Assembly (NCBI GenBank): GCA_025454875.1
Contig: JALONP010000011.1
Coordinates: 1 to 64,000 of the forward strand
From: Bacteroidia bacterium
Lineage (GTDB): Bacteria; Bacteroidota; Bacteroidia; UKL13-3
DNA length: 64,000 bases
Direction: 5' to 3'
Below are positions 1 to 64,000 of the stretch, in pieces. The position numbers were made by a program, and so were the translations under genes. Within the stretch, counting starts at the first letter, position 1. Each line of letters opens with the position of its first letter. The notes beneath the pieces are model-generated. The model did no database searches and had not been told where the DNA came from. It was given only the letters and a program-made list of their open reading frames with translations.

Positions 1-138
1 GTTCAATCAATGTTATTTAAAAATAGCCTGTTTTTAAATTTTACATTGATAATACGCGAATGAATGAAGCAGTTATTTGAGGTCTTAGTCATCTCATTCA
101 GTAGTACCTTTTGCAGAACCAAAAGGTAACAAAAAGAA
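1..138 (+). repeat. Left arm of a 138-bp inverted repeat
   Basis: This arm is the reverse complement of 60271-60408 with four mismatches seen by eye. It may extend left of the window. Inside it a 9-bp hairpin (TACCTTTTG paired with CAAAAGGTA, 6-nt loop) is kept in both copies. No ORF is conserved in it. It is most likely a dispersed non-coding repeat rather than a transposon end, because nothing transposase-like lies next to either arm. Confidence 0.85.
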
Positions 139-195
139 CTTAGAGGTTCCTTTCGATAATTTGAATGCTACTAGTATAATTGCGGATATTCATTT

Positions 196-203
196 TATTT
201 TTG
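196..203 (+). promoter_or_regulatory. Putative -7 box (TAnnTTTG type) for the HtrA gene
   Basis: TATTTTTG fits the Bacteroidota -7 consensus TAnnTTTG and lies 20 nt before the ATG at 224. I could not find a convincing TTG -33 element at the right spacing, so this rests on one box. Confidence 0.35.
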
Positions 204-223
204 CACCCAAAATTTGAAAACTC

Positions 224-1681
224 ATGCGTAAAGGAACCCTCATTTGGATTATTGCCATCGGATTTGCAAGTGGCCTTGCAGGCGCTTTCACATTTACATC
301 AGTAGCTCCTCGTACCGTTTTGGTAAGTGCACTCAACCCTACCGACCCCCCTTCGGGTGGTATTTACCAAGAGGTGAACAACAGCACAAGGCAAGGTATT
401 GCCGATAATTTTGTAAAAGCATCGCAAGTGGCTACACCTTGTGTGGTATTTATTAAAACGGTGAGCAACCAGCAACAACAAGCCATGGATCCATTTTTTG
501 ATTTTTGGTCGAACATGGATTTTTTTGGCCGAAGGGGGCCTGTTACCAGCTCAGGTTCGGGCGTTATCATTACGGCTGATGGGTATATTGTAACCAACTT
601 GCATGTGGTAAAAGATGCTGATCAAATTGAAGTAATTACCAACAACAACAAACACGCATACAAAGCCAAAATTATTGGCACCGACCAATCAACAGATTTG
701 GCCTTGCTTAAAATAGAAGGCAAAGGATTGCAACATATTGTATTTGGCAACTCTGATCAATTGCAAATTGGCGAATGGGTTGTAGCAGTAGGTAATCCGT
801 TTAACCTCACTTCTACTGTAACTGCGGGTATTGTAAGTGCCAAAGGCCGCAACATCAATATTGTTAACAGCCGTTTTCCAATCGAATCATTTATCCAAAC
901 CGATGCAGCTATTAACCCCGGAAACAGTGGAGGTGCGCTGGTAAATACCAACGGAGAACTGGTGGGAATCAATACAGCCATTGCATCCAATACAGGCTCA
1001 TACAATGGTTACGGTTTTGCCATTCCGGTAAATATTGTACAGAAAATTGTAAAAGACCTGATTGAGTTTAAAGAAGTGCAACGCGGATTTACAGGCATGG
1101 ATGTGATTGATATAGAGGCCAAGCTTGCGGATAAACTTAATATTACCAACAACTTGGGGGTATATGTGCAACAAGTATTGAGCGAAGGACCAAGCGATGA
1201 AGCAGGTATTAAAGCAGGTGATGTGGTAATTAAGGTTAATGAGAACCCCATTGAAAGCAAAGCCATGTTTGATGAACAAATAAGTTACCACCGCCCAGGC
1301 GATAAAGTAAAAATAACCTTATGGACCAATGGTGGGCAAAAAGATGTGTACATCAAACTTATTAACCGCGAAGGCAATACCAGCATTATGCGCAAAAATA
1401 CGGTAGAGTCGACCACATTGGGTGCCGATTTTCAGCCGTTAAGCAAGGTAGAGTTAGACAAATACAAACTCACCTCCGGAATTAAAATTAGCAATATCAA
1501 AAACGGACGCATTCGCAGCATGAGCATTCCAGAGGAGTTTATCGTTACTGCATTTAACCGCAAACCGGTAACTACTGCACAAGAGTTAATTGCCAATTTA
1601 GAGTCGGCACGTGGGCAAATTATCATTGAAGGAATTTACCCAAATGGCAGCAGGGGCTTTTTCTCGTTTTATGCTTATTAA
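224..1681 (+). CDS. htrA: HtrA/DegP-family periplasmic serine protease
   Basis: Envelope protease/chaperone that degrades misfolded periplasmic proteins. The 485-residue protein starts with an uncleaved-looking hydrophobic anchor (about residues 5-25). A trypsin-like domain follows with the triad H127 (TNLHVV), D158 (STDLALLKI) and S235 (GNSGGAL). Two PDZ-type regions come next, around 285-380 and 400-480. The second PDZ is divergent. The order protease-PDZ-PDZ and the length match the family. The ATG at 224 is preceded by a -7-like box and no upstream in-frame start is needed. It is followed by a lipoprotein gene on the same strand, but the 72-nt gap with its own possible promoter argues against an obligate operon. 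Confidence 0.95.
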   Translation: MRKGTLIWIIAIGFASGLAGAFTFTSVAPRTVLVSALNPTDPPSGGIYQEVNNSTRQGIADNFVKASQVATPCVVFIKTVSNQQQQAMDPFFDFWSNMDFFGRRGPVTSSGSGVIITADGYIVTNLHVVKDADQIEVITNNNKHAYKAKIIGTDQSTDLALLKIEGKGLQHIVFGNSDQLQIGEWVVAVGNPFNLTSTVTAGIVSAKGRNINIVNSRFPIESFIQTDAAINPGNSGGALVNTNGELVGINTAIASNTGSYNGYGFAIPVNIVQKIVKDLIEFKEVQRGFTGMDVIDIEAKLADKLNITNNLGVYVQQVLSEGPSDEAGIKAGDVVIKVNENPIESKAMFDEQISYHRPGDKVKITLWTNGGQKDVYIKLINREGNTSIMRKNTVESTTLGADFQPLSKVELDKYKLTSGIKISNIKNGRIRSMSIPEEFIVTAFNRKPVTTAQELIANLESARGQIIIEGIYPNGSRGFFSFYAY

Positions 1682-1753
1682 TGCAAGTATGCACATGCAA
1701 TTTGTGTAAAGTTTAGTGGGCTACCCATTCAAGAATTTTTATATAATTGCAGC

Positions 1754-2272
1754 ATGAAAAATAACCTTAAACTATTAACCCTAGCCGGCTTTGTTTTAGT
1801 TGCTGGCCTTACCTTGAGCAATTGTAAAGACGATGCTGAAACGCCTGCACCTGCGCAACCTGCACCTACCCCAACTCCTACTGTTGAAAACACACTTACC
1901 TACGATAACATCACCATCGACAGCATGTCGGGTGCATGTGAGTTTGGTACTGAATTAAATGTAACGGCAACTGGAACCCATGATAACCGCACGTATACGT
2001 TGTATGCAGCATTCCCTGGATCACAAGCGGCAGCAGGAACTTACACAACTGTTTTACCTGGAGAAAATCCAAGTGCGGGCAAATGCAGTTTATTTGTGTT
2101 GCGTCAGTTTTCGGGTACCAGCCAATCCATTTACCCTCCTGCAGATTTAGCGGTAACACTTACCATTGAAAATGGCAACTACCGCGTTACGTTTGCCAAA
2201 ACAAAATTTGTGGCAGTAGGTAATAGCAGCTTTTTTGCTAATATTTCGGCTTCAAAAGTGGGCTGTCGTTAG
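1754..2272 (+). CDS. Hypothetical lipoprotein
   Basis: I do not recognise the 172-residue product as a named family. It has a lipoprotein signal: hydrophobic stretch about 7-20, then a lipobox LSNC with the acylated Cys at 24 followed by KDD. A Pro/Ala/Thr-rich linker (about 30-45) leads into a beta-rich domain of about 125 residues. The domain has three Cys that could form disulfides (in GACEFG, GKCSLF and the C-terminal GCR). The composition suggests a small surface or periplasmic beta-sandwich lipoprotein. TATAATTG-like sequence just before the start is a weak promoter candidate. Function unknown. Confidence 0.8.
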   Translation: MKNNLKLLTLAGFVLVAGLTLSNCKDDAETPAPAQPAPTPTPTVENTLTYDNITIDSMSGACEFGTELNVTATGTHDNRTYTLYAAFPGSQAAAGTYTTVLPGENPSAGKCSLFVLRQFSGTSQSIYPPADLAVTLTIENGNYRVTFAKTKFVAVGNSSFFANISASKVGCR

Positions 2273-2302
2273 TTTAGTTTACATACTTAAAAACACAAAT
2301 TC

Positions 2303-3790
2303 ATGATTCAAAAAATACTGGTTGCCAACAGGGGCGAGATTGCTTTACGGGTAATGCGCACCGCCAAAGAAATGGGTATAAAAACGGTAGCCGTATTTAG
2401 CGAAGCCGACCGCAATGCGCTCCATGTGCGATATGCTGATGAGGCCGTTTGTATTGGTCCTGCACCTTCAAACCAATCGTACTTACAAATGGATACCATT
2501 TTGGAGGTTTGCCGTACCTTAAAGGTAGATGCCATTCACCCAGGTTATGGATTTTTATCAGAGAATGCCGTGTTTGCGCGCAAAGTGCAAGAAGCAGGTA
2601 TTACGTTTATTGGTCCGAGTGCCGAAGCCATGGAAATAATGGGAAGCAAGCTGGGAGCAAAAGCAGCAGTTAAAGCATTTGGGGTTCCCATGGTTCCTGG
2701 CACCGATACCGCCATTCAAGATGTGAAGGCTGCCAAAGAAATTGCCACCCAAATTGGTTATCCTGTTTTAATCAAAGCATCAGCAGGTGGCGGTGGCAAA
2801 GGAATGCGTGTGGTAATGGAAGCAGCCGAGTTTGAACAACAAGTGCAACTTGCCATGAGCGAGGCGCAATCAGCATTTGGCGATGGCTCTGTTTTTATCG
2901 AAAAATATGTAGGTTCACCTAGGCATATTGAATTTCAAATTTTAGGCGATAGCCACGGAAACATAGTGCATTTGTTTGAGCGCGAATGTTCTATTCAACG
3001 CAGACACCAAAAATTGGTTGAAGAAGCTCCTTCGAGTTGTTTAACACCCGAAGTACGCAAGGCCATGGGCGAGGCTGCAGTAAACGTTGCCAAGGCTTGC
3101 AATTACACGGGAGCAGGTACCGTTGAGTTTTTGGTTGATGAGAAACTGAATTTTTACTTCCTCGAAATGAATACACGGTTGCAGGTAGAACACCCGGTTA
3201 CCGAGCAAATTGTTGGCCTCGATTTGGTGAAAGAACAAATACGTGTTGCCAATGGCGAACCGTTGGGCTACACGCAAAACGATCTTGAAATGCGCGGACA
3301 TGCAATTGAGTTACGTGTATGTGCTGAAGATCCAGCCAACCAGTTTTTACCCGATATTGGAACGCTTAAAACGTATACTGTTCCGCAAGGACTTGGCGTG
3401 CGTGTTGACGATTCGTTTGAAGCAGGAATGGCAATTCCAATTCACTATGACCCCATGATTGCCAAGTTAATTACATTTGGCAAAACACGCGATGAAGCCA
3501 TCCAACGGATGATACGCGCTATTGACGATTACCATATTAGTGGAATTGAAACAACGTTGTCGTTTGGTAAATTTGCCATGCAACACCCAGCCTTTGTTTC
3601 AGGTAATTTTGACACCAAATTTATTGAGCGTTACTTTAAACCTGAGTTATTGCCTCAAACTGAAGTGGCTGATGAAATAATGGCTTTTGCAGCCGGTAGT
3701 TTATTCACCAACAGCAAGCAACAAGCGGTAACTACGGCAACTGAACAAACGCGTAAAAGCGACTGGCTACGCAACCGTAAATTAACCTAA
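2303..3790 (+). CDS. accC: Biotin carboxylase (acetyl-/acyl-CoA carboxylase subunit)
   Basis: ATP- and bicarbonate-dependent carboxylation of biotin on the biotin carboxyl carrier protein, the first half-reaction of malonyl-CoA formation. The N-terminal domain begins KILVANRGEIALRVMRTA. The ATP-grasp glycine loop SAGGGGKGMRVV is near residues 165-176, and the EHPVTE active-site segment has E296. At 495 residues it is about 45 longer than the usual 450-residue AccC. The extra length is a polar C-terminal tail after the carboxylase C-domain. No biotin carrier or carboxyltransferase gene is adjacent, so it could serve ACC or another acyl-CoA carboxylase. The ATG is 30 nt after the lipoprotein stop. 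Confidence 0.93.
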   Translation: MIQKILVANRGEIALRVMRTAKEMGIKTVAVFSEADRNALHVRYADEAVCIGPAPSNQSYLQMDTILEVCRTLKVDAIHPGYGFLSENAVFARKVQEAGITFIGPSAEAMEIMGSKLGAKAAVKAFGVPMVPGTDTAIQDVKAAKEIATQIGYPVLIKASAGGGGKGMRVVMEAAEFEQQVQLAMSEAQSAFGDGSVFIEKYVGSPRHIEFQILGDSHGNIVHLFERECSIQRRHQKLVEEAPSSCLTPEVRKAMGEAAVNVAKACNYTGAGTVEFLVDEKLNFYFLEMNTRLQVEHPVTEQIVGLDLVKEQIRVANGEPLGYTQNDLEMRGHAIELRVCAEDPANQFLPDIGTLKTYTVPQGLGVRVDDSFEAGMAIPIHYDPMIAKLITFGKTRDEAIQRMIRAIDDYHISGIETTLSFGKFAMQHPAFVSGNFDTKFIERYFKPELLPQTEVADEIMAFAAGSLFTNSKQQAVTTATEQTRKSDWLRNRKLT

Positions 3791-3799
3791 GGATTATTG

Positions 3800-3807
3800 T
3801 ATATTTG
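3800..3807 (+). promoter_or_regulatory. Putative -7 box for map
   Basis: TATATTTG matches TAnnTTTG exactly and lies 19 nt upstream of the GTG start of map. A -33 TTG is not obvious. It suggests map can be transcribed separately from accC. Confidence 0.35.
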
Positions 3808-3826
3808 CCGTTTATTTTAATGCACC

Positions 3827-4621
3827 GTGGCTTTTAGAGAAAAAGGATCAGCAATCATTATTAAAACACCAGAGCAAATTGAAGGGATACGCAGAAGTGC
3901 CCAATTGGCTGCAAGCGCCTTAAAGGAAGTGGCACCCTACGTAAAGGCTGGGGTAACCACTGAGTTCTTAAACAATATTTGCCGCGATTTTATCAAGGAT
4001 CATGGTGCAGTTGCAGCTACGGTTGGGTACAATGGTTACAAACACGAAACTTGTATTAGTTTGAATGATGTTATCTGCCATGGTATTCCAGGGAAATACA
4101 CATTGCGTGATGGCGATATTTTAAACATAGATGTAACCACCATCCTTAACGGGTATTATGGTGATACAAGCACCATGTTCACCGTTGGCGAAATAACCGA
4201 GCATGCACAAAAACTAATCAATGCCACACGCGAATGTTTGCGTATTGGTATTGCACAATGCAGACCCGGAAACAGGGTTGGCAATATTGGTTATGAAATT
4301 AACAAGTACGCTACTTCTCTTGGTTACTCAGTGGTTTATGAGTTTTGTGGTCATGGCGTTGGAATTCGTTTTCATGAAGAACCTGAAGTTTCGCATGTTG
4401 CAGATAAAGACACAGGACCTGTAATGCAAGCAGGCATGATATTTACCATCGAACCGATGATTAATGCTGGTAAAGCACGCGCCAAGGTTGATAAAAGAGA
4501 TGGGTGGACTGCTCGCACCATTGACGGAAAATTATCTGCCCAATTTGAGCATACCATTTTGGTAACACCTACCCGCCCCGATGTATTATCGGATATCAGC
4601 AACGAATACCCTAAACCTTAG
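3827..4621 (+). CDS. map: Type I methionine aminopeptidase
   Basis: Removes the initiator Met from nascent proteins in the cytoplasm, using two metal ions. The pita-bread fold signature is complete: NIDVTTILNGYYGDTS carries the two Asp ligands, EFCGHGVGIRFHEEPEV the His ligand and substrate His, FTIEPM the first Glu, and SAQFEHTI the second. At 264 residues it is the usual bacterial size. The start used is GTG at 3827. An ATG at 3820 is out of frame. The stop overlaps the end of the convergent lipoprotein gene by 4 nt. Confidence 0.95.
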   Translation: MAFREKGSAIIIKTPEQIEGIRRSAQLAASALKEVAPYVKAGVTTEFLNNICRDFIKDHGAVAATVGYNGYKHETCISLNDVICHGIPGKYTLRDGDILNIDVTTILNGYYGDTSTMFTVGEITEHAQKLINATRECLRIGIAQCRPGNRVGNIGYEINKYATSLGYSVVYEFCGHGVGIRFHEEPEVSHVADKDTGPVMQAGMIFTIEPMINAGKARAKVDKRDGWTARTIDGKLSAQFEHTILVTPTRPDVLSDISNEYPKP

Positions 4622-5373
4622 TCGGTTTGGTGTACACACGGAATAAGCGTTGAATAAAATTGAATGCTTAAGCCTGAAGCAAATGGCAACTTTAAACCAG
4701 ATTGAAAAGGTTTAATGCCACATACCACACGCGATGGTGCTACCCCCGATTTTAGAATTTGATTGGTAATGATGGTGGCTTTTGCAAAACCTACAGACCA
4801 AGCGTCTACTCCTTTTTCTTTTCCTAAGTAAGCACTGTCTGCTTGGTATACCAACACAGCTTGTACATCGGCATGTTTTTGCAAAACAGCAATTACTTGT
4901 TTGGTAAATTGTTCAGCTGTAGGTTGCCATTTGGTTGTTTGTGGCGCAAACAACAATTTATCATTTACCCATACAGATGTGTTGGCACAACCAGTGGTAG
5001 CAACCAAATCTGTTGCAGCATAACCAACAAACTGTTGGATAATGGATTGGCTTAATTGCAAAAAAGCATCTTGTTGTGCTAACCGTTGTTGGTTGAGGCG
5101 TTGCAAACGTAAATCTTGTTCGGTAAGCTGTGCTTGTTTTTGGGCAAGTGAGTCTTGTTTTTCTTGTAACCTGTTCACCAAACTTTGCTCCATTGTAGCG
5201 CTCTGGTTACGCAAATACACCACTTCATCTTTAAGTAATCCAATTCGCTTTTCGAGCAAAACACTGTCGTGTTGCATTTGTGCAATACGCTGTTTGGCAC
5301 TGTCGTACTCCTTAACAGATACACATCCAACAACCAATAATCCGACCAACCCAAATACAAAATACTGTTTCAT
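4618..5373 (-). CDS. Coiled-coil lipoprotein with a degenerate OmpA-like C-terminal domain
   Basis: A 251-residue protein with a lipobox VVGC (Cys 17), then a Gln/Leu/Lys-rich coiled coil about residues 20-115. The C-terminal domain has the general OmpA-like layout: a beta strand with LLF, a helix ending in VLQKHADVQAVLVY, a helix with a Ser/Ala pattern, then SGVAPSRVVCG near the end. It lacks the usual GHTD and R-x-x-S-V motifs, so peptidoglycan binding is doubtful. It is probably an outer-membrane-anchored envelope lipoprotein. It is convergent with map, with overlapping stops, and divergent from the cysteine desulfurase gene. Confidence 0.75.
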   Translation of the reverse strand: MKQYFVFGLVGLLVVGCVSVKEYDSAKQRIAQMQHDSVLLEKRIGLLKDEVVYLRNQSATMEQSLVNRLQEKQDSLAQKQAQLTEQDLRLQRLNQQRLAQQDAFLQLSQSIIQQFVGYAATDLVATTGCANTSVWVNDKLLFAPQTTKWQPTAEQFTKQVIAVLQKHADVQAVLVYQADSAYLGKEKGVDAWSVGFAKATIITNQILKSGVAPSRVVCGIKPFQSGLKLPFASGLSIQFYSTLIPCVHQTD

Positions 5374-5417
5374 GTAAGGTACAAAAATAGTGTTATATGC
5401 CTATCGGCAAAACTTTC

Positions 5418-5425
5418 TATATTTG
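5418..5425 (+). promoter_or_regulatory. Putative -7 box for the cysteine desulfurase gene
   Basis: TATATTTG, an exact TAnnTTTG match, lies 23 nt before the ATG at 5449. It sits in the divergent 75-bp space shared with the lipoprotein gene. The -33 element is not clear. Confidence 0.4.
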
Positions 5426-5448
5426 CCTGTGTAAAGCAAGCGCCTTTT

Positions 5449-6603
5449 ATGACAGCAAACCGTGTATATTTTGATAATGCCGCAACCACCCCATTAGACA
5501 AAGAAGTATTGGCCACGATGATTCCGTTAATGGAAGAACAATTTGGCAATCCATCTTCTACCCACGGACACGGAAGAGTAGTGCGCACCCATATTGAAGA
5601 GGCGCGTAAAACGGTAGCTAAACACTTAAACTGCACACCTGGAGAAATCTTTTTTACCTCAGGCGGAACCGAGGCCGATAATATGGCCATTCGCCAAGCA
5701 GTGGCATTTTTAGGTGTAAAACACCTGATCACTTCCCCTATTGAACACCATGCGGTGCTGCATACCATTGAAGAATTGCACAAAGAAGGCAAGGCAGCCA
5801 TGCACTTGGTAAATGTATTACCAAACGGGCATATCGATTTAACACACCTTGAGCAATTGTTGCAACAATACCCTCAAGCATTGGTATCGTTAATGCATGC
5901 CAATAACGAAATTGGCAACCTGCTCGACATTGAAACGGTTGGCAATTTGTGTAAACAATACAGCGCGTTGTTTCACTGCGATACTGTACAAACCATTGGG
6001 CATTATGCATTTGATATGCAAAAGTTGAATGTGCATTTTGTAGCATGTGCTGCGCATAAATTTAATGGTCCAAAAGGTGTGGGCTTTATTTATGTGAACA
6101 ATCAAGTTAAGCTGCATCCGTTTATTACCGGTGGTGCTCAAGAGCGCAATATGCGAGGAGGAACCGAAAATGTTTATGGCATTGTTGGACTTGCAAAAGC
6201 ACTCGAAATTTCGATGCGTGATTTGGAAAAAGAGCAAGCCCATATACAATCGCTTAAAACATACATGATGGAGCGCTTAACTCAAACGGTTCCGGGTATT
6301 GCCTTTAATGGTGATGCTACTGGAAAATCACTTTACACTGTATTGAATGTGTCGTTTCCCCCAAGTCCAGTTGGCGAAATGATGTTGTTTAAATTGGATA
6401 TAGCGGGCATTTCCGTTTCGGGAGGCAGTGCGTGCTCGTCAGGTTCCAATGTAGGCTCACATGTGCTTGCTGCTATTAAACACAACCCACAACGTGCTGC
6501 AGTTCGTTTTTCATTTGGCAAACAAAACACCAAAGCCGAAGTTGATTTTGTAATTGATGCGTTGGCACAAATGTTGGCACCTCAGGCCAAAGTAAATGCT
6601 TAG
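5449..6603 (+). CDS. Cysteine desulfurase (NifS/IscS family)
   Basis: PLP enzyme that converts cysteine to alanine and passes persulfide sulfur to Fe-S, tRNA or cofactor pathways. The start YFDNAATTPLDKEVL, the block TSGGTEADN, the PLP-lysine region CAAHKFNGPKGVG and the mobile catalytic-Cys loop GGSACSSGSN are all present. Length (384 residues) is typical of class I IscS/NifS proteins. No iscU, iscA or suf genes adjoin it, so its acceptor cannot be read from context. It is a single-gene unit with its own possible promoter, followed by a repeat-rich spacer. Confidence 0.94.
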   Translation: MTANRVYFDNAATTPLDKEVLATMIPLMEEQFGNPSSTHGHGRVVRTHIEEARKTVAKHLNCTPGEIFFTSGGTEADNMAIRQAVAFLGVKHLITSPIEHHAVLHTIEELHKEGKAAMHLVNVLPNGHIDLTHLEQLLQQYPQALVSLMHANNEIGNLLDIETVGNLCKQYSALFHCDTVQTIGHYAFDMQKLNVHFVACAAHKFNGPKGVGFIYVNNQVKLHPFITGGAQERNMRGGTENVYGIVGLAKALEISMRDLEKEQAHIQSLKTYMMERLTQTVPGIAFNGDATGKSLYTVLNVSFPPSPVGEMMLFKLDIAGISVSGGSACSSGSNVGSHVLAAIKHNPQRAAVRFSFGKQNTKAEVDFVIDALAQMLAPQAKVNA

Positions 6604-6604
6604 T

Positions 6605-6709
6605 GATGAATGATGAGCGTTGGATGCTAAATGCTCTTTGTCTAATGTCTAATGTCTATTGCCCAACACCACTTCTCGATACGAGCCTGCGGCTCTACTC
6701 GCAGTAACG
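6605..6709 (-). repeat. Reverse-oriented copy of the 40-bp hairpin repeat with its trailing segment
   Basis: Positions 6669-6708 are the reverse complement of the hairpin repeat found at 24016, 46254 and 53375. The preceding 6605-6668 matches, in reverse, the tail after the copy at 53375 (tracts of attagac, tattgccc and atgctaaatgc type). The 3' end differs (CTCGCAGTAAC instead of CTCGAAGTGAC), which weakens the outer stem. The inner stem GAGCC/GGCTC is intact. Confidence 0.8.
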
Positions 6710-6776
6710 ATTCGATTCGCATTATCAAATCATCTCATTATCAAATTGTCAAATAAATCAGTGGTGTTTTTTTTTT

Positions 6777-7100
6777 ACCGCAGCGCTCACAGCGAAAAAA
6801 TAATAAATCAGCGTATCCCGATCGCTATCGGGGCGGCTAAACAGTCTTCTAATATCACGAATCCAGATTAACTATTGAAAGCAAAAAATTGAACCACAGA
6901 GGTACGGAGAATTTATTTAAAAATGTGCGTCTTTCAACCGCAGCGACCACAGCGAAAAAATAATAAATCAGCGTAATTAGCGGCTAAACAGTCTTCTAAT
7001 ATCACGAATCCAGATTAACTATTGAAAGCGAAAAATTGAACCACTGAGGTACGGAGAATTTATTTAAAAATGTCCGTCTTTCAACCGCAGCGACCACAGC
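6777..7100 (+). repeat. Tandem repeat of about 147 bp, two copies plus a partial third
   Basis: The unit starts ACCGCAGCG..CACAGCG and contains ACAGTCTTCT, then ACCAC-GAGGTACGGAG, then an AT-rich stretch. Starts are at 6777, 6937 and 7084. The ACAGTCTTCT marker recurs at 6841 and 6988, 147 apart. The first unit is longer because it carries a palindrome at 6817-6832 (CCCGAT, 4-nt loop, ATCGGG) absent from the second. No gene is seen in 6604-7239. Confidence 0.85.
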
Positions 7101-7161
7101 GTTAAGACAAAGTACACAGCGATATACACAATCGCCAATGACCAATATCTAATGCCTAACA

Positions 7162-7201
7162 ACACTTCTCGATACGAGCCTGCGGCTCTACTCGAAGTGA
7201 C
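7162..7201 (-). repeat. Hairpin repeat (40 bp), reverse orientation
   Basis: Same element as at 24016-24055 read on the minus strand. It has an outer stem CACTTC/GAAGTG and an inner stem GAGCC/GGCTC with a TGC loop. It closes the repeat-rich spacer downstream of the cysteine desulfurase and lies 38 bp beyond the end of the convergent pRiA4b-like gene. Confidence 0.85.
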
Positions 7202-7239
7202 TGCTAATCATTTCATGATTAAATTATCAAACCAACCAA

Positions 7240-7842
7240 CTAAAACTCATCTTCCCCACCTGAAGCTTCTCCTTGTTCGTCTTCAAACAACCCAAACTCA
7301 TCCGCTTCATCATCTGAAATTTCCCCACCCATGTCTTCGGTTTTGTCAAGGTAGTTTTTGGTGATTTCATCAAACTCATTATCATCAACCAAACCAAAAC
7401 GTTGAATTTTGTCGTATTGTTTAGGTGCTAGCCCAACTGTTTTGGTACATACCGGATACTTTACCCCTGCTTTTTCTTTCATCTCAATTCCTGTTAACTC
7501 TACGTGCAAGGTCCACAACTCCATAAAGTCGTAGATGTAAATCATTTTTTGATGTGGGTCAATAATGTAATCAACCAATTTGGATTTGGCCATTACGGGC
7601 AGTTTTGGTGTAGCGTCAGGTCCATCATCATCGTCATCCGACATGTCTTCAAGTGTAATTTCTTGAAACTTCTTCCACGAGTCGTTGCTCATGTAAAAAG
7701 AGGCCATTTGTTTTTGGTCGAAACCAATTGCATCCAAAATGGCTTTGTGAAAATCAAAAAAAGTTTGTGTTGATTTAATCTCAATCACCCTGAATGTTTC
7801 TTCAAACTCCTCAAACCAAACCTTAAACTTATAAACTGCCAT
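7240..7842 (-). CDS. pRiA4b ORF-3-like domain protein
   Basis: The N-terminal two thirds match the pRiA4b ORF-3-like family known in many Bacteroidota: MAVYKFKVWFEEFEETFR, then TFFDFHKAILDAIGFD, SFYMSNDSWKK and a later YIYDFMELWTLHVEL. This fold is of unknown function. Residues about 155-200 form an Asp/Glu-rich acidic tail. I start at the ATG at 7842, as relatives begin MAVYKF. An upstream ATG at 7869 would add nine unrelated residues. The gene follows the large T9SS-type gene on the same strand after 71 nt. It is soluble, with no signal peptide. Confidence 0.8.
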   Translation of the reverse strand: MAVYKFKVWFEEFEETFRVIEIKSTQTFFDFHKAILDAIGFDQKQMASFYMSNDSWKKFQEITLEDMSDDDDDGPDATPKLPVMAKSKLVDYIIDPHQKMIYIYDFMELWTLHVELTGIEMKEKAGVKYPVCTKTVGLAPKQYDKIQRFGLVDDNEFDEITKNYLDKTEDMGGEISDDEADEFGLFEDEQGEASGGEDEF

Positions 7843-7913
7843 ATTCTTGTATTTCGGGCAAAAATACACCTTTACCGCAAACCTTTGGTAAAAAAATAAA
7901 GAGCAAATGGTTG

Positions 7914-10900
7914 CTAACGTAAAGTGGTTAAATTGCCCTTAAGTGTGCGCGTAGAGCCATCCCAACCAGTATATGTAATAAGGTATACAAACACATCGCT
8001 GGTTTCGGGATTGCTTAATACTGCAGCCGAAAACCCTTCTTTGGGATTGGTGGTTTCAAATACCTTTTGCCCCCAACGGTTGTACACAATTAGGGAGTAA
8101 TCTTTCACAAAAATGCTACTTGGCAGCCATACATCATTTAACCCATCGCGGTTGGGTGTATACACATTTGGCGCCATCACCAATGGTTTTTGGAACAATT
8201 CAATGGTATTAGACGAACTGGTATACACGGAGTTGTTTTCGCTAGCCTCAATGGTGTACAAATACAATCCAATATCGGTATTGAGTTTGGAGTCGGTATA
8301 ATTTGTATCGCGGTAAGCAGTATTGCCAACTGAACTCAATTGTTCACCAAAACCTTCCCTCACCACTGAATATCCCGCAACGCCTTGTTTCCAATAATCA
8401 TATTCATTCCACCTCAATCGGTGAACAAACGGATTGGACACTCCTTTAAGCAAGATGGTGCAAGCGGTATGGTTCACATCGTTTTCAATGCCGCAGTCGT
8501 TTACTTGTTTGATCTGGTAACAATAAGATGCCCCTGCAACATCTACTGCATTATCGGTATAAATGGTATCATCAATGCCTTCGGTAGCGTGTGTGAGTTC
8601 AAATTTGGTAGCATTAAAGCCCCGCTTGAGTACTTTGTATTTAAAAAAGTCGTTGCGGTTTCCTGCCTCCCAAACCAACCGTACACTTTGGTTATTCACC
8701 ACCGATACCTGATGGAGGTAAATAGGTGCCGGGTACTTAATGACTTTAATAATGCTGCATTCAGCAAAACTTGTATCGCCCATTCGGTTGCATATCGAAA
8801 CAGGAATTGCTGCATAACAATAATTAACTGTTTGGTTGTTAAAAGCAGTTTCATCTGTAAACGTAAATGAAGTATCATCGAACACTTTGGTTAGCTCCGT
8901 GTATGCGCTTCCGTTAACACTTCTCACCAAAACATAATGTGAAAAATAACGGCTTCGTTGCTCAATATTTCCCCTAATAAAGGTAGTATTGTTAGATAAC
9001 GACCGAATGCATTTTAAAACGGGCGTGGCGGGTACTGGAGGGTCTAACACCACAATGCGAACTCGGGCCGTTGCAGTGCGAGCTTGAGGGCATTGGTTAT
9101 TGCGGATAAAGATGGTTACGGTAAATGTATCTGACCTAGCCGTATCTTCACAAAAACCTCTGAATACAAAACCAAGACGCGATAGGCCTAATTCGTTTTG
9201 GACTAATGAAGCCAAAATACGTGGATCGGATTGTACATTACCCGAAAGGGTAGCAAAAACAGAATCTTGCACATCAATACCCAATACTTCAGTTTCGTAA
9301 ATGAGGGTGTCGGTGGCATATACAAACAACACGGTATCTTTAGTAAATACAAATGCCGAATCGCTGGTAACGGCTTCATAAACCGAACAAATGGTGCGTG
9401 ACCGTTGTGCAGTATCATTGCAAATATTTCGGGTAAGGATATAATAACAATGGTTGGTAACTAGGTGGTTGGTAGCATTAACATCAACCCAACTCGAATC
9501 GGTTACCGAGGGAAGTGTTGTTACCAATTGAAATGGACTACCCGCAACTGATCGGTATACTTCGTACCCTTTAAAACGTTTGGTTTCAGAAGGTATGCGC
9601 CATTTTAACTGAACTACATTGGGCTGAATGGTTCGCAAACATTGTGGGTACACTGTGATTGGGGCTGGCAATGGCATGAGCACAAAACGCATCGTGGCAC
9701 TTTTTCGGTTCACACCTAAACAGGCATTGTCGCGGGCATTTACCAAAATGGTAAACGTATCGTTGCCCAATTGGTTGCATTGCGTATTCCACCTCACACG
9801 CACACGCATTAAACTTTTGGTGCGTTCAATCGAAATTTTGGGCGTATCGGGACCAAGTGCAAGTAGGGAGCCAGCAAACTCGGCATACAAGGAATCGTTA
9901 TCAGGTTCTACAATTGTAAACAACCAATCAAGCGTATCTCCGGCAAATAGTTGAATCAATGTATCGCGCACCACTGGTGCGTTTGAACTAACGTTCAAAT
10001 CAATTTTAAAAACTGCATTGTTGCAATTACTGGAACGGTTTTGCCTGCTCCATGCACCGGGTGTTGTTGGAAAATCAGACGAACCGCCACAACCCGCACA
10101 TACAGCTTGGTATACCACTCCACGTTTATCAAACCTGCTCGTTCCTCCATCCACATGTTCATTGGTAACCATGCCACCGTAGTACGTAGCATAATCGAGT
10201 GAATTTAAAAACGGCCCAAACACCGCCAAGTAAAAATCTGATCCGTTGGTTGTTCGTTGAAACGCGTTATCGGTTAAAGGCAAACCATCCGTTACTCCTG
10301 TCGAAAAATTGAAACCATTGTTAACGGTACCACCCCATCCACTCACGTAAATGCGCCCACAATCGTCAACCATAAAACTTGAAAGGGAGATGTTTACTTT
10401 ACCTGTTGCATCAACCAGTGAACCAAAGGTTGTTGAATACTGAATGGTGTCTAAAAACTCGTTGAATATGGTGATAAATTGATGTGTTCCTGGAACATTA
10501 AACACATCGCCTTTGGTTGGAAATGAACCGATACTTTGGCCAGCCACGTAAACATTGCGGCTCACATCCATGTCTAAAAAATATATTTGGTCATACGCGG
10601 CAGTTCCCAAATACACCAACTTGGTTAGTGAAAAATTATTGTCAACTCGGGCAATAAAACCATCTACATTGCCTTTATAGGTAAATGCACCTTGACTTAT
10701 TCCAATATCAGGCGAGGTGGTACCACCGCCAACAACCATATTGTTTGCAAAATCAAACCGCACGCTATAGGCCATATCAAGTTGATTGCCTCCGAGGTAA
10801 GATGACATGATTGGGGTACGCAAATTGGAAGTGATTTTAAATACACAACCATCTTGTTCACCACCACCAAAATTGGGTTGAAACGCATTTACTATAGGAT

Positions 10901-12221
10901 AATTTTCGTTGTTAGCAGATTGGGTTCCACTTACCACACATACGTTACCTTGCACATCAAACACAATTTCACCTCGGTAAGGATCTCCATAATTGTAGCA
11001 TATTGGAAATTGTTCTGAATATGCACCTTGAGCATTGGCTGCATTAATTCCATCATCATCACTTCCGCCCCAATAGGTAGAAGCTGTGAGTTGTTGTCCA
11101 TTAGCTGATAAGCGACAAACCACGATATCGGCTCTTCCGTTATGGCTTGCATCAAACGGATTACCAGCAGTAGGAAAATTATTGGAGTATGTTGTGCCAA
11201 GCATAAACAAGTTGCCACTTCCATCACAAATCAAACTGTGTGGTTGTTCGTTATTACTTCCACCCAAATAAGTTGCGCAAATCAACTGACGACCATCGCT
11301 GCTAAACTTAAGCAATCCAATATCACGAGCTGATCCTGAATTATTAGAATTAGACCCACCTCCAAAATTTACTTGGTACGCACCAACTGTAACCGGGAAA
11401 CCAATTCCGTATACAGTGCCTCCTGTCCATGCATTTCCGAGTAAATCAAACGTGGATGTATTGCCAAAATTATCTGCTGTAGAACCAGAAAAAGTTCCAA
11501 AAATGACGTTCGGGTCAATAACCAAGGTTTGCGATTTGTTGTATTTACCCAATTCAAAAGTAAGTTTGGATTGTTGAAGTTTATAGGCACATGCAATAGT
11601 ATCTGACGATTGAAATGCGATAGGAGCTTCTTCTTTTACCCGACTCACACTTGTATTAACCACAAGTGCATGATGATGCAGCGCAATGCTGTCAATTCCT
11701 TCGTACACCAATGCCAGTTTGGATAAATCGGCATTGGGCAGCAAAATGAAATTGATTTTAACAAAATCGGCATACCCAATTAATTCCATGCTGATGCCTG
11801 TTTGTTTGTTCTGAAGCACAATGCGGTTGTATGCTTTGCATTGAGACGCCCACTTGGTTGCATCGCTGCCTAAAAAGTAATTGTAAGTTTCAGGATAAGC
11901 CGCTCCCGTTTGCACAAATGGTGTAGGCCCAATTCCATTGAGGTGAACTTTATACGCGTGCGCATCTACAATGCCATTGCCGGTTCCATGCTGAAAATCG
12001 TGAATTTGCTGCTTGTTCCAAAATGAATACACCAAGGCAGATGATGTGATGTACAAGGCACCTCCGGGTATATAGGCTTTAAACAAAACGGCTGGTTCCC
12101 ACTGACCTTTGTTTTCGATGAATTTAATGCCTTGGTCAGTTGGCGGGGGCACAAAAATAGCCCGAGCCTTAAACAAGGAACCACAACAAAGGGAAAGTAC
12201 CAAAATAAAGCGCAACAACAT
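7914..12221 (-). CDS. Large secreted protein: DUF7948-like N-domain, beta-propeller repeats, gliding-motility-type C-terminal domain
   Basis: A protein of about 1435 residues. A signal peptide (LLRFILVLSLCCGSLFKARA) precedes a conserved ENKGQW motif of the DUF7948 type. Repeats of SBBP beta-propeller style follow (segments like YLGGSNNEQPHSLICD, TYWGGSDDDG, SYLGGNQLDMAYS, TYYGG). Then come several fibronectin-like or Ig-like modules with Cys. The C-terminal domain APNVYTPNRDGLNDVW ... LIVYNRWGQKVFETTNP is the gliding motility-associated/CHU_C type that directs type IX secretion. The start could also be the ATG at 12230. It is probably a cell-surface adhesin or structural protein. No catalytic domain is visible. 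Confidence 0.88.
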   Translation of the reverse strand: MLLRFILVLSLCCGSLFKARAIFVPPPTDQGIKFIENKGQWEPAVLFKAYIPGGALYITSSALVYSFWNKQQIHDFQHGTGNGIVDAHAYKVHLNGIGPTPFVQTGAAYPETYNYFLGSDATKWASQCKAYNRIVLQNKQTGISMELIGYADFVKINFILLPNADLSKLALVYEGIDSIALHHHALVVNTSVSRVKEEAPIAFQSSDTIACAYKLQQSKLTFELGKYNKSQTLVIDPNVIFGTFSGSTADNFGNTSTFDLLGNAWTGGTVYGIGFPVTVGAYQVNFGGGSNSNNSGSARDIGLLKFSSDGRQLICATYLGGSNNEQPHSLICDGSGNLFMLGTTYSNNFPTAGNPFDASHNGRADIVVCRLSANGQQLTASTYWGGSDDDGINAANAQGAYSEQFPICYNYGDPYRGEIVFDVQGNVCVVSGTQSANNENYPIVNAFQPNFGGGEQDGCVFKITSNLRTPIMSSYLGGNQLDMAYSVRFDFANNMVVGGGTTSPDIGISQGAFTYKGNVDGFIARVDNNFSLTKLVYLGTAAYDQIYFLDMDVSRNVYVAGQSIGSFPTKGDVFNVPGTHQFITIFNEFLDTIQYSTTFGSLVDATGKVNISLSSFMVDDCGRIYVSGWGGTVNNGFNFSTGVTDGLPLTDNAFQRTTNGSDFYLAVFGPFLNSLDYATYYGGMVTNEHVDGGTSRFDKRGVVYQAVCAGCGGSSDFPTTPGAWSRQNRSSNCNNAVFKIDLNVSSNAPVVRDTLIQLFAGDTLDWLFTIVEPDNDSLYAEFAGSLLALGPDTPKISIERTKSLMRVRVRWNTQCNQLGNDTFTILVNARDNACLGVNRKSATMRFVLMPLPAPITVYPQCLRTIQPNVVQLKWRIPSETKRFKGYEVYRSVAGSPFQLVTTLPSVTDSSWVDVNATNHLVTNHCYYILTRNICNDTAQRSRTICSVYEAVTSDSAFVFTKDTVLFVYATDTLIYETEVLGIDVQDSVFATLSGNVQSDPRILASLVQNELGLSRLGFVFRGFCEDTARSDTFTVTIFIRNNQCPQARTATARVRIVVLDPPVPATPVLKCIRSLSNNTTFIRGNIEQRSRYFSHYVLVRSVNGSAYTELTKVFDDTSFTFTDETAFNNQTVNYCYAAIPVSICNRMGDTSFAECSIIKVIKYPAPIYLHQVSVVNNQSVRLVWEAGNRNDFFKYKVLKRGFNATKFELTHATEGIDDTIYTDNAVDVAGASYCYQIKQVNDCGIENDVNHTACTILLKGVSNPFVHRLRWNEYDYWKQGVAGYSVVREGFGEQLSSVGNTAYRDTNYTDSKLNTDIGLYLYTIEASENNSVYTSSSNTIELFQKPLVMAPNVYTPNRDGLNDVWLPSSIFVKDYSLIVYNRWGQKVFETTNPKEGFSAAVLSNPETSDVFVYLITYTGWDGSTRTLKGNLTTLR

Positions 12222-12296
12222 GCTAAACAAATATAACCGTATTTACCAATACCACGATACCCTTGATAAAATTAAGAAATGGATGTATATTCAGGT

Positions 12297-12983
12297 ATGA
12301 AAAAAAAGTTGGTTGCCTTAACGGGCGCAGGTATAAGTGCCGAAAGCGGACTCAAAACCTTTCGTGACAATGACGGGTTATGGGAAGGTTACAATGTATA
12401 TGATGTAGCCACACCCGAGGCTTGGCAACGTGATCCCGAAATGGTGCAGGCATTTTACAATATGAGACGCAAAGAAGTATTAAACGCCCAACCCAACAAT
12501 GCCCATTTATTGTTAGCCAAACTCGAGCACCATTTTAACATTTGCATCATTACCCAAAACATCGACAATTTGCATGAACGTGCAGGCTCCACAAATATCA
12601 TCCATTTACATGGTGAAATCACTAAGGCACAAAGCAGCATCAATCCTCATTTAATTTACCCAATACAAGGCGCGGAGCTTCATTTAAACGAAAAATGTGA
12701 ATTGGGTGCTCCTTTACGTCCGTTTGTGGTATGGTTTGGTGAGGCTGTTCCCAAAATGGCCGAAGCTGAATTAGCGATGCAAGATGCCGATTACTTGCTC
12801 ATAATTGGCACCTCATTGCAAGTGTATCCTGCGGCATCACTTGTGCATGCAGTGCCTGCAGATGCGCAGATTGCGGTAATCGACCCGGGTTCTCCTGCCA
12901 TTCAAAACAGATACAATACAACCGTTATACGCCAAAAAGCAACCATTGGATTGCAACAATGGATTGCTGAAAATGTAGGTTAG
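12297..12983 (+). CDS. cobB: NAD-dependent protein deacylase (sirtuin), zinc-less type
   Basis: Removes acyl groups from lysines using NAD. The Rossmann motif GAGISAESGLKTFR (11-23), TQNIDNLHERAGS (86-98) and catalytic HLHG (H105) are present. Y54 and R57 form the Y-x-x-R pair that marks SIRT5/CobB enzymes active on succinyl/malonyl lysine. The four zinc Cys normally found after HLHG are absent. That segment reads GEITKAQSSINPHLIYPIQG, as I recall for other Bacteroidota homologues. I chose the ATG at 12297, which begins MKKKLVALTGAG. An in-frame ATG at 12279 would add six residues. It is divergent from the T9SS-type gene and 17 nt upstream of murI. Confidence 0.88.
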   Translation: MKKKLVALTGAGISAESGLKTFRDNDGLWEGYNVYDVATPEAWQRDPEMVQAFYNMRRKEVLNAQPNNAHLLLAKLEHHFNICIITQNIDNLHERAGSTNIIHLHGEITKAQSSINPHLIYPIQGAELHLNEKCELGAPLRPFVVWFGEAVPKMAEAELAMQDADYLLIIGTSLQVYPAASLVHAVPADAQIAVIDPGSPAIQNRYNTTVIRQKATIGLQQWIAENVG

Positions 12984-12996
12984 TCTGTTATATTTG
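12964..12996 (+). promoter_or_regulatory. Putative promoter of murI
   Basis: TTG at 12964-12966 and TATATTTG at 12989-12996 (exact TAnnTTTG) are separated by 22 nt, close to the Bacteroidota spacing. The ATG of murI is only 5 nt beyond the -7 box, so a transcript from here would be leaderless or nearly so. Confidence 0.4.
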
Positions 12997-13000
12997 GAAC

Positions 13001-13828
13001 ATGCAAAACGGACCTATTGGTGTATTTGATTCTGGTTATGGTGGCCTCACCGTTTTAAAAGAGTTGGTTCAAAAATTACCCGAATACGATTATGTGTATT
13101 TAGGCGATAATGCACGTGCTCCTTATGGTACACGTTCGTTTGAAGCCATTTATGAATATACTTTGCAATGCGTAAAAAAACTGTTTGAACTGGGTTGTCC
13201 GTTGGTTATTTTGGCTTGTAATACCGCTTCGGCTAAGGCATTGCGTACCATCCAACAAAAAGACTTACCGTTGTTGCAACCACAAAACAGGGTTCTCGGA
13301 ATCATCAGGCCCACTGCCGAAGTAGTTGGACAATACACGCAAAGCAACCATATTGGTGTGGTGGGCACCACCGGCACCATCACTTCTGAATCCTATGTAC
13401 TCGAAATTGGCAAATTGTTTCCGCAACTCACCGTTACCCAAGAAGCTTGCCCAATGTGGGTTCCGTTGGTTGAAAACAACGAAATGAATAACGAAGGTGC
13501 GCGCTATTTTGTGAAGCAACATGTGAACCAACTGCTGCAAAAAGATCCGTTAATTGATACTTTGTTATTGGGCTGTACCCATTATCCATTGTTGATGCCA
13601 CTGATTGAACAAGCACTTCCACCGCATGTAAAAGTATTGTCGCAAGGAACCATTGTGGCCAATAGCCTTGCTGATTATTTACAACGCCATCCAGAGATGC
13701 AAACTCGTTTAACCCAGAAAGGGGAACGCACATTCTTAACAACCGATACCAACGAACAATTTAACAAACAAGGCACGTTGTTTTGGGGTGCACCTATTGT
13801 ATCGCAGCAGGTGCATGTGCACGAATAG
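13001..13828 (+). CDS. murI: Glutamate racemase
   Basis: Makes D-glutamate for peptidoglycan without a cofactor. The family start GVFDSGYGGLTVLKEL, LGDNARAPYGTR, and the two catalytic cysteines C73 (ACNTAS) and C192 (GCTHYPLL) are all present. At 275 residues it has normal length. It follows the sirtuin gene closely and converges on dapA with a 2-nt gap. No attenuator or operator is visible. Confidence 0.96.
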   Translation: MQNGPIGVFDSGYGGLTVLKELVQKLPEYDYVYLGDNARAPYGTRSFEAIYEYTLQCVKKLFELGCPLVILACNTASAKALRTIQQKDLPLLQPQNRVLGIIRPTAEVVGQYTQSNHIGVVGTTGTITSESYVLEIGKLFPQLTVTQEACPMWVPLVENNEMNNEGARYFVKQHVNQLLQKDPLIDTLLLGCTHYPLLMPLIEQALPPHVKVLSQGTIVANSLADYLQRHPEMQTRLTQKGERTFLTTDTNEQFNKQGTLFWGAPIVSQQVHVHE

Positions 13829-13830
13829 TG

Positions 13831-14700
13831 TTAAACCAAAGCGCGGGTCAATTCTCTTAACTTGTTTTCTACTGTTGGATTAACTGGTGCCAGTGGCAAG
13901 CGAACATGCGACTCGCATAAACCCAATTCATTCAGTACAACTTTAATTCCGCCAGGATTGCCATCCGCAAATATCATTTTCATTAAATCATATAACTGAT
14001 AGTGCAATACTTTAGCTTCTTCAAAACGACCCGCTAACCCAAGTCGTACCATATCACTAAATGCTTTTGGAAAAGCTTGTCCGATAACCGAAATCACACC
14101 AGACATTCCCATTGCAATAAACGGAAGCGTTAAATTATCATCACCCGATATCACCGCAAACGATTGTGGTTTTGCTTGCAAAATATCCATAAAAACTTCT
14201 GGGTTCCCTGATGCTTCTTTGGTAGCAATAAACAATGGATTGGATTGTGCCAAACGCAAGGTTGTTGCCGCACTGATGCCCATACCTGTTCTTCCGGGTA
14301 CATTGTAAATGATAATTGGTAATTTGCTTACACTGGCCAATGCGGTATAATGCAAGTAAATGCCTTCTTGGTTGGGTTTATTGTAGTACGGACTTACCGA
14401 TAAAACTGCATGGTAGCCGGGCATGTTAAAGTTGGCCAGTTGGGCTTGAACGGCAGTTGTATTGTTACCGCCAATCCCTGCAACAAGCGGAATACGCCCG
14501 TTTACAACGGTTGATGCATGGGTAAATACCGCTTGCTTTTCATCTGGAGATAACGTTGGCCCCTCACCTGTTGTCCCTAATACAACCATATACTCTAAAC
14601 CCCCTTTGATACCATGTTCGATAATGCGGGTTAAACTTTCAAAATCAATGCTGCCATCCTTTTTAAAAGGAGTAACCAATGCAACGCCCGTTCCTTTCAT
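13831..14700 (-). CDS. dapA: 4-hydroxy-tetrahydrodipicolinate synthase
   Basis: Condenses pyruvate with aspartate semialdehyde in the lysine/diaminopimelate pathway. The 289-residue TIM barrel has VTPFKKDGSID at the start, GTTGEGPTLS (pyruvate-binding Thr pair), Y132 in YNVPGRTG and the Schiff-base lysine K161 in ATKEASG. These positions match the E. coli enzyme closely. The ATG at 14700 lies 8 nt after the DUF6913 gene stop, so the two are probably cotranscribed leftward. Confidence 0.96.
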   Translation of the reverse strand: MKGTGVALVTPFKKDGSIDFESLTRIIEHGIKGGLEYMVVLGTTGEGPTLSPDEKQAVFTHASTVVNGRIPLVAGIGGNNTTAVQAQLANFNMPGYHAVLSVSPYYNKPNQEGIYLHYTALASVSKLPIIIYNVPGRTGMGISAATTLRLAQSNPLFIATKEASGNPEVFMDILQAKPQSFAVISGDDNLTLPFIAMGMSGVISVIGQAFPKAFSDMVRLGLAGRFEEAKVLHYQLYDLMKMIFADGNPGGIKVVLNELGLCESHVRLPLAPVNPTVENKLRELTRALV

Positions 14701-14708
14701 ACGTTTAC

Positions 14709-15251
14709 TTATTTGATATTGCGTAAATAAAAATCCAGTTGTTCAATTAAAAATGGAAGCCCTTTTTCGGTTCCAGTATCAACCATTAAATCAAAAAAAT
14801 CCAGCCCGTATTCCAAATGTGGCCCTACCCTATACTTAGCATTGCTATAAGCTGCAACAGCTTGCATAGGTAATAATGGTTCGCGGTAAATACTCATTAA
14901 TACATCAAATTCCAGTTCCAAAAACTGTCCTATTTTCCCTTTTATGGGCAGATTTATTCCATTGAGTTTTTCGCGCCAAAAAAACTCTGAGTTTAGCATG
15001 AACTTTTTGGTATGTGGCAGTTGTTTGAGGTCAACATAACCAAGCATAAAAACCCTTTTCCCTTCGTTGCGCAAAGCTTGTGCATACTTGCTCACCAACA
15101 ACTCATCGTCTTTTAGTGCAGCATTGTATACAATGCCTATATGCTCTACTTGGCTAAATGGAATGAGCTTGCGCTTGATGCGTTTGGTTTTGACTTCGCG
15201 GGCAAGTTGCCAGCGTCCGATATAATTTTTGAGTTGCTCGATCCACTTCAT
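14709..15251 (-). CDS. DUF6913 family protein
   Basis: About 180 residues with no signal peptide. It resembles the DUF6913 family found next to dapA or ligA in many Bacteroidota. Recognisable parts are a basic N-terminal helix, IGIVYNA followed by a KYAQALRNEGKRVFMLGYVD strand-helix, a LPIKGKIG segment, and a C-terminal FFDLMVDTGTEKGLPFLIEQLDFYL. Function unknown. I start at the internal ATG at 15251 (MKWIEQLKNYIG). The ATG at 15287 adds 12 residues that look non-homologous. It lies between ligA and dapA on the same strand. Confidence 0.75.
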   Translation of the reverse strand: MKWIEQLKNYIGRWQLAREVKTKRIKRKLIPFSQVEHIGIVYNAALKDDELLVSKYAQALRNEGKRVFMLGYVDLKQLPHTKKFMLNSEFFWREKLNGINLPIKGKIGQFLELEFDVLMSIYREPLLPMQAVAAYSNAKYRVGPHLEYGLDFFDLMVDTGTEKGLPFLIEQLDFYLRNIK

Positions 15252-15316
15252 TTTCTGAAACAAGATTACAAAATTAGCTTGCAGCATCCAAATGCGATCA
15301 TTTGCAGAATCAAAAG

Positions 15317-17386
15317 CTATTCTGCTATTAGCATCGCCATAAAATCAGTTTCAGATAAAATTGGAATGTTAAATTCAGTTGCCTTCTTCAGTTTTTCAGG
15401 ACCCATTTTATCTCCGGCAATTAAATAATCAAGCGACTTGGAAATACTTCCCACATTGCGTCCCCCGTTTTGCTCTATCAATTCCTTTAAGGCATCGCGG
15501 CTAATGGTGAATGTACCTGAAACTAAAAAAGATTTTCCTCCTAGCACTTGGGTACGTGTTACTTGATTATTGGCATCTACCTCAAGCTGCAGTCCTTTTT
15601 CTTTTAACAGCGCAACGCGTGTAACTTGTTGTGGATCGGCAAAAAATTGAACCACTTGCTCTGCAATTTTCTCTCCTATTTCATAAATACCTGCTATCTC
15701 TTCTTTAGTGGCTTTACTCAATGCATCAATTGATCCAAAATGCCGTGCTAATTTTTTCGCAACTGTTTCGCCAACCATGCGAATACCCAATGCAAACAAT
15801 ACACGCTCAAATGGAACTTGTTTGCTTGCTTCAATACCAGCCAAGATGTTCTCAACCGATTTTTGTTGCAACGAACGTTTTTTATCCTCACCTGATTCAA
15901 GTTCGAGTCCAATGAGTTGGGCTGCCGTAAGCGAATACAAATCAGCATACGAGTTGATTAATCCTTTTTTAAACAACCCAGCAACCGTTTCACCTCCAAG
16001 GCTATCAATATTCATCGCCTTACGACCAATAAAATGTTCGATTTGCCCAATCCGTTGAGGTGGGCAGTTTTGATCGTTTGGACAATAATGAATCACGTCT
16101 CCCTCTTTGCGAATAAGGGTAGCATTGCATTCAGGACAAACGGCAATGTATCGAATAGGTAACGCATTGGGTGAGCGTTTTGATAAATCAACACCTGTGA
16201 TTTTAGGAATAATTTCACCTCCCTTTTCTACATATACCCAATCGTTTTCATGCAAATCGAGGCGCACAATTTCATCTGCATTGTAAAGGCTCGCACGCTT
16301 CACTGTTGTTCCTGCAAGTTGCACTGGAACCAAATTGGCAACGGGTGTAATAGCCCCGGTGCGTCCAACTTGGTAAGTTACTTTTTGCAGTTGTGTAAGC
16401 GCGTCTTGTGCCTTGTATTTATATGAAATAGCCCAACGTGGATTTTTTGCTGTAAAACCCAAATCTTGTTGATGGTGGTATTGGTTTACTTTGATAACCA
16501 CACCATCTATCTCGTAACTTAAGTGCTCTCGCTGGCGGTCGTACGCATGAATAAATGCCAATACATCATCAAGAGTTGGACACAATTGGTAATGGTCACT
16601 TACCTGAAACCCCCATTCTGCTGCCTTTTTCAAACTTTCGTAATGGCTATCAGCAACGGGGTTATCAGTGTAAATAAAATACAAAAAACAATCGAGCGGA
16701 CGCTTAGCTACCTCTGCACTGTCTTGCATTTTAAGGGTTCCCGAAGCAAAGTTGCGTGGGTTCTTATACAAACGTTCTTTAATTTCTTCCTCATCATATC
16801 CTTTAGCTTCAAGTTCTTTTCGATATGATTCATTTAGGCGCTCAAACGTTTTGCGGTGCATAAAAATCTCTCCTCTAATATCAAACGAAGCGGGATAATT
16901 ACCAGGAGCAAGTTGTTGAGGAATGGTTTGAATGGTTTTAACATTGGCTGTAACATCATCTCCTTGCACACCATCTCCTCGTGTTACTGCCCTAACCAAT
17001 ACCCCGTTTTCATAGGTAATGCTAATCGCGAGTCCGTCAAATTTTAATTCACATACATACTCAAAATCGTTGCCTATTGCCTTGCGAATACGTTCATCAA
17101 ACTCACGCAGTTCAACTTCTGAGTATGTATTTCCCAAACTCAACATGGGATAACGGTGTTTTACTTGGGTGAAACTTTTGGTAATATCTCCACCCACTTT
17201 TCTTGTAGGTGAATCAGCCGATGCCAAATGAGGAAATTGTGCTTCAAGTTGTTCGAGTTCTTTGAGCAAAAAATCAAAATCAATATCTGATATGGTTGGT
17301 TTTGACAACACATAATATGCGTAGTTGTGCTGGTTTAACGTGCGGGTTAATTCATCAATTCTAATTTTTGCTGCTAGTTCGTTCAT
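15317..17386 (-). CDS. ligA: NAD-dependent DNA ligase
   Basis: Seals nicks during replication and repair. Of 689 residues, the order is the Ia domain with HNYAYYV, the adenylation domain with catalytic K115 in CELKFDGLAIS, the OB fold, a Cys4 zinc finger (CPECNATL ... CPNDQNCPPQ), helix-hairpin-helix repeats and a C-terminal BRCT domain from about residue 615. I start at the ATG at 17386 (MNELAAKIRIDEL). The longer reading frame to 17518 adds 44 residues overlapping the divergent wzi gene and is not family-like. It heads a leftward run with the DUF6913 gene and dapA. Confidence 0.96.
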   Translation of the reverse strand: MNELAAKIRIDELTRTLNQHNYAYYVLSKPTISDIDFDFLLKELEQLEAQFPHLASADSPTRKVGGDITKSFTQVKHRYPMLSLGNTYSEVELREFDERIRKAIGNDFEYVCELKFDGLAISITYENGVLVRAVTRGDGVQGDDVTANVKTIQTIPQQLAPGNYPASFDIRGEIFMHRKTFERLNESYRKELEAKGYDEEEIKERLYKNPRNFASGTLKMQDSAEVAKRPLDCFLYFIYTDNPVADSHYESLKKAAEWGFQVSDHYQLCPTLDDVLAFIHAYDRQREHLSYEIDGVVIKVNQYHHQQDLGFTAKNPRWAISYKYKAQDALTQLQKVTYQVGRTGAITPVANLVPVQLAGTTVKRASLYNADEIVRLDLHENDWVYVEKGGEIIPKITGVDLSKRSPNALPIRYIAVCPECNATLIRKEGDVIHYCPNDQNCPPQRIGQIEHFIGRKAMNIDSLGGETVAGLFKKGLINSYADLYSLTAAQLIGLELESGEDKKRSLQQKSVENILAGIEASKQVPFERVLFALGIRMVGETVAKKLARHFGSIDALSKATKEEIAGIYEIGEKIAEQVVQFFADPQQVTRVALLKEKGLQLEVDANNQVTRTQVLGGKSFLVSGTFTISRDALKELIEQNGGRNVGSISKSLDYLIAGDKMGPEKLKKATEFNIPILSETDFMAMLIAE

Positions 17387-17439
17387 TGCTGCCAAAATAA
17401 GTATTTTGAATGATGAGATAAAAAGGCATTTTTGTAAAC

Positions 17440-19122
17440 ATGCGTATTGTGTGCTATTTGCTGCTTTGGGTGGCAAGTTCGGTTGTTCAAGTATTTGCCC
17501 AAGGAATTTATGTTCCACTGGGCTCCCCTAGCATGCATATGCTCGATCGCTTTGAGATTAAACAAGGGCGATTGGCGAACCCAATGGAATTTAGTACTTC
17601 GGCCCGAAGCTATAAACGTGAGAGCATTGCTCAATTTGCGGATAGCGTTGCGAGTAGGCTGCCCGGATTAAGTGCGCAGGACCAATTTAACCTCACCTAT
17701 TTGCAACGAGATAACTTTGAGTTTACAAAAACGCCCAATCCCCGCAGCAAGGGATTATGGAAAACGGGTTTGTATAAAGAGCAAGCTGCTTTATGGCATT
17801 TAAATATTCCTGAGTTTAAATGGGTAATTAATCCTGTTGCTTACCAACGTTTGGCGTACGATAGTTGGCTAAATGATTACACATTTATCAATACACGGGG
17901 AATTGAAATGCGCGCCTCACTAAGCAAACGTATTGGCATTTACACCATGCTGGCTGATGAGATCCAACGACTCAATCAATGGGACCGTGAGTATTACCGA
18001 GAGTTTGATGTATTACCAGGCCAAAGTTGGTTGCATAGAGAAAAATACCCAACCTTAAATTATTGGCTCGCGTCAGGCTACGTTTCATTTACCGCCAACA
18101 AATATTTCGATTTTCAATTCGGACATAGCCGTAACTTTTTAGGCCATGGTTACCGCTCCATGATTTTATCAGATGGAGCCCCCGACAATTTGTTCTTGCG
18201 TATGAACACACGCATTTGGCGTATTACCTATACCAATATTTGGGGCGAGTTATATGACTATGTTCCTTTTGATTTTAACCGCAGACACAACCGCAGGCAT
18301 TATTACGCAACAACCCATATGGGTATCAATATCACCTCTAAACTAAATATTGGAGCATTTCAAACGGTAGTATTTCAGCGTGATAGCGGCCATGCCATTA
18401 AGGGCTATGACCCACAATATTTAAATCCGATACTATTTTACATCCCAATTGAAAACGGGATGAATAGTCCAGACAAAATGATTATTGGTACCGATTTCAA
18501 ATACAATTTTGCTAAACATTTTTCACTATACGGGCAGTTTCTTTTATCAGAGTTGGTCGTGTCCGAACTGCTTGCCAACGATGGTTGGTGGGGCAACAAA
18601 ATTGCCATGCAACTTGGACTTAAATACATCGATGTTGCTGGCATTGACAACCTCGATTTACAAGTTGAAATGAACGAAGCATCTCCGTACATGTACACTT
18701 CGTTTGAACCTCGAAATGCGTGGCAAAGTTACCGCCAAAACATGGCTCACCCAACGGGTGCCAATTTTAGAGAGTGGTTAACCATTGTTCGTTACCAACC
18801 TGCTCCCAAATGGTTTGTTAAAGCAGCCGGATTCTACAACTTGTATGGCAATGATACCAATGGTAGCAATTGGGGAAAAAACATTGGGTTAAGTTATTAT
18901 ACATTGGAGCGCGAATATGGTAATTATATTGGCCAAGGTGTAACAACTCGGTCGTATATTGTAGAAGTAACTACTTCATACATGCTTTGGCATAATTTGT
19001 TTATTGATATGCAAATTGCCTACCGCAAGTTGGACAGTAAATTGGCTATTTTTGAAAGTGAAACCATCAATGCAGGCTTTGGCTTGCGTTGGAATATTGC
19101 ATCCCGACATTGCAACTATTAA
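17440..19122 (+). CDS. Wzi-like capsule-assembly outer-membrane protein, copy 1
   Basis: A 560-residue protein with a signal peptide (residues 1-20, ending VFAQG). It then has the Bacteroidota Wzi-family opening: YVPLGSPSMHMLDRFEIKQG. Long stretches of alternating aromatic/polar strands such as FDFQFGHSRNFLGHGYRSM and FSLYGQFLLSELVVSEL are typical of an outer-membrane beta-barrel. E. coli Wzi is a lectin-like barrel that anchors capsule. Here no capsule genes adjoin, so the substrate is unknown. It is the first of two tandem paralogues and is divergent from ligA. Confidence 0.85.
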   Translation: MRIVCYLLLWVASSVVQVFAQGIYVPLGSPSMHMLDRFEIKQGRLANPMEFSTSARSYKRESIAQFADSVASRLPGLSAQDQFNLTYLQRDNFEFTKTPNPRSKGLWKTGLYKEQAALWHLNIPEFKWVINPVAYQRLAYDSWLNDYTFINTRGIEMRASLSKRIGIYTMLADEIQRLNQWDREYYREFDVLPGQSWLHREKYPTLNYWLASGYVSFTANKYFDFQFGHSRNFLGHGYRSMILSDGAPDNLFLRMNTRIWRITYTNIWGELYDYVPFDFNRRHNRRHYYATTHMGINITSKLNIGAFQTVVFQRDSGHAIKGYDPQYLNPILFYIPIENGMNSPDKMIIGTDFKYNFAKHFSLYGQFLLSELVVSELLANDGWWGNKIAMQLGLKYIDVAGIDNLDLQVEMNEASPYMYTSFEPRNAWQSYRQNMAHPTGANFREWLTIVRYQPAPKWFVKAAGFYNLYGNDTNGSNWGKNIGLSYYTLEREYGNYIGQGVTTRSYIVEVTTSYMLWHNLFIDMQIAYRKLDSKLAIFESETINAGFGLRWNIASRHCNY

Positions 19123-19130
19123 CCGCTCGT

Positions 19131-20813
19131 ATGAAAAACAAATTTTGGTTATGCGCTTGGGCATTACTCAGTGCATTGTACGCACAGTCACAAAGTGTAT
19201 ACATGCCTTTAAACAGTTATGGTGCGCATGTGCTCGATCGTATGGAAATTAAACAAGGCAGGTTAAGCACACCAGCCGAATTTATGACAGGAGCCAAAGC
19301 ATATAAACGCAAAAGCATTGCATTGTATGTGGACAGTTTAAACACATCCGGAATCAAACTCAGCAAACAAGATTATTTTAACCTTTCGTTCTTACAAACA
19401 GATAATTTCGAATACACAAATGCGGAACACACCCAGTCCAAAAAGCCTATTTGGAAAACTCCATTGTACAAATACAAAGCAAGTTTATATGCCATTCGTG
19501 TTCCTGACCTCACACTTGTCTTTAATCCTGTTGCTTATTTACAAGCTGGGTACGATCAGGATTTGGGTAAACAAACATTTGTAAACGGCCGTGGGCTCGA
19601 CATCCGGGGAACGATTGGAAAAAATGTGGCATTTTACACACAAGTAACCGATGAAATACAACAAGTACAATCATGGAACCTTGATTATTACAATGCATAC
19701 AGGGTGTTACCGGGTGAAGCATTTCTCAAAACTACGGCACCTGGAGAATACAACTACATCAACGCTACGGGGTATGTCGCTATTCAAATGGGAAAATATT
19801 TTGATTTTCAGTTTGGACACGGACGTAACTTTATTGGCAACGGTTACCGCTCGCTGATGATGAGCGATTTTTCGCGCGACCATTTGTTTGGCCGACTCAA
19901 TACCCGCATTTGGAAAATTAACTACTCCAATATATGGGGAGAGTTGTACGATTATACAGGAACTTCGCAAAACCGCCCCACCCGCAGGCATTACTTCGCT
20001 ACCACTTATTTAAACACAAACATTACTCGCAAACTCAATATTGGCCTGTTCCAAACTATTTCATTTGATCGCGATAGCGGATTCCAAAACAATGGCTACG
20101 ACTGGCAATACCTCAATCCCATTATTTTTTACAAACCCATCGAAAACGGATTAAACAGTCCTGATAAAACCATTTTAGGTGCCGATTTTAAATACAATTT
20201 TGCTCGCCACTTTTCGCTATATGGACAGTTTCTTTTATCAGAACTGCGCGTTGGTGATATGCTTGCACGCAATGGTTGGCACGGAAACAAATATGCTTAC
20301 CAAGCTGGTATTAAATACATTGATGTTGTAGGTATTCAAAACCTCGACTTGCAATTGGAGTACAATGTTGCTCGCCCTTATATGTATACCTCCTTTCGCG
20401 CGGCAAATGCCTATGTTAATTACAACCAAAACATGGCGCACCCCATGGGTGCTAATTTTAAAGAAGGTGTCATGATCTGGCGTTACCAACCTGCACCTAA
20501 ATGGATGCTCACCTCACTCACCATCATGAGCCTAGTGGGTAACGACACCAACAACAGCAATTGGGGACGTGATATTCGCAAAAGTTACCGCAACCTCGAA
20601 CGTGAATATGGCAATACCATTGGCCAAGGGGTACGCACCGAACAAGTAATTACAAATTTGGTATTGAGTTACATGTTTTGGCACAATATGTTTATCGAAG
20701 GGCAAATTACTTACCGCAAAACAACTAGCGCTTTGCCACAGTTTGCCAACCAAACCCTTTGGGGCGGAATCACTTTACGCATTAACATGAACCAGCGAGT
20801 GGCGCATTATTAG
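19131..20813 (+). CDS. Wzi-like capsule-assembly outer-membrane protein, copy 2
   Basis: Tandem paralogue of the preceding gene, beginning 8 nt after its stop and nearly the same length (560 residues). Shared blocks include LDRMEIKQGRL, DNFEYT, KYFDFQFGHGRNF, GNGYRSLMMSD, NTRIWKINYSNIWGELYDY, NSPDKTILGADFKYNFARHFSLYGQF and NMAHPMGANF. The signal peptide ends near ALYAQS. I start at the ATG at 19131. The ATG at 19089 would overlap copy 1. The two genes probably form one operon. The stop overlaps the end of the convergent pseudouridine synthase gene by 4 nt. Confidence 0.85.
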   Translation: MKNKFWLCAWALLSALYAQSQSVYMPLNSYGAHVLDRMEIKQGRLSTPAEFMTGAKAYKRKSIALYVDSLNTSGIKLSKQDYFNLSFLQTDNFEYTNAEHTQSKKPIWKTPLYKYKASLYAIRVPDLTLVFNPVAYLQAGYDQDLGKQTFVNGRGLDIRGTIGKNVAFYTQVTDEIQQVQSWNLDYYNAYRVLPGEAFLKTTAPGEYNYINATGYVAIQMGKYFDFQFGHGRNFIGNGYRSLMMSDFSRDHLFGRLNTRIWKINYSNIWGELYDYTGTSQNRPTRRHYFATTYLNTNITRKLNIGLFQTISFDRDSGFQNNGYDWQYLNPIIFYKPIENGLNSPDKTILGADFKYNFARHFSLYGQFLLSELRVGDMLARNGWHGNKYAYQAGIKYIDVVGIQNLDLQLEYNVARPYMYTSFRAANAYVNYNQNMAHPMGANFKEGVMIWRYQPAPKWMLTSLTIMSLVGNDTNNSNWGRDIRKSYRNLEREYGNTIGQGVRTEQVITNLVLSYMFWHNMFIEGQITYRKTTSALPQFANQTLWGGITLRINMNQRVAHY

Positions 20814-21529
20814 CGGTCCAACTTTTCAAGTGTTTTAACCAATACATCCATATCTTTTGGATAAGGAGCCACTACGTTGTATTCGCGGTTGTTAAGTGTG
20901 AACGCAATTTGGTAGGCATGCAATGCAACGCGTTTCATAAAGGGTTGCTCCTCTTCAAACTTACCAGTTTTAAAATTGCGTTTGAGTGATGATAACAACA
21001 ATGGCTTGCCTCCATACTGCACATCGCCAATGATGGGAAAATGAATGGCCGAAAGGTGAATGCGAATTTGGTGTAATCGACCCGATATCGGATTGCAAGC
21101 CACCAACGTATGTTTATGGTACAAGGCTACGGTGTTAAGAACCGTTTGTGCGGTTTTGCCCTCCTTCAGGTCTATTTTAGCAAGCCCGTTGCGGGTAATG
21201 CTTAATGGCAAATCCACCACCTTTTGTTCTACCTGCAATTGCCCTGCAACCACAGCATGATAGGTTTTGTGAACCTTACGTGATTCAAATAACATGGATA
21301 CACCGCGATAAGCTTCTGCATTTTTAGCAATCACCAATACACCAGATGTTTCTTTATCCAGTCGGTGGCATAACTGTGCCGATGCACAATACTTTTTAGC
21401 GAGTGCCAGTAAACTTGGTTCTGTACCTTGGCGCTGATCCAATGAAGCGATATGAGCTGGTTTATTTACCAACAATACATCTTCATCTTCATGAAGAATC
21501 AACGATTCAAAACGAATAGGTTTGGCCAT
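20810..21529 (-). CDS. RluA-family RNA pseudouridine synthase
   Basis: Isomerises specific uridines in rRNA or tRNA. About 239 residues. The catalytic Asp lies in CHRLDKETSGVLVIAK. Other family blocks are VLLVNKPAHIASLDQ, GRLHQIRIHLSAIHFPIIGD and a C-terminal RVALHAYQIAF. There is no S4 domain. That and the size fit the RluA/TruC-like branch rather than RluD. I start at the ATG at 21529 (MAKPIRFESL). The ATG at 21547 is the alternative. It is convergent with wzi copy 2. Confidence 0.88.
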   Translation of the reverse strand: MAKPIRFESLILHEDEDVLLVNKPAHIASLDQRQGTEPSLLALAKKYCASAQLCHRLDKETSGVLVIAKNAEAYRGVSMLFESRKVHKTYHAVVAGQLQVEQKVVDLPLSITRNGLAKIDLKEGKTAQTVLNTVALYHKHTLVACNPISGRLHQIRIHLSAIHFPIIGDVQYGGKPLLLSSLKRNFKTGKFEEEQPFMKRVALHAYQIAFTLNNREYNVVAPYPKDMDVLVKTLEKLDR

Positions 21530-21568
21530 TGGACGAATATACAGCAAACGTTGGGTGCGTGTTACACC

Positions 21569-23599
21569 TTACCAAATTTTAGCACGAACACTATCAGGTC
21601 GGTACATGCCATCGCCTGGTTTTACCTTAAACGCTTCATAAAACTCTGGCATATTGCTTAGCGGACCCAATACCCTAAACTTAGCAGGAGAGTGTGTATC
21701 GGTAACTACCTGTTGCCTTAAATATTCTGGTCGCGCGTTGGCTCGCCAAACTTGCGCATAGCCTATAAAAAAGCGTTGCTCAGGCGTAAATCCATCAATC
21801 ACTTGTTTCGGTTTATTGGCAAGCGATAACTGGTAAGCATGGTACGCAACTGTAAGTCCTGCAAAGTCGGCTATGTTTTCGCCAAGGGTAAGTGCACCAT
21901 TTACAAACACACTGTCGGCTACTTTAAATTGGTTGTATTGTTGCACCAGCTTTTGGGTACGCAACTCAAACTGCTTGCGGTCTTCATCTGTCCACCATTT
22001 TTGCAAATTGCCATACGCATCAAACTTGCTTCCTTTATCATCAAATCCATGCGAAAACTCGTGACCAATGACTGCACCAATGGCACCATAATTTACCGCA
22101 TCGTCTGCATTTGGATCAAAAAAAGGTGGCTGCATAATAGCCGCAGGAAACACAATCTCATTCATGGTAGCACTGTAGTAGGCATTTACGGTTTGTGGCA
22201 GCATGCCCCACAATGTTTTATCCACTGGCTTGCCTAATTTATCAAGGTTATCATCCGTATCAAATGTGTTTGCACGATAATAATTATCAAGATATGACTC
22301 CTCGGCAATTTCGAGGTTATCCATATTTGGCCATACATCCGGATACCCAATTTTACGTTTGAACGTACTCAATTTTTCCAAAGCTTTTACCTTGGTTTCA
22401 GGACTCATCCAATCCAAATTTTCAATCCGTTTGCGGTAAGCTATTTGAAGGTTATCAACCATTTCATTTAACCTGCGTTTGCTTTCAGCACTAAAAGCAA
22501 CTTTAACATACTCTTGCGCCACCAATTCACCAATACACGCATTGGCAGCATTTACCACACGTTTCCACCTTGGTTTTTGCTCCTTGGTTCCAGTTAAAAT
22601 CGTTCCAAAAAAACGGAAGCTTTCGTTGGCTACCGCTTTGTGCAAATAAGGACTCGCAGTTTGAATGGTTCTCCAGCGTAAGTAGTTTTGCCAAACCTGC
22701 ACCGATTGGGTAGCAAGTAGTTTGTTTAATGCAACAAAAAATCCAGGCTGACTCACCACTACTGAATCAGGCATTCGGTTAATCAATCCAACCTCAATAA
22801 AATAGCCTTTGAAGTTAATGTTTGGATGCTGTTTTACCCATTCGTTTAGGTTAAACTTAAAATAGGTTTTATCTGGATCTCTACGATCCACGCGCGACAT
22901 TGAAGCTTGTGCAAGTTCCGTTTCAAGTGCAAGCACTTGTTGGGCAGCACTTCTGGCTTCGTCACCATTCAACCCAAAATATCGAAATTGGGTTGTCATA
23001 TGTTTCACAAATTCAGCCCTAATTTCAACCGATTTTTCATCTTGTTTCAAATAGTAATCACGATCAGGCAAACTGAGTCCACCCTGCGAGAAATAGGCAA
23101 TATTTTGGTTCACGTTTTTAATATCCGGACTCACTCCCATGCCAAACATTGCCGGAATGCCCTTGCGTTGCATTCTGCCAACATGGTGCATCACATCATC
23201 ATTGTTTATAATTACTTTAATGGTGTACCAGTCTGTATTAATAGGCGAAACCCCATCTGCTTCCAACTTTGCAGTATCCATGGCCACACGGTAAAAAGAC
23301 CCCATCCTTTGGGTAAGCGAACCTGATTGTGCATTGGTATCCGCGGCAGCCGTTTGCAAAATGCGGTGTAGCAGCGCCATGTTCTGCTCCGCCAAAATAT
23401 TAAAACTCGTCCATCGACCTTCGGTATCAGGAACGGGATTGTTTTTCATCCATTTACCATTTGCATATTCGTTAAAATCGTTGGCTGGATTAGCCTTTTT
23501 GTTCATCGATTTAACATCAACACCCTTTAACTGATCTTTTGCAACAAAAGCCAACGTACCTAGGCACAGTGCAACAATTCCAAAACTTTTAATATTCAT
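21569..23599 (-). CDS. pepO: M13-family (neprilysin-like) zinc metallopeptidase
   Basis: Secreted or periplasmic endopeptidase of 676 residues. A hydrophobic N-terminal signal (residues 1-20) is followed by the M13 N-domain (DFNEYANGKWMKNNPVPDTE) and the zinc motif in IGHEFSHGFDDKG. The downstream Glu ligand is in ENIADFAGL, and the C-terminal AQVWRANARPEYLRQQ carries the substrate Arg. Length and motifs are typical of bacterial PepO. It stands alone. An imperfect inverted repeat lies just upstream at 23620-23720. Confidence 0.94.
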   Translation of the reverse strand: MNIKSFGIVALCLGTLAFVAKDQLKGVDVKSMNKKANPANDFNEYANGKWMKNNPVPDTEGRWTSFNILAEQNMALLHRILQTAAADTNAQSGSLTQRMGSFYRVAMDTAKLEADGVSPINTDWYTIKVIINNDDVMHHVGRMQRKGIPAMFGMGVSPDIKNVNQNIAYFSQGGLSLPDRDYYLKQDEKSVEIRAEFVKHMTTQFRYFGLNGDEARSAAQQVLALETELAQASMSRVDRRDPDKTYFKFNLNEWVKQHPNINFKGYFIEVGLINRMPDSVVVSQPGFFVALNKLLATQSVQVWQNYLRWRTIQTASPYLHKAVANESFRFFGTILTGTKEQKPRWKRVVNAANACIGELVAQEYVKVAFSAESKRRLNEMVDNLQIAYRKRIENLDWMSPETKVKALEKLSTFKRKIGYPDVWPNMDNLEIAEESYLDNYYRANTFDTDDNLDKLGKPVDKTLWGMLPQTVNAYYSATMNEIVFPAAIMQPPFFDPNADDAVNYGAIGAVIGHEFSHGFDDKGSKFDAYGNLQKWWTDEDRKQFELRTQKLVQQYNQFKVADSVFVNGALTLGENIADFAGLTVAYHAYQLSLANKPKQVIDGFTPEQRFFIGYAQVWRANARPEYLRQQVVTDTHSPAKFRVLGPLSNMPEFYEAFKVKPGDGMYRPDSVRAKIW

Positions 23600-23619
23600 G
23601 GTTCAAGTATACAAAAAAA

Positions 23620-23720
23620 CCAAGGCCCCGCCACTCAGGTTCTAATTTAATAGCAGTCGAATACAGTTAAAATTGCGAAATACACCATGAATATTGCTGT
23701 ATCCTGAGCAGGGGGCTTGG
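23620..23720. repeat. Imperfect inverted repeat upstream of pepO
   Basis: Arms 23620-23639 (CCAAGGCCCC..CTCAGG) and 23703-23720 (CCTGAG..GGGGGCTTGG) pair imperfectly across about 63 nt, with an inner ATACAG/CTGTAT pairing. It begins 21 nt before the pepO start codon, so it may be a leader structure or a mobile-repeat remnant. The rest of 23600-24306 holds the composite repeat; no gene is seen. Confidence 0.5.
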
Positions 23721-23844
23721 CTTATTCGAATTCAAATGTAAAAGAGCGTTTTATCAGGTACACTTCATTTTATACAAGCGGACAAATCACTCCACCGAAG
23801 GCAACCATTTATCAACTGCACGCTTAACCTCATTATTGTTTATG

Positions 23845-23925
23845 GGGGCTTCAGCGAGGTTCGTTTCACTCACTCGCTGCGCGTGTTCCGCGGTACGCGG
23901 TACCTTGCTGCACCCGCTAAGCCAA
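23845..23925 (+). repeat. 81-bp structured repeat, copy A
   Basis: One of four near-identical copies (others at 46068, 53193 and 62019), all read in the same direction. It begins GGGGCTTCAGCG and ends CCGCTAAGCCAA. The ends pair imperfectly (GGCTT..AGCG with CGCT..AAGCC). An inner hairpin GGTAC/GTACC and a CGTGT-type stem are present. Copy A differs from copy C by one base in the inner hairpin loop (ACG becomes GCG). Confidence 0.9.
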
Positions 23926-24015
23926 ATACGAATTGGGAAGTTTGAATGCTTAATATTGAATGAGGGCATTGGTTAATGAGATAATGAGATAATGGGATGA
24001 TTTGATGATGCAGCC

Positions 24016-24055
24016 GTCACTTCGAGTAGAGCCGCAGGCTCGTATCGAGAAGTGG
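24016..24055 (+). repeat. 40-bp hairpin repeat following copy A
   Basis: Outer stem CACTTC/GAAGTG and inner stem GAGCC-GCA-GGCTC. It lies 90 bp after the 81-bp repeat, with an AT-rich spacer rich in aatgagat and ataatg words. The same arrangement recurs at 46 kb and 53 kb. Confidence 0.88.
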
Positions 24056-24306
24056 TGTTGGGCATTGGTTATTGGTCAGTATTTATGCTGTGCTTGCAAT
24101 TTGTACAATTAAAACAATTTATTCAAACCTTGATCAAAATCGGCCTTGCACCATTGCCGTTGACTTACTCAGATATCCTATTTTGTTTCGTATATATTTT
24201 TACCTTGGTAGGATAAGCTAACGTTATCGGGAGGCACTAGCACAAGGTTGAGTAGCGTCATGTGTAATGGTAATGAACATTCGATTTCATTTTATATATT
24301 TGTTCA

Positions 24307-24597
24307 ATGACAACATTGTCCGACATAAAAGAGACACTTAAAAGCAACAAGTCTAGACTTTCTTCAAAGTATGGATTGAACAATATAGCTATCTTTGGCA
24401 GTTACGGCCGTGGACAACAGACTAACGACAGTGACGTAGACATCTTAGTAGAGTTTAATAAACCAATTGGGGTTGAGTTCATCGACTTAGCAAACGAATT
24501 AGAAAGCCTTTTAAGAATCAAGGTAGATTTAGTTTCAAAAAATGGCGTAAAACCAGAATACTATAAACAGATTGAGACAGAATTGAATTATGTCTAG
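24307..24597 (+). CDS. MNT-type nucleotidyltransferase (antitoxin of a HepT/MntA-like pair)
   Basis: A 96-residue minimal nucleotidyltransferase with the signature FGSYGRGQQTNDSDVDILV (G-S-x9-D-x-D, about residues 30-48). In HEPN/MNT toxin-antitoxin pairs this protein adenylylates (AMPylates) the HepT RNase to silence it. The third acidic residue probably lies in RIKVDLVSKNG. The gene overlaps the next ORF by 8 nt, as in classic mntA-hepT pairs. It is flanked on the left by the composite repeat. A shorter second ORF (see next entry) suggests the module is no longer functional as a toxin system. Confidence 0.85.
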   Translation: MTTLSDIKETLKSNKSRLSSKYGLNNIAIFGSYGRGQQTNDSDVDILVEFNKPIGVEFIDLANELESLLRIKVDLVSKNGVKPEYYKQIETELNYV

Positions 24598-24778
24598 GAG
24601 AGACCCAAAATTACTTCTAGCGGACATTTTAGGTTCCATAGAGAAAATTAAATCATATACTGTTGGCCACACATTCAACTCATTCGTTGAAGATTCTAAA
24701 ACACTTGACGCTGTGATTAGAAACTTTGAAATAATTGGCGAAGCAGCGAATAGACTTCCAGAAGAATTCAAAACTTAG
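24590..24778 (+). pseudogene. HepT-like HEPN toxin, truncated before the catalytic motif
   Basis: Only 62 residues, against about 110 in normal HepT. The N-terminal part is recognisable: LLADILGSIEKIKSYT, then LDAVIRNFEIIGEAANRLPEE. Family members continue into a helix with the R-x4-6-H RNase motif (typically MRN..H.Y). Here a TAG comes right after EEFKT, and the uvrB stop codon on the other strand lies 12 nt further on. No remnant of the missing half is visible in any frame, so it looks like a 3' deletion. It cannot be an active HEPN RNase as written. Confidence 0.75.
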
Positions 24779-24790
24779 CATTCACCTCCC

Positions 24791-26818
24791 CTACTTCAAC
24801 CCTTCAAGTTGCTGCTGCAAGGCAAACAATTCATCACGTAAACGTGCTGCTTCCATAAAGTCGGTTTCTTTAGCGGCTTTCATCATGCGCTTTTGCGTTT
24901 CTGCAATTGCTTTCTCCAACTGAGGTTTATTTAGGTACTGCAAAATCGGATCCGCTGCGGCCATTGGCTCCTCAGGCTCTACATAATATGTAACACCTTC
25001 GGTTGATTTCGCATCGGCAATGCTGGTTTGCTTCAATATCGCTTCTTTGCTTTTTAATACGGTTCTTGGTGTGATTCCGTGTTCAAGGTTGTAAGCCAAT
25101 TGTCGTTCACGTTTGCGCTGGTTATCATCAATGGTTTTTTGCATGCTCTCTGTAATCACATCTGCATACATAATCACCTTGCCTCTTTCGTTACGGGCTG
25201 CCCTTCCAATGGTTTGCACCAACGAACTGTTGCTTCTTAAAAACCCTTCTTTATCTGCATCCATAATGGCAACCAACGATACCTCCGGCAAATCCAGTCC
25301 CTCGCGCAACAAGTTCACACCAATCAGCACATCAATTTTTCCCAACCGTAAGTCGCGTAATATTTCTACTCGGTCTAATGTTTTCACTTCACTGTGGATG
25401 TAGCTGCATTTAATTTGCAAACGGGTGAGGTATTTGGTAAGCTCCTCGGCCATGCGTTTGGTTAAAGTAGTAACCAATACGCGGTCACCCATTTGCACAC
25501 GCTCATGTATGGCATCCATCAAATCATCAACTTGATTAATGCATGGTCTAATTTCAATTTCAGGATCAAGCAATCCAGTTGGGCGAATAATTTGTTCAAC
25601 AACCACCCCTTCTGCTTCCCGAATTTCATAATCAGCGGGTGTGGCACTTACATACAATGTTTGTCCAACCATGCCCTCAAATTCATTAAACATTAAGGGG
25701 CGGTTATCCAATGCCGATGGTAATCTAAAACCATACTCAACCAAGTTTTCTTTTCGGCTGCGGTCACCTCCATACATTGCTCTTAACTGCGGCATGGTCA
25801 CGTGGCTTTCATCTACAACCAATAAAAAATCATCCGGAAAATAATCGAGCAAACAAAAAGGCCGCTCTCCTGGCTTTCGCCTATCCATATACCTGCTGTA
25901 ATTTTCAATTCCATTGCAGTAACCTAACTCACGCATCATCTCCATATCAAAATTGGTGCGCTCTTCCAGCCGTTTGGCCTCTAAAAATTTACCATTACTT
26001 TTAAAAAAATCAATCTGCGCCACTAAATCGTCTTGTATTTCATGTATGGCACGGTTGAGTTGTTCTTTGGGTGTTACATAAATATTGGCGGGGAAAATGG
26101 CAATATCCGAAACCGATTCTTGCTTGCGTCCACTTATGGGATCAATGATGGAAATTTCATCGATTTCGTTTCCAAAAAATGAAATGCGAAACGCAAAATC
26201 AGCATAGGCTGGGTACACATCCAACACTTCTCCTTTTACCCTAAAATTTCCCCTTTTAAAATCAGCTGTGGTGCGTGAGTACAAAGCATCTACCAATGCG
26301 TACAAAACACTATTGCGTTGAATTTTTTGGTTGCGGTGTAACCGAATAATGCTGCTTTCGTAATCCTTAGGATTACCCGCTCCGTAAATACAACTTACCG
26401 AAGCCACCACCACAATATCCCTGCGTCCACTCAATAAAGCCGAAGTGGTGCTTAAGCGCATTTTTTCAATCTCTTCATTAATCTGCAAGTCCTTTTCAAT
26501 ATAAGTACCACTCGAAGGAATGAATGCTTCAGGTTGGTAATAGTCGTAATAACTTACAAAGTATTGAACAGAATTATCTGGAAAAAACTGCTTAAACTCT
26601 CCGTACAATTGGGCTACCAATGTTTTATTGTGGCTAATAATTAAGGTAGGACGTTGCACTTGTGCTATAACATTGGCAACCGTATATGTTTTACCCGAAC
26701 CCGTAACGCCCAGCAATACCTGTGCCTTATCACCTCGTTTAATACCTTCGGTTAAAGCAGCTATTGCCTGCGGTTGGTCGCCAGTTGGCGTGTATTCTGA
26801 TGTAAGTTTAAATTCCAT
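24791..26818 (-). CDS. uvrB: Excinuclease ABC subunit B
   Basis: Damage-verification helicase of nucleotide excision repair. The 675 residues include Walker A GVTGSGKT (37-44), the beta-hairpin region YYDYYQPEAFIP, helicase motifs (VDESHV, SATPADYE, GVNLLREGLDLPEV, QTIGRAARN) and a C-terminal UVR motif (LEKAIAETQKRMMKAAKE) that binds UvrC. Length is typical. Its start overlaps the ltaE stop (TAATG), implying translational coupling in a leftward operon. Its end abuts the truncated hepT gene. Confidence 0.97.
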   Translation of the reverse strand: MEFKLTSEYTPTGDQPQAIAALTEGIKRGDKAQVLLGVTGSGKTYTVANVIAQVQRPTLIISHNKTLVAQLYGEFKQFFPDNSVQYFVSYYDYYQPEAFIPSSGTYIEKDLQINEEIEKMRLSTTSALLSGRRDIVVVASVSCIYGAGNPKDYESSIIRLHRNQKIQRNSVLYALVDALYSRTTADFKRGNFRVKGEVLDVYPAYADFAFRISFFGNEIDEISIIDPISGRKQESVSDIAIFPANIYVTPKEQLNRAIHEIQDDLVAQIDFFKSNGKFLEAKRLEERTNFDMEMMRELGYCNGIENYSRYMDRRKPGERPFCLLDYFPDDFLLVVDESHVTMPQLRAMYGGDRSRKENLVEYGFRLPSALDNRPLMFNEFEGMVGQTLYVSATPADYEIREAEGVVVEQIIRPTGLLDPEIEIRPCINQVDDLMDAIHERVQMGDRVLVTTLTKRMAEELTKYLTRLQIKCSYIHSEVKTLDRVEILRDLRLGKIDVLIGVNLLREGLDLPEVSLVAIMDADKEGFLRSNSSLVQTIGRAARNERGKVIMYADVITESMQKTIDDNQRKRERQLAYNLEHGITPRTVLKSKEAILKQTSIADAKSTEGVTYYVEPEEPMAAADPILQYLNKPQLEKAIAETQKRMMKAAKETDFMEAARLRDELFALQQQLEGLK

Positions 26819-27840
26819 TAAACGTGATACGATTGAATGATTGATTGCAAGGTGTGTACGTCAGTTTCGTGAATATCTAAATGAAAAACCATGCGTATTG
26901 CTTTAGGTGAAATGCTACCAACAATTACATTCTGCGTTTGAAGATACGTTTTAAAGTGATCGGCTGTTTCTGCATGTTCAAACGAAACAATAATGATATT
27001 GGTTTCAACAGGCAGCAGTTGCGCTTGTGGTAAGCACGCCTGCAATGTTTCGCCAATTAACTGGGCATGTGCATGGTCAGTAGCGATACGCTCATACTGA
27101 TGCGCTAACGCATACATGCCTGCAGCAGCTAAAAATCCAGCTTGACGCATTCCTCCACCAAACAATTTACGCAATCGTTTGGCTTGCGTAATGGCTTGTG
27201 TAGAACCAACAACCAACGAACCAATTGGTGCCCCTAATCCTTTGCTCAAACAAACTGCAATCGTATCGGTACACTTTCCAACTTGCTCAGCAGTGTAACC
27301 TTTGGCTACCATCGCATTCCAAATACGCGCACCATCTATATGCATGTGCAGTTGGTTTTGTTTACAAACAGCGTAAAGTGCTTGCAACTCCTCCAACGAA
27401 TAACAACTGCCACCACCGCGGTTAAACGTATTCTCAACGCAAACCAATTTGGTTGTTGGAAAATGTGGGTCGTTCGGATTAATCGCTTCAACAACCGCAT
27501 CTGGGGCTAACCTGCCACGTTCTGCTTGTAAGAGTTTTACCTGCACACCCGAATGAAACGCTACTCCGCCACCTTCGTATTTGTATACATGCGATTGGTC
27601 GGCACAAATCAATTCATCTCCAGGCTGGGTATGTAATTTAATAGCAATCTGGTTGGCCATTGTTCCACTCGGACAAAAAAGTGCTGCTTCTTTTCCGAAT
27701 AAATTGGCAACGTGTTTTTGCAAAGCGTTCACTGATTCGTCTTCACCATACACATCATCACCAACAGATGCAGCCATCATTGCTTCCAACATGTGAGCTG
27801 TTGGTTTGGTTAACGTATCGCTGCGTAAATCAATTTTCAT
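26818..27840 (-). CDS. ltaE: Low-specificity L-threonine aldolase
   Basis: PLP enzyme that splits L-threonine/allo-threonine into glycine and acetaldehyde. The 340-residue protein starts [12 protein letters not shown] and has [31 protein letters not shown] and the PLP lysine in [12 protein letters not shown]. All are family hallmarks. It is directly coupled to uvrB downstream. A 79-nt gap separates it from queE upstream; that gap has only a weak AT-rich inverted repeat. Confidence 0.94.
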
Positions 27841-27919
27841 GTATTGTTATTTTCTTTTGTTAAACGCGCAGGTGCGGAGGCCAAGAGTTAATGATAAATC
27901 TACTGAAAAGCATTAATCA

Positions 27920-28546
27920 TTAAGGTATATTCATGTACTTATGAATTTGCAAACTGATTTCCCATTGTGGGTGCTTTTTCACATAGTCAATCATTAAAGG
28001 GAGCATCTCTGACGCTTTATCCCATTCAGGCTGTAAATACAATTTACATCCTGGTTTTACCAACCTGGCATGGCTCTCTGCCCAATCAAAATCACTGCGG
28101 TTAAATACAACCACTTTCAATTCATCAGCTTCAGCAACAATAGCAGGCAAAGGTGCTTTGAATTTTTTAGGCGACACACATAACCAATCCCATTCACCAC
28201 TTAATGGTGAAGATGCAGAGGTTTCAATATGCGTGCGAATACCATTCGAATGAAGTGCATTTGTTAGGTCATTTAACGGATGCATCAAAGGCTCACCTCC
28301 AGTTATAACAACGAGTTGAGCTCCTGCATTTACCACCCACGATACAATGGTATCTATGGAGTAAATTGGATGTTTGCTGGCATCCCAACTTTCTTTTACA
28401 TCACACCAGACACAACCCACATCACATCCACCAAGCCGAATAAAATAAGCTGCATGGCCTTGGTAATATCCTTCGCCTTGTATGGTATAAAAATGCTCCA
28501 TTACCGGCAATAAAGGTTGGTTGATTGTATGCGATTGGTTTTGCAT
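27920..28546 (-). CDS. queE: 7-carboxy-7-deazaguanine synthase (radical SAM)
   Basis: Ring contraction step of queuosine/7-deazaguanine synthesis. The 208-residue protein has FYTIQGEGYYQG and the radical-SAM cysteines C41-x3-C45-x2-C48 (GCDVGCVWCD). It also has VITGGEPL, and VSPKKFKAPL near the middle. No other queuosine gene is nearby. It lies 3 nt after the folD stop on the same strand, so it is probably cotranscribed with folD and ppa. Confidence 0.93.
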   Translation of the reverse strand: MQNQSHTINQPLLPVMEHFYTIQGEGYYQGHAAYFIRLGGCDVGCVWCDVKESWDASKHPIYSIDTIVSWVVNAGAQLVVITGGEPLMHPLNDLTNALHSNGIRTHIETSASSPLSGEWDWLCVSPKKFKAPLPAIVAEADELKVVVFNRSDFDWAESHARLVKPGCKLYLQPEWDKASEMLPLMIDYVKKHPQWEISLQIHKYMNIP

Positions 28547-28549
28547 GGC

Positions 28550-29428
28550 TTAATGAGCAGCTTTGTTTTGGTGCTGTTGAGCAGCCCTCAGGGTATTGAG
28601 CAATAATCCAACACGTGTCATTGGTCCTACACCTCCAGGTACAGGCGTAATCCAACTGGTTTGCTGAGCAACAGGTTCAAAAGCCACATCGCCTTTTAAC
28701 CTAAAACCACTTTTAGCAGTTGCATCAGCTACTCGGGTAATGCCAACATCCACAACCACTGCACCTTGTTTAACCATATTGGGTTTGATATACTCAGGTA
28801 TGCCAACGGCAGCAATTACAATGTCTGCCGAACGGATAACAGCTTCGATGTTTTGGGTTTTACTGTGGCAAACAGTAACTGTTGCATTTTTTTGGAGCAT
28901 CAATGCGCTCATGGGTTTTCCTACAATATCGCTTCTGCCAACCACCACACAATGTTTACCTGTGCAATCAATTTGGTAATGCTCTAATAGCAACACAACA
29001 CCCATTGGAGTGGCGGGTAAATAACAAGGCAATCCTTTAAACATCAACCCTACGTTCATTGGGTGAAATCCATCCACGTCTTTGCGCCAATCAATGGCTT
29101 GGGTAACCGTTTGGGTATTGATATGTGAGGGTAATGGCAATTGTACAATCAATCCATCAATAAGTGGATTGTGGTTTATTGATTCAATTTGGGCAAGCAA
29201 CTCTTGTTCAGAAATACCTGCGTCCAATCGAATAACAGTCGACTCAAAACCCACTTCGGCACAGTCTTTTGCTTTGGCAGCCACATACGTTTGGCTGGCT
29301 CCATCTTCGCCAACCAATATGGCGGCTAAATGAGGAACACGCTGGCCATTTTGTGTAAGCTTTTCAACTTCTGTTCGAATGGTGCTTCGAATCTGTTTAG
29401 ATACTTCGTTTCCGTTTAACAATTGCAT
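28550..29428 (-). CDS. folD: Bifunctional methylenetetrahydrofolate dehydrogenase/cyclohydrolase
   Basis: Interconverts 5,10-methylene-THF and 10-formyl-THF. 292 residues. Family signatures present: TYVAAKAKDCAEVGF (catalytic Lys), LIVQLPLPSHI, KDVDGFHPMNVG, CVVVGRSDIVGKPM and ITPVPGGVGPMTR. I start at the ATG at 29428 (MQLLNGNEVSKQI). A longer frame to 29470 would overlap ppa and is unlikely. It sits tightly between ppa and queE. Confidence 0.95.
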   Translation of the reverse strand: MQLLNGNEVSKQIRSTIRTEVEKLTQNGQRVPHLAAILVGEDGASQTYVAAKAKDCAEVGFESTVIRLDAGISEQELLAQIESINHNPLIDGLIVQLPLPSHINTQTVTQAIDWRKDVDGFHPMNVGLMFKGLPCYLPATPMGVVLLLEHYQIDCTGKHCVVVGRSDIVGKPMSALMLQKNATVTVCHSKTQNIEAVIRSADIVIAAVGIPEYIKPNMVKQGAVVVDVGITRVADATAKSGFRLKGDVAFEPVAQQTSWITPVPGGVGPMTRVGLLLNTLRAAQQHQNKAAH

Positions 29429-29429
29429 A

Positions 29430-29978
29430 TTAAAATATTTTTCCTCTCCACGCTTTATTATACAAATCAATGCTTTCCTGAATAATCGTTTGCGCTTCCG
29501 TTTTGCCTAAGAACTCCTCAACCACCACATCTTTGTGCTCCAACTTTTTATAGTCTTCAAAAAAACGCTTAATCTGGTTTGTGGTATGTGTTGGCAAATC
29601 TTCAATATTGGCAATATGGTTCACTCCCATATCATTATTGGCTACTGCAATAATTTTATCATCTGCTTCGCCTTGATCAACCATGCGCATCACCCCAATC
29701 ACCCTGGCTTCAACCAAACACAAAGGTGGCAACTCAATACTGGTAATAACCAAGATATCCAGAGGATCTTTATCTTCACAATAGGTTTGTGGAATAAATC
29801 CATAGTTAGCAGGATAATGCACAGATGAAAACAATACCCTATCCAATTTTAAGAGTCCGCTTGTTTTATCTAATTCAAATTTCCCTTTGCTGTTTTGTGG
29901 AATTTCGATGACAGCATTGACAATTTCAGGTGCCGACTGACCAAAATGAACATGATGCCAAGGATTGAAGTTATGCAT
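29430..29978 (-). CDS. ppa: Inorganic pyrophosphatase (family I)
   Basis: Hydrolyses PPi to phosphate. 182 residues. Key metal/substrate segments are [33 protein letters not shown] (the conserved Asp cluster) and DDKIIAV with DQGEAD. These match soluble family I enzymes. It is the first gene of the leftward ppa-folD-queE(-ltaE-uvrB) run, so the promoter probably lies in the divergent 89-bp gap before the barrel protein gene at 30068. Confidence 0.95.
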
Positions 29979-30067
29979 AGTTGCTTACCGATAAATAACG
30001 ATTATTGGCCGCAAAGAAAATCAATATTGAGGAAGAATGCCTCAAATTACCGTTATTTATTTCCGAA

Positions 30068-31231
30068 ATGAAGGTGAACCGATTGCTTTATCAAACCAGT
30101 TGCATGTTGCTTATCTGCTGCAGCGGAAATTTTGCGTTTGGGCAAGTAGTGAAAGAAAAAGTAGAACAATTAAAAGAGAAACAACAAAACCTAGTTGCCA
30201 AACTCGAAAATGATACCAGTGGAGAATCCAACTTTTTAATTTACCCTAGCTTAGCATTCACCCCTGAAACACGCTGGGAATTTGGCCTCATTAACTTGGT
30301 GTTATTTTACGCAAACAAAAATCCCAAAAACCGACTAAGCGAAATCAATACCTTTACCTTTTACACCCAAGAAAACCAGTATGGCATTTGGCTCGACCAT
30401 GCAATTTATGGCGATCAAGATAAATGGTTTTTTCTAGGTCGCTCACGGTTCCAGTATTTTCCGTTGAAGTATTACGGTATAGGTACACAAGCACCTCCCA
30501 ACTATGAAGTGGTGAGCAACGGCAGCTTTCAATTACGAGAGCGTGTATTGAGACAAGTAAAAGGAAATTTATACTTCGGTTTGGAGTTCGATCACCAACG
30601 TATTTACAATGTGCAATTTGGCAACAAACCCCTTCCAAGTGATTATGTTTTACCAACGGGTTACCAAGGCTCAAGCAATACTGCTATTGGTGCAGGCTTT
30701 GTTTACGATAACAGAAGAAACGTGTTGAATGTAAGGGAAGGAATGTTTGCCGAAATAGCTTACCTTAATTATAGTAAATGGCTTGGCAGTACTTACCAAT
30801 TTAACTTGTTTCAATATGATGCACGTTATTTCACCAAAGGATTTAAACCAAACCATGTTTTTGCCGCTCAAAGTTATGGTGCATTTAACAGTGGAAACGT
30901 GCCCTTTAACCAACTCGCTTTAATGGGTGGAGAATCGTTGATGCGAGGGTATTACCTTGGGCGGTTCAGAGACAATTGTTTGGTGGCGCTACAAACAGAG
31001 TACCGTATTTTGCCATTTTCATTTTCGAAAAGATGGGGCGCAGCAGCTTTTGCTAGCGTTGGAAATGTTGCCCCTTCTATTGGTTCATTTCAAACATCAA
31101 CTACCAAATTCGCTGCCGGTTTGGGTGCGCGGTTTTTGGTGTTTAAAGCCAAAGATATTTTTGTTCGTGCAGACCTTGCATTTACCAACGAAGGCAATGG
31201 TTTTTACTTCTTTATCGGAGAAGCATTCTAA
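30068..31231 (+). CDS. BamA/TamA-type surface-antigen outer-membrane barrel protein
   Basis: About 387 residues with a signal peptide (MKVNRLLYQTSCMLLICC..FAFGQ), a short charged helix, then a single C-terminal 16-strand-like barrel. It resembles the bacterial surface antigen (D15) family, with GAGFVYDNRRNVLNVREGMFAE and GGESLMRGYYLGRFRDNCLV in the classic late-barrel motif. No POTRA domain is present, so it is not BamA itself. Bacteroidota have many such POTRA-less proteins of unknown role. I use the ATG at 30068. An upstream TTG frame adds residues before the signal peptide. Confidence 0.8.
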   Translation: MKVNRLLYQTSCMLLICCSGNFAFGQVVKEKVEQLKEKQQNLVAKLENDTSGESNFLIYPSLAFTPETRWEFGLINLVLFYANKNPKNRLSEINTFTFYTQENQYGIWLDHAIYGDQDKWFFLGRSRFQYFPLKYYGIGTQAPPNYEVVSNGSFQLRERVLRQVKGNLYFGLEFDHQRIYNVQFGNKPLPSDYVLPTGYQGSSNTAIGAGFVYDNRRNVLNVREGMFAEIAYLNYSKWLGSTYQFNLFQYDARYFTKGFKPNHVFAAQSYGAFNSGNVPFNQLALMGGESLMRGYYLGRFRDNCLVALQTEYRILPFSFSKRWGAAAFASVGNVAPSIGSFQTSTTKFAAGLGARFLVFKAKDIFVRADLAFTNEGNGFYFFIGEAF

Positions 31232-31313
31232 ATTTTTAAACTGATTTTCAATAGGTTGTGTCATTTAGGCATATTAAAAGAGTTAAAGGTCTTTTATTAT
31301 TAATCTAAGTTTA

Positions 31314-31334
31314 TACCTTTGAATTCGAATTCAA
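31314..31334 (+). promoter_or_regulatory. -7 box and overlapping palindrome before the Rrf2 gene
   Basis: TACCTTTG at 31314-31321 fits TAnnTTTG. It overlaps a perfect 16-bp palindrome TTGAATTCGAATTCAA at 31319-31334, which ends 5 nt before the ATG at 31340. The position suggests an operator, possibly for autoregulation by the Rrf2 protein. A TTG start at 31319 would lie inside the box, so the ATG is the better start. Confidence 0.45.
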
Positions 31335-31339
31335 GTCAG

Positions 31340-31774
31340 ATGTTTTCACAAAGTTGCAAATACGCTATCCGTGCCATGTTTTTAATTGCACAACGCTCCA
31401 ATGAAGGCAAGTTCATTGGCATCAAAGAAATAGCGGAAGGCTTAGACGCTCCACAACCCTTTATTGCTAAAATTTTGCAAGACCTATCCAAAAAAACAAT
31501 GGTGATTTCGGCAAAAGGTCCAAACGGTGGTTTTATGTTATCGGAGTCGCAACGTCACACCACACTTTTAGATATTGTGGTCGCAGTTGATGGCAACAAA
31601 ATCATTAACTCATGTTGTTTAGGCCTACGTGATTGCAACGAAAAATCGCCTTGCCCTGTTCATGATGAATACAAACTGATACGAAAGAAAATAAACAGCA
31701 TGTTATCTACTACTCAGGTTTCTGATTACAATGACGAACTGAGCATGAGCAAGCTGTTTTTGAAAGATAAATAA
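31340..31774 (+). CDS. Rrf2-family transcriptional regulator with a three-Cys cluster motif
   Basis: 144 residues. Winged helix-turn-helix start SCKYAIRAMFLIAQRS, recognition region GIKEIAEGLDAPQPFIAKILQDL and wing SAKGPNGGFML are classic Rrf2. The C-terminal loop SCCLGLRDCNEKSPCPVHDE has Cys spaced C-x5-C-x5-C, as in Fe-S-binding NsrR/IscR-type regulators. It therefore may sense iron-sulfur status, NO or oxygen. It directly precedes the cbb3 oxidase genes (47 nt before ccoI) and probably controls them. I start at the ATG at 31340. Confidence 0.88.
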   Translation: MFSQSCKYAIRAMFLIAQRSNEGKFIGIKEIAEGLDAPQPFIAKILQDLSKKTMVISAKGPNGGFMLSESQRHTTLLDIVVAVDGNKIINSCCLGLRDCNEKSPCPVHDEYKLIRKKINSMLSTTQVSDYNDELSMSKLFLKDK

Positions 31775-31821
31775 ACAGGCAGCCACTCACTGCCTCTTAA
31801 ACAAACGAAACAATTGGGATA

Positions 31822-34239
31822 ATGGCAACCAATACCCACAATACTACTCAAGCCGTTACCTGCTTTCATTGCGGTGACAACTGTGTTTCTACCATCATGG
31901 TTGATGTTCATTCGTTTTGCTGTGCAGGATGCAAAAGCGTATACCTACTGCTTTCGCAAAACAATCTTTGCGGTTATTACCAAATTGAAAATGCGCCCGG
32001 AACAACGCAATTGCAACCTGTAATGGAAAGCGCGTTTGCGTATTTGGATGATGAGAAAGTGACCCAACAATTGCTTGCTTACAAAGACCAGAACCTTGCC
32101 AAAGTAACTTTCTTCATTCCCACCATGCATTGCAGTTCGTGTATTTGGTTACTCGAACATTTATACAAACTCGACACCGGAGTATTGCAAGCCAAAGTGC
32201 AGTTTTTGAAAAAAGAATTATCACTTTCATTTAACCCACAACAAACTTCTTTACGGAAACTTGTGATACTGCTTAGCAAATTAGGTTATGAGCCCTCATT
32301 AAGCTTAAACGATTTAGAAAAACGTGCCCAAAAAGACTATAATAAAAAGTTAAGCTACCAAATTGGTGTTGCAGGATTTTGTTTTGGCAATATCATGCTT
32401 ATCAGTTTTCCTGAATACTTTGGGCTTGATCAATTTACCCAATCATCGTTCTCCAAACTATTCGGATACATCAACTTCGTATTATCCTTGCCTGTATTTT
32501 TATTTAGTGCACAAGATTATTTTAAAAGTGCTTGGAATGGCTTACGCAAAAAACACATCAGCATTGATGTGCCACTTGCACTAGGTATATTGGTGATGTT
32601 TGCAAGGAGCAGCTACGAAGTAATCTCAGGAAATGGCATTGGATGGTTTGATACCCATGCAGGCTTGGTTTTCTTTTTGCTGATTGGTAAATGGTTTCAA
32701 CAAAAAACATTTGATACCTTATCGTTTGAACGTGATTACAAATCATATTTCCCGGTTGCAGTTACCGTTCTTAAAAATGAAGCCTCAGTTACAGTGCCGG
32801 TTACAACCTTGCACATTGGTGATCGCATTCAAATACGCAACAATGAGTTAATTCCTGCCGATGCTATTTTACTAAAAGGAAACGCGCAAATTGATTTCAG
32901 TTTTGTAACAGGCGAATCCCTCCCAGTATCAAAAGAACTAGGTGAAATTGTATACGCTGGTGGCAGGCAAAAAGGAGCCACCATTGAGTTGGAAGTATGC
33001 AAAAAGGTATCACAAAGTTACCTCACCCAATTGTGGAACAACGATACATTTACCAAAAACAACCAAAGCGCAATCGAAAGTTTTCAGCAACAAGTAAGCA
33101 GGTATTTTACCATAGCCCTTTTGGCAATTGCCTTTGGCAGTGCGGGTTGGTGGCTTGCCAATGATAGTGCCTTGGCATTAAATGCATTCACTGCAGTATT
33201 AATTATTGCTTGCCCATGCGCACTTGCACTATCGAGTCCGTTTGCTTTGGGAACGGCAATGCGCTTATTAGGCCGCAACCAATTTTATGTTAAATCGCCA
33301 GCGGTTGTTGAACAAATGGCGCATATGGATACCGTTGTATTTGACAAAACAGGTACGCTAACGCAGCCATCTGAAGCGCAGTTGGCCTTTGTTGGCAATC
33401 CGCTTACGTTGTGCCAACAAAAACTAATTGCTTCTGTAGTGGCACATTCGGTGCATCCACTTAGCCAAAAAATCAAACAATTTATGGGCACAAACCAATT
33501 GTTTCAAGTTACCAGGTTTGATGAAACAACGGGCAAAGGAATTGAAGCAACCATTCAAAACCACGTGATTCGAATTGGGTCTGAAAAGTTTGTGAACCAA
33601 CAGCCCATGGGCACTTTGCCCACAACACTTGCCACACGTGTGTTTGTTGCAATTGACAACTACCTGCTTGGATACTTTGAGTTTAAACAAGCGTACCGCA
33701 ATGGTTTAAGCGAAGTGATGCAAACGCTTAATAGCAACTATTCCCTCTATTTGTTATCAGGTGATAACAGCAGCGAGCAAAACCAATTGCTCCCTTATTT
33801 TCAAAACCCAAATCAATTATTGTTTAACCAAACGCCTGCTGCCAAACTCGATTTTATTCAATCGTTGCAACACCAACAACACAAGGTGATGATGGTGGGT
33901 GATGGATTAAATGATGCTGGAGCATTAAAGGCTGCACACGTGGGTATTTCAATTACAGAAAACACTGCACATTTTTCGCCTGCAAGTGATGTAATCATGT
34001 CGGCTACCGTTTTCGAATCGTTGCCACGTTTCCTGCAATTTGCCAGAGCAACACGCAGGGTCATTCATGCCAGTTTTGTAATTTCATTGCTCTACAATAT
34101 TGTTGGATTAAGCTATGCAGTGCAGGGAACATTGTCTCCCCTATTTGCTGCTATCTTAATGCCAATTAGTTCGGTAACCGTTATCGCGTTTACCACCATT
34201 AGCACCAGTTTACTCGCTAAAAAAGGAGGCCTACAATGA
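31822..34239 (+). CDS. ccoI: Copper-type P1B-ATPase for cbb3 oxidase assembly
   Basis: Inner-membrane ATPase that exports copper for cytochrome cbb3 maturation. Of 805 residues, an N-terminal Cys cluster (CFHCGDNC ... FCCAGC) precedes an HMA domain with MHCSSC (C104, C107). The membrane domain has the CPC motif at C464 (CPCALAL). The phosphorylated Asp is D508 (DKTGTLT), with the hinge GDGLNDAGAL later. This layout is the FixI/CcoI type. The GGLQ C-terminus overlaps the ccoS start (ATGA). Confidence 0.93.
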   Translation: MATNTHNTTQAVTCFHCGDNCVSTIMVDVHSFCCAGCKSVYLLLSQNNLCGYYQIENAPGTTQLQPVMESAFAYLDDEKVTQQLLAYKDQNLAKVTFFIPTMHCSSCIWLLEHLYKLDTGVLQAKVQFLKKELSLSFNPQQTSLRKLVILLSKLGYEPSLSLNDLEKRAQKDYNKKLSYQIGVAGFCFGNIMLISFPEYFGLDQFTQSSFSKLFGYINFVLSLPVFLFSAQDYFKSAWNGLRKKHISIDVPLALGILVMFARSSYEVISGNGIGWFDTHAGLVFFLLIGKWFQQKTFDTLSFERDYKSYFPVAVTVLKNEASVTVPVTTLHIGDRIQIRNNELIPADAILLKGNAQIDFSFVTGESLPVSKELGEIVYAGGRQKGATIELEVCKKVSQSYLTQLWNNDTFTKNNQSAIESFQQQVSRYFTIALLAIAFGSAGWWLANDSALALNAFTAVLIIACPCALALSSPFALGTAMRLLGRNQFYVKSPAVVEQMAHMDTVVFDKTGTLTQPSEAQLAFVGNPLTLCQQKLIASVVAHSVHPLSQKIKQFMGTNQLFQVTRFDETTGKGIEATIQNHVIRIGSEKFVNQQPMGTLPTTLATRVFVAIDNYLLGYFEFKQAYRNGLSEVMQTLNSNYSLYLLSGDNSSEQNQLLPYFQNPNQLLFNQTPAAKLDFIQSLQHQQHKVMMVGDGLNDAGALKAAHVGISITENTAHFSPASDVIMSATVFESLPRFLQFARATRRVIHASFVISLLYNIVGLSYAVQGTLSPLFAAILMPISSVTVIAFTTISTSLLAKKGGLQ

Positions 34240-34463
34240 GTGTAATGTTTATATTAATTGGTTGCAGTTTTTTATTAGCCATTGGGTTTTTATCTGCTTT
34301 TATCTGGTCGGTTAAATCAGGCCAATTAGATGATGACTATACACCTTCTGTTCGCATTTTGTTTGACGACTTTGATACAAAAACACCTTCTGCCAACAAA
34401 AAAGAAACTGCCCTCGAACAACCAGAAGCTAATCCTGTAAAACCTATTACTCAAAACCAATAA
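34236..34463 (+). CDS. ccoS: cbb3 oxidase maturation protein CcoS
   Basis: A 75-residue single-span membrane protein. The hydrophobic segment (about 3-25) is followed by the family motif FIWSVKSGQLDDDYTPSVRILFDD, conserved in CcoS/FixS. It is needed for haem/copper insertion into cbb3 oxidase. The C-terminal tail is polar and low complexity. It overlaps ccoI by 4 nt and ends 10 nt before ccoNO. Confidence 0.92.
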   Translation: MSVMFILIGCSFLLAIGFLSAFIWSVKSGQLDDDYTPSVRILFDDFDTKTPSANKKETALEQPEANPVKPITQNQ

Positions 34464-34473
34464 CCACAATACC

Positions 34474-36603
34474 ATGCAAATCGAAAAATTCAACTACGAC
34501 AACAAAATCGTTCGCGACTTCGGAATTGCCACACTCATATTTGGAGTGGTTGGCATGTTAGTCGGATTGCTCATTGCTGTTCAGCTATTTGAGCCGGCAG
34601 CCAATCTTGGCAATCAGTACACATCCTTTGGCCGTATTAGGCCACTGCACACCAACGCCATTATTTTTGCGTTTGTGGGCAATGCCATTTTTATGGGGGT
34701 CTACTACTCACTTCAACGTTTGTGCAAAGCACGTATGTTTAGTGATGTGCTCAGCCGCATTCACTTTTGGGGTTGGCAACTCATTATCGTGCTTGCTGCA
34801 GTTACCTTGCCTTTAGGTATTACCTCGTCAAAAGAATATGCCGAACTCGAATGGCCAATCGATATTATGATTGCGTTGGTTTGGGTAGCATTTGGCGTAA
34901 ACATGATTGGTACCATTATTAAGCGCAGGGAAAAACAAATGTATGTAGCCATCTGGTTTTACATCGCCACATTTGTAACCGTTGCAGTGCTTCATATTGT
35001 TAATTCAATTGAGCTTCCCATTAGCTTAACCAAAAGCTACTCAGTGTATGCTGGTGTTCAAGATGCTTTGGTACAATGGTGGTACGGCCACAATGCAGTT
35101 GCCTTCTTTTTAACCACACCCTTTTTAGGAATGATGTATTATTACCTTCCTAAGGCTGCAGGTCGTCCGGTGTATTCTTATAAACTATCCATTCTGCACT
35201 TTTGGTCGTTGATATTCTTATACATTTGGGCTGGTCCGCACCATTTGTTGTATTCTTCACTACCTGATTGGGCTCAATCACTTGGCGTTGTATTTTCAAT
35301 TATGCTCATTGCTCCAAGCTGGGGAGGTATGGTGAACGGATTGCTTACCCTTCGAGGTGCATGGGATAAAGTACGTGATGAACCTGTACTCAAAATGTTT
35401 GCTGTTGGGGTAACCGCTTATGGAATGGCAACATTTGAAGGCCCCATGTTATCATTAAAAAATGTAAATGCCATTGCACACTTTACCGACTGGATTGTAG
35501 CACACGTTCACGTTGGTGCACTTGGTTGGAACGGATTGCTAACCTTTGCAATTGTGTACTGGATTATTCCGCGCATTTACAATACAACCATTTACTCAAA
35601 AAAGTTAATCAATGTTCATTTTTGGTTGGCTACACTTGGCATTGTATTTTATGCCATACCAATGTACTGGAGTGGTTTTACACAAGGATTGATGTGGAAA
35701 GAATTTACTGCTGAAGGAACACTTCAATACCCTGAGTTCTTGAAAATAACCATTCAGATTTTACCATTGCATATCTTACGTTCTGTTGGTGGAACTTTAT
35801 ACCTAGCTGGATTTTTAGTTTTGATTTACAATATTGTTAAAACCATTAAGCAAGGTGCACTTGTTGCCAATGAACCAGCCGAAGCACCTGCACTTGATAA
35901 ATCGAGCTTGTTTAAAAAAGGTGAATTTTGGCATGCCATTTTAGAGAAAAAACCAATCACCTTTACGGTTGGTGCTGTAATCATGATTGTGATTGGTGGT
36001 GCAGTTGAAATGATTCCAACATTTACCATTAAATCAAATATCCCAACCATTGCAAGTGTTAAACCATACACTCCGCTTGAGTTGCAAGGCCGTGATATTT
36101 ACATTCGGGAAGGTTGCAATGCTTGCCATTCACAATGGGTTCGTCCGTTTAGAAGTGAAACCGAAAGGTATATGGGCGAATACTCAAAAGCGGGTGAATA
36201 TGTATATGACCATCCATTTTTATGGGGATCAAAACGTACGGGGCCGGATTTAATGCGTGAGGGAGGGAAATATCCTGATAGTTGGCATTACCACCACATG
36301 ATTAACCCACAAACCATGTCGCCCGGAAGCATTATGCCAGCTTACCAATGGCTTGCTGAGCAAGATTTGGATATGACCACAACTGGTAAAAAACTAAAGG
36401 CAATGAAGTCATTAGGCGTACCTTATACTGCTGAAGAAATTGAGCGAGCAAATGAAGACTTGATGAAACAGGCAGATGGCATTTCGCAAAACTTGAAAAA
36501 AGAAGGTATTGCGCTGGAAAGCAACAAAGAGCTAGTTGCGATGATTGCCTACTTACAACGTTTAGGTACCGATATTAAAAAACAAAACACTGCGAGTAAT
36601 TAA
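34474..36603 (+). CDS. ccoNO: Cytochrome cbb3 oxidase subunits I and II fused (CcoNO)
   Basis: A 709-residue fusion of the catalytic haem-copper subunit and the mono-haem subunit, an arrangement common in Bacteroidota. The first about 480 residues carry the multi-span oxidase core. Its haem and copper histidines lie in RPLHTNAI, QWWYGHNAVAFF, WAGPHHLLYSSL and DWIVAHVHVGALGWNG. A further membrane segment at about 495-515 leads to the CcoO domain with the haem motif CNACH (C548-H552) and axial Met in GSIMPAYQW. Reduces oxygen with high affinity and pumps protons. It is followed by a strong hairpin and ccoQ. Confidence 0.96.
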   Translation: MQIEKFNYDNKIVRDFGIATLIFGVVGMLVGLLIAVQLFEPAANLGNQYTSFGRIRPLHTNAIIFAFVGNAIFMGVYYSLQRLCKARMFSDVLSRIHFWGWQLIIVLAAVTLPLGITSSKEYAELEWPIDIMIALVWVAFGVNMIGTIIKRREKQMYVAIWFYIATFVTVAVLHIVNSIELPISLTKSYSVYAGVQDALVQWWYGHNAVAFFLTTPFLGMMYYYLPKAAGRPVYSYKLSILHFWSLIFLYIWAGPHHLLYSSLPDWAQSLGVVFSIMLIAPSWGGMVNGLLTLRGAWDKVRDEPVLKMFAVGVTAYGMATFEGPMLSLKNVNAIAHFTDWIVAHVHVGALGWNGLLTFAIVYWIIPRIYNTTIYSKKLINVHFWLATLGIVFYAIPMYWSGFTQGLMWKEFTAEGTLQYPEFLKITIQILPLHILRSVGGTLYLAGFLVLIYNIVKTIKQGALVANEPAEAPALDKSSLFKKGEFWHAILEKKPITFTVGAVIMIVIGGAVEMIPTFTIKSNIPTIASVKPYTPLELQGRDIYIREGCNACHSQWVRPFRSETERYMGEYSKAGEYVYDHPFLWGSKRTGPDLMREGGKYPDSWHYHHMINPQTMSPGSIMPAYQWLAEQDLDMTTTGKKLKAMKSLGVPYTAEEIERANEDLMKQADGISQNLKKEGIALESNKELVAMIAYLQRLGTDIKKQNTASN

Positions 36604-36607
36604 CCTC

Positions 36608-36642
36608 CCGCGGCAATTGCAGGAAACCTGCAATTGCCGTGG
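36608..36642 (+). promoter_or_regulatory. Stable intercistronic hairpin between ccoNO and ccoQ
   Basis: A 16-bp stem with one G-T pair and a 3-nt AAA loop (CCGCGGCAATTGCAGG / CCTGCAATTGCCGTGG). It starts 5 nt after the ccoNO stop and has no T-run, so it is not a normal intrinsic terminator. It may stabilise the upstream ccoNO mRNA or reduce read-through to ccoQP. Confidence 0.65.
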
Positions 36643-36656
36643 CTAATCACACAAAT

Positions 36657-36815
36657 ATGAAACAGTTTTTAGCTAATGTTCAAGGTGTTGATGGTTACCT
36701 CATTTTTTCCATGATTACCTTCTTCACATTTTTTGTTGGGTTGATTTGGTGGGTGGTGCGTGCCGACAAAAAATACATTCAAAAAATGAAAAACATGCCA
36801 CTTGATAATCAATAA
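36657..36815 (+). CDS. ccoQ: Small cbb3 oxidase subunit (CcoQ-like)
   Basis: A 52-residue protein: MKQFLANVQGVDGYLIF, then one membrane span (about 14-35, including FFTFFVGLIWWVVRAD), then a basic tail. Position between ccoNO and ccoP and the size and topology match CcoQ/FixQ, which stabilises the complex. It begins 15 nt after the hairpin and ends 5 nt before ccoP. No other reading frame in this gap fits. Confidence 0.75.
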   Translation: MKQFLANVQGVDGYLIFSMITFFTFFVGLIWWVVRADKKYIQKMKNMPLDNQ

Positions 36816-36820
36816 CAATT

Positions 36821-37714
36821 ATGAAAAATACTAAACTCACGATTTTATTTATGTGCATTGCTGGATCAAGCATGGCACAATCAGCTGATGCTGCTACGTC
36901 CAGCGTATCGTACTGCCAAGTAATGCTCGGACTCATCATTGCTCTATTGGCTTTTGTTCTATTCCTTTTGGTATTTACCCTACAAAAAGTAGTGCAAATA
37001 CTTAAAAAAGAAACATTAGGTGAAACATACACGGAAGTTCCTGAACGTGGATTTTGGGAAAAAGTTCTCGACCTCAAACCATTGGCAGCCGAAAAAGATG
37101 TAGAGCTCGACCATGATTACGATGGAATTAAAGAACTCAATAACCCAATTCCTTTTTGGTTCAACTTGTTGTTTTACGGAACCATTTTCTTTGGATTTAT
37201 TTACATGCTTGTTTACTTCGCTTTTGATGCAGCTCCATTGCAAGCAAAAGAATACGAAATTGAATTGGCCGAAGCCAAAATTGCCAAAGAAGAATATGTA
37301 AAAAAGGCGGGCAACCTCATTGACGAAAGCAATGTGGTAATGTTAGCAGATGCGTCACAACTTTCGGAAGGAGCCACATTGTATACCTCAAAATGCGCTG
37401 TATGCCATGGCGATAAAGGAGAAGGCAAGGTTGGACCAAATTTAACCGATGTATATTGGTTGCATGGCGGTGATATTCAATCGGTGTTTAAAACCATTAA
37501 ATATGGCGTACCATCAAAAGGAATGGTGGCTTGGCAAAATTCAATGAATGGTATGCAAATGCAACAATTAGCAAGTTATGTGTTGAGTCTACAAGGAACC
37601 AACCCTCCGGGAGCCAAAGAGCCACAAGGCGAAGCTGTCGGTACACCAACTGTTGCTCCAACCGATTCGAGTGCAAGCGCAACTGCTGACTCTACTGTCG
37701 TTAAATCAATGTAA
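36821..37714 (+). CDS. ccoP: Cytochrome cbb3 oxidase subunit III (CcoP-like, mono-haem)
   Basis: A 297-residue membrane-anchored cytochrome c. A signal-like segment (about 1-20) and a span near 28-50 are followed by LDHDYDGIKELNNPIPFWF, the CcoP N-domain motif, and another span near 110-130. One haem site, CAVCH (C192-H196), and YGVPSKGMVAWQ as axial-Met region follow. Proteobacterial CcoP has two haems; the single haem seen here is usual in Bacteroidota. The last about 35 residues are Pro/Ala/Thr/Ser-rich. It ends 6 nt before ccoG. Confidence 0.93.
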   Translation: MKNTKLTILFMCIAGSSMAQSADAATSSVSYCQVMLGLIIALLAFVLFLLVFTLQKVVQILKKETLGETYTEVPERGFWEKVLDLKPLAAEKDVELDHDYDGIKELNNPIPFWFNLLFYGTIFFGFIYMLVYFAFDAAPLQAKEYEIELAEAKIAKEEYVKKAGNLIDESNVVMLADASQLSEGATLYTSKCAVCHGDKGEGKVGPNLTDVYWLHGGDIQSVFKTIKYGVPSKGMVAWQNSMNGMQMQQLASYVLSLQGTNPPGAKEPQGEAVGTPTVAPTDSSASATADSTVVKSM

Positions 37715-37720
37715 AACACA

Positions 37721-39130
37721 ATGAACAACCCAACAATAAAAGAAGAATCATACCGCGACACCATATCATTGGTTGATAAAGGTGGCGATCGCAATTGGGT
37801 TTATCCTAAAAAACCCAAAGGACCATTGTACACAGGTCGTACTTGGTTCAGTATTTTATTGTTGGCGTTTTTATTTACCGGGCCATTCTTATCATACAAT
37901 GGCCACCCATTGTTTTTACTCAATGTTTTAGAGCGTAAGTTCATTATTTGGGGAATTCCATTTTGGCCTCAAGACTTGCCTCTATTCGCGTTGCTCATGC
38001 TTACGTTTGTTGTCTTTATCATTGTGTTTACCGTAGTTTTTGGCAGAGTATTTTGTGGATGGGCTTGCCCGCAAACCATTTTTATGGAAATGTTGTTCCG
38101 CAAAATTGAGTATTGGATTGAAGGCGATTATAAGGCACAACAAAAACTCGATAAACAGCCTTGGGATGTAGAAAAGGCAGTTAAAAAAATAGGAAAACAT
38201 GCCATCTTTTTTGCCATTGCAGTGCTAATTGCCAATACATTTTTAGGTTATCTAATTGGAGTAAATGAAGTTGAAAAGCTTATTATAGATGGCCCTACAG
38301 CGCATTTAGGGAAGTTTGCCGCTCTTATCATTTTCTCAACTGTATTTTATTTTGTGTTTGCCAAGCTGCGCGAAATCGCTTGCATTGTAATTTGTCCATA
38401 TGGAAGGTTGCAAGGTTTAATGCTCGACAAAAACTCCATTGTAGTTGCATATGATTTTGTGAGAGGTGAACCTCGCGGGTTTCGCAAAAAAGGTGTTGAA
38501 CAACAATTGGGTGATTGTGTTGACTGCCATCGATGCGTTCAGGTTTGCCCAACTGGTATTGACATACGCAATGGAACGCAACTTGAATGTATTAATTGTA
38601 CTGCTTGCATTGATGAGTGTGATGATGTAATGACCAAAATAAACAAACCCAAAGGCTTAATAAGGTATGCTTCACAAGCAGCCATCGTAAATGGATTTGC
38701 CAAACGGATTACAACGCGAAGCATGGCATACTCAGCCATTTTGGTTGTATTGGTAAGTGTACTCACTTATTTACTTGCCACACGCAAACCTGTTGAAGCC
38801 AATGTACTGCGTACTCCCGGCATGTTGTACCAACAACAAGAAAACAACCAAGTGAGCAATATGTACAATTTTGAAGTAATTAATAAAACATTCAATACCC
38901 AACAAATAGAATTGCAAATTACCTCACCTGTGGGAGCGCAATTAAAAATGATCGACCGCGAATCTGCTCAATTTAGCTTGGGTGAAGATGGATTGGTTAA
39001 AGGCTCATTTTTTATCTTGTTGCCAAAAGAAACAATCAAAACAAACAATACACCCATGGAAATTGCAGTATTGCAAAATGGCAAACTGCTTACTACACTT
39101 AAAAGCAATTTTGTTGGACCTGTACAGTAG
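37721..39130 (+). CDS. ccoG: cbb3 oxidase maturation polyferredoxin
   Basis: 469 residues. Four or five membrane spans, with CGWACPQTIFMEMLFRKIEYW in the second cytosolic loop. The ferredoxin domain has two 4Fe-4S motifs: DCVDCHRCVQVCPTGIDI and CINCTACIDECDDV. A C-terminal Ig-like domain follows (about 375-465). CcoG/RdxA reduces copper or otherwise aids CcoI during oxidase assembly. It is within the operon, 6 nt after ccoP. A 132-nt gap without an evident gene separates it from ccoH. Confidence 0.93.
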   Translation: MNNPTIKEESYRDTISLVDKGGDRNWVYPKKPKGPLYTGRTWFSILLLAFLFTGPFLSYNGHPLFLLNVLERKFIIWGIPFWPQDLPLFALLMLTFVVFIIVFTVVFGRVFCGWACPQTIFMEMLFRKIEYWIEGDYKAQQKLDKQPWDVEKAVKKIGKHAIFFAIAVLIANTFLGYLIGVNEVEKLIIDGPTAHLGKFAALIIFSTVFYFVFAKLREIACIVICPYGRLQGLMLDKNSIVVAYDFVRGEPRGFRKKGVEQQLGDCVDCHRCVQVCPTGIDIRNGTQLECINCTACIDECDDVMTKINKPKGLIRYASQAAIVNGFAKRITTRSMAYSAILVVLVSVLTYLLATRKPVEANVLRTPGMLYQQQENNQVSNMYNFEVINKTFNTQQIELQITSPVGAQLKMIDRESAQFSLGEDGLVKGSFFILLPKETIKTNNTPMEIAVLQNGKLLTTLKSNFVGPVQ

Positions 39131-39262
39131 TTTGATGATGAGATCAGGTGAAAACTTTAAGACATGAAAATAATAGCTGAGGCGATGCAAATAAGGTAAA
39201 GAATTACACTAGAAGCCACCTCTAGCAAACGCCAACCAAGAAGAATAAAAATTAAAACTAGA

Positions 39263-39691
39263 ATGAAATTAAACTGGGGACATAAACTTGTATTTTTTGC
39301 ACTGCTATTTATGGGGTTTGTGGTGTATATGGTATACCGCATCAGCACCCAAAAAGTAGATTTAGTAGACCAAAATTATTATGAGCGCGGTGTTAAATAC
39401 CAAGAGGAAATAAATAAGTACAAAGCCGCTGCCACTGTAGCACCACAAATTCGTTTTTCACTTATTGACCAAAAACTGGTATTGTCGGTTAACCAACCAG
39501 TAGCAGGGTTGCTTACTTTTTATAGGGTAGCAGATGCTGGAAGTGATTTTTCAGTTCCGTTTGTTACCGATTCATCCAACCAGTTTGATTACGGTACCAA
39601 CCAATTGCAAAAAGGAAATTGGAAAGCGACATTTGAATGGACCTTAAACGACACCTTAATGGCAGTTGAAAAACAAATAATGATTGAATAA
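39263..39691 (+). CDS. ccoH: FixH/CcoH-like cbb3 assembly protein
   Basis: 142 residues. One N-terminal membrane span (WGHKLVFFALLFMGFVVYMVYR) is followed by the family motif VDLVDQNYYERGVKYQEEI and a periplasmic beta domain ending in a WKATFEWTLNDT segment. This matches FixH/CcoH, needed for oxidase assembly or stability. Its stop overlaps the next start (TAATG), so the two are translationally coupled. Confidence 0.88.
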   Translation: MKLNWGHKLVFFALLFMGFVVYMVYRISTQKVDLVDQNYYERGVKYQEEINKYKAAATVAPQIRFSLIDQKLVLSVNQPVAGLLTFYRVADAGSDFSVPFVTDSSNQFDYGTNQLQKGNWKATFEWTLNDTLMAVEKQIMIE

Positions 39692-40392
39692 TGCTGTTCA
39701 CTGCTTTTATAACTGGATTGTTTGGTAGCTTTCATTGTGCTGGCATGTGCGGCCCAATTGCGCTTGCTACACCAACACTTGGGAATACGTTTACGCAAAA
39801 ATTAATTAGCAAAATCATTTACAACTCAGGGCGCATTGGTATGTATGCACTGTTGGGTTTGATATTGGGATTGTTTGGATTTGGCCTCAAACTAGCTGGT
39901 TGGCAGCAAAGTATCAGCATTATTGCCGGTGCCATTATCATCTTAACAGTAGTATTTCAATACAGCAAAATACACTCTCGTTCCATATTGCCCTTTAACC
40001 GTTTTCACGGAACGGTGATGGGTAAATTGTTTCAACAAAAAACACCAACGTCATTGTTTGCTTTGGGATTGCTTAATGGATTATTGCCTTGCGGTTTTGT
40101 GTACATTGCACTTATTGGCGCAGTGGCCACCCAGCAAGCGGTGCTTGGCGCCCTATGGATGGTGGCATTTGGCTTGGGAACATTTCCAATGATGATTGGA
40201 ATAGGCATGGCAGGACAATTGATGCAAGGCACAACCAGGCAAAAAATAACCAAACTATCACCTGTTTTTGCACTCATTATTGGATGCTTATTTATTTTAC
40301 GCGGACTCAATTTAGGCATTCCATATGTGAGTCCAAAAGTGAATACAACGCAAACGACCGTGCAAGCATGTTGCAAGCCTCAAGTTAAATAA
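39691..40392 (+). CDS. TauE/SafE-like membrane protein of the cbb3 locus
   Basis: A 233-residue polytopic membrane protein. It begins FITGLFGSFHCAGMCGPIALA, the hallmark (HCxGMCG) of the SafE/DsbD-like proteins that sit at the end of cbb3 clusters. It has about six spans, with GLLPCGFVYIALIGA in the second half. In other bacteria this protein (sometimes called CcoA-like or CcdA-like) is linked to copper delivery or thiol redox for oxidase assembly; that role is inferred here from position. It is coupled to ccoH and its end abuts a convergent gene. Confidence 0.85.
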   Translation: MLFTAFITGLFGSFHCAGMCGPIALATPTLGNTFTQKLISKIIYNSGRIGMYALLGLILGLFGFGLKLAGWQQSISIIAGAIIILTVVFQYSKIHSRSILPFNRFHGTVMGKLFQQKTPTSLFALGLLNGLLPCGFVYIALIGAVATQQAVLGALWMVAFGLGTFPMMIGIGMAGQLMQGTTRQKITKLSPVFALIIGCLFILRGLNLGIPYVSPKVNTTQTTVQACCKPQVK

Positions 40393-40395
40393 GCA

Positions 40396-41367
40396 CTACT
40401 CTTCTCTTCCAATCATTTGTTTTTGTTGCAACAAAAGAGCCTCTTGTTCAATTTCTTTTTTCAACGTTTCATCATTTACAGATGGGCTTGCAATTGTTCC
40501 CAAATCGGGTTGCCCAGCATTTACCCAACATGTGTACCATATGCTCCCAATAAGCCAAATGCTTTCGCGCATTCTACGTTCTACTTGGCCATTAAGTGCT
40601 TGGTGGTATGCTTTGGCATAACCTTCTGAATAAGTTTTCACCTGCTTCTGACCTTTGGTTACAAGCGTATACTGCGCATCAGATGGATATTGTTTGGAGA
40701 GCGTAGCCTCGAATTGCAATACCGAATCTTTGGCTGCAAAACTGGTTGCACTCGCCCGCCATGCAGCTCCTAAAATATCATCAATGTAAACAGCACGTCC
40801 TACAAAAAAGGAATAATCAGAACTGAACAATTCAGGCAACCGCGACTCCCAAAAGCCGTGTATACCGTGCTGGTTGGTTAATTGCCCGTTGTAGTTTAAA
40901 GTGGCATGCAATGGAACATGCGCATCGCCAATATAATGCCCAATATCTGCCGAGTAATGTAAAATACGGTCTTTGTCTTTTGCCTTAAATGCCTCGGTTA
41001 ATTTAAAACTGAGTTGGTAAATATGCCAAGGCACAATCCCGTATTCTAATAAGGTATCTTCACTGTACTTAGCCACTGCATCTTTCCACCATTTAGGCAC
41101 TGTGTCAACTGGATAGCTTTGTTCATAATAATCAAGATCAATATAATGCCTTACAGCCTCCGAAGTGTCAGTATACCTACGTTTATCAGGATCTACCGCG
41201 TGCACTGTAATGTATTCAATATTGCCTTTATAAAACGACAATAACGAAGTGGGCAAGGTAAATACAGCCAATCGATTAATGAGTTGGTGCGCAAAAAAAC
41301 CCCAGGTGAATGCAAGGTTAACACAACCTATTAGGAGCAATATAACTACGACTGTTTTTTTCATCAA
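40396..41367 (-). CDS. Zinc-dependent phospholipase C / S1-P1 nuclease-fold protein
   Basis: 323 residues with a signal peptide ending near NLAFTWG. In this fold the mature N-terminal Trp and WGFFAHQLINRLA His bind zinc. Further ligands are in HYIDLDYYE and ADIGHYIGDAHVPLHATL (HxxxD-type), and NQHGIHGFWESRLPE follows. This combination is that of the bacterial zinc phospholipase C/nuclease superfamily. The substrate (phospholipid or nucleic acid) cannot be decided. It is probably periplasmic or secreted. It is convergent with the cbb3 operon. The 295-nt gap before the Crp gene contains no ORF of note. Confidence 0.85.
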   Translation of the reverse strand: MMKKTVVVILLLIGCVNLAFTWGFFAHQLINRLAVFTLPTSLLSFYKGNIEYITVHAVDPDKRRYTDTSEAVRHYIDLDYYEQSYPVDTVPKWWKDAVAKYSEDTLLEYGIVPWHIYQLSFKLTEAFKAKDKDRILHYSADIGHYIGDAHVPLHATLNYNGQLTNQHGIHGFWESRLPELFSSDYSFFVGRAVYIDDILGAAWRASATSFAAKDSVLQFEATLSKQYPSDAQYTLVTKGQKQVKTYSEGYAKAYHQALNGQVERRMRESIWLIGSIWYTCWVNAGQPDLGTIASPSVNDETLKKEIEQEALLLQQKQMIGREE

Positions 41368-41615
41368 ACGAATATCTATAAATGTGATGAAGTAGCAATG
41401 GCACTTACAATAAGGATTTATTAAATCATGAATATGGGTTTGATGAGATTAAAGAGGTATACCATTTCACACAATTGACATTATCCAGACAAAAGAGCAA
41501 TACTAAAAATTCTAAATCGAACGTAAGGTATCCAAACATATAAATCATGATTCAATCAGAAATCTTTTCACGCACCGCGTTGCTATTCAGAGCACTTTTA
41601 TTAACAATGATTCTG

Positions 41616-41647
41616 TTGGCCGTTATCACCTAAAATACGTATCTTCG
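41616..41647 (+). promoter_or_regulatory. Putative promoter of the Crp/Fnr gene
   Basis: TTG at 41616-41618 and TATCTTCG at 41640-41647 (one mismatch to TAnnTTTG) are spaced 21 nt apart. The box is 15 nt before the ATG at 41663. Confidence 0.35.
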
Positions 41648-41662
41648 GGTGGTCATCATACT

Positions 41663-42274
41663 ATGTTTTCGCATCCGCAGTTACAACATCTTTTAGAGCA
41701 ATATGGGCGCAAAATGCATGTTTCGCAAGGAACCGTTTTGCTCGAACCAGGCCAATTCATTACGGTAATTCCTATCGTAATCAAAGGTTGTTTAAGAATA
41801 CTTAGGCAAAACGAACAAGGTGACGAAACCTTTTTATACCATATTATGCCAGGCGAAAGTTGCGCCATGAGCTTAACCTGTTGTGCCATGCACAAGGCTT
41901 CCGAAATCAAAGCCATTGCCGAAGAAGAGACAGAACTTTGGGCCGTACCCATTGAACAAATAACACAATGGGAATCCTTTAAAGAATGGAAAGATTTTAT
42001 TGCCAATACCTACCAAAGCAGGTTTAACAAAATGCTTCAGGTGATTGATGATATTGCATTTAAAAAAATGGATGAGCGGCTCTGGCATTACCTAGAAGCG
42101 CGTTCTACTGCTCAACAGAGCAATATTCTTCATATTAGCCACGAAGAAATTGCCCAAGAACTCAATATCCAACGTGAAGCAGCTACTCGTTTGCTCAAAA
42201 AACTGAAAGAAACTGGCTATATAGAAACCGGTCGGAATGAAATTAAAATCATCAAAAAAAGTTTAGAAGCGTAA
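41663..42274 (+). CDS. Crp/Fnr-family transcriptional regulator
   Basis: 203 residues. A cyclic-nucleotide-binding-like beta barrel (about 10-115) is followed by a long dimer helix and a C-terminal helix-turn-helix (HISHEEIAQELNIQREAATRLLKKL). The sensor domain has an unusual Cys trio in GESCAMSLTCCAMHKAS, near residues 72-83, where some Bacteroidota homologues near rhodanese genes also carry Cys. This suggests thiol or sulfane-sulfur sensing rather than cAMP. It lacks the N-terminal Fnr iron-sulfur Cys set. It is the first gene of the sulfur cluster and the obvious local regulator. Confidence 0.88.
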   Translation: MFSHPQLQHLLEQYGRKMHVSQGTVLLEPGQFITVIPIVIKGCLRILRQNEQGDETFLYHIMPGESCAMSLTCCAMHKASEIKAIAEEETELWAVPIEQITQWESFKEWKDFIANTYQSRFNKMLQVIDDIAFKKMDERLWHYLEARSTAQQSNILHISHEEIAQELNIQREAATRLLKKLKETGYIETGRNEIKIIKKSLEA

Positions 42275-42306
42275 CAAATGTTCCCAAGTTCGCATCAACT
42301 CCATTT

Positions 42307-42314
42307 TATCTTTG
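42307..42314 (+). promoter_or_regulatory. -7 box for the DUF2892 gene
   Basis: TATCTTTG is an exact TAnnTTTG match 21 nt before the ATG at 42336. It overlaps an upstream in-frame start at 42312, which makes that start unlikely. Confidence 0.4.
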
Positions 42315-42335
42315 TTTCGTAAATCAAATACAATT

Positions 42336-42545
42336 ATGAAACAAAACATGGGAACAGCCGACAGAATTATCCGATTGATAGTTGCGGCAATCATTGTCTT
42401 TTTATTTTTAAACGGAGTGGTTACAGGAACCACTGGAATTATACTCATGGTGATTGCAATCGTTTTTGCATTAACCAGTTTTGTCAGTTTTTGTCCCCTT
42501 TACACGCTTATTGGGATGTCGACAAAAACCAAAAAGGATGCGTAA
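42336..42545 (+). CDS. DUF2892 (YgaP-like) small membrane protein
   Basis: 69 residues: MKQNMGTADRIIRLIVAA, two membrane spans (about 10-30 and 35-55), and the conserved SFCPLYTLIGMST ending. In E. coli YgaP this domain is fused to a rhodanese. Here it stands alone, but rhodanese genes lie directly downstream, which supports a shared role in sulfane-sulfur handling. The start at 42336 follows from the promoter box and family length. Confidence 0.85.
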   Translation: MKQNMGTADRIIRLIVAAIIVFLFLNGVVTGTTGIILMVIAIVFALTSFVSFCPLYTLIGMSTKTKKDA

Positions 42546-42626
42546 GAAATACAAATAGGCAAACTTCATGTTTAAAATCATGGCGTTTGCCTGTTAAAAA
42601 ACAACACTCCGAATTATCTTTAAATC

Positions 42627-44042
42627 ATGAACATTATTCAATTGTATACTGGCTGTATTGCTCATGCAGCCTACTATTTAGAAAGCAATGGCGAAGCAGC
42701 CATTTTTGATCCATTGCGCGAAGTAGCGCCATATGTAGAAAGAGCCGCGCAAAACAACGCCACTATTAAATATATTTTTGAAACGCATTTTCATGCCGAT
42801 TTTGTGAGTGGCCACTTGGATTTAGCCAACCAAACAGGAGCACAAATTGTATATGGTCCAACCGCTAAACCAAAATTTAATGCACATGTTGCCACTGATG
42901 GCGAATTATTTACCGTAGGTGATTACAAAGTAAAAGCCATCCATACACCAGGTCACACCCTCGAAAGCACTTGTTATTTGCTTATTGATGAACATGGCAA
43001 AGAACATGGAATCATTACGGGTGATACTCTTTTTATTGGTGATGTTGGACGACCAGATTTAGCCCAACATGTGATTTCAGATCTCACTCCTGATTTACTT
43101 GCTGGATATTTATACGATTCCATTCACAACAAGTTATTGCCATTACCCGATAGTTTAATTGTGTATCCAAACCATGGAGCAGGAAGTGCTTGCGGTAAAA
43201 ACATGAGCACTGAAACAACCGATACACTAGGTAACCAAAAAAGAACAAACTATGCGCTGAACCCAACACTCACCAAAGCACAATTCACCAAACAATTACT
43301 TGATGGCCAACGAACACCTCCAGGTTATTTTCCCGAAAATGTATTGTTGAATATTGGCGGATACGAACCTTTCAACACCATCCTCGAACGCGGATTACAC
43401 GCTTTACCAATTGCATCATTTACCCAAAAAATAACCAATGCAATGGTGTTGGATACGAGATCACCCAACGCATTTGCTGCAGGCCATATTCCCAATAGCC
43501 TCAATATTGGCATTGATGGCAATTTTGCAATGTGGGTTGGTGCATTAATTAAAGGTGTTAAACAACCTTTGTTATTAGTAACGGATAAAGGTCGTGAGAT
43601 TGAAACCATTACCCGACTATCACGTGTTGGATATGATAATGTGCTAGGATATTTACAAGGTGGATTTGATTCATGGAAAGAAAACAACAACCCTGTTGAA
43701 ACCAATACACGTATATCGGCCAGTGAATTCGAACAACAACACCAACCGTCTGTATTGGTAATTGATGTCCGAAATGAGTCGGAGTTTGAAGCTGAGCATG
43801 TAGAAGGAGCTGTCAATATTCCATTGGATTATTTACAAGCAAATCTGAACCGTATCCCTCAAAATGAACCTTTCATTTTGCATTGTGCAGGCGGTTACCG
43901 AAGCATGATTGCTTCATCTATTTTACAAGCAAATGGATATACCCAATTTAGCGATGTAGAAGGTGGATTTGCAGCCATCAAAAAAACCAGCATACCCATT
44001 ACAACATTTGTTTGCCAAAAAATCAAAACCGAGTATGCATAA
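42627..44042 (+). CDS. Persulfide-dioxygenase-like metallo-beta-lactamase fused to two rhodanese domains
   Basis: 471 residues. The N-terminal MBL domain (1-235) has the ETHE1-type iron-binding motif TH54FH56AD58FVSGH, then HTPGHTLEST, GDTLFIGDVGRPDLA and YPNHGAGSACGK. It is followed by two rhodanese domains, about 265-360 and 370-465. In the first, the active-site loop reads VTDKGRE and lacks Cys, so it looks inactive. The second has the full loop C420AGGYRS. ETHE1-type enzymes oxidise glutathione persulfide to sulfite, and the rhodanese may channel sulfane sulfur. This is the core enzyme of the cluster. Confidence 0.92.
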   Translation: MNIIQLYTGCIAHAAYYLESNGEAAIFDPLREVAPYVERAAQNNATIKYIFETHFHADFVSGHLDLANQTGAQIVYGPTAKPKFNAHVATDGELFTVGDYKVKAIHTPGHTLESTCYLLIDEHGKEHGIITGDTLFIGDVGRPDLAQHVISDLTPDLLAGYLYDSIHNKLLPLPDSLIVYPNHGAGSACGKNMSTETTDTLGNQKRTNYALNPTLTKAQFTKQLLDGQRTPPGYFPENVLLNIGGYEPFNTILERGLHALPIASFTQKITNAMVLDTRSPNAFAAGHIPNSLNIGIDGNFAMWVGALIKGVKQPLLLVTDKGREIETITRLSRVGYDNVLGYLQGGFDSWKENNNPVETNTRISASEFEQQHQPSVLVIDVRNESEFEAEHVEGAVNIPLDYLQANLNRIPQNEPFILHCAGGYRSMIASSILQANGYTQFSDVEGGFAAIKKTSIPITTFVCQKIKTEYA

Positions 44043-44238
44043 ATCCATTCCAGTACTTATCGTTATAGCAGTTGCTGGTATTGGCGCATTTATTGGCTGG
44101 TTATATGCAACCACAATTGGATGCCAAAATGGGACATGTGCAATTACGTCTTCTCCTGTCAATAATTCACTTTACGGAGCCTTTATGGGTGGTGTTCTTG
44201 GCAATATCCTTACTGACTATTTACCAACAAAAAAATGA
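44035..44238 (+). CDS. DUF6132 small membrane protein
   Basis: 67 residues: MHKSIPVLIVIAVAGIGAFIGWLY, then TIGCQNGTCAITSSPVNNSLYGAFMGGVLG. The GC..GTCAITS motif with two Cys and a second span are the DUF6132 signature. The ATG overlaps the previous stop by 8 nt. An upstream in-frame ATG at 43963 lies inside the fusion gene and is not supported. Function unknown, but it is often beside rhodaneses in Bacteroidota. Confidence 0.8.
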   Translation: MHKSIPVLIVIAVAGIGAFIGWLYATTIGCQNGTCAITSSPVNNSLYGAFMGGVLGNILTDYLPTKK

Positions 44239-44510
44239 CTACAGAAACAATATACATAGCCAATATAAAATGTTCAGGTTGTGCGCAAACCATCACCCAA
44301 AAGCTAACCCAATTAGCTGGTGTAAACTTGGTAACCGTTTCAGTTAAAGATGAACTTGTAACCATCCAACACGAAGGGGTTTTACAACGAACCGATTTCA
44401 CAAATAGGCTGCAATCGTTAGGTTACCCAGAGGCAAATACCGACAACGGTTTGCTTACCCAAGCTAAAAGTTACGCAAGTTGCATGATAGGCAAACTCAA
44501 TAACCGCTGA
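44235..44510 (+). CDS. Heavy-metal-associated (HMA-like) domain protein
   Basis: 91 residues with the ferredoxin-like HMA start TETIYIANIKCSGCAQTITQKL; Cys pair C-x2-C as in copper or mercury chaperones. A third Cys lies near the C-terminus (YASCMIG). It overlaps the previous gene by 4 nt. In a cluster of rhodaneses it may carry a metal or act as a thiol partner; neither is shown. Confidence 0.85.
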   Translation: MTTETIYIANIKCSGCAQTITQKLTQLAGVNLVTVSVKDELVTIQHEGVLQRTDFTNRLQSLGYPEANTDNGLLTQAKSYASCMIGKLNNR

Positions 44511-44569
44511 TAGCCAATCTGATTTTTTACAAGCAACAACCATTTATTATCAAAAAAATAACATTAACA

Positions 44570-44902
44570 ATGATCGACTCACTTAAACAACTATTTGGCT
44601 TAGGCCCTCAAACTGATTATGCGACCTTAGTAAAAGAAGGCGCTCTAATTGTAGATGTTCGCAGTAAAGGCGAATATGCTGGCGGACACATACCAGGTTC
44701 CATTAATATTCCAGTTGATACTTTGCCTCAAAACTTAAGTAAACTCAAAAACAAAAATCAAACAATCATCACTTGTTGTGCATCGGGCATGCGAAGCGGA
44801 GCAGCTAAGGGCATGCTCAAAGCCAATGGTTACCAAACAGTATACAATGGAGGCAATTGGTTCTCGCTCCAAAAACAACTTGCATCAAATGAAAATCAGT
44901 AA
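44570..44902 (+). CDS. Single-domain rhodanese
   Basis: 110 residues. Standard rhodanese: LIVDVRSKGEYAGGHIPGSINIP, catalytic loop C70ASGMRSG, and ANGYQTVYNGGNWF. It could transfer sulfane sulfur from thiosulfate or a persulfide to thiols. Its 3' end overlaps the next gene by 14 nt, so translation is probably coupled. Confidence 0.92.
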   Translation: MIDSLKQLFGLGPQTDYATLVKEGALIVDVRSKGEYAGGHIPGSINIPVDTLPQNLSKLKNKNQTIITCCASGMRSGAAKGMLKANGYQTVYNGGNWFSLQKQLASNENQ

Positions 44903-45119
44903 TCAAAATTGGGGTTGGTTTCGCATAACGCGATTGGCAATAGGAATAACCATGTTGGTTATTGGCATTTATAAACACGAGGTGATTCCTGCATTTGTGG
45001 GTGGTATTTTAATGTACCAAGCCTTGTTAAATACAGGTTGTGCAAGCGGCAATTGTTTAACACAACCACCTAACCCAAACCCAAAACCTGAAAATATTAC
45101 ATATGAGGAGATAAAATGA
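44889..45119 (+). CDS. Small membrane protein with a GCASGNC motif
   Basis: 76 residues. A short N-terminal amphipathic part ([13 protein letters not shown]), two spans (about 15-30 and 35-50) and a Cys-containing motif [10 protein letters not shown] before a Pro-rich tail. It resembles a YgaP-type membrane partner but I do not recognise a named family. Start chosen at the ATG at 44889, because a longer frame from 44778 lies inside the rhodanese gene. It overlaps the thioredoxin gene by 4 nt. Confidence 0.7.
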
Positions 45120-45418
45120 TGAGTACACCATTTAACGAGTTAATTGCGGGCAACAAACCAGTATTGGTTGATTTTTTTGCTGAGTGGTGCGGCCCCTGCA
45201 AAATGATGAAGCCCATTTTAGAGGAGCTAAAACAAGAAATTGGCGACAACGCACATATCATCAAAATTGATGTAGACCGCAATCCTGCTGCTGCGCAGGC
45301 TTACCAAATACAAGGAGTACCCACACTTATTGTGTTTAAAAATGGCAAGGTGATGTGGCGCAAATCAGGTGTTGTGCAGGCAGGGCAACTGGCTAGCATT
45401 TTACAACAATTAGCGTAA
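45116..45418 (+). CDS. Thioredoxin
   Basis: 100 residues. Active site W24CGPC28 in [12 protein letters not shown], cis-Pro in [12 protein letters not shown]. Cytosolic, with no signal peptide. It is the last gene of the sulfur cluster and may reduce rhodanese or DUF products. It may not be the main cellular thioredoxin. ATGATG at the start: 45116 overlaps the preceding stop. Confidence 0.93.
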
Positions 45419-45421
45419 CAA

Positions 45422-46021
45422 TTACTTACGTACAAATTGGTTTGCACGTTTGTTTTGCCCAGCTAATTCAGCTGTTTCGTTTATTCGTTTGCTTCGCGTT
45501 TCAGGCTTTTTGGCGGTGTTAATCCATTCCAAAATACCCCTTCGAGTTGATGGTGGAAACTGGTTCCAATAGTTCAAAGCATTTGGTATCTGTTTCAATG
45601 CCACCGATAAATCTTCAGGAACTTCAAGCGCATCAACTTTATTCAATGCATCCCAAGTCCCTAATTGTTTAGCAAGTTCAACCATTGCAATACCCGCAGG
45701 AGCCATTTTTCCTGAGCTTTGCAAACGTTCTACTTTGTTTTTATTTACCAAACTCCAATTGCTTTTTGGGTTTCGCTTCGAAAAAAACTGGTAATAACTC
45801 GTAGCATCGCGTTTGTTTGGTTTACTATCAACCCAACCAAAACAGAGCGCCTCATCCACCGCTTCTGGATAGTAAACAGAAGGTATGTTACTTTTCTTTT
45901 TAAATATAACAAGCCAGATACTGGTTTCCGTTTGGTGGTGCTTTGCAAGCCACTTACGCCATTGATCTGCACTCTTAGCCGCTACCACTTTGGTTCCAAG
46001 ATATTCCTTTTCAATTGCCAT
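45422..46021 (-). CDS. YdeI/OmpD-associated family protein
   Basis: 199 residues, soluble. It starts with WRKWLAKHHQTETSIWLVI and has YPEAVDEALCFGWVDSKP, FSKRNPKSNWSLVNKNKVERL and a C-terminal RSKRINETAELA. This is the YdeI-like (bacteriocin-protection / DUF1801-related) family, of uncertain function. It is convergent with the thioredoxin gene. Confidence 0.82.
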   Translation of the reverse strand: MAIEKEYLGTKVVAAKSADQWRKWLAKHHQTETSIWLVIFKKKSNIPSVYYPEAVDEALCFGWVDSKPNKRDATSYYQFFSKRNPKSNWSLVNKNKVERLQSSGKMAPAGIAMVELAKQLGTWDALNKVDALEVPEDLSVALKQIPNALNYWNQFPPSTRRGILEWINTAKKPETRSKRINETAELAGQNKRANQFVRK

Positions 46022-46067
46022 TCAAGAGCAAGTTAACAATTAAACACGTGAAATAAATTTGAAATTT

Positions 46068-46148
46068 GGGGCTTCAGCGAGGTTCGTTTCTCTCACTCGC
46101 TGCGCGTGTTCCGCGTTACACGGTAACTTGCTGCACCCGCTAAGCCAA
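46068..46148 (+). repeat. 81-bp structured repeat, copy B
   Basis: Same element as at 23845. In the inner hairpin the pair G-C is replaced by T-A: GTTAC at 46115-46119 pairs with GTAAC at 46123-46127, whereas other copies have GGTAC/GTACC. The change at 46116 and at 46126 keeps the stem intact. Confidence 0.9.
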
Positions 46149-46253
46149 GAGAAGAATGACGAATTGGAAAGTACGAATTGGGAAGTTTGAATGCGTAATG
46201 TTGAATTTTAATGACGTCATTTAATGAGATGATGTGATAATTCACATGCAAGC

Positions 46254-46293
46254 GTCACTTCGAGTAGAGCCAAAGGCTCGTATCGAGAAGTGG
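46254..46293 (+). repeat. 40-bp hairpin repeat after copy B
   Basis: The inner loop is AAA instead of GCA, while the GAGCC/GGCTC stem is kept. It lies 105 bp after the 81-bp repeat. The 46022-46384 gap otherwise holds only spacer and the simple repeats below. Confidence 0.88.
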
Positions 46294-46324
46294 TGGTTGG
46301 GTGGTTGGGTGGTTGGGTGATTGG
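46293..46324 (+). repeat. 8-bp G-rich tandem repeat
   Basis: Three copies of GTGGTTGG and a fourth variant GTGATTGG. The G runs could form a two-layer quadruplex on this strand. Other copies of the composite repeat have no such expansion at this place. Confidence 0.8.
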
Positions 46325-46338
46325 ACAGTGGTCATTAG

Positions 46339-46379
46339 GCATTCAACACTTAACCCTTAACATTCAACACTCAAAAACT
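46339..46379 (+). repeat. Degenerate ~10-bp array (AACACTTAAC/ATTCAACACT words)
   Basis: A run of CATTCAACACT and TAACCCTTAAC type words. Related runs lie at 53461-53518 and 59801-59853. It ends next to the histidine kinase gene's 3' end. Confidence 0.6.
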
Positions 46380-46384
46380 CAGTC

Positions 46385-47437
46385 TTAATTCCCAGTTGCC
46401 TTTTTGAGGGTAAAACTAAACGTAGTTCCCTGCCCTATTTGACTGCGCACGTTTACCGTTTGGTTATGCGCTTCGATGATATGTTTTACAATAGCCAATC
46501 CTAAACCCGTTCCTCCTGGTCCACTTTCACGTGCACGGCTCTTATCTACTCGGTAAAAGCGTTCGAAAATTCTTGGAAGGTGTTCCTGAGTAATACCTTC
46601 ACCGTTATCACCAATCTCAATTAAAATATTTTCGTCCATATCATAATAACCAGCCGTTGCCGTACCAAACTCTTTACCATACTTAATGGCATTTAAAATC
46701 AAGTTCACCAATACCTGGCGAATACGGTACCTATCAGCAAATACATAAAATGGCTTGTTGCAACCTTCTTTAATAATTAGCGAAATACCTCGTTCTTTGG
46801 CTCTTACTTCCAACTGCTCATAAATATCTTTAACCAAGGCGTTGATATCAAAACGTTCTGGCTCCATGTTTAATTCGCCAGATTCAAGTTGCGAAATGGC
46901 CAACAAATCTGCAACCAAATCACTTAAACGGTCGGCACTCTTAGCTGCCTTTTGCAAAAACCGAATATTCACCTCTGGGTCTTCGATGGCGCCATCAATC
47001 AACGTGTGAATGTATCCTTGAATATTGAAAATTGGTGTTTTAAGCTCGTGCGATACATTGCCCAAAAACTCTTTTCTAAAGTCAGCAAGTTTCTTGAGCT
47101 CATCCATTTGCTCCTTCTGATCTTTTGCCCAATTGATTACCTCCTTGTTCATATTCATAATTGGATCTGTTTTCCAATCAAAATTGCTCAATTTGGCATC
47201 ATACTTTTGGGTTTTTAAACTGTGAATGGTTTTGTAGATGAGTTTTATTTTTTTGTAAATAAAAAACTCGAGTGAGTAAAAAAACAATACAAACGAAAAA
47301 ACTAAGGTTACTACGCCCGCAGTTGCTGCAAGGCGCATATCATGCTCATCAATAAACCAAGTGGTTGCAGCTACAAATAGCGACAAAACAACTGCAATGA
47401 TAAAGGCAATGGTAACCGGTTTCGGGTTTCGAATCAT
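46385..47437 (-). CDS. Membrane sensor histidine kinase (PhoR/BaeS type)
   Basis: 350 residues. Two N-terminal membrane spans (about 7-28 and 35-62), no large periplasmic domain, a short linker, HisKA with the phosphorylated H130 in LGNVSHELKTPIFN, and a HATPase domain (NLILNAIKYG, DNGEGI, GPGGTGLGLAIVKHI). It shares an ATGA overlap with the response-regulator gene. The pair is the Bacteroidota PhoR/PhoP-like type; the signal is unknown. Confidence 0.93.
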   Translation of the reverse strand: MIRNPKPVTIAFIIAVVLSLFVAATTWFIDEHDMRLAATAGVVTLVFSFVLFFYSLEFFIYKKIKLIYKTIHSLKTQKYDAKLSNFDWKTDPIMNMNKEVINWAKDQKEQMDELKKLADFRKEFLGNVSHELKTPIFNIQGYIHTLIDGAIEDPEVNIRFLQKAAKSADRLSDLVADLLAISQLESGELNMEPERFDINALVKDIYEQLEVRAKERGISLIIKEGCNKPFYVFADRYRIRQVLVNLILNAIKYGKEFGTATAGYYDMDENILIEIGDNGEGITQEHLPRIFERFYRVDKSRARESGPGGTGLGLAIVKHIIEAHNQTVNVRSQIGQGTTFSFTLKKATGN

Positions 47438-48111
47438 ATTTCAAATTTATACCCTACACCTTTTACGGTTCCTATATAATCATCACCAAGTTTTTCGCGA
47501 AGCTTGCGAATATGCACATCAATGGTGCGGTCTACCACTAACACCTCATCGCCCCACACTTTTTCTAAAATATATTCACGTGTAAATACTTTACCGGGTT
47601 TGCTTGCCAATAAAAATAACAATTCAAACTCTTTACGCGCCAATTGAATTTTTTGGTCGCCCCTGTACACCAAAAATGTCTCACGGTCAATAATAATATT
47701 GCCAACCGTTAGTTTCGACTCAACTACTTCCTTGTTTTTGCGTCTTAATATAGCACTGATGCGGCTAATCAATACTCGCGGCTTAATTGGTTTGGCTATG
47801 TAATCATCTGCGCCTGCGTTAAACCCAGCAATTTCTGAATACTCTTCGGCACGTGCTGTTAAAAACACAATAAAAGTTTTGGCGAAAGCCGAGTCGGCTT
47901 TCATAACCTTGCACGCCTCAATGCCATCCATAACAGGCATCATCACGTCTAATAAAATTAAATCAGGCTTTACCTTTTTACCAACTTCAATAGCTTCTTT
48001 ACCATTGTGCGCCAAAAAAACTTCGTACCCTTCTTTTTTGAGGTTGTATTGAATAAATTCTAAAATATCAATTTCATCGTCAACCACCAGAATTTTGTAA
48101 GGATTTTCCAT
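47434..48111 (-). CDS. OmpR/PhoB-family response regulator
   Basis: 225 residues from the ATG at 48111. The receiver domain has D11/D12, phosphorylated D55 (LLDVMMPVMDG) and K107. The winged-helix DNA-binding domain follows (LARKEFELLFLLASKPGKVFTREYIL, VDRTIDVHIRKLREKLG, YIGTVKGVGYKF). The longer frame from 48132 adds seven residues with no family support. It is transcribed before the histidine kinase. Confidence 0.95.
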   Translation of the reverse strand: MENPYKILVVDDEIDILEFIQYNLKKEGYEVFLAHNGKEAIEVGKKVKPDLILLDVMMPVMDGIEACKVMKADSAFAKTFIVFLTARAEEYSEIAGFNAGADDYIAKPIKPRVLISRISAILRRKNKEVVESKLTVGNIIIDRETFLVYRGDQKIQLARKEFELLFLLASKPGKVFTREYILEKVWGDEVLVVDRTIDVHIRKLREKLGDDYIGTVKGVGYKFEI

Positions 48112-48198
48112 GTCTTGTTTTTTTTGTAACATTCGCTTAACGCTTTTAGTTCAATATTAACGAATGTTTAATTAATTGTTAATGGGCGCCAAAGAAAT

Positions 48199-48240
48199 AC
48201 GCATAAAAAAATCCGAACTGTTTCGGATTTTTTTATGCGT
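48199..48240 (-). terminator. Terminator of the T9SS-protein gene (perfect 19-bp stem)
   Basis: ACGCATAAAAAAATCCGAA pairs perfectly with its complement across a 4-nt loop. On either strand the stem contains a seven-T run, so it can act in both directions. It follows the T9SS gene stop (48253) by about 12 nt and lies upstream of the response-regulator gene. Confidence 0.85.
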
Positions 48241-48252
48241 TCCATCAATAAG

Positions 48253-49218
48253 TTATTGTTTAAGTAAGGTTATTGGCTCAATGCGTTCTGTTGCACTCAT
48301 TGCAGTTAGGTAGTAAATACCTGCTTTATAATCGCCCATTTCGAGGGTAATATTTTGTTCATCTTGTTGTATTGTTCCCGTTGCCATTACCTGACCTAAT
48401 ATATTGGTTACGGTATAAGTAAGTTCGCTGTGTTCCTTAGGCAGTTTCAATTTGCAGTTATTAATCACTGGATTGTCATAACTTACAGTTAACACAGATT
48501 GGGTAAACTCATTTACACTAACCGAATTGATAGCCGTAGCATACCTAACCGATAGTGGGATAAATAAACCATCTCCTGGCGTGTAATAAGCAAGCACCTC
48601 ACCATTTTCGTTTAACCAATAATAAACTAAAATTGGTATTAACTCATCAACTGTTACACGCATCAACTGCACATTATTGTATACCCTATTGTTTGGTAGA
48701 TTTAATGTTCCATAACCAATCCCTTCAAGATCTGTTGTTCCACCAAAAGATGATTGTGTGTTTGACCACTCATCAGACGAAGTGACTCCGTACGTAAACG
48801 GGAAAACCATTTCCGTTTGCGGATTGCTGTAAATATTTGTAGCACTCGTATTTTCTGCACTGCCAATGCGCTCTAATTTAGTTGGTGTCTTTACAAAATA
48901 AGAATACCTTATTGTTGTTCCTTCCTGTTCACGGTAACAAATATTTGCTGTTGGAAAGGTAGAAGCAAAGGGTGAGGAAGACGGAAGAATGTAGGTAATC
49001 GTTCTGGGATCAAAGTCTTGAGGCGATTCCGGAACCAATGCCGAAAAGTCCCAAGTAACGTTCGCACCTTTGGTGGTGTCTAATTCAAATGCAGTTGCCT
49101 CAGTTAGCGTTACACTGGATCCTACACCTGCATAAGAAGAACTTGTAATGGTTGGTTGTGCCAAGAGGGTAAGTGAACCAACGAGGCCGCAGCTAAAAAG
49201 TAAAATTGCTTTTTTCAT
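48253..49218 (-). CDS. Secreted protein with a T9SS C-terminal sorting domain
   Basis: About 321 residues. Signal peptide MKKAILLFSCGLVGSLTLLAQ, then a beta-rich domain of unknown function. The C-terminal 75 residues have the type A sorting pattern (LTYTVTNILGQVMATGTI..DYKAGIYYLTA). That predicts export by the type IX system and surface attachment. I start at the ATG at 49218, where the signal peptide begins. The ATG at 49248 adds ten residues before it. It follows a TlpA-type gene with a 39-nt gap. Confidence 0.82.
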   Translation of the reverse strand: MKKAILLFSCGLVGSLTLLAQPTITSSSYAGVGSSVTLTEATAFELDTTKGANVTWDFSALVPESPQDFDPRTITYILPSSSPFASTFPTANICYREQEGTTIRYSYFVKTPTKLERIGSAENTSATNIYSNPQTEMVFPFTYGVTSSDEWSNTQSSFGGTTDLEGIGYGTLNLPNNRVYNNVQLMRVTVDELIPILVYYWLNENGEVLAYYTPGDGLFIPLSVRYATAINSVSVNEFTQSVLTVSYDNPVINNCKLKLPKEHSELTYTVTNILGQVMATGTIQQDEQNITLEMGDYKAGIYYLTAMSATERIEPITLLKQ

Positions 49219-49257
49219 GGTTATTAGGTTTAATTTAAGGTTATTCAAATTGATTTC

Positions 49258-50382
49258 TTAGGGCATGAGTTCAGCGAGTTTTTTGGCCAATGCTTCACCA
49301 CGCAAATTTTTGGCAATAATACGGCCTTCTTTGTCCAATAACACGGTAAATGGTATTGACTCAATATTGTAAACAGGAACAACAGATGCATTCCATTTTT
49401 TCAAATCACTCACGTGTGTCCAAAGCAAGCGGTCATCATTAATGGCTTTTACCCAAGAGTCGCGGTTATCATCCAATGATACCCCAAATACTTCAAATCC
49501 TTTTGCTTTATAGGCATTGTACAAACGCACCACATTTGGATTTTCCATACGACAAGGCTTGCACCAACTTGCCCAAAAATCAACCAATACGTAATTCCCA
49601 CGTAATGATGAAAGAGCTACCGACTTTCCAAAAGGATCGTTTAATACAATATCAGGTGCTACTTCCCCAATAGCCGTCCTGCGCAAAACTTCAACGCGTG
49701 TGTGCAACTCACGTGCATACTTTGATTGGGAGAAATTGTTGTAATACGTTTGATCCACTTTATCAAAAAATGAGAAATCAGCTTCGGCAAGCAAAAAGTT
49801 AGTAGCGAAATACGCTGTAATGCCGGCATTTTCCTTGAACACAAATTGTTTGATGGCCTCACTGCGCGCAAGCATCAGGCTATCATACTCAGCTCTAATT
49901 TGCTCTTGTATGGCAAGGCTTGGTACTGATTGGCTGTAAGCGGCATACTTTGTTTCCATGCCACGCAATGCTTGCATATACACATTGTTAATGGCGAGTA
50001 ACTTGCGCAGTTGTTCTGTTTGTGGCGAACCTTTTACCCCAAATTGATCTGGGCTATTGGCATCAATGCTCACAGCCATATTGGTTAACGAGTCAACCAC
50101 CAATAACACCGCTCCTTTCGGAAAACTAATCATGGCAAACAATTGCTCACTTGCTTTGCCTTTTAATTCAAACGATCCATCTGCATTCACCGTAGCGGTA
50201 TCAAGCGGAATTAAACCGCGGGCGGTAAGCTCATTTACCACAATGGTTTTTTCGGTATAGTTGGTAATCTTTCCTTTAATCACAAATCCCTTTTGCTTGG
50301 TAGAAGCATCGCTCCCACACGAAACCAGAATAAGTGTTACAAGTGCTGTAAAAAAACAGTTTTTAATTGATTGCATGGTCAT
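49258..50382 (-). CDS. TlpA-like thiol-disulfide lipoprotein with DUF4369-type N-domain
   Basis: 374 residues. Lipobox LVSC (Cys 22) after a signal; a DUF4369-like beta domain (about 35-130); a helical middle; and a thioredoxin/AhpC-TSA domain with FWASWCKPCRMENP. The thioredoxin Cys pair should act in the periplasm. The start could also be the second Met, 50376. It lies 5 nt after gatB. The neighbour downstream is a T9SS protein. Confidence 0.9.
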   Translation of the reverse strand: MTMQSIKNCFFTALVTLILVSCGSDASTKQKGFVIKGKITNYTEKTIVVNELTARGLIPLDTATVNADGSFELKGKASEQLFAMISFPKGAVLLVVDSLTNMAVSIDANSPDQFGVKGSPQTEQLRKLLAINNVYMQALRGMETKYAAYSQSVPSLAIQEQIRAEYDSLMLARSEAIKQFVFKENAGITAYFATNFLLAEADFSFFDKVDQTYYNNFSQSKYARELHTRVEVLRRTAIGEVAPDIVLNDPFGKSVALSSLRGNYVLVDFWASWCKPCRMENPNVVRLYNAYKAKGFEVFGVSLDDNRDSWVKAINDDRLLWTHVSDLKKWNASVVPVYNIESIPFTVLLDKEGRIIAKNLRGEALAKKLAELMP

Positions 50383-50387
50383 TCGTT

Positions 50388-51845
50388 TTATTGATTGTCT
50401 AATGTTTGTTTCACAATTTGGCTTGCCAGTTTAGGATCAGCTTTGCCTTTACTTAATTTCATCACTTCGCCCATAAACAAGGCTACTAGCGATGTTTTAC
50501 CTGCACGGTATTCGGCAACTTTTTCAGGATATTTAGCTAATGCTTCGTTCACCCATTGTTGCAATGCATTGGTATCACTTTGTTGAATAACATTAAGCGA
50601 CTCAGCCAATGATAACACTGATTGTTGTGGTTGCTTAACCAATTCGGGAAATACTTTTTGTGAGGCTACGGAGTTTGAAATCTGTCCACCATCTACCAAC
50701 GCTATCAGCTCAGCAACTTTTGCTGCAGGAACTACAAATTGTTCGATGTTAATGGCTTGCTCATTCAAATATCCCCTGATATGCACCATTAACCAATTGG
50801 CTGCTGCTTTGTAATTGTTGGTATGCTGAACCAACTCCTGAAAATAACTTGCTGTTGCCTTATCATCAGTAAGCACCGAGGCATCATATTCATTTAACCC
50901 GTACTTTTTTGTAAACAAAGCATGCAACTCTTTGGGCAATGCAGGCATTTGCTTGCTCACTTGCTCAATGTATTCAGCAGTAATATGGAGTGGTGGCAAA
51001 TCAGGTTCCGGAAAATAACGGTAATCGCTGGCCCCTTCTTTTGTACGCATCACAGTGGTTTCACCCTTGAGCGCATTAAAAGTTCGTGTCTCTTGGTAAA
51101 TGGTTTCACCTTTCTCAATCGCCTCAATTTGCCTTTTGATTTCGTAATCGATAGAGCGCTGCACATTGCTTATTGAGTTCATGTTTTTTACTTCCACTTT
51201 TACCCCAAAGGCAGCAGCCCCTTTTAACCTAACCGACACATTCGCATCACAACGCATCGATCCTTCTTCCATATTTCCATCACATATATCTAGGTAACGA
51301 ACCAACTTACGCACTTCGGTTAAATATTGGTAGGCCTCTTCTCCACTTCTAATATCTGGCTCGGTAACCATTTCAACCAAGGGTACTCCTGCGCGGTTAA
51401 AATCAAGCAACGTATCATTTAAATCCTGATCATGCATGCTTTTTCCGGTATCTTCTTCCATGTGTATGCGAATAAGGCGGATACGTTTTTGCGTGCCATC
51501 CTTCAGTTGAATATCAATATGCCCACCTTCGCAAATGGGTGTGGTATGCTGCGATATTTGGTAGCCTTTGGGCAAATCGGCATAAAAGTAATTTTTACGC
51601 GCATAGTAGTTGTGCTCGGCAATTTTACAACCACAAGCAATACCCAACTTTACCGCGTAAGCCACAGCTGCTTCGTTATGAACAGGTAATGTACCGGGAT
51701 GACCCAAACTCACCGGACCCACTTGTGTATTAGGTAATGCTCCGTATTCATTTGCATCACTGCAAAAAGCTTTGCTTTTGGTAAGCATTTGGGCATGCAC
51801 TTCCAAACCAATTACTGCTTCGTATTTCGAATAATCTACTTCCAT
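50388..51845 (-). CDS. gatB: Asp/Glu-tRNA amidotransferase subunit B
   Basis: Activates and transfers ammonia to Glu-tRNA(Gln) or Asp-tRNA(Asn). 485 residues. Family start YEAVIGLEVHAQMLTKSKAF, then LGHPGTLPV, YFYADLPKGYQISQ, RIHMEEDTGK, DFNRAGVPLVEMVTEPD, MRCDANVSVR, DYRYFPEPDLPP and the YqeY tail (VALFMGEVMKLSKGKAD). The usual zinc Cys set in the N-terminal region has only one Cys here. I start at the ATG at 51845; upstream residues to 51887 are not family-like. Confidence 0.95.
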   Translation of the reverse strand: MEVDYSKYEAVIGLEVHAQMLTKSKAFCSDANEYGALPNTQVGPVSLGHPGTLPVHNEAAVAYAVKLGIACGCKIAEHNYYARKNYFYADLPKGYQISQHTTPICEGGHIDIQLKDGTQKRIRLIRIHMEEDTGKSMHDQDLNDTLLDFNRAGVPLVEMVTEPDIRSGEEAYQYLTEVRKLVRYLDICDGNMEEGSMRCDANVSVRLKGAAAFGVKVEVKNMNSISNVQRSIDYEIKRQIEAIEKGETIYQETRTFNALKGETTVMRTKEGASDYRYFPEPDLPPLHITAEYIEQVSKQMPALPKELHALFTKKYGLNEYDASVLTDDKATASYFQELVQHTNNYKAAANWLMVHIRGYLNEQAINIEQFVVPAAKVAELIALVDGGQISNSVASQKVFPELVKQPQQSVLSLAESLNVIQQSDTNALQQWVNEALAKYPEKVAEYRAGKTSLVALFMGEVMKLSKGKADPKLASQIVKQTLDNQ

Positions 51846-51926
51846 AAATAAAGGTTCGAATTTAGGTCGAACAAAGCGTTTCCACAATTTTTTCTGAATT
51901 CGGGTAGTTTCGCTTATTTTACCGCA

Positions 51927-53156
51927 ATGAAATGGTACATTTTCGCATTGGGCATGTATTGCAAACTGCAGGTTTTAGCTCAAAACCTCATTCCCAATGC
52001 CGATTTTGAACAAAACATCCAAGGCAAAGTACTTGAGTGGCAGCAACCCCTTGATGATTATTACCATTACGAACAACATGCAACCAAAGAAGGCTACAAT
52101 GCCATTAATGGATTGTGCTTACTGCAACCAGAGCCTAGCGAATACTTAGTTGCCAAACTCAAAGAGCCACTTGTTCCGGGGGCAACCTATTGCATTCAAT
52201 TGCAAACATTTAAAGGCCCAACATATATTGGCTCTTTTAACCGACTGGGTGCCATCGACATTGCATTTACCGATACACCACCATTGGTTTGGCGAAGGCG
52301 AAAATTGTTTTTACAGCCACTCATCAGCTTACCCATTACCAATGCACAAGGTGTATTTACACAACCCGAACCTGCGCAGTTTGTTGCACAAGGCAACGAG
52401 CAATACATTGTGATTGGTAAATTTCACCAGCAAGATGTAACCCTACTTACCTTGCAACAAAAAAAAGAAAGCTTGTGGCGAGAGCAGTATTATGAATGTG
52501 ATTCCATTAAAAAATACTACAAATCGTGCATGCCACCTCCCCCACTCGAAACCAATAAACGCAAGCTTAAAAGGGCGCTTAAACACAATGCCGACTCAAC
52601 TGAGGAATTACAAATGGCAATGGTAGCCGATCTTAAAGCCACTGCAGCAAAGTACGCAGCCATTGTAGAGCAACTCACCTCGCACGAACTTGATTCGGGC
52701 TTTTTTCATGTGCGCATTTACTTCGATAATATTTGTGTAACCCCCAAACAAGCAGATGGATTGTGTAATTGCACCGACTCTCTTGTTGCCACTAAACCGT
52801 TTGTCGCAGGGCAATCATACCAATTGCGCAATATTCAATTTGATACCGATAAAGCTACTTTTAAACCTGGTTCTTATGTTGAAATGGATACACTGCTATA
52901 CTATTTGGTAACGTATCCAAGCATGCACATTTCAATCGAAGGACATACAGATAGTGTGAACACCGAGGAGTACAATATTGATTTATCTGAGCGGAGAGCC
53001 AAGGCAGTTTATACATATTTAATTGAGCATGGCGTTGAACCCAATCGCTTAACGTACAAAGGGTATGGCGAAAGTAGACCAGTAACTTCAAATAATACAA
53101 CTGAAGGCCGCGCCCAAAACCGAAGAGTAGAATTCACCGTAACCAAATTTGACTAA
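51927..53156 (+). CDS. OmpA-family outer-membrane/peptidoglycan-binding protein
   Basis: 409 residues. A signal peptide (ending LQVLAQ) is followed by a carbohydrate-binding-like beta domain starting NLIPNADFEQNIQGKVLEWQ. The C-terminal OmpA domain (about 290-405) has IQFDTDKATFKPGS, IEGHTDSVNTEEYNIDLSERRAKAV and GYGESRPVTSN, so it should bind peptidoglycan. It is divergent from gatB. Confidence 0.93.
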   Translation: MKWYIFALGMYCKLQVLAQNLIPNADFEQNIQGKVLEWQQPLDDYYHYEQHATKEGYNAINGLCLLQPEPSEYLVAKLKEPLVPGATYCIQLQTFKGPTYIGSFNRLGAIDIAFTDTPPLVWRRRKLFLQPLISLPITNAQGVFTQPEPAQFVAQGNEQYIVIGKFHQQDVTLLTLQQKKESLWREQYYECDSIKKYYKSCMPPPPLETNKRKLKRALKHNADSTEELQMAMVADLKATAAKYAAIVEQLTSHELDSGFFHVRIYFDNICVTPKQADGLCNCTDSLVATKPFVAGQSYQLRNIQFDTDKATFKPGSYVEMDTLLYYLVTYPSMHISIEGHTDSVNTEEYNIDLSERRAKAVYTYLIEHGVEPNRLTYKGYGESRPVTSNNTTEGRAQNRRVEFTVTKFD

Positions 53157-53192
53157 GCGCATTCGTTATCACACTCAGCAGTTTTTTACTTT

Positions 53193-53273
53193 GGGGCTTC
53201 AGCGAGGTTCGTTTCACTCACTCGCTGCGCGTGTTCCGCGGTACACGGTACCTTGCTGCACCCGCTAAGCCAA
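53193..53273 (+). repeat. 81-bp structured repeat, copy C
   Basis: Reference copy. It is followed by an AT-rich spacer with a TACGAATTGCGAATTACG stretch, then the 40-bp hairpin. Confidence 0.9.
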
Positions 53274-53374
53274 ATACGAATTGCGAATTACGAATTGGCA
53301 AGCTCGAATGCTTACTATTGAATTTTGAATAACGTCAATGTTTAATGAGATAATTTGATAATGCGTATGCAAGC

Positions 53375-53414
53375 GTCACTTCGAGTAGAGCCGCAGGCTC
53401 GTATCGAGAAGTGG
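53375..53414 (+). repeat. 40-bp hairpin repeat after copy C
   Basis: Identical stems to the copy at 24016. It begins 101 bp after the end of the 81-bp repeat. The trailing sequence (GTATTGGGCAATAGACATT type) matches the reverse copy at 6605-6668. Confidence 0.88.
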
Positions 53415-53460
53415 TATTGGGCAATAGACATTAGACAAAGGGCATTGGTCATTTAGCATT

Positions 53461-53518
53461 TAGCATTCAACACTTAACACGCGACACTTAACACTCAGCA
53501 TTCAACATCCAACATTCG
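53461..53518 (+). repeat. Degenerate ~10-bp array of CAACACTTAACA-type words
   Basis: Words such as ATTCAACACTTAACAC, GACACTTAACACTCAG and CATTCAACATCC follow one another up to the 3' end of the patatin gene. No gene is seen in 53157-53523. Confidence 0.6.
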
Positions 53519-53523
53519 CCCCT

Positions 53524-55701
53524 TCAAAACCAATACCCCAAATTCAAGTAATAAAACAAGGAACTATGTTGGTTAGAGCGGTTAATGGCAAACTGAATGG
53601 GGCCAATAGGGCTGCGGTACTCGTAAGCCAACCCTCCCGATACCATCAGTTGTTGCACAGAAAGCATTCCTTCTAAATCGTTGCTTTTTTGTGCTACTTC
53701 ACCAATCAACGAAAGGTAATTGGCAGGGAATAAGTTAAACGTTGGCTTGGTTTTAAAATGGGCCACATTTACACTAACAATCTCTGCAAACTCAAGTCCA
53801 CCAAAAGGAATATAGTTTTTAAAACGCATGTCCAACATTCCACCAACCGAATTCACAAATTGAAAATTACCGTTAACATAATTGTCATCGTTTAAGCCAA
53901 TATTTACATAATTGCTCCAATGCAAGCGCCTGTAAACCCGCGTATGCCATTCGGTTCGCAACAACATTCCTGCCCACGATTGATTTAAATCAAAATCATT
54001 ATTGGCCCAATACAATTCAAACAAGGTGCGTGTACCACGAGTTGGAATATACATATCATCGCGGGTATCGTTTCGGAAAAATGTATTCAATACATAGGCA
54101 GTTCTGGCATTATTGAGTTGGGTCATATTGTCTTGAAACAAAAAAGCATCGGTGCGGTTCGATACCTGATCAATGCCAATACCCATACCGAAATACCTGT
54201 GGTTGTTTACATTGTATTTTGCTTTGGCATACACTGACGAAAACACACTGTACGCAGTAGAAATTCGATTGCCATTTTGGTAAAAACCTTGGCGCACATT
54301 GTTTACCGAAGCGTCTAAACTCAACGATGGTTTGTACCGCGATTGAAAAATATAACTTACATCAATACGGGGCATTGACGAAAGGCGAATATCTGCTTTG
54401 AGTGTACCACCTTTAAACAATACCCTTCGGTATTGCAATCCCAACAGCAAACTTGCCTCATGGTAATTGTTGTAGTTAATGCCTGCGTCAAACTCACCCC
54501 TTGCTTTCTCCAATACATTTACAACCAACTGCCCGCCTTTGTGTGATGGATTGTAATGGTATAAAATACGCTCAAACAAGTTCGTATTTTCAATATCAGC
54601 TATCAGGTTCTCAATTTGTGCAGCGCTCAAAGTATCACCTTCGTACGTTTTAACAATGGATTGCAGTTGAGAAGCATTCACGTTTTTAAGCCCGGTGATT
54701 TGGATTGAGTTAACAGGTAATTTTTGTTGCAGCTTGGCCGTATCCGTTTTGATAAAAGGGGCAGGCGCATTGCCATAAATTTGTTGGTACAACTGCCTCA
54801 AGGCATCTATTTGCAGCCTTGCGCTGGCTTCACCTAACTTTACAATGCTATCACCCATCTCAAAATCCAACGGACTAATGCCATCCAATTTGGGTTTGAT
54901 ATTGATGGACAAAAACTTTTGCTCTTCGGGGTAATTTTGGTAACCATGCAAAAACATCGATTCCATCATAATATTTACAAACGAGCCTAACTCTTCTTTG
55001 GTTGATTTAGCGCCCACATCAATACCAATAATGTAATCAGCGCCCATGGCAACAGCCTCTGCAATTGGGTAATTTTGGGTAAGGCCTCCATCCACCAAAA
55101 TGTGGCCATCAATTTCGATGCTGGTGAACAAAGAAGGAATAGCCATACTTGCCCTGATTGCATCTGGAAGTGAGCCATTGTTTAGCAATACTTTTTCACC
55201 CGTTTGAATATCGGTTGCAATGCAGGCAAATGGAGTAGGAAATTGGCTAAAGTTGGTAATACCCGATGCAGGCAAACACAATCGGGTAAGCATATTGTGA
55301 ACCTTGTTTCCTTTTACCAAGCCACTATACGAAATAAACTTGGTGCCCTCAAAATTGAATTTTAACAAATAACGATCAAACCGCTCGCGTTCAATGCTGT
55401 TTAAGTTTACCCGCGATTGTTTATCGTAAACCACATCGTTCCAATCAGTGGTTGCCACAATTTTTTCGAGTGTATCGCTACGGTAACCAATGGCATACAA
55501 CCCACCAATTACGCTTCCCATGCTGGTTCCAGTAATAATATCGGGCTTAAATCCAACTTCCTCAAGTACCTTTAACACACCCACATGCGAAAATCCCCTT
55601 GCTCCTCCGCCACTAAGCACAAATGCTACCTTGGGTTTTTGTGCAATGCCAATTAATGTGGTATAACAAAATATAAGTGTAAATATGATTCGAGGTACCA
55701 T
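53524..55701 (-). CDS. Patatin-like phospholipase with C-terminal beta-barrel
   Basis: 725 residues. Signal peptide ending LIGIA, a patatin domain with oxyanion motif GGGARG (31-36), nucleophile S60 in GTSMGS and D204 in DGGLTQNYP, a POTRA-like region (about 330-400, IQITGLKNVNASQL), then a long barrel (to 725, ending in an aromatic residue, YWF). The whole architecture is like patatin-type Vd autotransporters such as PlpD. It probably displays lipase activity at the cell surface. I start at the ATG at 55701. Confidence 0.92.
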   Translation of the reverse strand: MVPRIIFTLIFCYTTLIGIAQKPKVAFVLSGGGARGFSHVGVLKVLEEVGFKPDIITGTSMGSVIGGLYAIGYRSDTLEKIVATTDWNDVVYDKQSRVNLNSIERERFDRYLLKFNFEGTKFISYSGLVKGNKVHNMLTRLCLPASGITNFSQFPTPFACIATDIQTGEKVLLNNGSLPDAIRASMAIPSLFTSIEIDGHILVDGGLTQNYPIAEAVAMGADYIIGIDVGAKSTKEELGSFVNIMMESMFLHGYQNYPEEQKFLSINIKPKLDGISPLDFEMGDSIVKLGEASARLQIDALRQLYQQIYGNAPAPFIKTDTAKLQQKLPVNSIQITGLKNVNASQLQSIVKTYEGDTLSAAQIENLIADIENTNLFERILYHYNPSHKGGQLVVNVLEKARGEFDAGINYNNYHEASLLLGLQYRRVLFKGGTLKADIRLSSMPRIDVSYIFQSRYKPSLSLDASVNNVRQGFYQNGNRISTAYSVFSSVYAKAKYNVNNHRYFGMGIGIDQVSNRTDAFLFQDNMTQLNNARTAYVLNTFFRNDTRDDMYIPTRGTRTLFELYWANNDFDLNQSWAGMLLRTEWHTRVYRRLHWSNYVNIGLNDDNYVNGNFQFVNSVGGMLDMRFKNYIPFGGLEFAEIVSVNVAHFKTKPTFNLFPANYLSLIGEVAQKSNDLEGMLSVQQLMVSGGLAYEYRSPIGPIQFAINRSNQHSSLFYYLNLGYWF

Positions 55702-55790
55702 AGGCTTAAGGCTAAACAATGGTACAAAAAATTACAGCCAAACACAACGATGCATTTAGCCGCTCCCGTGAGTTGTTGGGATAAGCAAAT

Positions 55791-58697
55791 TTAGGATGCC
55801 AACAACTGGGTTGCCTTGGCTAGTGCGTTCGAGAGTCCCGCTAGGTTGTTGCCTCCGGCTGTTGCATAAAACGGTTGACCGCCACCTCCACCTTGAATCT
55901 CTTTGGCCAACTCTTTAACCATATTGCCTGCATGTAATTTTTTATCGGCTACAATATTGTCGCTGATAATAATGCTAAGCATGGGTTTGCCATTGAGTTC
56001 ACAACCCAATACACAAACCAAGTTTTCAACTTCGGCTTTTAACTGAAATGATAAGTTTTTTAATTGTTCGGCAGAAGCAATTTCAATTTGTTCAATCAAA
56101 ACATTGTACACGGGAGTGCTGGTAATTTTGCTTTTGAGTGCTTGTTTTACCATCCCCGTTTTTTCATTTTCAAAAACATCCAATTTCTTTTGCAATTCAG
56201 CTTTATCAGCAAGCAATTGCTCCACTGATTTTTTCACGTCTTTGCTTGTAAGCAGTTGTTTCAACTCATTAACCAATGCAAATTGTTGGTTAACCAATTG
56301 CTCCACTGCTGCACCTGTTATGGCTTCTATCCTGCGCACACCTGCGGCAACCGCTGCTTCGCTGGTAATTTTAAAATACCCAATTTGACCCGTAGCTTTC
56401 ACATGTGTGCCTCCGCACAACTCGCGTGAGTACGTTTCGTCAAACGTAATTACCCGAACACTTTCGCCATATTTTTCGCCAAACAACATCATGGCGCCCA
56501 TGGTTTGTGCTTCGGCAATAGGCACATTTCTGCGTTCATCCAATGCAATGTTTTCACGAATTTTTTGGTTTACGATGTGTTCTACTTTCGCCAATTCCTC
56601 ATCAGTCATTGCAGCAAAATGCGAAAAATCGAAACGCAGGTATTCATCATTTACCAAACTTCCTTTTTGTTGCACATGTGTGCCCAATACCTGGCGTAAG
56701 GCCGCATGCAATAAGTGTGTGGCACTGTGGTTGCTTTCGGTTGGTTTGCGTTTGGTTGTGTCAACTTTGGCAGTAAATACTCCTTCTAAATTCTCGGGTA
56801 ATGTATCTGCAAAATGAATAATCAAATTGTTCTCCTTTTTGGTATCCACAATTCGTAATTCGTAATTCGCATTTCGTAATTCCCCTGTATCGCCAACTTG
56901 CCCACCACCTTCCGGATAAAAAGGCGTTTGGTTAAATACCAATTGAAAGCTTTCTTTTCCTTTGGCTTTTACCTTGCGGTATTTCACAATCTGAATTTCT
57001 GCTTCAGTTGCATCGTAACCCAAAAATAGAGTTGGCTTTTCTTCAGCAATTACCACCCAATCATCGGTAGTAAGTTCAGTTGCTTTGCGTGAGCGGGCTT
57101 TCTGTTTTTGAAGTTCTTCTTCAAAACCAGTTTTATCAATATCAAATCCTTTCTCTTTAGATATTAGTTCAGTTAAATCATAAGGGAAGCCATACGTATC
57201 ATATAATTCGAAGACGAATTTTTTCGAGAATAACCTTTCGATTTTTGCGTTTTTTAGTTCTTCACCATATGAATACCATACATGAGTGTCTACAGAATTC
57301 TCAAGGCTCCCAACTGATTTTACAATAGCATCTTTATTAAACGATCTCTGAATTATTAGTTGATGAGATGAAGGTAGATCTGAATCTAAATCAAGATTAT
57401 TAACTGTATATACATTTCCATCTAAAGTTTCTATATTGTAAATAAAATAATCACCGATAGGTGTTATAAAATAATTATATTTTGATTTAGCATCACCTAT
57501 TTTGTAGTAATCTACTAGGAAATCAAAGTATAACTTGTTAATATATTCCTTAATCCGTTGTAACCCCTTTTCCAACGTCTTCAAAAAACTCACCTCTTCT
57601 TCTTTAATCACCTTTACCACAAACTCCTTTTGTGCGTGCAACTCGGGGAATACATTTTGAAAACTATCGGCAATCAGCTCCGCAAGCTTGCACAAAAACG
57701 GTTCTTTTAGATTTAAAAATTGGTATTGGTAACGCACTGCCCTGCGCAAAATTCTGCGTATTACATAACCCGCTCCATTGTTGCTTGGCAATTGTCCATC
57801 GGCAATGGTAAAGCAAATAGCCCTTATATGATCAGCCATTACACGCATCGCAATGTCTTGTTTGGTATCGCCAAAAGTGTATTTTACTCCACTGTGTTTT
57901 TCAATAAACTGAATGGTGGGTACAAACACATCGGTATCATAGTTGGATGATTTGCCTTCAATAGCGCGCACCAAACGCTCAAAGCCCATTCCGGTATCTA
58001 CGTGTTGGGCAGGTAATTTTTCTAAAGAGCCATCAGCCTTGCGGTTAAACTCCATAAACACGTTGTTCCAAATTTCAATCACCTGCGGATGGTCGTTGTT
58101 AACCAATGTTTTCCCATCTACTTGTGTGCGCTCAGCATCTGGTCTTAAATCAATATGAATTTCGGTGCATGGTCCGCACGGACCTGTATCACCCATTTCC
58201 CAGAAATTGTCTTTTTTGTTTCCATTTAAAATACGGTCTTCAGCAATCCATTTTTTCCAATTATCATAAGCTTCTTGGTCAAATGCCAATCCCTCTTTAG
58301 CATCACCTTCAAAAACGGTAACATACAACCTGTCTTTAGGCAATTTGTACACCTCGGTTAACAATTCCCAAGCCCATTCAATTGCTTCTTGTTTAAAGTA
58401 ATCGCCAAAACTCCAGTTACCAAGCATTTCAAACATGGTATGGTGGTAGGTATCCACACCCACTTCTTCCAAATCGTTGTGTTTGCCGCTTACGCGCAAG
58501 CATTTTTGGGTATCAACCACACGTTTGTATTTGGCGGGTTCGTTTCCCAAGAACCAATCTTTAAATTGGTTCATCCCTGCGTTGGTAAACATGAGCGTTG
58601 GATCATTTTTAACAACAATGGGTGCTGATGGCACAATGGTATGTCCTTTACTTTCAAAGAATTTGAGAAACGTGTTGCGTACTTCTGCTGCTGTCAT
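55791..58697 (-). CDS. alaS: Alanyl-tRNA synthetase, with an unusual insertion
   Basis: 968 residues, against about 875 in most bacteria. Class II catalytic core at the N-terminus (TFLKFFESKGHTIVPSAPIV, FTNAGMNQFKDWFLG), tRNA-recognition domain, editing domain with SNHSATHLLHAA and CGGTHVKATGQ, and a C-Ala domain with GGGGGQP. Between FLKTLEKGLQRIKEYIN and FELYDTYGFPYDL there are about 105 residues (388-492) where relatives have about 20. The insert is AT-rich (about 26% GC by hand count of 180 nt; a flanking line gives 42%). A short stretch in the editing domain, at 56851-56882, matches an intergenic repeat. All catalytic motifs remain, so the enzyme should be active. Confidence 0.95.
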   Translation of the reverse strand: MTAAEVRNTFLKFFESKGHTIVPSAPIVVKNDPTLMFTNAGMNQFKDWFLGNEPAKYKRVVDTQKCLRVSGKHNDLEEVGVDTYHHTMFEMLGNWSFGDYFKQEAIEWAWELLTEVYKLPKDRLYVTVFEGDAKEGLAFDQEAYDNWKKWIAEDRILNGNKKDNFWEMGDTGPCGPCTEIHIDLRPDAERTQVDGKTLVNNDHPQVIEIWNNVFMEFNRKADGSLEKLPAQHVDTGMGFERLVRAIEGKSSNYDTDVFVPTIQFIEKHSGVKYTFGDTKQDIAMRVMADHIRAICFTIADGQLPSNNGAGYVIRRILRRAVRYQYQFLNLKEPFLCKLAELIADSFQNVFPELHAQKEFVVKVIKEEEVSFLKTLEKGLQRIKEYINKLYFDFLVDYYKIGDAKSKYNYFITPIGDYFIYNIETLDGNVYTVNNLDLDSDLPSSHQLIIQRSFNKDAIVKSVGSLENSVDTHVWYSYGEELKNAKIERLFSKKFVFELYDTYGFPYDLTELISKEKGFDIDKTGFEEELQKQKARSRKATELTTDDWVVIAEEKPTLFLGYDATEAEIQIVKYRKVKAKGKESFQLVFNQTPFYPEGGGQVGDTGELRNANYELRIVDTKKENNLIIHFADTLPENLEGVFTAKVDTTKRKPTESNHSATHLLHAALRQVLGTHVQQKGSLVNDEYLRFDFSHFAAMTDEELAKVEHIVNQKIRENIALDERRNVPIAEAQTMGAMMLFGEKYGESVRVITFDETYSRELCGGTHVKATGQIGYFKITSEAAVAAGVRRIEAITGAAVEQLVNQQFALVNELKQLLTSKDVKKSVEQLLADKAELQKKLDVFENEKTGMVKQALKSKITSTPVYNVLIEQIEIASAEQLKNLSFQLKAEVENLVCVLGCELNGKPMLSIIISDNIVADKKLHAGNMVKELAKEIQGGGGGQPFYATAGGNNLAGLSNALAKATQLLAS

Positions 58698-58790
58698 CTA
58701 TCGGTACTGTTGCTTTAAACGGTTATTAACTGTATTTTCGTTTTTTGGGCTTATGCAAAGCAATGCTTTATTTAGGCCTCAAACAAAAGG

Positions 58791-59756
58791 ATGGCAAAAA
58801 TAAAATACTTTTACAATCCCAATAGCCTCGATTTTGAGAAAGTTACCACCAATGTGCGGGGCGTGGTGATTAGGGTATTTGGTTTTTTGTCGGCCAGCAT
58901 AGTGGCGGGCCTTATTTTAATGCTGGTGGCATACAACTATATCGACTCACCAAAGGAGCGCATCCTAAAAAGGCAACTCGAAGATTACCGCACACAAACC
59001 AAGTGGATTAACCAAAAGGTAAACACCCTCAACGATAAACTTGCCGATTTACAAGATAAAGACCGCAGCATTTACCGAGCCATTTTTGAAGCCGAACCTA
59101 TGGATATTGACTCAGGTGTGCAGTATGATGCCAATGCCAACTACGAAATTATGATGGCTTCTAATCCTGCAGAGCAAATGCAATCGCTGCAAGCCCGATT
59201 GGATAATTTACTTGAGATGGCCAACTTGCAGCAGCGCTCCTTTATCCAATTGGAACAGCTGGCTTCTCGCAAAAAGGAGTTTTTAGCCTCAGTGCCTGCT
59301 ATTCAACCCGTTTCAAATAAACGCTTGCGTAAAATGGCCTCTGGTTTCGGATACCGGCTTCATCCTATTTACAAAACCTATAAAATGCATGAAGGAGTGG
59401 ACTTTACAGCGCCAACCGGAACACCCATTTACGCCACAGGCAATGGCCGTGTAATTAGCGCAGGACCCGATCGAGGTTATGGGAACTGTGTGGTCATTAG
59501 CCATGGATTTGGATACCAAACACTTTACGGGCATATGTACCGAATTAAAGCGCGTGTTGGGCAACAGGTAAAAAGGGGGGAGCTTATTGGCTATGTTGGC
59601 AATACAGGATTGTCATCGGGTTCTCACTTGCATTATGAAGTAATTAAAGGCGGACGCAAAGTGAACCCAATTAACTTCTTCTTTAACGACTTAACCGAAG
59701 CTGAGTACCAAAGCATGCGGGAACTTGCCCAACGACCAGCACAGTCATTTGATTGA
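58791..59756 (+). CDS. M23-family (LytM) peptidoglycan endopeptidase
   Basis: 321 residues. An N-terminal membrane anchor (about 25-48), coiled coil about 55-95 and 125-165, and a C-terminal LytM domain. Zinc ligands and catalytic residues are all present: H200 and D204 (MHEGVDFTAP), and H279 and H281 (GSHLHYEV). It probably acts in the periplasm in cell division or elongation. It is divergent from alaS and upstream of a MerR gene. Confidence 0.94.
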   Translation: MAKIKYFYNPNSLDFEKVTTNVRGVVIRVFGFLSASIVAGLILMLVAYNYIDSPKERILKRQLEDYRTQTKWINQKVNTLNDKLADLQDKDRSIYRAIFEAEPMDIDSGVQYDANANYEIMMASNPAEQMQSLQARLDNLLEMANLQQRSFIQLEQLASRKKEFLASVPAIQPVSNKRLRKMASGFGYRLHPIYKTYKMHEGVDFTAPTGTPIYATGNGRVISAGPDRGYGNCVVISHGFGYQTLYGHMYRIKARVGQQVKRGELIGYVGNTGLSSGSHLHYEVIKGGRKVNPINFFFNDLTEAEYQSMRELAQRPAQSFD

Positions 59757-59800
59757 TGAATGTTGTGAATGTTCAATGATGCAGGCTACATAATACGATT

Positions 59801-59853
59801 AACTTAAAACTCAACACTCAACTCTTAAAACTGAACACTCAGAACTTAACACC
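59801..59853 (+). repeat. Degenerate ~10-bp array between the M23 and MerR genes
   Basis: AACTTAAAACTCAACACTCAAC and TGAACACTCAGAACTTAAC words, related to the runs at 46339 and 53461. Confidence 0.5.
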
Positions 59854-59873
59854 ACCAAAAGCATTTCCACCCA

Positions 59874-60203
59874 ATGACTGACCAAATCGAAAAAAAATAT
59901 TACACTATTGGAGAGGTTTCAAAAATGCTCAACGAAACACCTTCATTAATTCGGTTTTGGGAAAAAGAGATTCCCCAACTTACCCCATCAAAAACAGAAG
60001 GAGGAACACGCAAATACACGCATGCAGAGGTTGACATGCTCAAACTAGTACATTATTTGGTTAAGCAAAAAGGATATACACTTGCGGGCGCATCGCAATA
60101 CCTTAAAACAAACAAATCAGCAACAACAGAAGCGGCATTGGTGAGTAAACTCGAAAACCTAAAAGCATTTTTGGTTGAACTAAAAAATGCCCTTAAAAAT
60201 TAG
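59874..60203 (+). CDS. MerR-family transcriptional regulator
   Basis: 109 residues. N-terminal winged helix IEKKYYTIGEVSKMLNETPSLIRFWEKEIP, then a hinge with GGTRKYTHAEVDMLKLVHYLV and a KGYTLAGASQYL helix. The effector domain is only about 30 residues, so no ligand type can be named. Such short MerR proteins next to an M23 peptidase are common in Bacteroidota. Confidence 0.9.
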   Translation: MTDQIEKKYYTIGEVSKMLNETPSLIRFWEKEIPQLTPSKTEGGTRKYTHAEVDMLKLVHYLVKQKGYTLAGASQYLKTNKSATTEAALVSKLENLKAFLVELKNALKN

Positions 60204-60270
60204 AATGAATATTCTAAGTCATACTAGTTACACCCAGATAATAGAAAGGACACTTTAGGTCGCTTAACTT

Positions 60271-60408
60271 TTCTTTTTGTTACCTTTTGGTTCTGCAAAA
60301 GGTACTACCGAATGAAATGACTAAGACCTCAAATAACTGCTTCATTCATTCGCGTATTATCAATGTAAAATTTAAAAATAGGTTATTTTTAAATAACATT
60401 GATTGAAC
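60271..60408 (-). repeat. Right arm of the 138-bp inverted repeat
   Basis: Reverse complement of 1-138 with 134 matching positions by eye. It lies in the 60204-60857 spacer, which has no supported gene. A 75-codon ORF at 60584-60808 on the minus strand looks random. Confidence 0.85.
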
Positions 60409-60419
60409 CGAAAAGCAGA

Positions 60420-60502
60420 CCACGAATGCCAAATCAACCTGCATCTTTAGCAAATGCCAACGCCACGCAGGCCGATTCAGGTTGATTTCACACCATTCGT
60501 GG
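60420..60502. repeat. 83-nt two-stem hairpin element
   Basis: Outer stem CCACGAATG / CATTCGTGG (9 bp) and inner stem AAATCAACCTG / CAGGTTGATTT (11 bp), separated by 2- and 5-nt internal loops, with a 36-nt apical loop. It could be a structured RNA or an inverted-repeat remnant. It starts 11 nt after the 138-bp repeat arm. Confidence 0.6.
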
Positions 60503-60693
60503 ACACCCTCCGCACCTTGTGCCACGAAAACAAACTGAATCACTTCTTTTGCCTTAGATGGTTTTGTGTAATAATCAAAGCTTTTATTTAGCGCTGGACT
60601 TCGGTAAGCAACCCACGAACGCAGTGGCTTTGGTTGCGCGGAAAATAAAATATGTAGTTTGTAACAAAAGAATCTTCAGCTTGAACTTTTTGA

Positions 60694-60722
60694 TTACTTT
60701 TTCTTTCCTAGAGAAAAAGTAA
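60694..60722. terminator. 11-bp hairpin with T/A runs
   Basis: TTACTTTTTCT paired with AGAAAAAGTAA across a 7-nt loop. It could act as a bidirectional terminator for pfkA or be part of a dispersed repeat (the sequence GGAGCGGATAGCCCC follows it). Confidence 0.4.
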
Positions 60723-60772
60723 TGCGGGTTTGGAGCGGATAGCCCCAAGAGTAGAGCCAATAGGAGATTAAT

Positions 60773-60852
60773 GCATTTTATAGGTAAAGTAACGGATATA
60801 CATTTCAAATTAAGTAAAATCCATTTTACAGGTGAGGTTAAAGATATACATT
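60773..60852. repeat. Imperfect direct repeat of 32 bp (two copies)
   Basis: 60773-60804 and 60821-60852 match at about 25 of 32 positions, both ending GATATACATT. They lie just past the 3' end of pfkA. Confidence 0.55.
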
Positions 60853-60857
60853 AAAAA

Positions 60858-61829
60858 TTAGGTGTTGAAAATATCCACCAAGCGGAGCAAGTCGGCATTT
60901 AACTTTTTGGTTTTGTGAATGGCATCGTCAAATGAGGTGAACTCCACTTTGTTGTTCACAAGTCCAGCCATTTTATTTGTTTCTCCCCTCAACAACGCTT
61001 CAACGGCAGCATTTCCCAATCGCGAAGCCAATACCCGATCATAAGCAGTTGGCTTGCCACCTCGTTGAATATGGCCCAGTATAGTTACACGCGCATCAAA
61101 CTGTGGGTCTATTTGTTTCAGTTGTTCTACAATTTGCATGGCTCCACCATGTTCTTCGCCTTCGGCAACTACAATAATGCTAAAGGCCTTTTTACTTTTA
61201 TGTGAGCCGGTGAACATATTGACAACCTTTTCCCAATCGTCATTTGACTCAGGAATCAAAATACCTTCGGCCCCACCCGCAATACCGGCTGCAAGCGCAA
61301 TATAACCTGCATGTCGGCCCATCACTTCTATAAAAAATACCCGATCATGAGAATCGGCAGTGTCTCTAATTTTATCAATTGCATCCACCGCAGTGTTAAT
61401 TGCCGTATCAAAACCAATGGTAAAATCAGTTCCATACAAATCATTGTCGATGGTGCCTGGAGCGCCAATACACGGTATTCCGAACTCTTCATAAAACAAT
61501 TTAGCACCCGTAAACGAGCCGTTTCCGCCAATGCAAATAAGCCCTTCAATTTCGTTTTGCACCAAGTTATTGTATGCTTGTTTGCGGCCTTCGGGAGTCA
61601 TAAATGCAGCACTTCGAGCTGTTTTTAAAATGGTTCCACCGCGCTGAATGATATTACTAACCGAGCGTGAAGCAAGCGGCACAATATCGTTCTCAATCAT
61701 CCCAGCGTAACCCCGCATAATACCCATCATTTCTATTTGATGGTAATTAGCAGTACGCACAACCGCACGAACACAAGCATTCATTCCTGGCGAATCGCCT
61801 CCTGACGTAAATACAGCAATACGTTTCAT
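60858..61829 (-). CDS. pfkA: 6-phosphofructokinase (ATP-type length) with Asn at the usual Mg-binding Asp
   Basis: Phosphorylates fructose 6-phosphate in glycolysis. 323 residues. SGGDSPGMNACVRAVVRTA (10-28), ILKTARS, the catalytic PGTIDND with D128, EVMGRHAGYIAL and GHIQRGGKPTAYDR are all present. At residue 103 the motif reads GGNGSF where ATP-type enzymes normally have GGDGS (E. coli D103 binds magnesium-ATP). The codon (61521-61523) is AAC on the coding strand. The next residue is Gly, as in ATP enzymes. This may lower or alter activity. Start ATG at 61829. Confidence 0.93.
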   Translation of the reverse strand: MKRIAVFTSGGDSPGMNACVRAVVRTANYHQIEMMGIMRGYAGMIENDIVPLASRSVSNIIQRGGTILKTARSAAFMTPEGRKQAYNNLVQNEIEGLICIGGNGSFTGAKLFYEEFGIPCIGAPGTIDNDLYGTDFTIGFDTAINTAVDAIDKIRDTADSHDRVFFIEVMGRHAGYIALAAGIAGGAEGILIPESNDDWEKVVNMFTGSHKSKKAFSIIVVAEGEEHGGAMQIVEQLKQIDPQFDARVTILGHIQRGGKPTAYDRVLASRLGNAAVEALLRGETNKMAGLVNNKVEFTSFDDAIHKTKKLNADLLRLVDIFNT

Positions 61830-62018
61830 ATATAGTTATTACCGCTACAAGATAAAGCTAAAAACCAAAAGCGCAACAATACAAACGTGAAGTTTTGGTT
61901 ATCAATTTCTTGTAAGTGTACTTTATACAATTATATCGCTTACTCCACTTATACTGGCTGTGTTTAGGAGCAAAAGTTTAACGCATTCACTTTTTCATTT
62001 GCGTACGTTTTTTTGTTT

Positions 62019-62099
62019 GGGGCTTCAGCGTTTTTCGTTTCACTCACTCGCTGCGCGTGTTTCGCGGTACACGGTACCTTGCTGCACCCGCTAAGCCAA
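62019..62099 (+). repeat. 81-bp structured repeat, copy D (solitary)
   Basis: Same element as copies A-C with a three-base change near the start (AGG to TTT) and one in the middle (TTCCG to TTTCG). The inner GGTAC/GTACC hairpin is intact. It has no 40-bp hairpin partner. The gap 61830-62287 has no other feature. Confidence 0.88.
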
Positions 62100-62287
62100 G
62101 ACGCTGTTCGATTGTGGATGTTAAATGCTAACTTTCACAATGGTCAGTACTAATCATTCACCATCAAAACTTGAGCTTATCCCACCAATCAAACAATACA
62201 CTGCAAATCTTCGTTTACCAAATATGGTTTATCAAAGCATATACACTATTTTCGCCCGCTCATTGAGGCAAGTGATCACGAAATAAA

Positions 62288-64000
62288 ATGAAGAACATAC
62301 GCAACTTTTGCATTATCGCACATATTGACCACGGAAAAAGCACGCTGGCAGATCGGTTATTGGAATACACGCAAACCATTAGCAAACGTGATATGGAAGC
62401 TCAAGTACTTGATGATATGGATCTTGAGCGCGAGCGCGGTATTACCATTAAAAGCCATGCCATTCAAATGGATTATACCTATAAAGGCGAAAAGTATGTA
62501 TTAAACTTAATTGATACCCCCGGCCACGTAGATTTTAGTTACGAAGTATCTCGAAGCATTGCTGCTTGTGATGGCGCTTTGTTAATTGTAGATTCAAGTC
62601 AGGGTATCCAAGCCCAAACCATCTCCAATTTGTATTTGGCAATTGAGCAAGGATTGGAAATTATTCCCATCCTCAATAAAATAGATTTACCGCACAGCAT
62701 GCCTGAGGAAGTAAGCGATCAAATTATTGATTTAATTGGTTGCAAACCCGAAGATATTTTACGCGCTAGCGGAAAAACAGGTCAGGGTGTACATGAGATT
62801 TTACACGCTATAGTAGAGCGCATTCCTGCGCCTAAAGGTGATGAGAGCAAGCCATTAAAAGCCCTCATTTTTGATTCGGTATTTAACTCTTTTCGCGGGA
62901 TTATCGCTTATTTTAGAGTGTACGATGGTGTAATTAAAAAAGGGGATAAGGTTAAGTTTATGGCCACTGGCAAAGAGTACCTAGCCGATGAGGTGGGCGT
63001 GTTGCGTTTGGATATGGAGCCAAGACAAGAAGTGCGTGCTGGAGATGTGGGTTATATTATTTCGGGTATCAAAGAAGCACGTGAAGTAAAAGTTGGTGAT
63101 ACCATTACAACAGTTGCCAACCCAACTACCGAAGGTGTAAAAGGATTTGAAGATGTAAAACCAATGGTATTTGCCGGAATTTACCCAGTTGACACCGAAG
63201 ATTTTGAAGAGCTTCGCGAAAGCATGTACAAATTGCAGTTAAACGATGCGTCTTTAACCTTTGAGCCAGAAAGCTCGGCTGCATTGGGTTTTGGTTTCCG
63301 CTGCGGTTTTTTGGGAATGTTGCACATGGAAATTATCCAGGAGCGATTGGAGCGTGAATTTAAAATGACCGTGATTACCACTGTGCCCAACGTAAGTTAC
63401 CATGCATATACCAAAAAGGGCGAAATGGTGGTAGTGAACAATCCGAGCGATTTGCCCGAAGCCAACCATATTGAATACGTTGAAGAACCATTTATTTCGG
63501 CTACCATTATTAGCCGCTCGGAATTTGTGGGGCCTATTATGAGTTTGTGTTTGGGCAAACGAGGCATTTTAAAAAACCAAGTGTACCTCACGGCTGATCG
63601 TGTAGAAATGAAGTTTGATATGCCTTTGGCCGAGGTGGTATTCGACTTTTTTGATAAACTCAAAACCATTTCAAAGGGGTATGCTTCGTTTGATTACCAT
63701 CCAATTGGTTACGTGCAAAGTGATTTGGTAAAACTCGACATTTTGTTAAACAAAGATAATGTGGATGCACTATCGGCTATTATTCACCGAGATAGGGCAT
63801 ATGATTGGGGCAAAAGGATTTGCGAAAAATTGAAAGACTTAATTCCAAGGCACCAGTTTGAAATACCCGTACAAGCCAGTATTGGCGCCAAGGTAATCGC
63901 ACGTGAAACCATTAAAGCATTGCGCAAAGATGTAACAGCAAAATGTTATGGTGGTGATATTTCGCGTAAACGCAAATTGCTCGAAAAACAAAAAGAAGGT
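62288..64000 (+). CDS. lepA: Elongation factor 4 (LepA), 3' end beyond the window
   Basis: Translational GTPase that acts on stalled or mis-translocated ribosomes. 571 codons are present of about 595. G1 AHIDHGKST (11-19), G2 region [14 protein letters not shown]3 [12 protein letters not shown]4 NKIDLP, and the LepA-specific C-terminal region ([40 protein letters not shown]). The ATG at 62288 is the family start ([16 protein letters not shown]). It is on the opposite strand to pfkA. Confidence 0.96.

What the first reader, a model, noticed from the sequence alone, without database searches (positions are those of the whole stretch)
46068..46148. 81-bp structured repeat with a compensatory base-pair change
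Four copies (23845, 46068, 53193, 62019), all in the same orientation, share ends and inner hairpins. In three copies the inner stem is GGTAC/GTACC. In copy B both sides change together to GTTAC/GTAAC, so pairing is kept (46116 G to T, 46126 C to A). That is direct evidence that the stem is maintained, as in REP-type elements or a structured RNA.
Basis: seen in the sequence. Interest (0 to 1): 0.6.

Follow-up and report, generated by a model that had tools for sequence, protein, structure and literature searches.

The report
Dispersed three-way-junction repeat in Bacteroidota
The 81-bp repeat is real and belongs to a large, apparently undescribed family of short folded DNA elements scattered between genes in many Bacteroidota bacteria and on some plasmids and phages; the fold is kept by many matched base changes, but what moves it or uses it is not known.

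Summary
The genome holds about 24 copies, and at that pair 15 are GC, 4 UA and none broken. A covariance model showed that the repeat is one subfamily of a Bacteroidia-wide family of 60-120-nt elements: a 5-bp outer helix that covaries strongly, a hypervariable hairpin, and a conserved third arm. Over 63 elements, 94.5% of cells are paired, with 331 double changes against 110 in shuffles and at most 61 in slid controls. An independent motif-only test of the outer helix gave 32/41 against 7.3. There is no Rfam match, no link to Y1 transposases (RAYT/IS200), no integron integrase and no invariant attC boxes. Elements lie just 3' of genes, in sense orientation (18 within 10 nt, null 5.2). Copies differ between related genomes at the same site, and in Bacteroides plasmids sequences diverge exactly at the element's 3' edge. 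The same scaffold occurs on conjugative plasmids, inoviruses and tailed phages. Most likely it is a REP/MITE-like non-autonomous element acting through its fold. The mobilising enzyme is unknown; strand and RNA versus DNA are unresolved.

The parts
46068..46148 (+). copy B of the element (the finding), GTTAC/GTAAC variant
   Evidence: cmsearch E 5e-25
46070..46074 (+). P1 5' strand (GGCTT), pairs with 46142-46146
   Evidence: fold; covariation
46142..46146 (+). P1 3' strand (AAGCC)
46076..46081 (+). P2 5' strand (AGCGAG), pairs with 46096-46101; hairpin is hypervariable in relatives
46096..46101 (+). P2 3' strand (CTCGCT)
46102..46140 (+). P3 arm (GCGCGTGTTCCGC .. TTGCTGCACCCGC) closed by 46102-46104/46138-46140
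46115..46119 (+). apical P3 stem 5' strand GTTAC (G46116T)
46123..46127 (+). apical P3 stem 3' strand GTAAC (C46126A)
23845..23925 (+). copy A
53193..53273 (+). copy C, 33-36 nt after the stop of the OmpA-domain gene 51927-53156, same strand
62019..62099 (+). copy D, upper part of P2 broken

Best explanation
The 81-bp repeat is one genome-specific subfamily of a large family of dispersed, non-coding, non-autonomous mobile elements (REP/MITE-like in behaviour) whose conserved property is a three-way-junction fold: a 5-bp outer helix P1 (sequence free, pairing kept), a hypervariable hairpin P2, and an arm P3 with a conserved internal loop and apical stem. Shown: the dispersal, the fold by covariation, the location at gene 3' ends, presence/absence differences between related genomes, and occurrence on plasmids and phages. 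Inferred: copies spread by a trans-acting enzyme that recognises the folded strand (probably single-stranded DNA exposed in replication or transfer) and lands mostly just downstream of genes, so that many copies are also transcribed in 3' UTRs. The enzyme is not identified; it is not, or not only, a RAYT/IS200-type Y1 transposase.
For: 17 near-identical copies (93-100%) with unrelated flanks in one genome and none in the same-genus genome. Other genomes have their own subfamilies with the same architecture: 41 of 395 genomes, 24 of 196 genera, up to at least 11 copies each. Covariation 331 cells against 110 shuffled and at most 61 slid; motif-only P1 test 32/41 against 7.3, maximum 14. 5' edge within 10 nt of a sense gene 3' end in 18 of 106, null 5.2, 0 of 5000 permutations. 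Presence/absence at orthologous sites: G209 versus G238; G126 has the element where G161 and G277 have a 308-aa gene. Bacteroides plasmids are alike up to the exact 3' edge of the element and then unrelated. Same scaffold on 92 plasmid records and in phages.
Against: No mobilising enzyme found. No target-site duplication or precise empty site could be defined: the G209/G238 difference is about 119 bp against a 62-bp element. Some positions are conserved between species and in whole plasmid families, which also fits a kept function. Copies with different P2 and P3 apical hairpins share one scaffold, which simple copy-and-paste does not explain.
Confidence: 0.5

Rival explanations
1. It works as RNA: a structured 3'-UTR element (mRNA stabiliser, processing or anti-exonuclease hairpin) kept because it is transcribed with the upstream gene.
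For: Sense orientation and closeness to the upstream stop codon (median 33 nt; 18 within 10 nt; 31 of 35 convergent cases nearer the upstream gene). In one phage it lies between the prohead protease and capsid genes. G-U exceeds A-C 63 to 14.
Against: The G-U excess comes from a single pair; without it 18 versus 14. About 40% of copies are not downstream of a sense gene. Copies are genome-specific expansions rather than attached to given genes. No Rfam relative.
Confidence: 0.2
2. It is a single-strand DNA signal (single-strand promoter or initiation site, in the manner of F Frpo or the M13 minus-strand origin), from which compact chromosomal copies derive.
For: Same scaffold in inovirus intergenic regions (IMG/VR contig L304 with Zot, pIV and Rep homologues). 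On plasmids (57 of 92 conjugative) it often lies upstream of ArdC, antirestriction, RadC or ParB genes and in the same direction. MGE copies carry a long hairpin on P3. In the inoviruses the element is antisense to the genes and on plasmids sense, so the strand expected to enter the cell is the same in both (inference).
Against: Also in tailed dsDNA phages and dispersed in chromosomes with 5-bp apical stems too short for a promoter. Absent from 5,426 E. coli genomes. Transferred strand and leading region inferred, not tested.
Confidence: 0.18
3. It is an attC-like folded recombination site used by a tyrosine recombinase, which shuffles the genes it follows.
For: Sits 3' of genes in fixed orientation; sequence divergence exactly at its 3' edge in plasmids; module shuffling in Vibrio plasmids; one diverged copy abuts a 366-aa tyrosine recombinase at G000 C10:80343-80461.
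Against: No integron-type integrase above cut-off in 12 element-bearing genomes. P1 is not an invariant RYYYAAC/GTTRRRY box. The other five recombinase loci examined have no element within 1.5 kb. No cassette arrays.
Confidence: 0.1
4. Chance, or a mutational artefact: paired changes made by template switching in quasi-palindromes rather than by selection.
For: The four UA copies may share one event; quasi-palindrome correction can produce paired changes.
Against: P1 strands lie about 70 nt apart and show 4-5 pair types in many lineages at 99-100% pairing; slid and shuffled controls fail.
Confidence: 0.02

Closest known systems
REP/REPIN elements mobilised by RAYT (TnpA-REP)
   Same: Short, folded, intergenic, dispersed, near gene 3' ends, genome-specific families
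   Different: 60-120 nt three-way junction, no GTAG/CGTC foot, no RAYT association; 4 of 12 element-bearing genomes have no Y1_Tnp hit
Integron attC sites
   Same: Kept by structure rather than sequence, 3' of genes in fixed orientation, junctions at one edge
   Different: Three-way junction, no invariant R boxes, no integron integrase above cut-off, no arrays
F plasmid Frpo / single-strand initiation sites; M13 complementary-strand origin
   Same: Folded element in conjugative plasmids and filamentous phages, upstream of antirestriction and early genes
   Different: Different sequence and architecture (Frpo known to me from the literature, not aligned here); mostly short chromosomal copies without a promoter-sized stem; also in tailed phages
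BOX/RUP, ERIC/RU and other MITE-like small repeats
   Same: Non-autonomous, structured, dispersed, modular
   Different: No terminal-inverted-repeat partner transposon found; outer helix sequence differs between subfamilies

Membership tests
REP (RAYT-associated) | GTAG or CGTC tag at the foot of the palindrome (PMC3733652) | tested here: not met
   Ends are TTTGGG..P1..AAA/GGG in 63 aligned elements
REP (RAYT-associated) | Flanking or co-occurrence of a RAYT/Y1 transposase | tested here: not met
   One weak element in 26 Y1 loci; no Y1_Tnp in 4 of 12 element genomes; Y1_Tnp in 260 of 395 genomes against elements in 41
REP-like dispersed repeat (general) | Many similar intergenic copies with unrelated flanks | tested here: met
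Integron attC | Invariant R boxes RYYYAAC/GTTRRRY | tested here: not met
   P1' is AACGC, CACGC, GGCGC, AAGCC, ATGCC and others
Integron attC | Integron integrase in the genome | tested here: not met
   TIGR02249 above cut-off in 0 of 12 genomes
Known structured RNA | Match to an Rfam family | tested here: not met
   No hit at gathering score in the window; no family matched the elements at E<=1 in 20 loci
Structured RNA (general) | Transcript | not testable with these tools
   No expression data held
Structured RNA versus DNA | G-U excess on one strand | tested here: inconclusive
   63:14, but 18:14 without one pair
ssDNA promoter / initiation site | Initiation of synthesis on the folded single strand | not testable with these tools
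   Only location on inoviruses and conjugative plasmids seen
Transposable element | Precise empty site or target duplication | tested here: inconclusive
   Presence/absence differences seen, boundaries not sharp

The most novel reading that the evidence does not exclude
One cross-phylum folded-ssDNA module (P1/P2/P3 scaffold) serves filamentous phages and conjugative plasmids as a start or recombination signal on the incoming strand, and its compact forms have spread and are kept by structure in Bacteroidota chromosomes, marking breakpoints of gene exchange.
Probability: 0.2. Interest if true: 0.8.

Novelty: new variant of a known kind. Interest (0 to 1): 0.6.

Why it matters
A covarying fold shared by dispersed chromosomal repeats across at least two dozen Bacteroidia genera, and by conjugative plasmids, inoviruses and tailed phages, points to a common unrecognised nucleic-acid machine. 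It matches nothing in Rfam and has no known transposase. Finding the protein that reads it would explain how such repeats spread and why gene-content breakpoints fall at their edge.

Tried and rejected
RAYT/IS200 partner: no association. Rfam families: none. Integron integrase: none above cut-off; the single recombinase next to a copy is not repeated at the other five recombinase loci examined. Cassette idea from +/- pairs of elements: ORFs between them look like ordinary, unrelated genes. Strand from G-U excess: falls away without one pair. tmRNA next to two elements: opposite orientations and different distances, taken as chance. Exact 44-nt search of genome contigs and a 31-nt degenerate search of viral contigs: nothing. 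Literature searches by name and by sequence string found no description. Intact empty sites in plasmid and phage families: none found.

Full report
Observation. Copy B has GTTAC at 46115-46119 and GTAAC at 46123-46127; the other three have GGTAC/GTACC. The window is contig C10:1-64000 of a 2.98-Mb genome in 37 contigs. Its AlaRS is closest to Bacteroidota entries, several of them Chitinophagales; it is not placed more finely here. The genome has 17 full copies at 93-100% identity, one with an altered P3 loop, and several diverged ones, 24 at E<=0.05. Rfam knows nothing here.

Structure within the genome. It is weak evidence alone, because the four UA copies could share one event and single copies fold no better than shuffles.

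Structure across genomes. A covariance model from these copies found matches in 13 of 117 genomes searched, the own genome included. The relatives keep the architecture but not the sequence. P1 is GGCTT/AAGCC, GCGTG/CACGC, GCGTT/AACGC, GGCAT/ATGCC or GGCGC/GCGCC. P2 ranges from a few nt to hairpins of over 30 nt. P3 is GGGCTTTCCGC-GCTAC-ACG-GTAGC-TTGCTNCAATCCC or the GCG..CGC form of this genome. Over 47 and then 63 elements, 94.4 and 94.5% of cells pair. Double changes number 148 against 35 in shuffles, and 331 against 110; versions slid by 1-3 columns reach at most 25 and 61. These alignments were fitted to the structure, so P1 was also tested without the model. Among 41 instances found only by the 3' motif GCTNCAATCCCN plus five bases, the matching reverse complement after G(G)G lies upstream in 32; with five-mers dealt at random the mean is 7.3 and the maximum 14. 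The loci scanned came largely from model or sequence hits, so this is independent of the alignment but not of the sampling. In the 11 viral contigs fetched by the 5' half alone (GCGTT), AACGC after CCCT appears downstream at varied distance in all 11.

Distribution. A second model hits 41 of 395 Bacteroidia genomes and 24 of 196 genera at E<=0.001. Only up to 11 candidates per genome were scored, so copy numbers are lower bounds.

Location. Gene ends were taken from ORFs, not curated genes. Of 106 elements with clear genes on both sides, the TTTGGG end lies within 10 nt of the 3' end of a gene on the same strand in 18 and of a gene 5' end in none. Random placement and orientation in the same gaps gives 5.2 (0 of 5000 reach 18). 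In convergent gaps 31 of 35 are nearer the upstream gene (p 3e-6). In the window only copy C follows this rule; copies A, B and D lie upstream of a gene on the other strand.

Change over time. G209 has an element between a stop codon and a shared 3' sequence where its relative G238 has about 119 bp less; a second element there is conserved between them. G126 has the element where G161 and G277 keep a 308-aa gene that looks like a CorA transporter by eye. In Bacteroides plasmids p5482, pla1 and pJCM13345 the sequences agree up to ..CAATCCCTAACGCA and then differ completely, p5482 continuing like small Parabacteroides plasmids. Vibrio plasmids carry a 102-bp module with the 5' half in different gene orders.

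Mobile elements. A real 68-nt chromosomal element (G043) matches a Microcystis phage over 94% at 81% identity (model E 4.5e-11), inovirus intergenic regions over 26 of 26 nt, and Phocaeicola, Bacteroides and Moraxella plasmids at their 5' half. A 41-nt query composed by hand from that scaffold finds 92 plasmid records, 57 typed conjugative, in Bacteroidota and Proteobacteria, and none in 5,426 E. coli genomes; its weaker hits reach E near 1 and are less secure. On conjugative plasmids it often precedes ArdC, antirestriction, RadC or ParB genes in the same direction. In the inoviruses seen (Dulem 62 and 63, and IMG/VR contig L304 with Zot, pIV and Rep homologues) it is antisense to the genes. 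Other contigs are tailed phages (capsid, terminase and portal genes), so single-stranded MGEs are not the only carriers.

Mechanism. The parts best explained together are dispersal, fold-level conservation, preference for gene 3' ends, breakpoints at the 3' edge, and presence on all kinds of replicons. I therefore commit to a non-autonomous REP/MITE-like element recognised by its fold (0.5). Which enzyme and which strand remain open: Y1 transposases are unlikely to be a necessary partner, integron integrases are not present above cut-off, and the G-U test is inconclusive. RNA function in 3' UTRs (0.2), an ssDNA start signal (0.18) and an attC-like site (0.1) remain live. They are not mutually exclusive.

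Noticed in passing
46254-46293 and equivalents after copies A and C: A second repeat, GTCACTTCGAGTAGAGCC..GGCTCGTATCGAGAAGTGG, a long hairpin, follows many copies of the element about 100-130 nt downstream, after a low-complexity 'acgaattgggaagtttgaatgc' stretch.
   Followed up: no
L361:1201-2301 (G000 C10:80463-81563): A 366-aa tyrosine recombinase abuts a diverged element copy (L020, C10:80343-80461); its relatives in five other genomes have no element within 1.5 kb.
   Followed up: partly
L018 (G000 C19:5160-5272), L070 and L075 (G024): Copies in different genera share an enlarged P3 apical loop (TACTCCGCC..AACCAA.GC.CACTTCGGGGTA), as if hairpin modules are exchanged between elements.
   Followed up: no
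L026:1165-2302: A Y1_Tnp gene in the own genome is flanked by its own 33-nt REP-like repeats (ACCACGCGAGAGGACTCGCGCGGTAGCGGGGGG), unrelated to the 81-bp element.
   Followed up: no
L023:1163-2066: Another Y1_Tnp gene lies between two 259-nt direct repeats of 92% identity, each with a palindrome.
   Followed up: no
L058:1007-1378 and L068:1095-1462: tmRNA genes lie next to an element in two families, in opposite relative orientations.
   Followed up: partly
L294:3001, L296:3001, L315:2417: Elements on Moraxella plasmids and an inovirus carry a long hairpin with similar AT-rich text (AAGAAAATCTAAG..AGATTTTCTAA; AAGATTTACTAAG..CTAAGTAAATCT), possibly a single-strand promoter.
   Followed up: no
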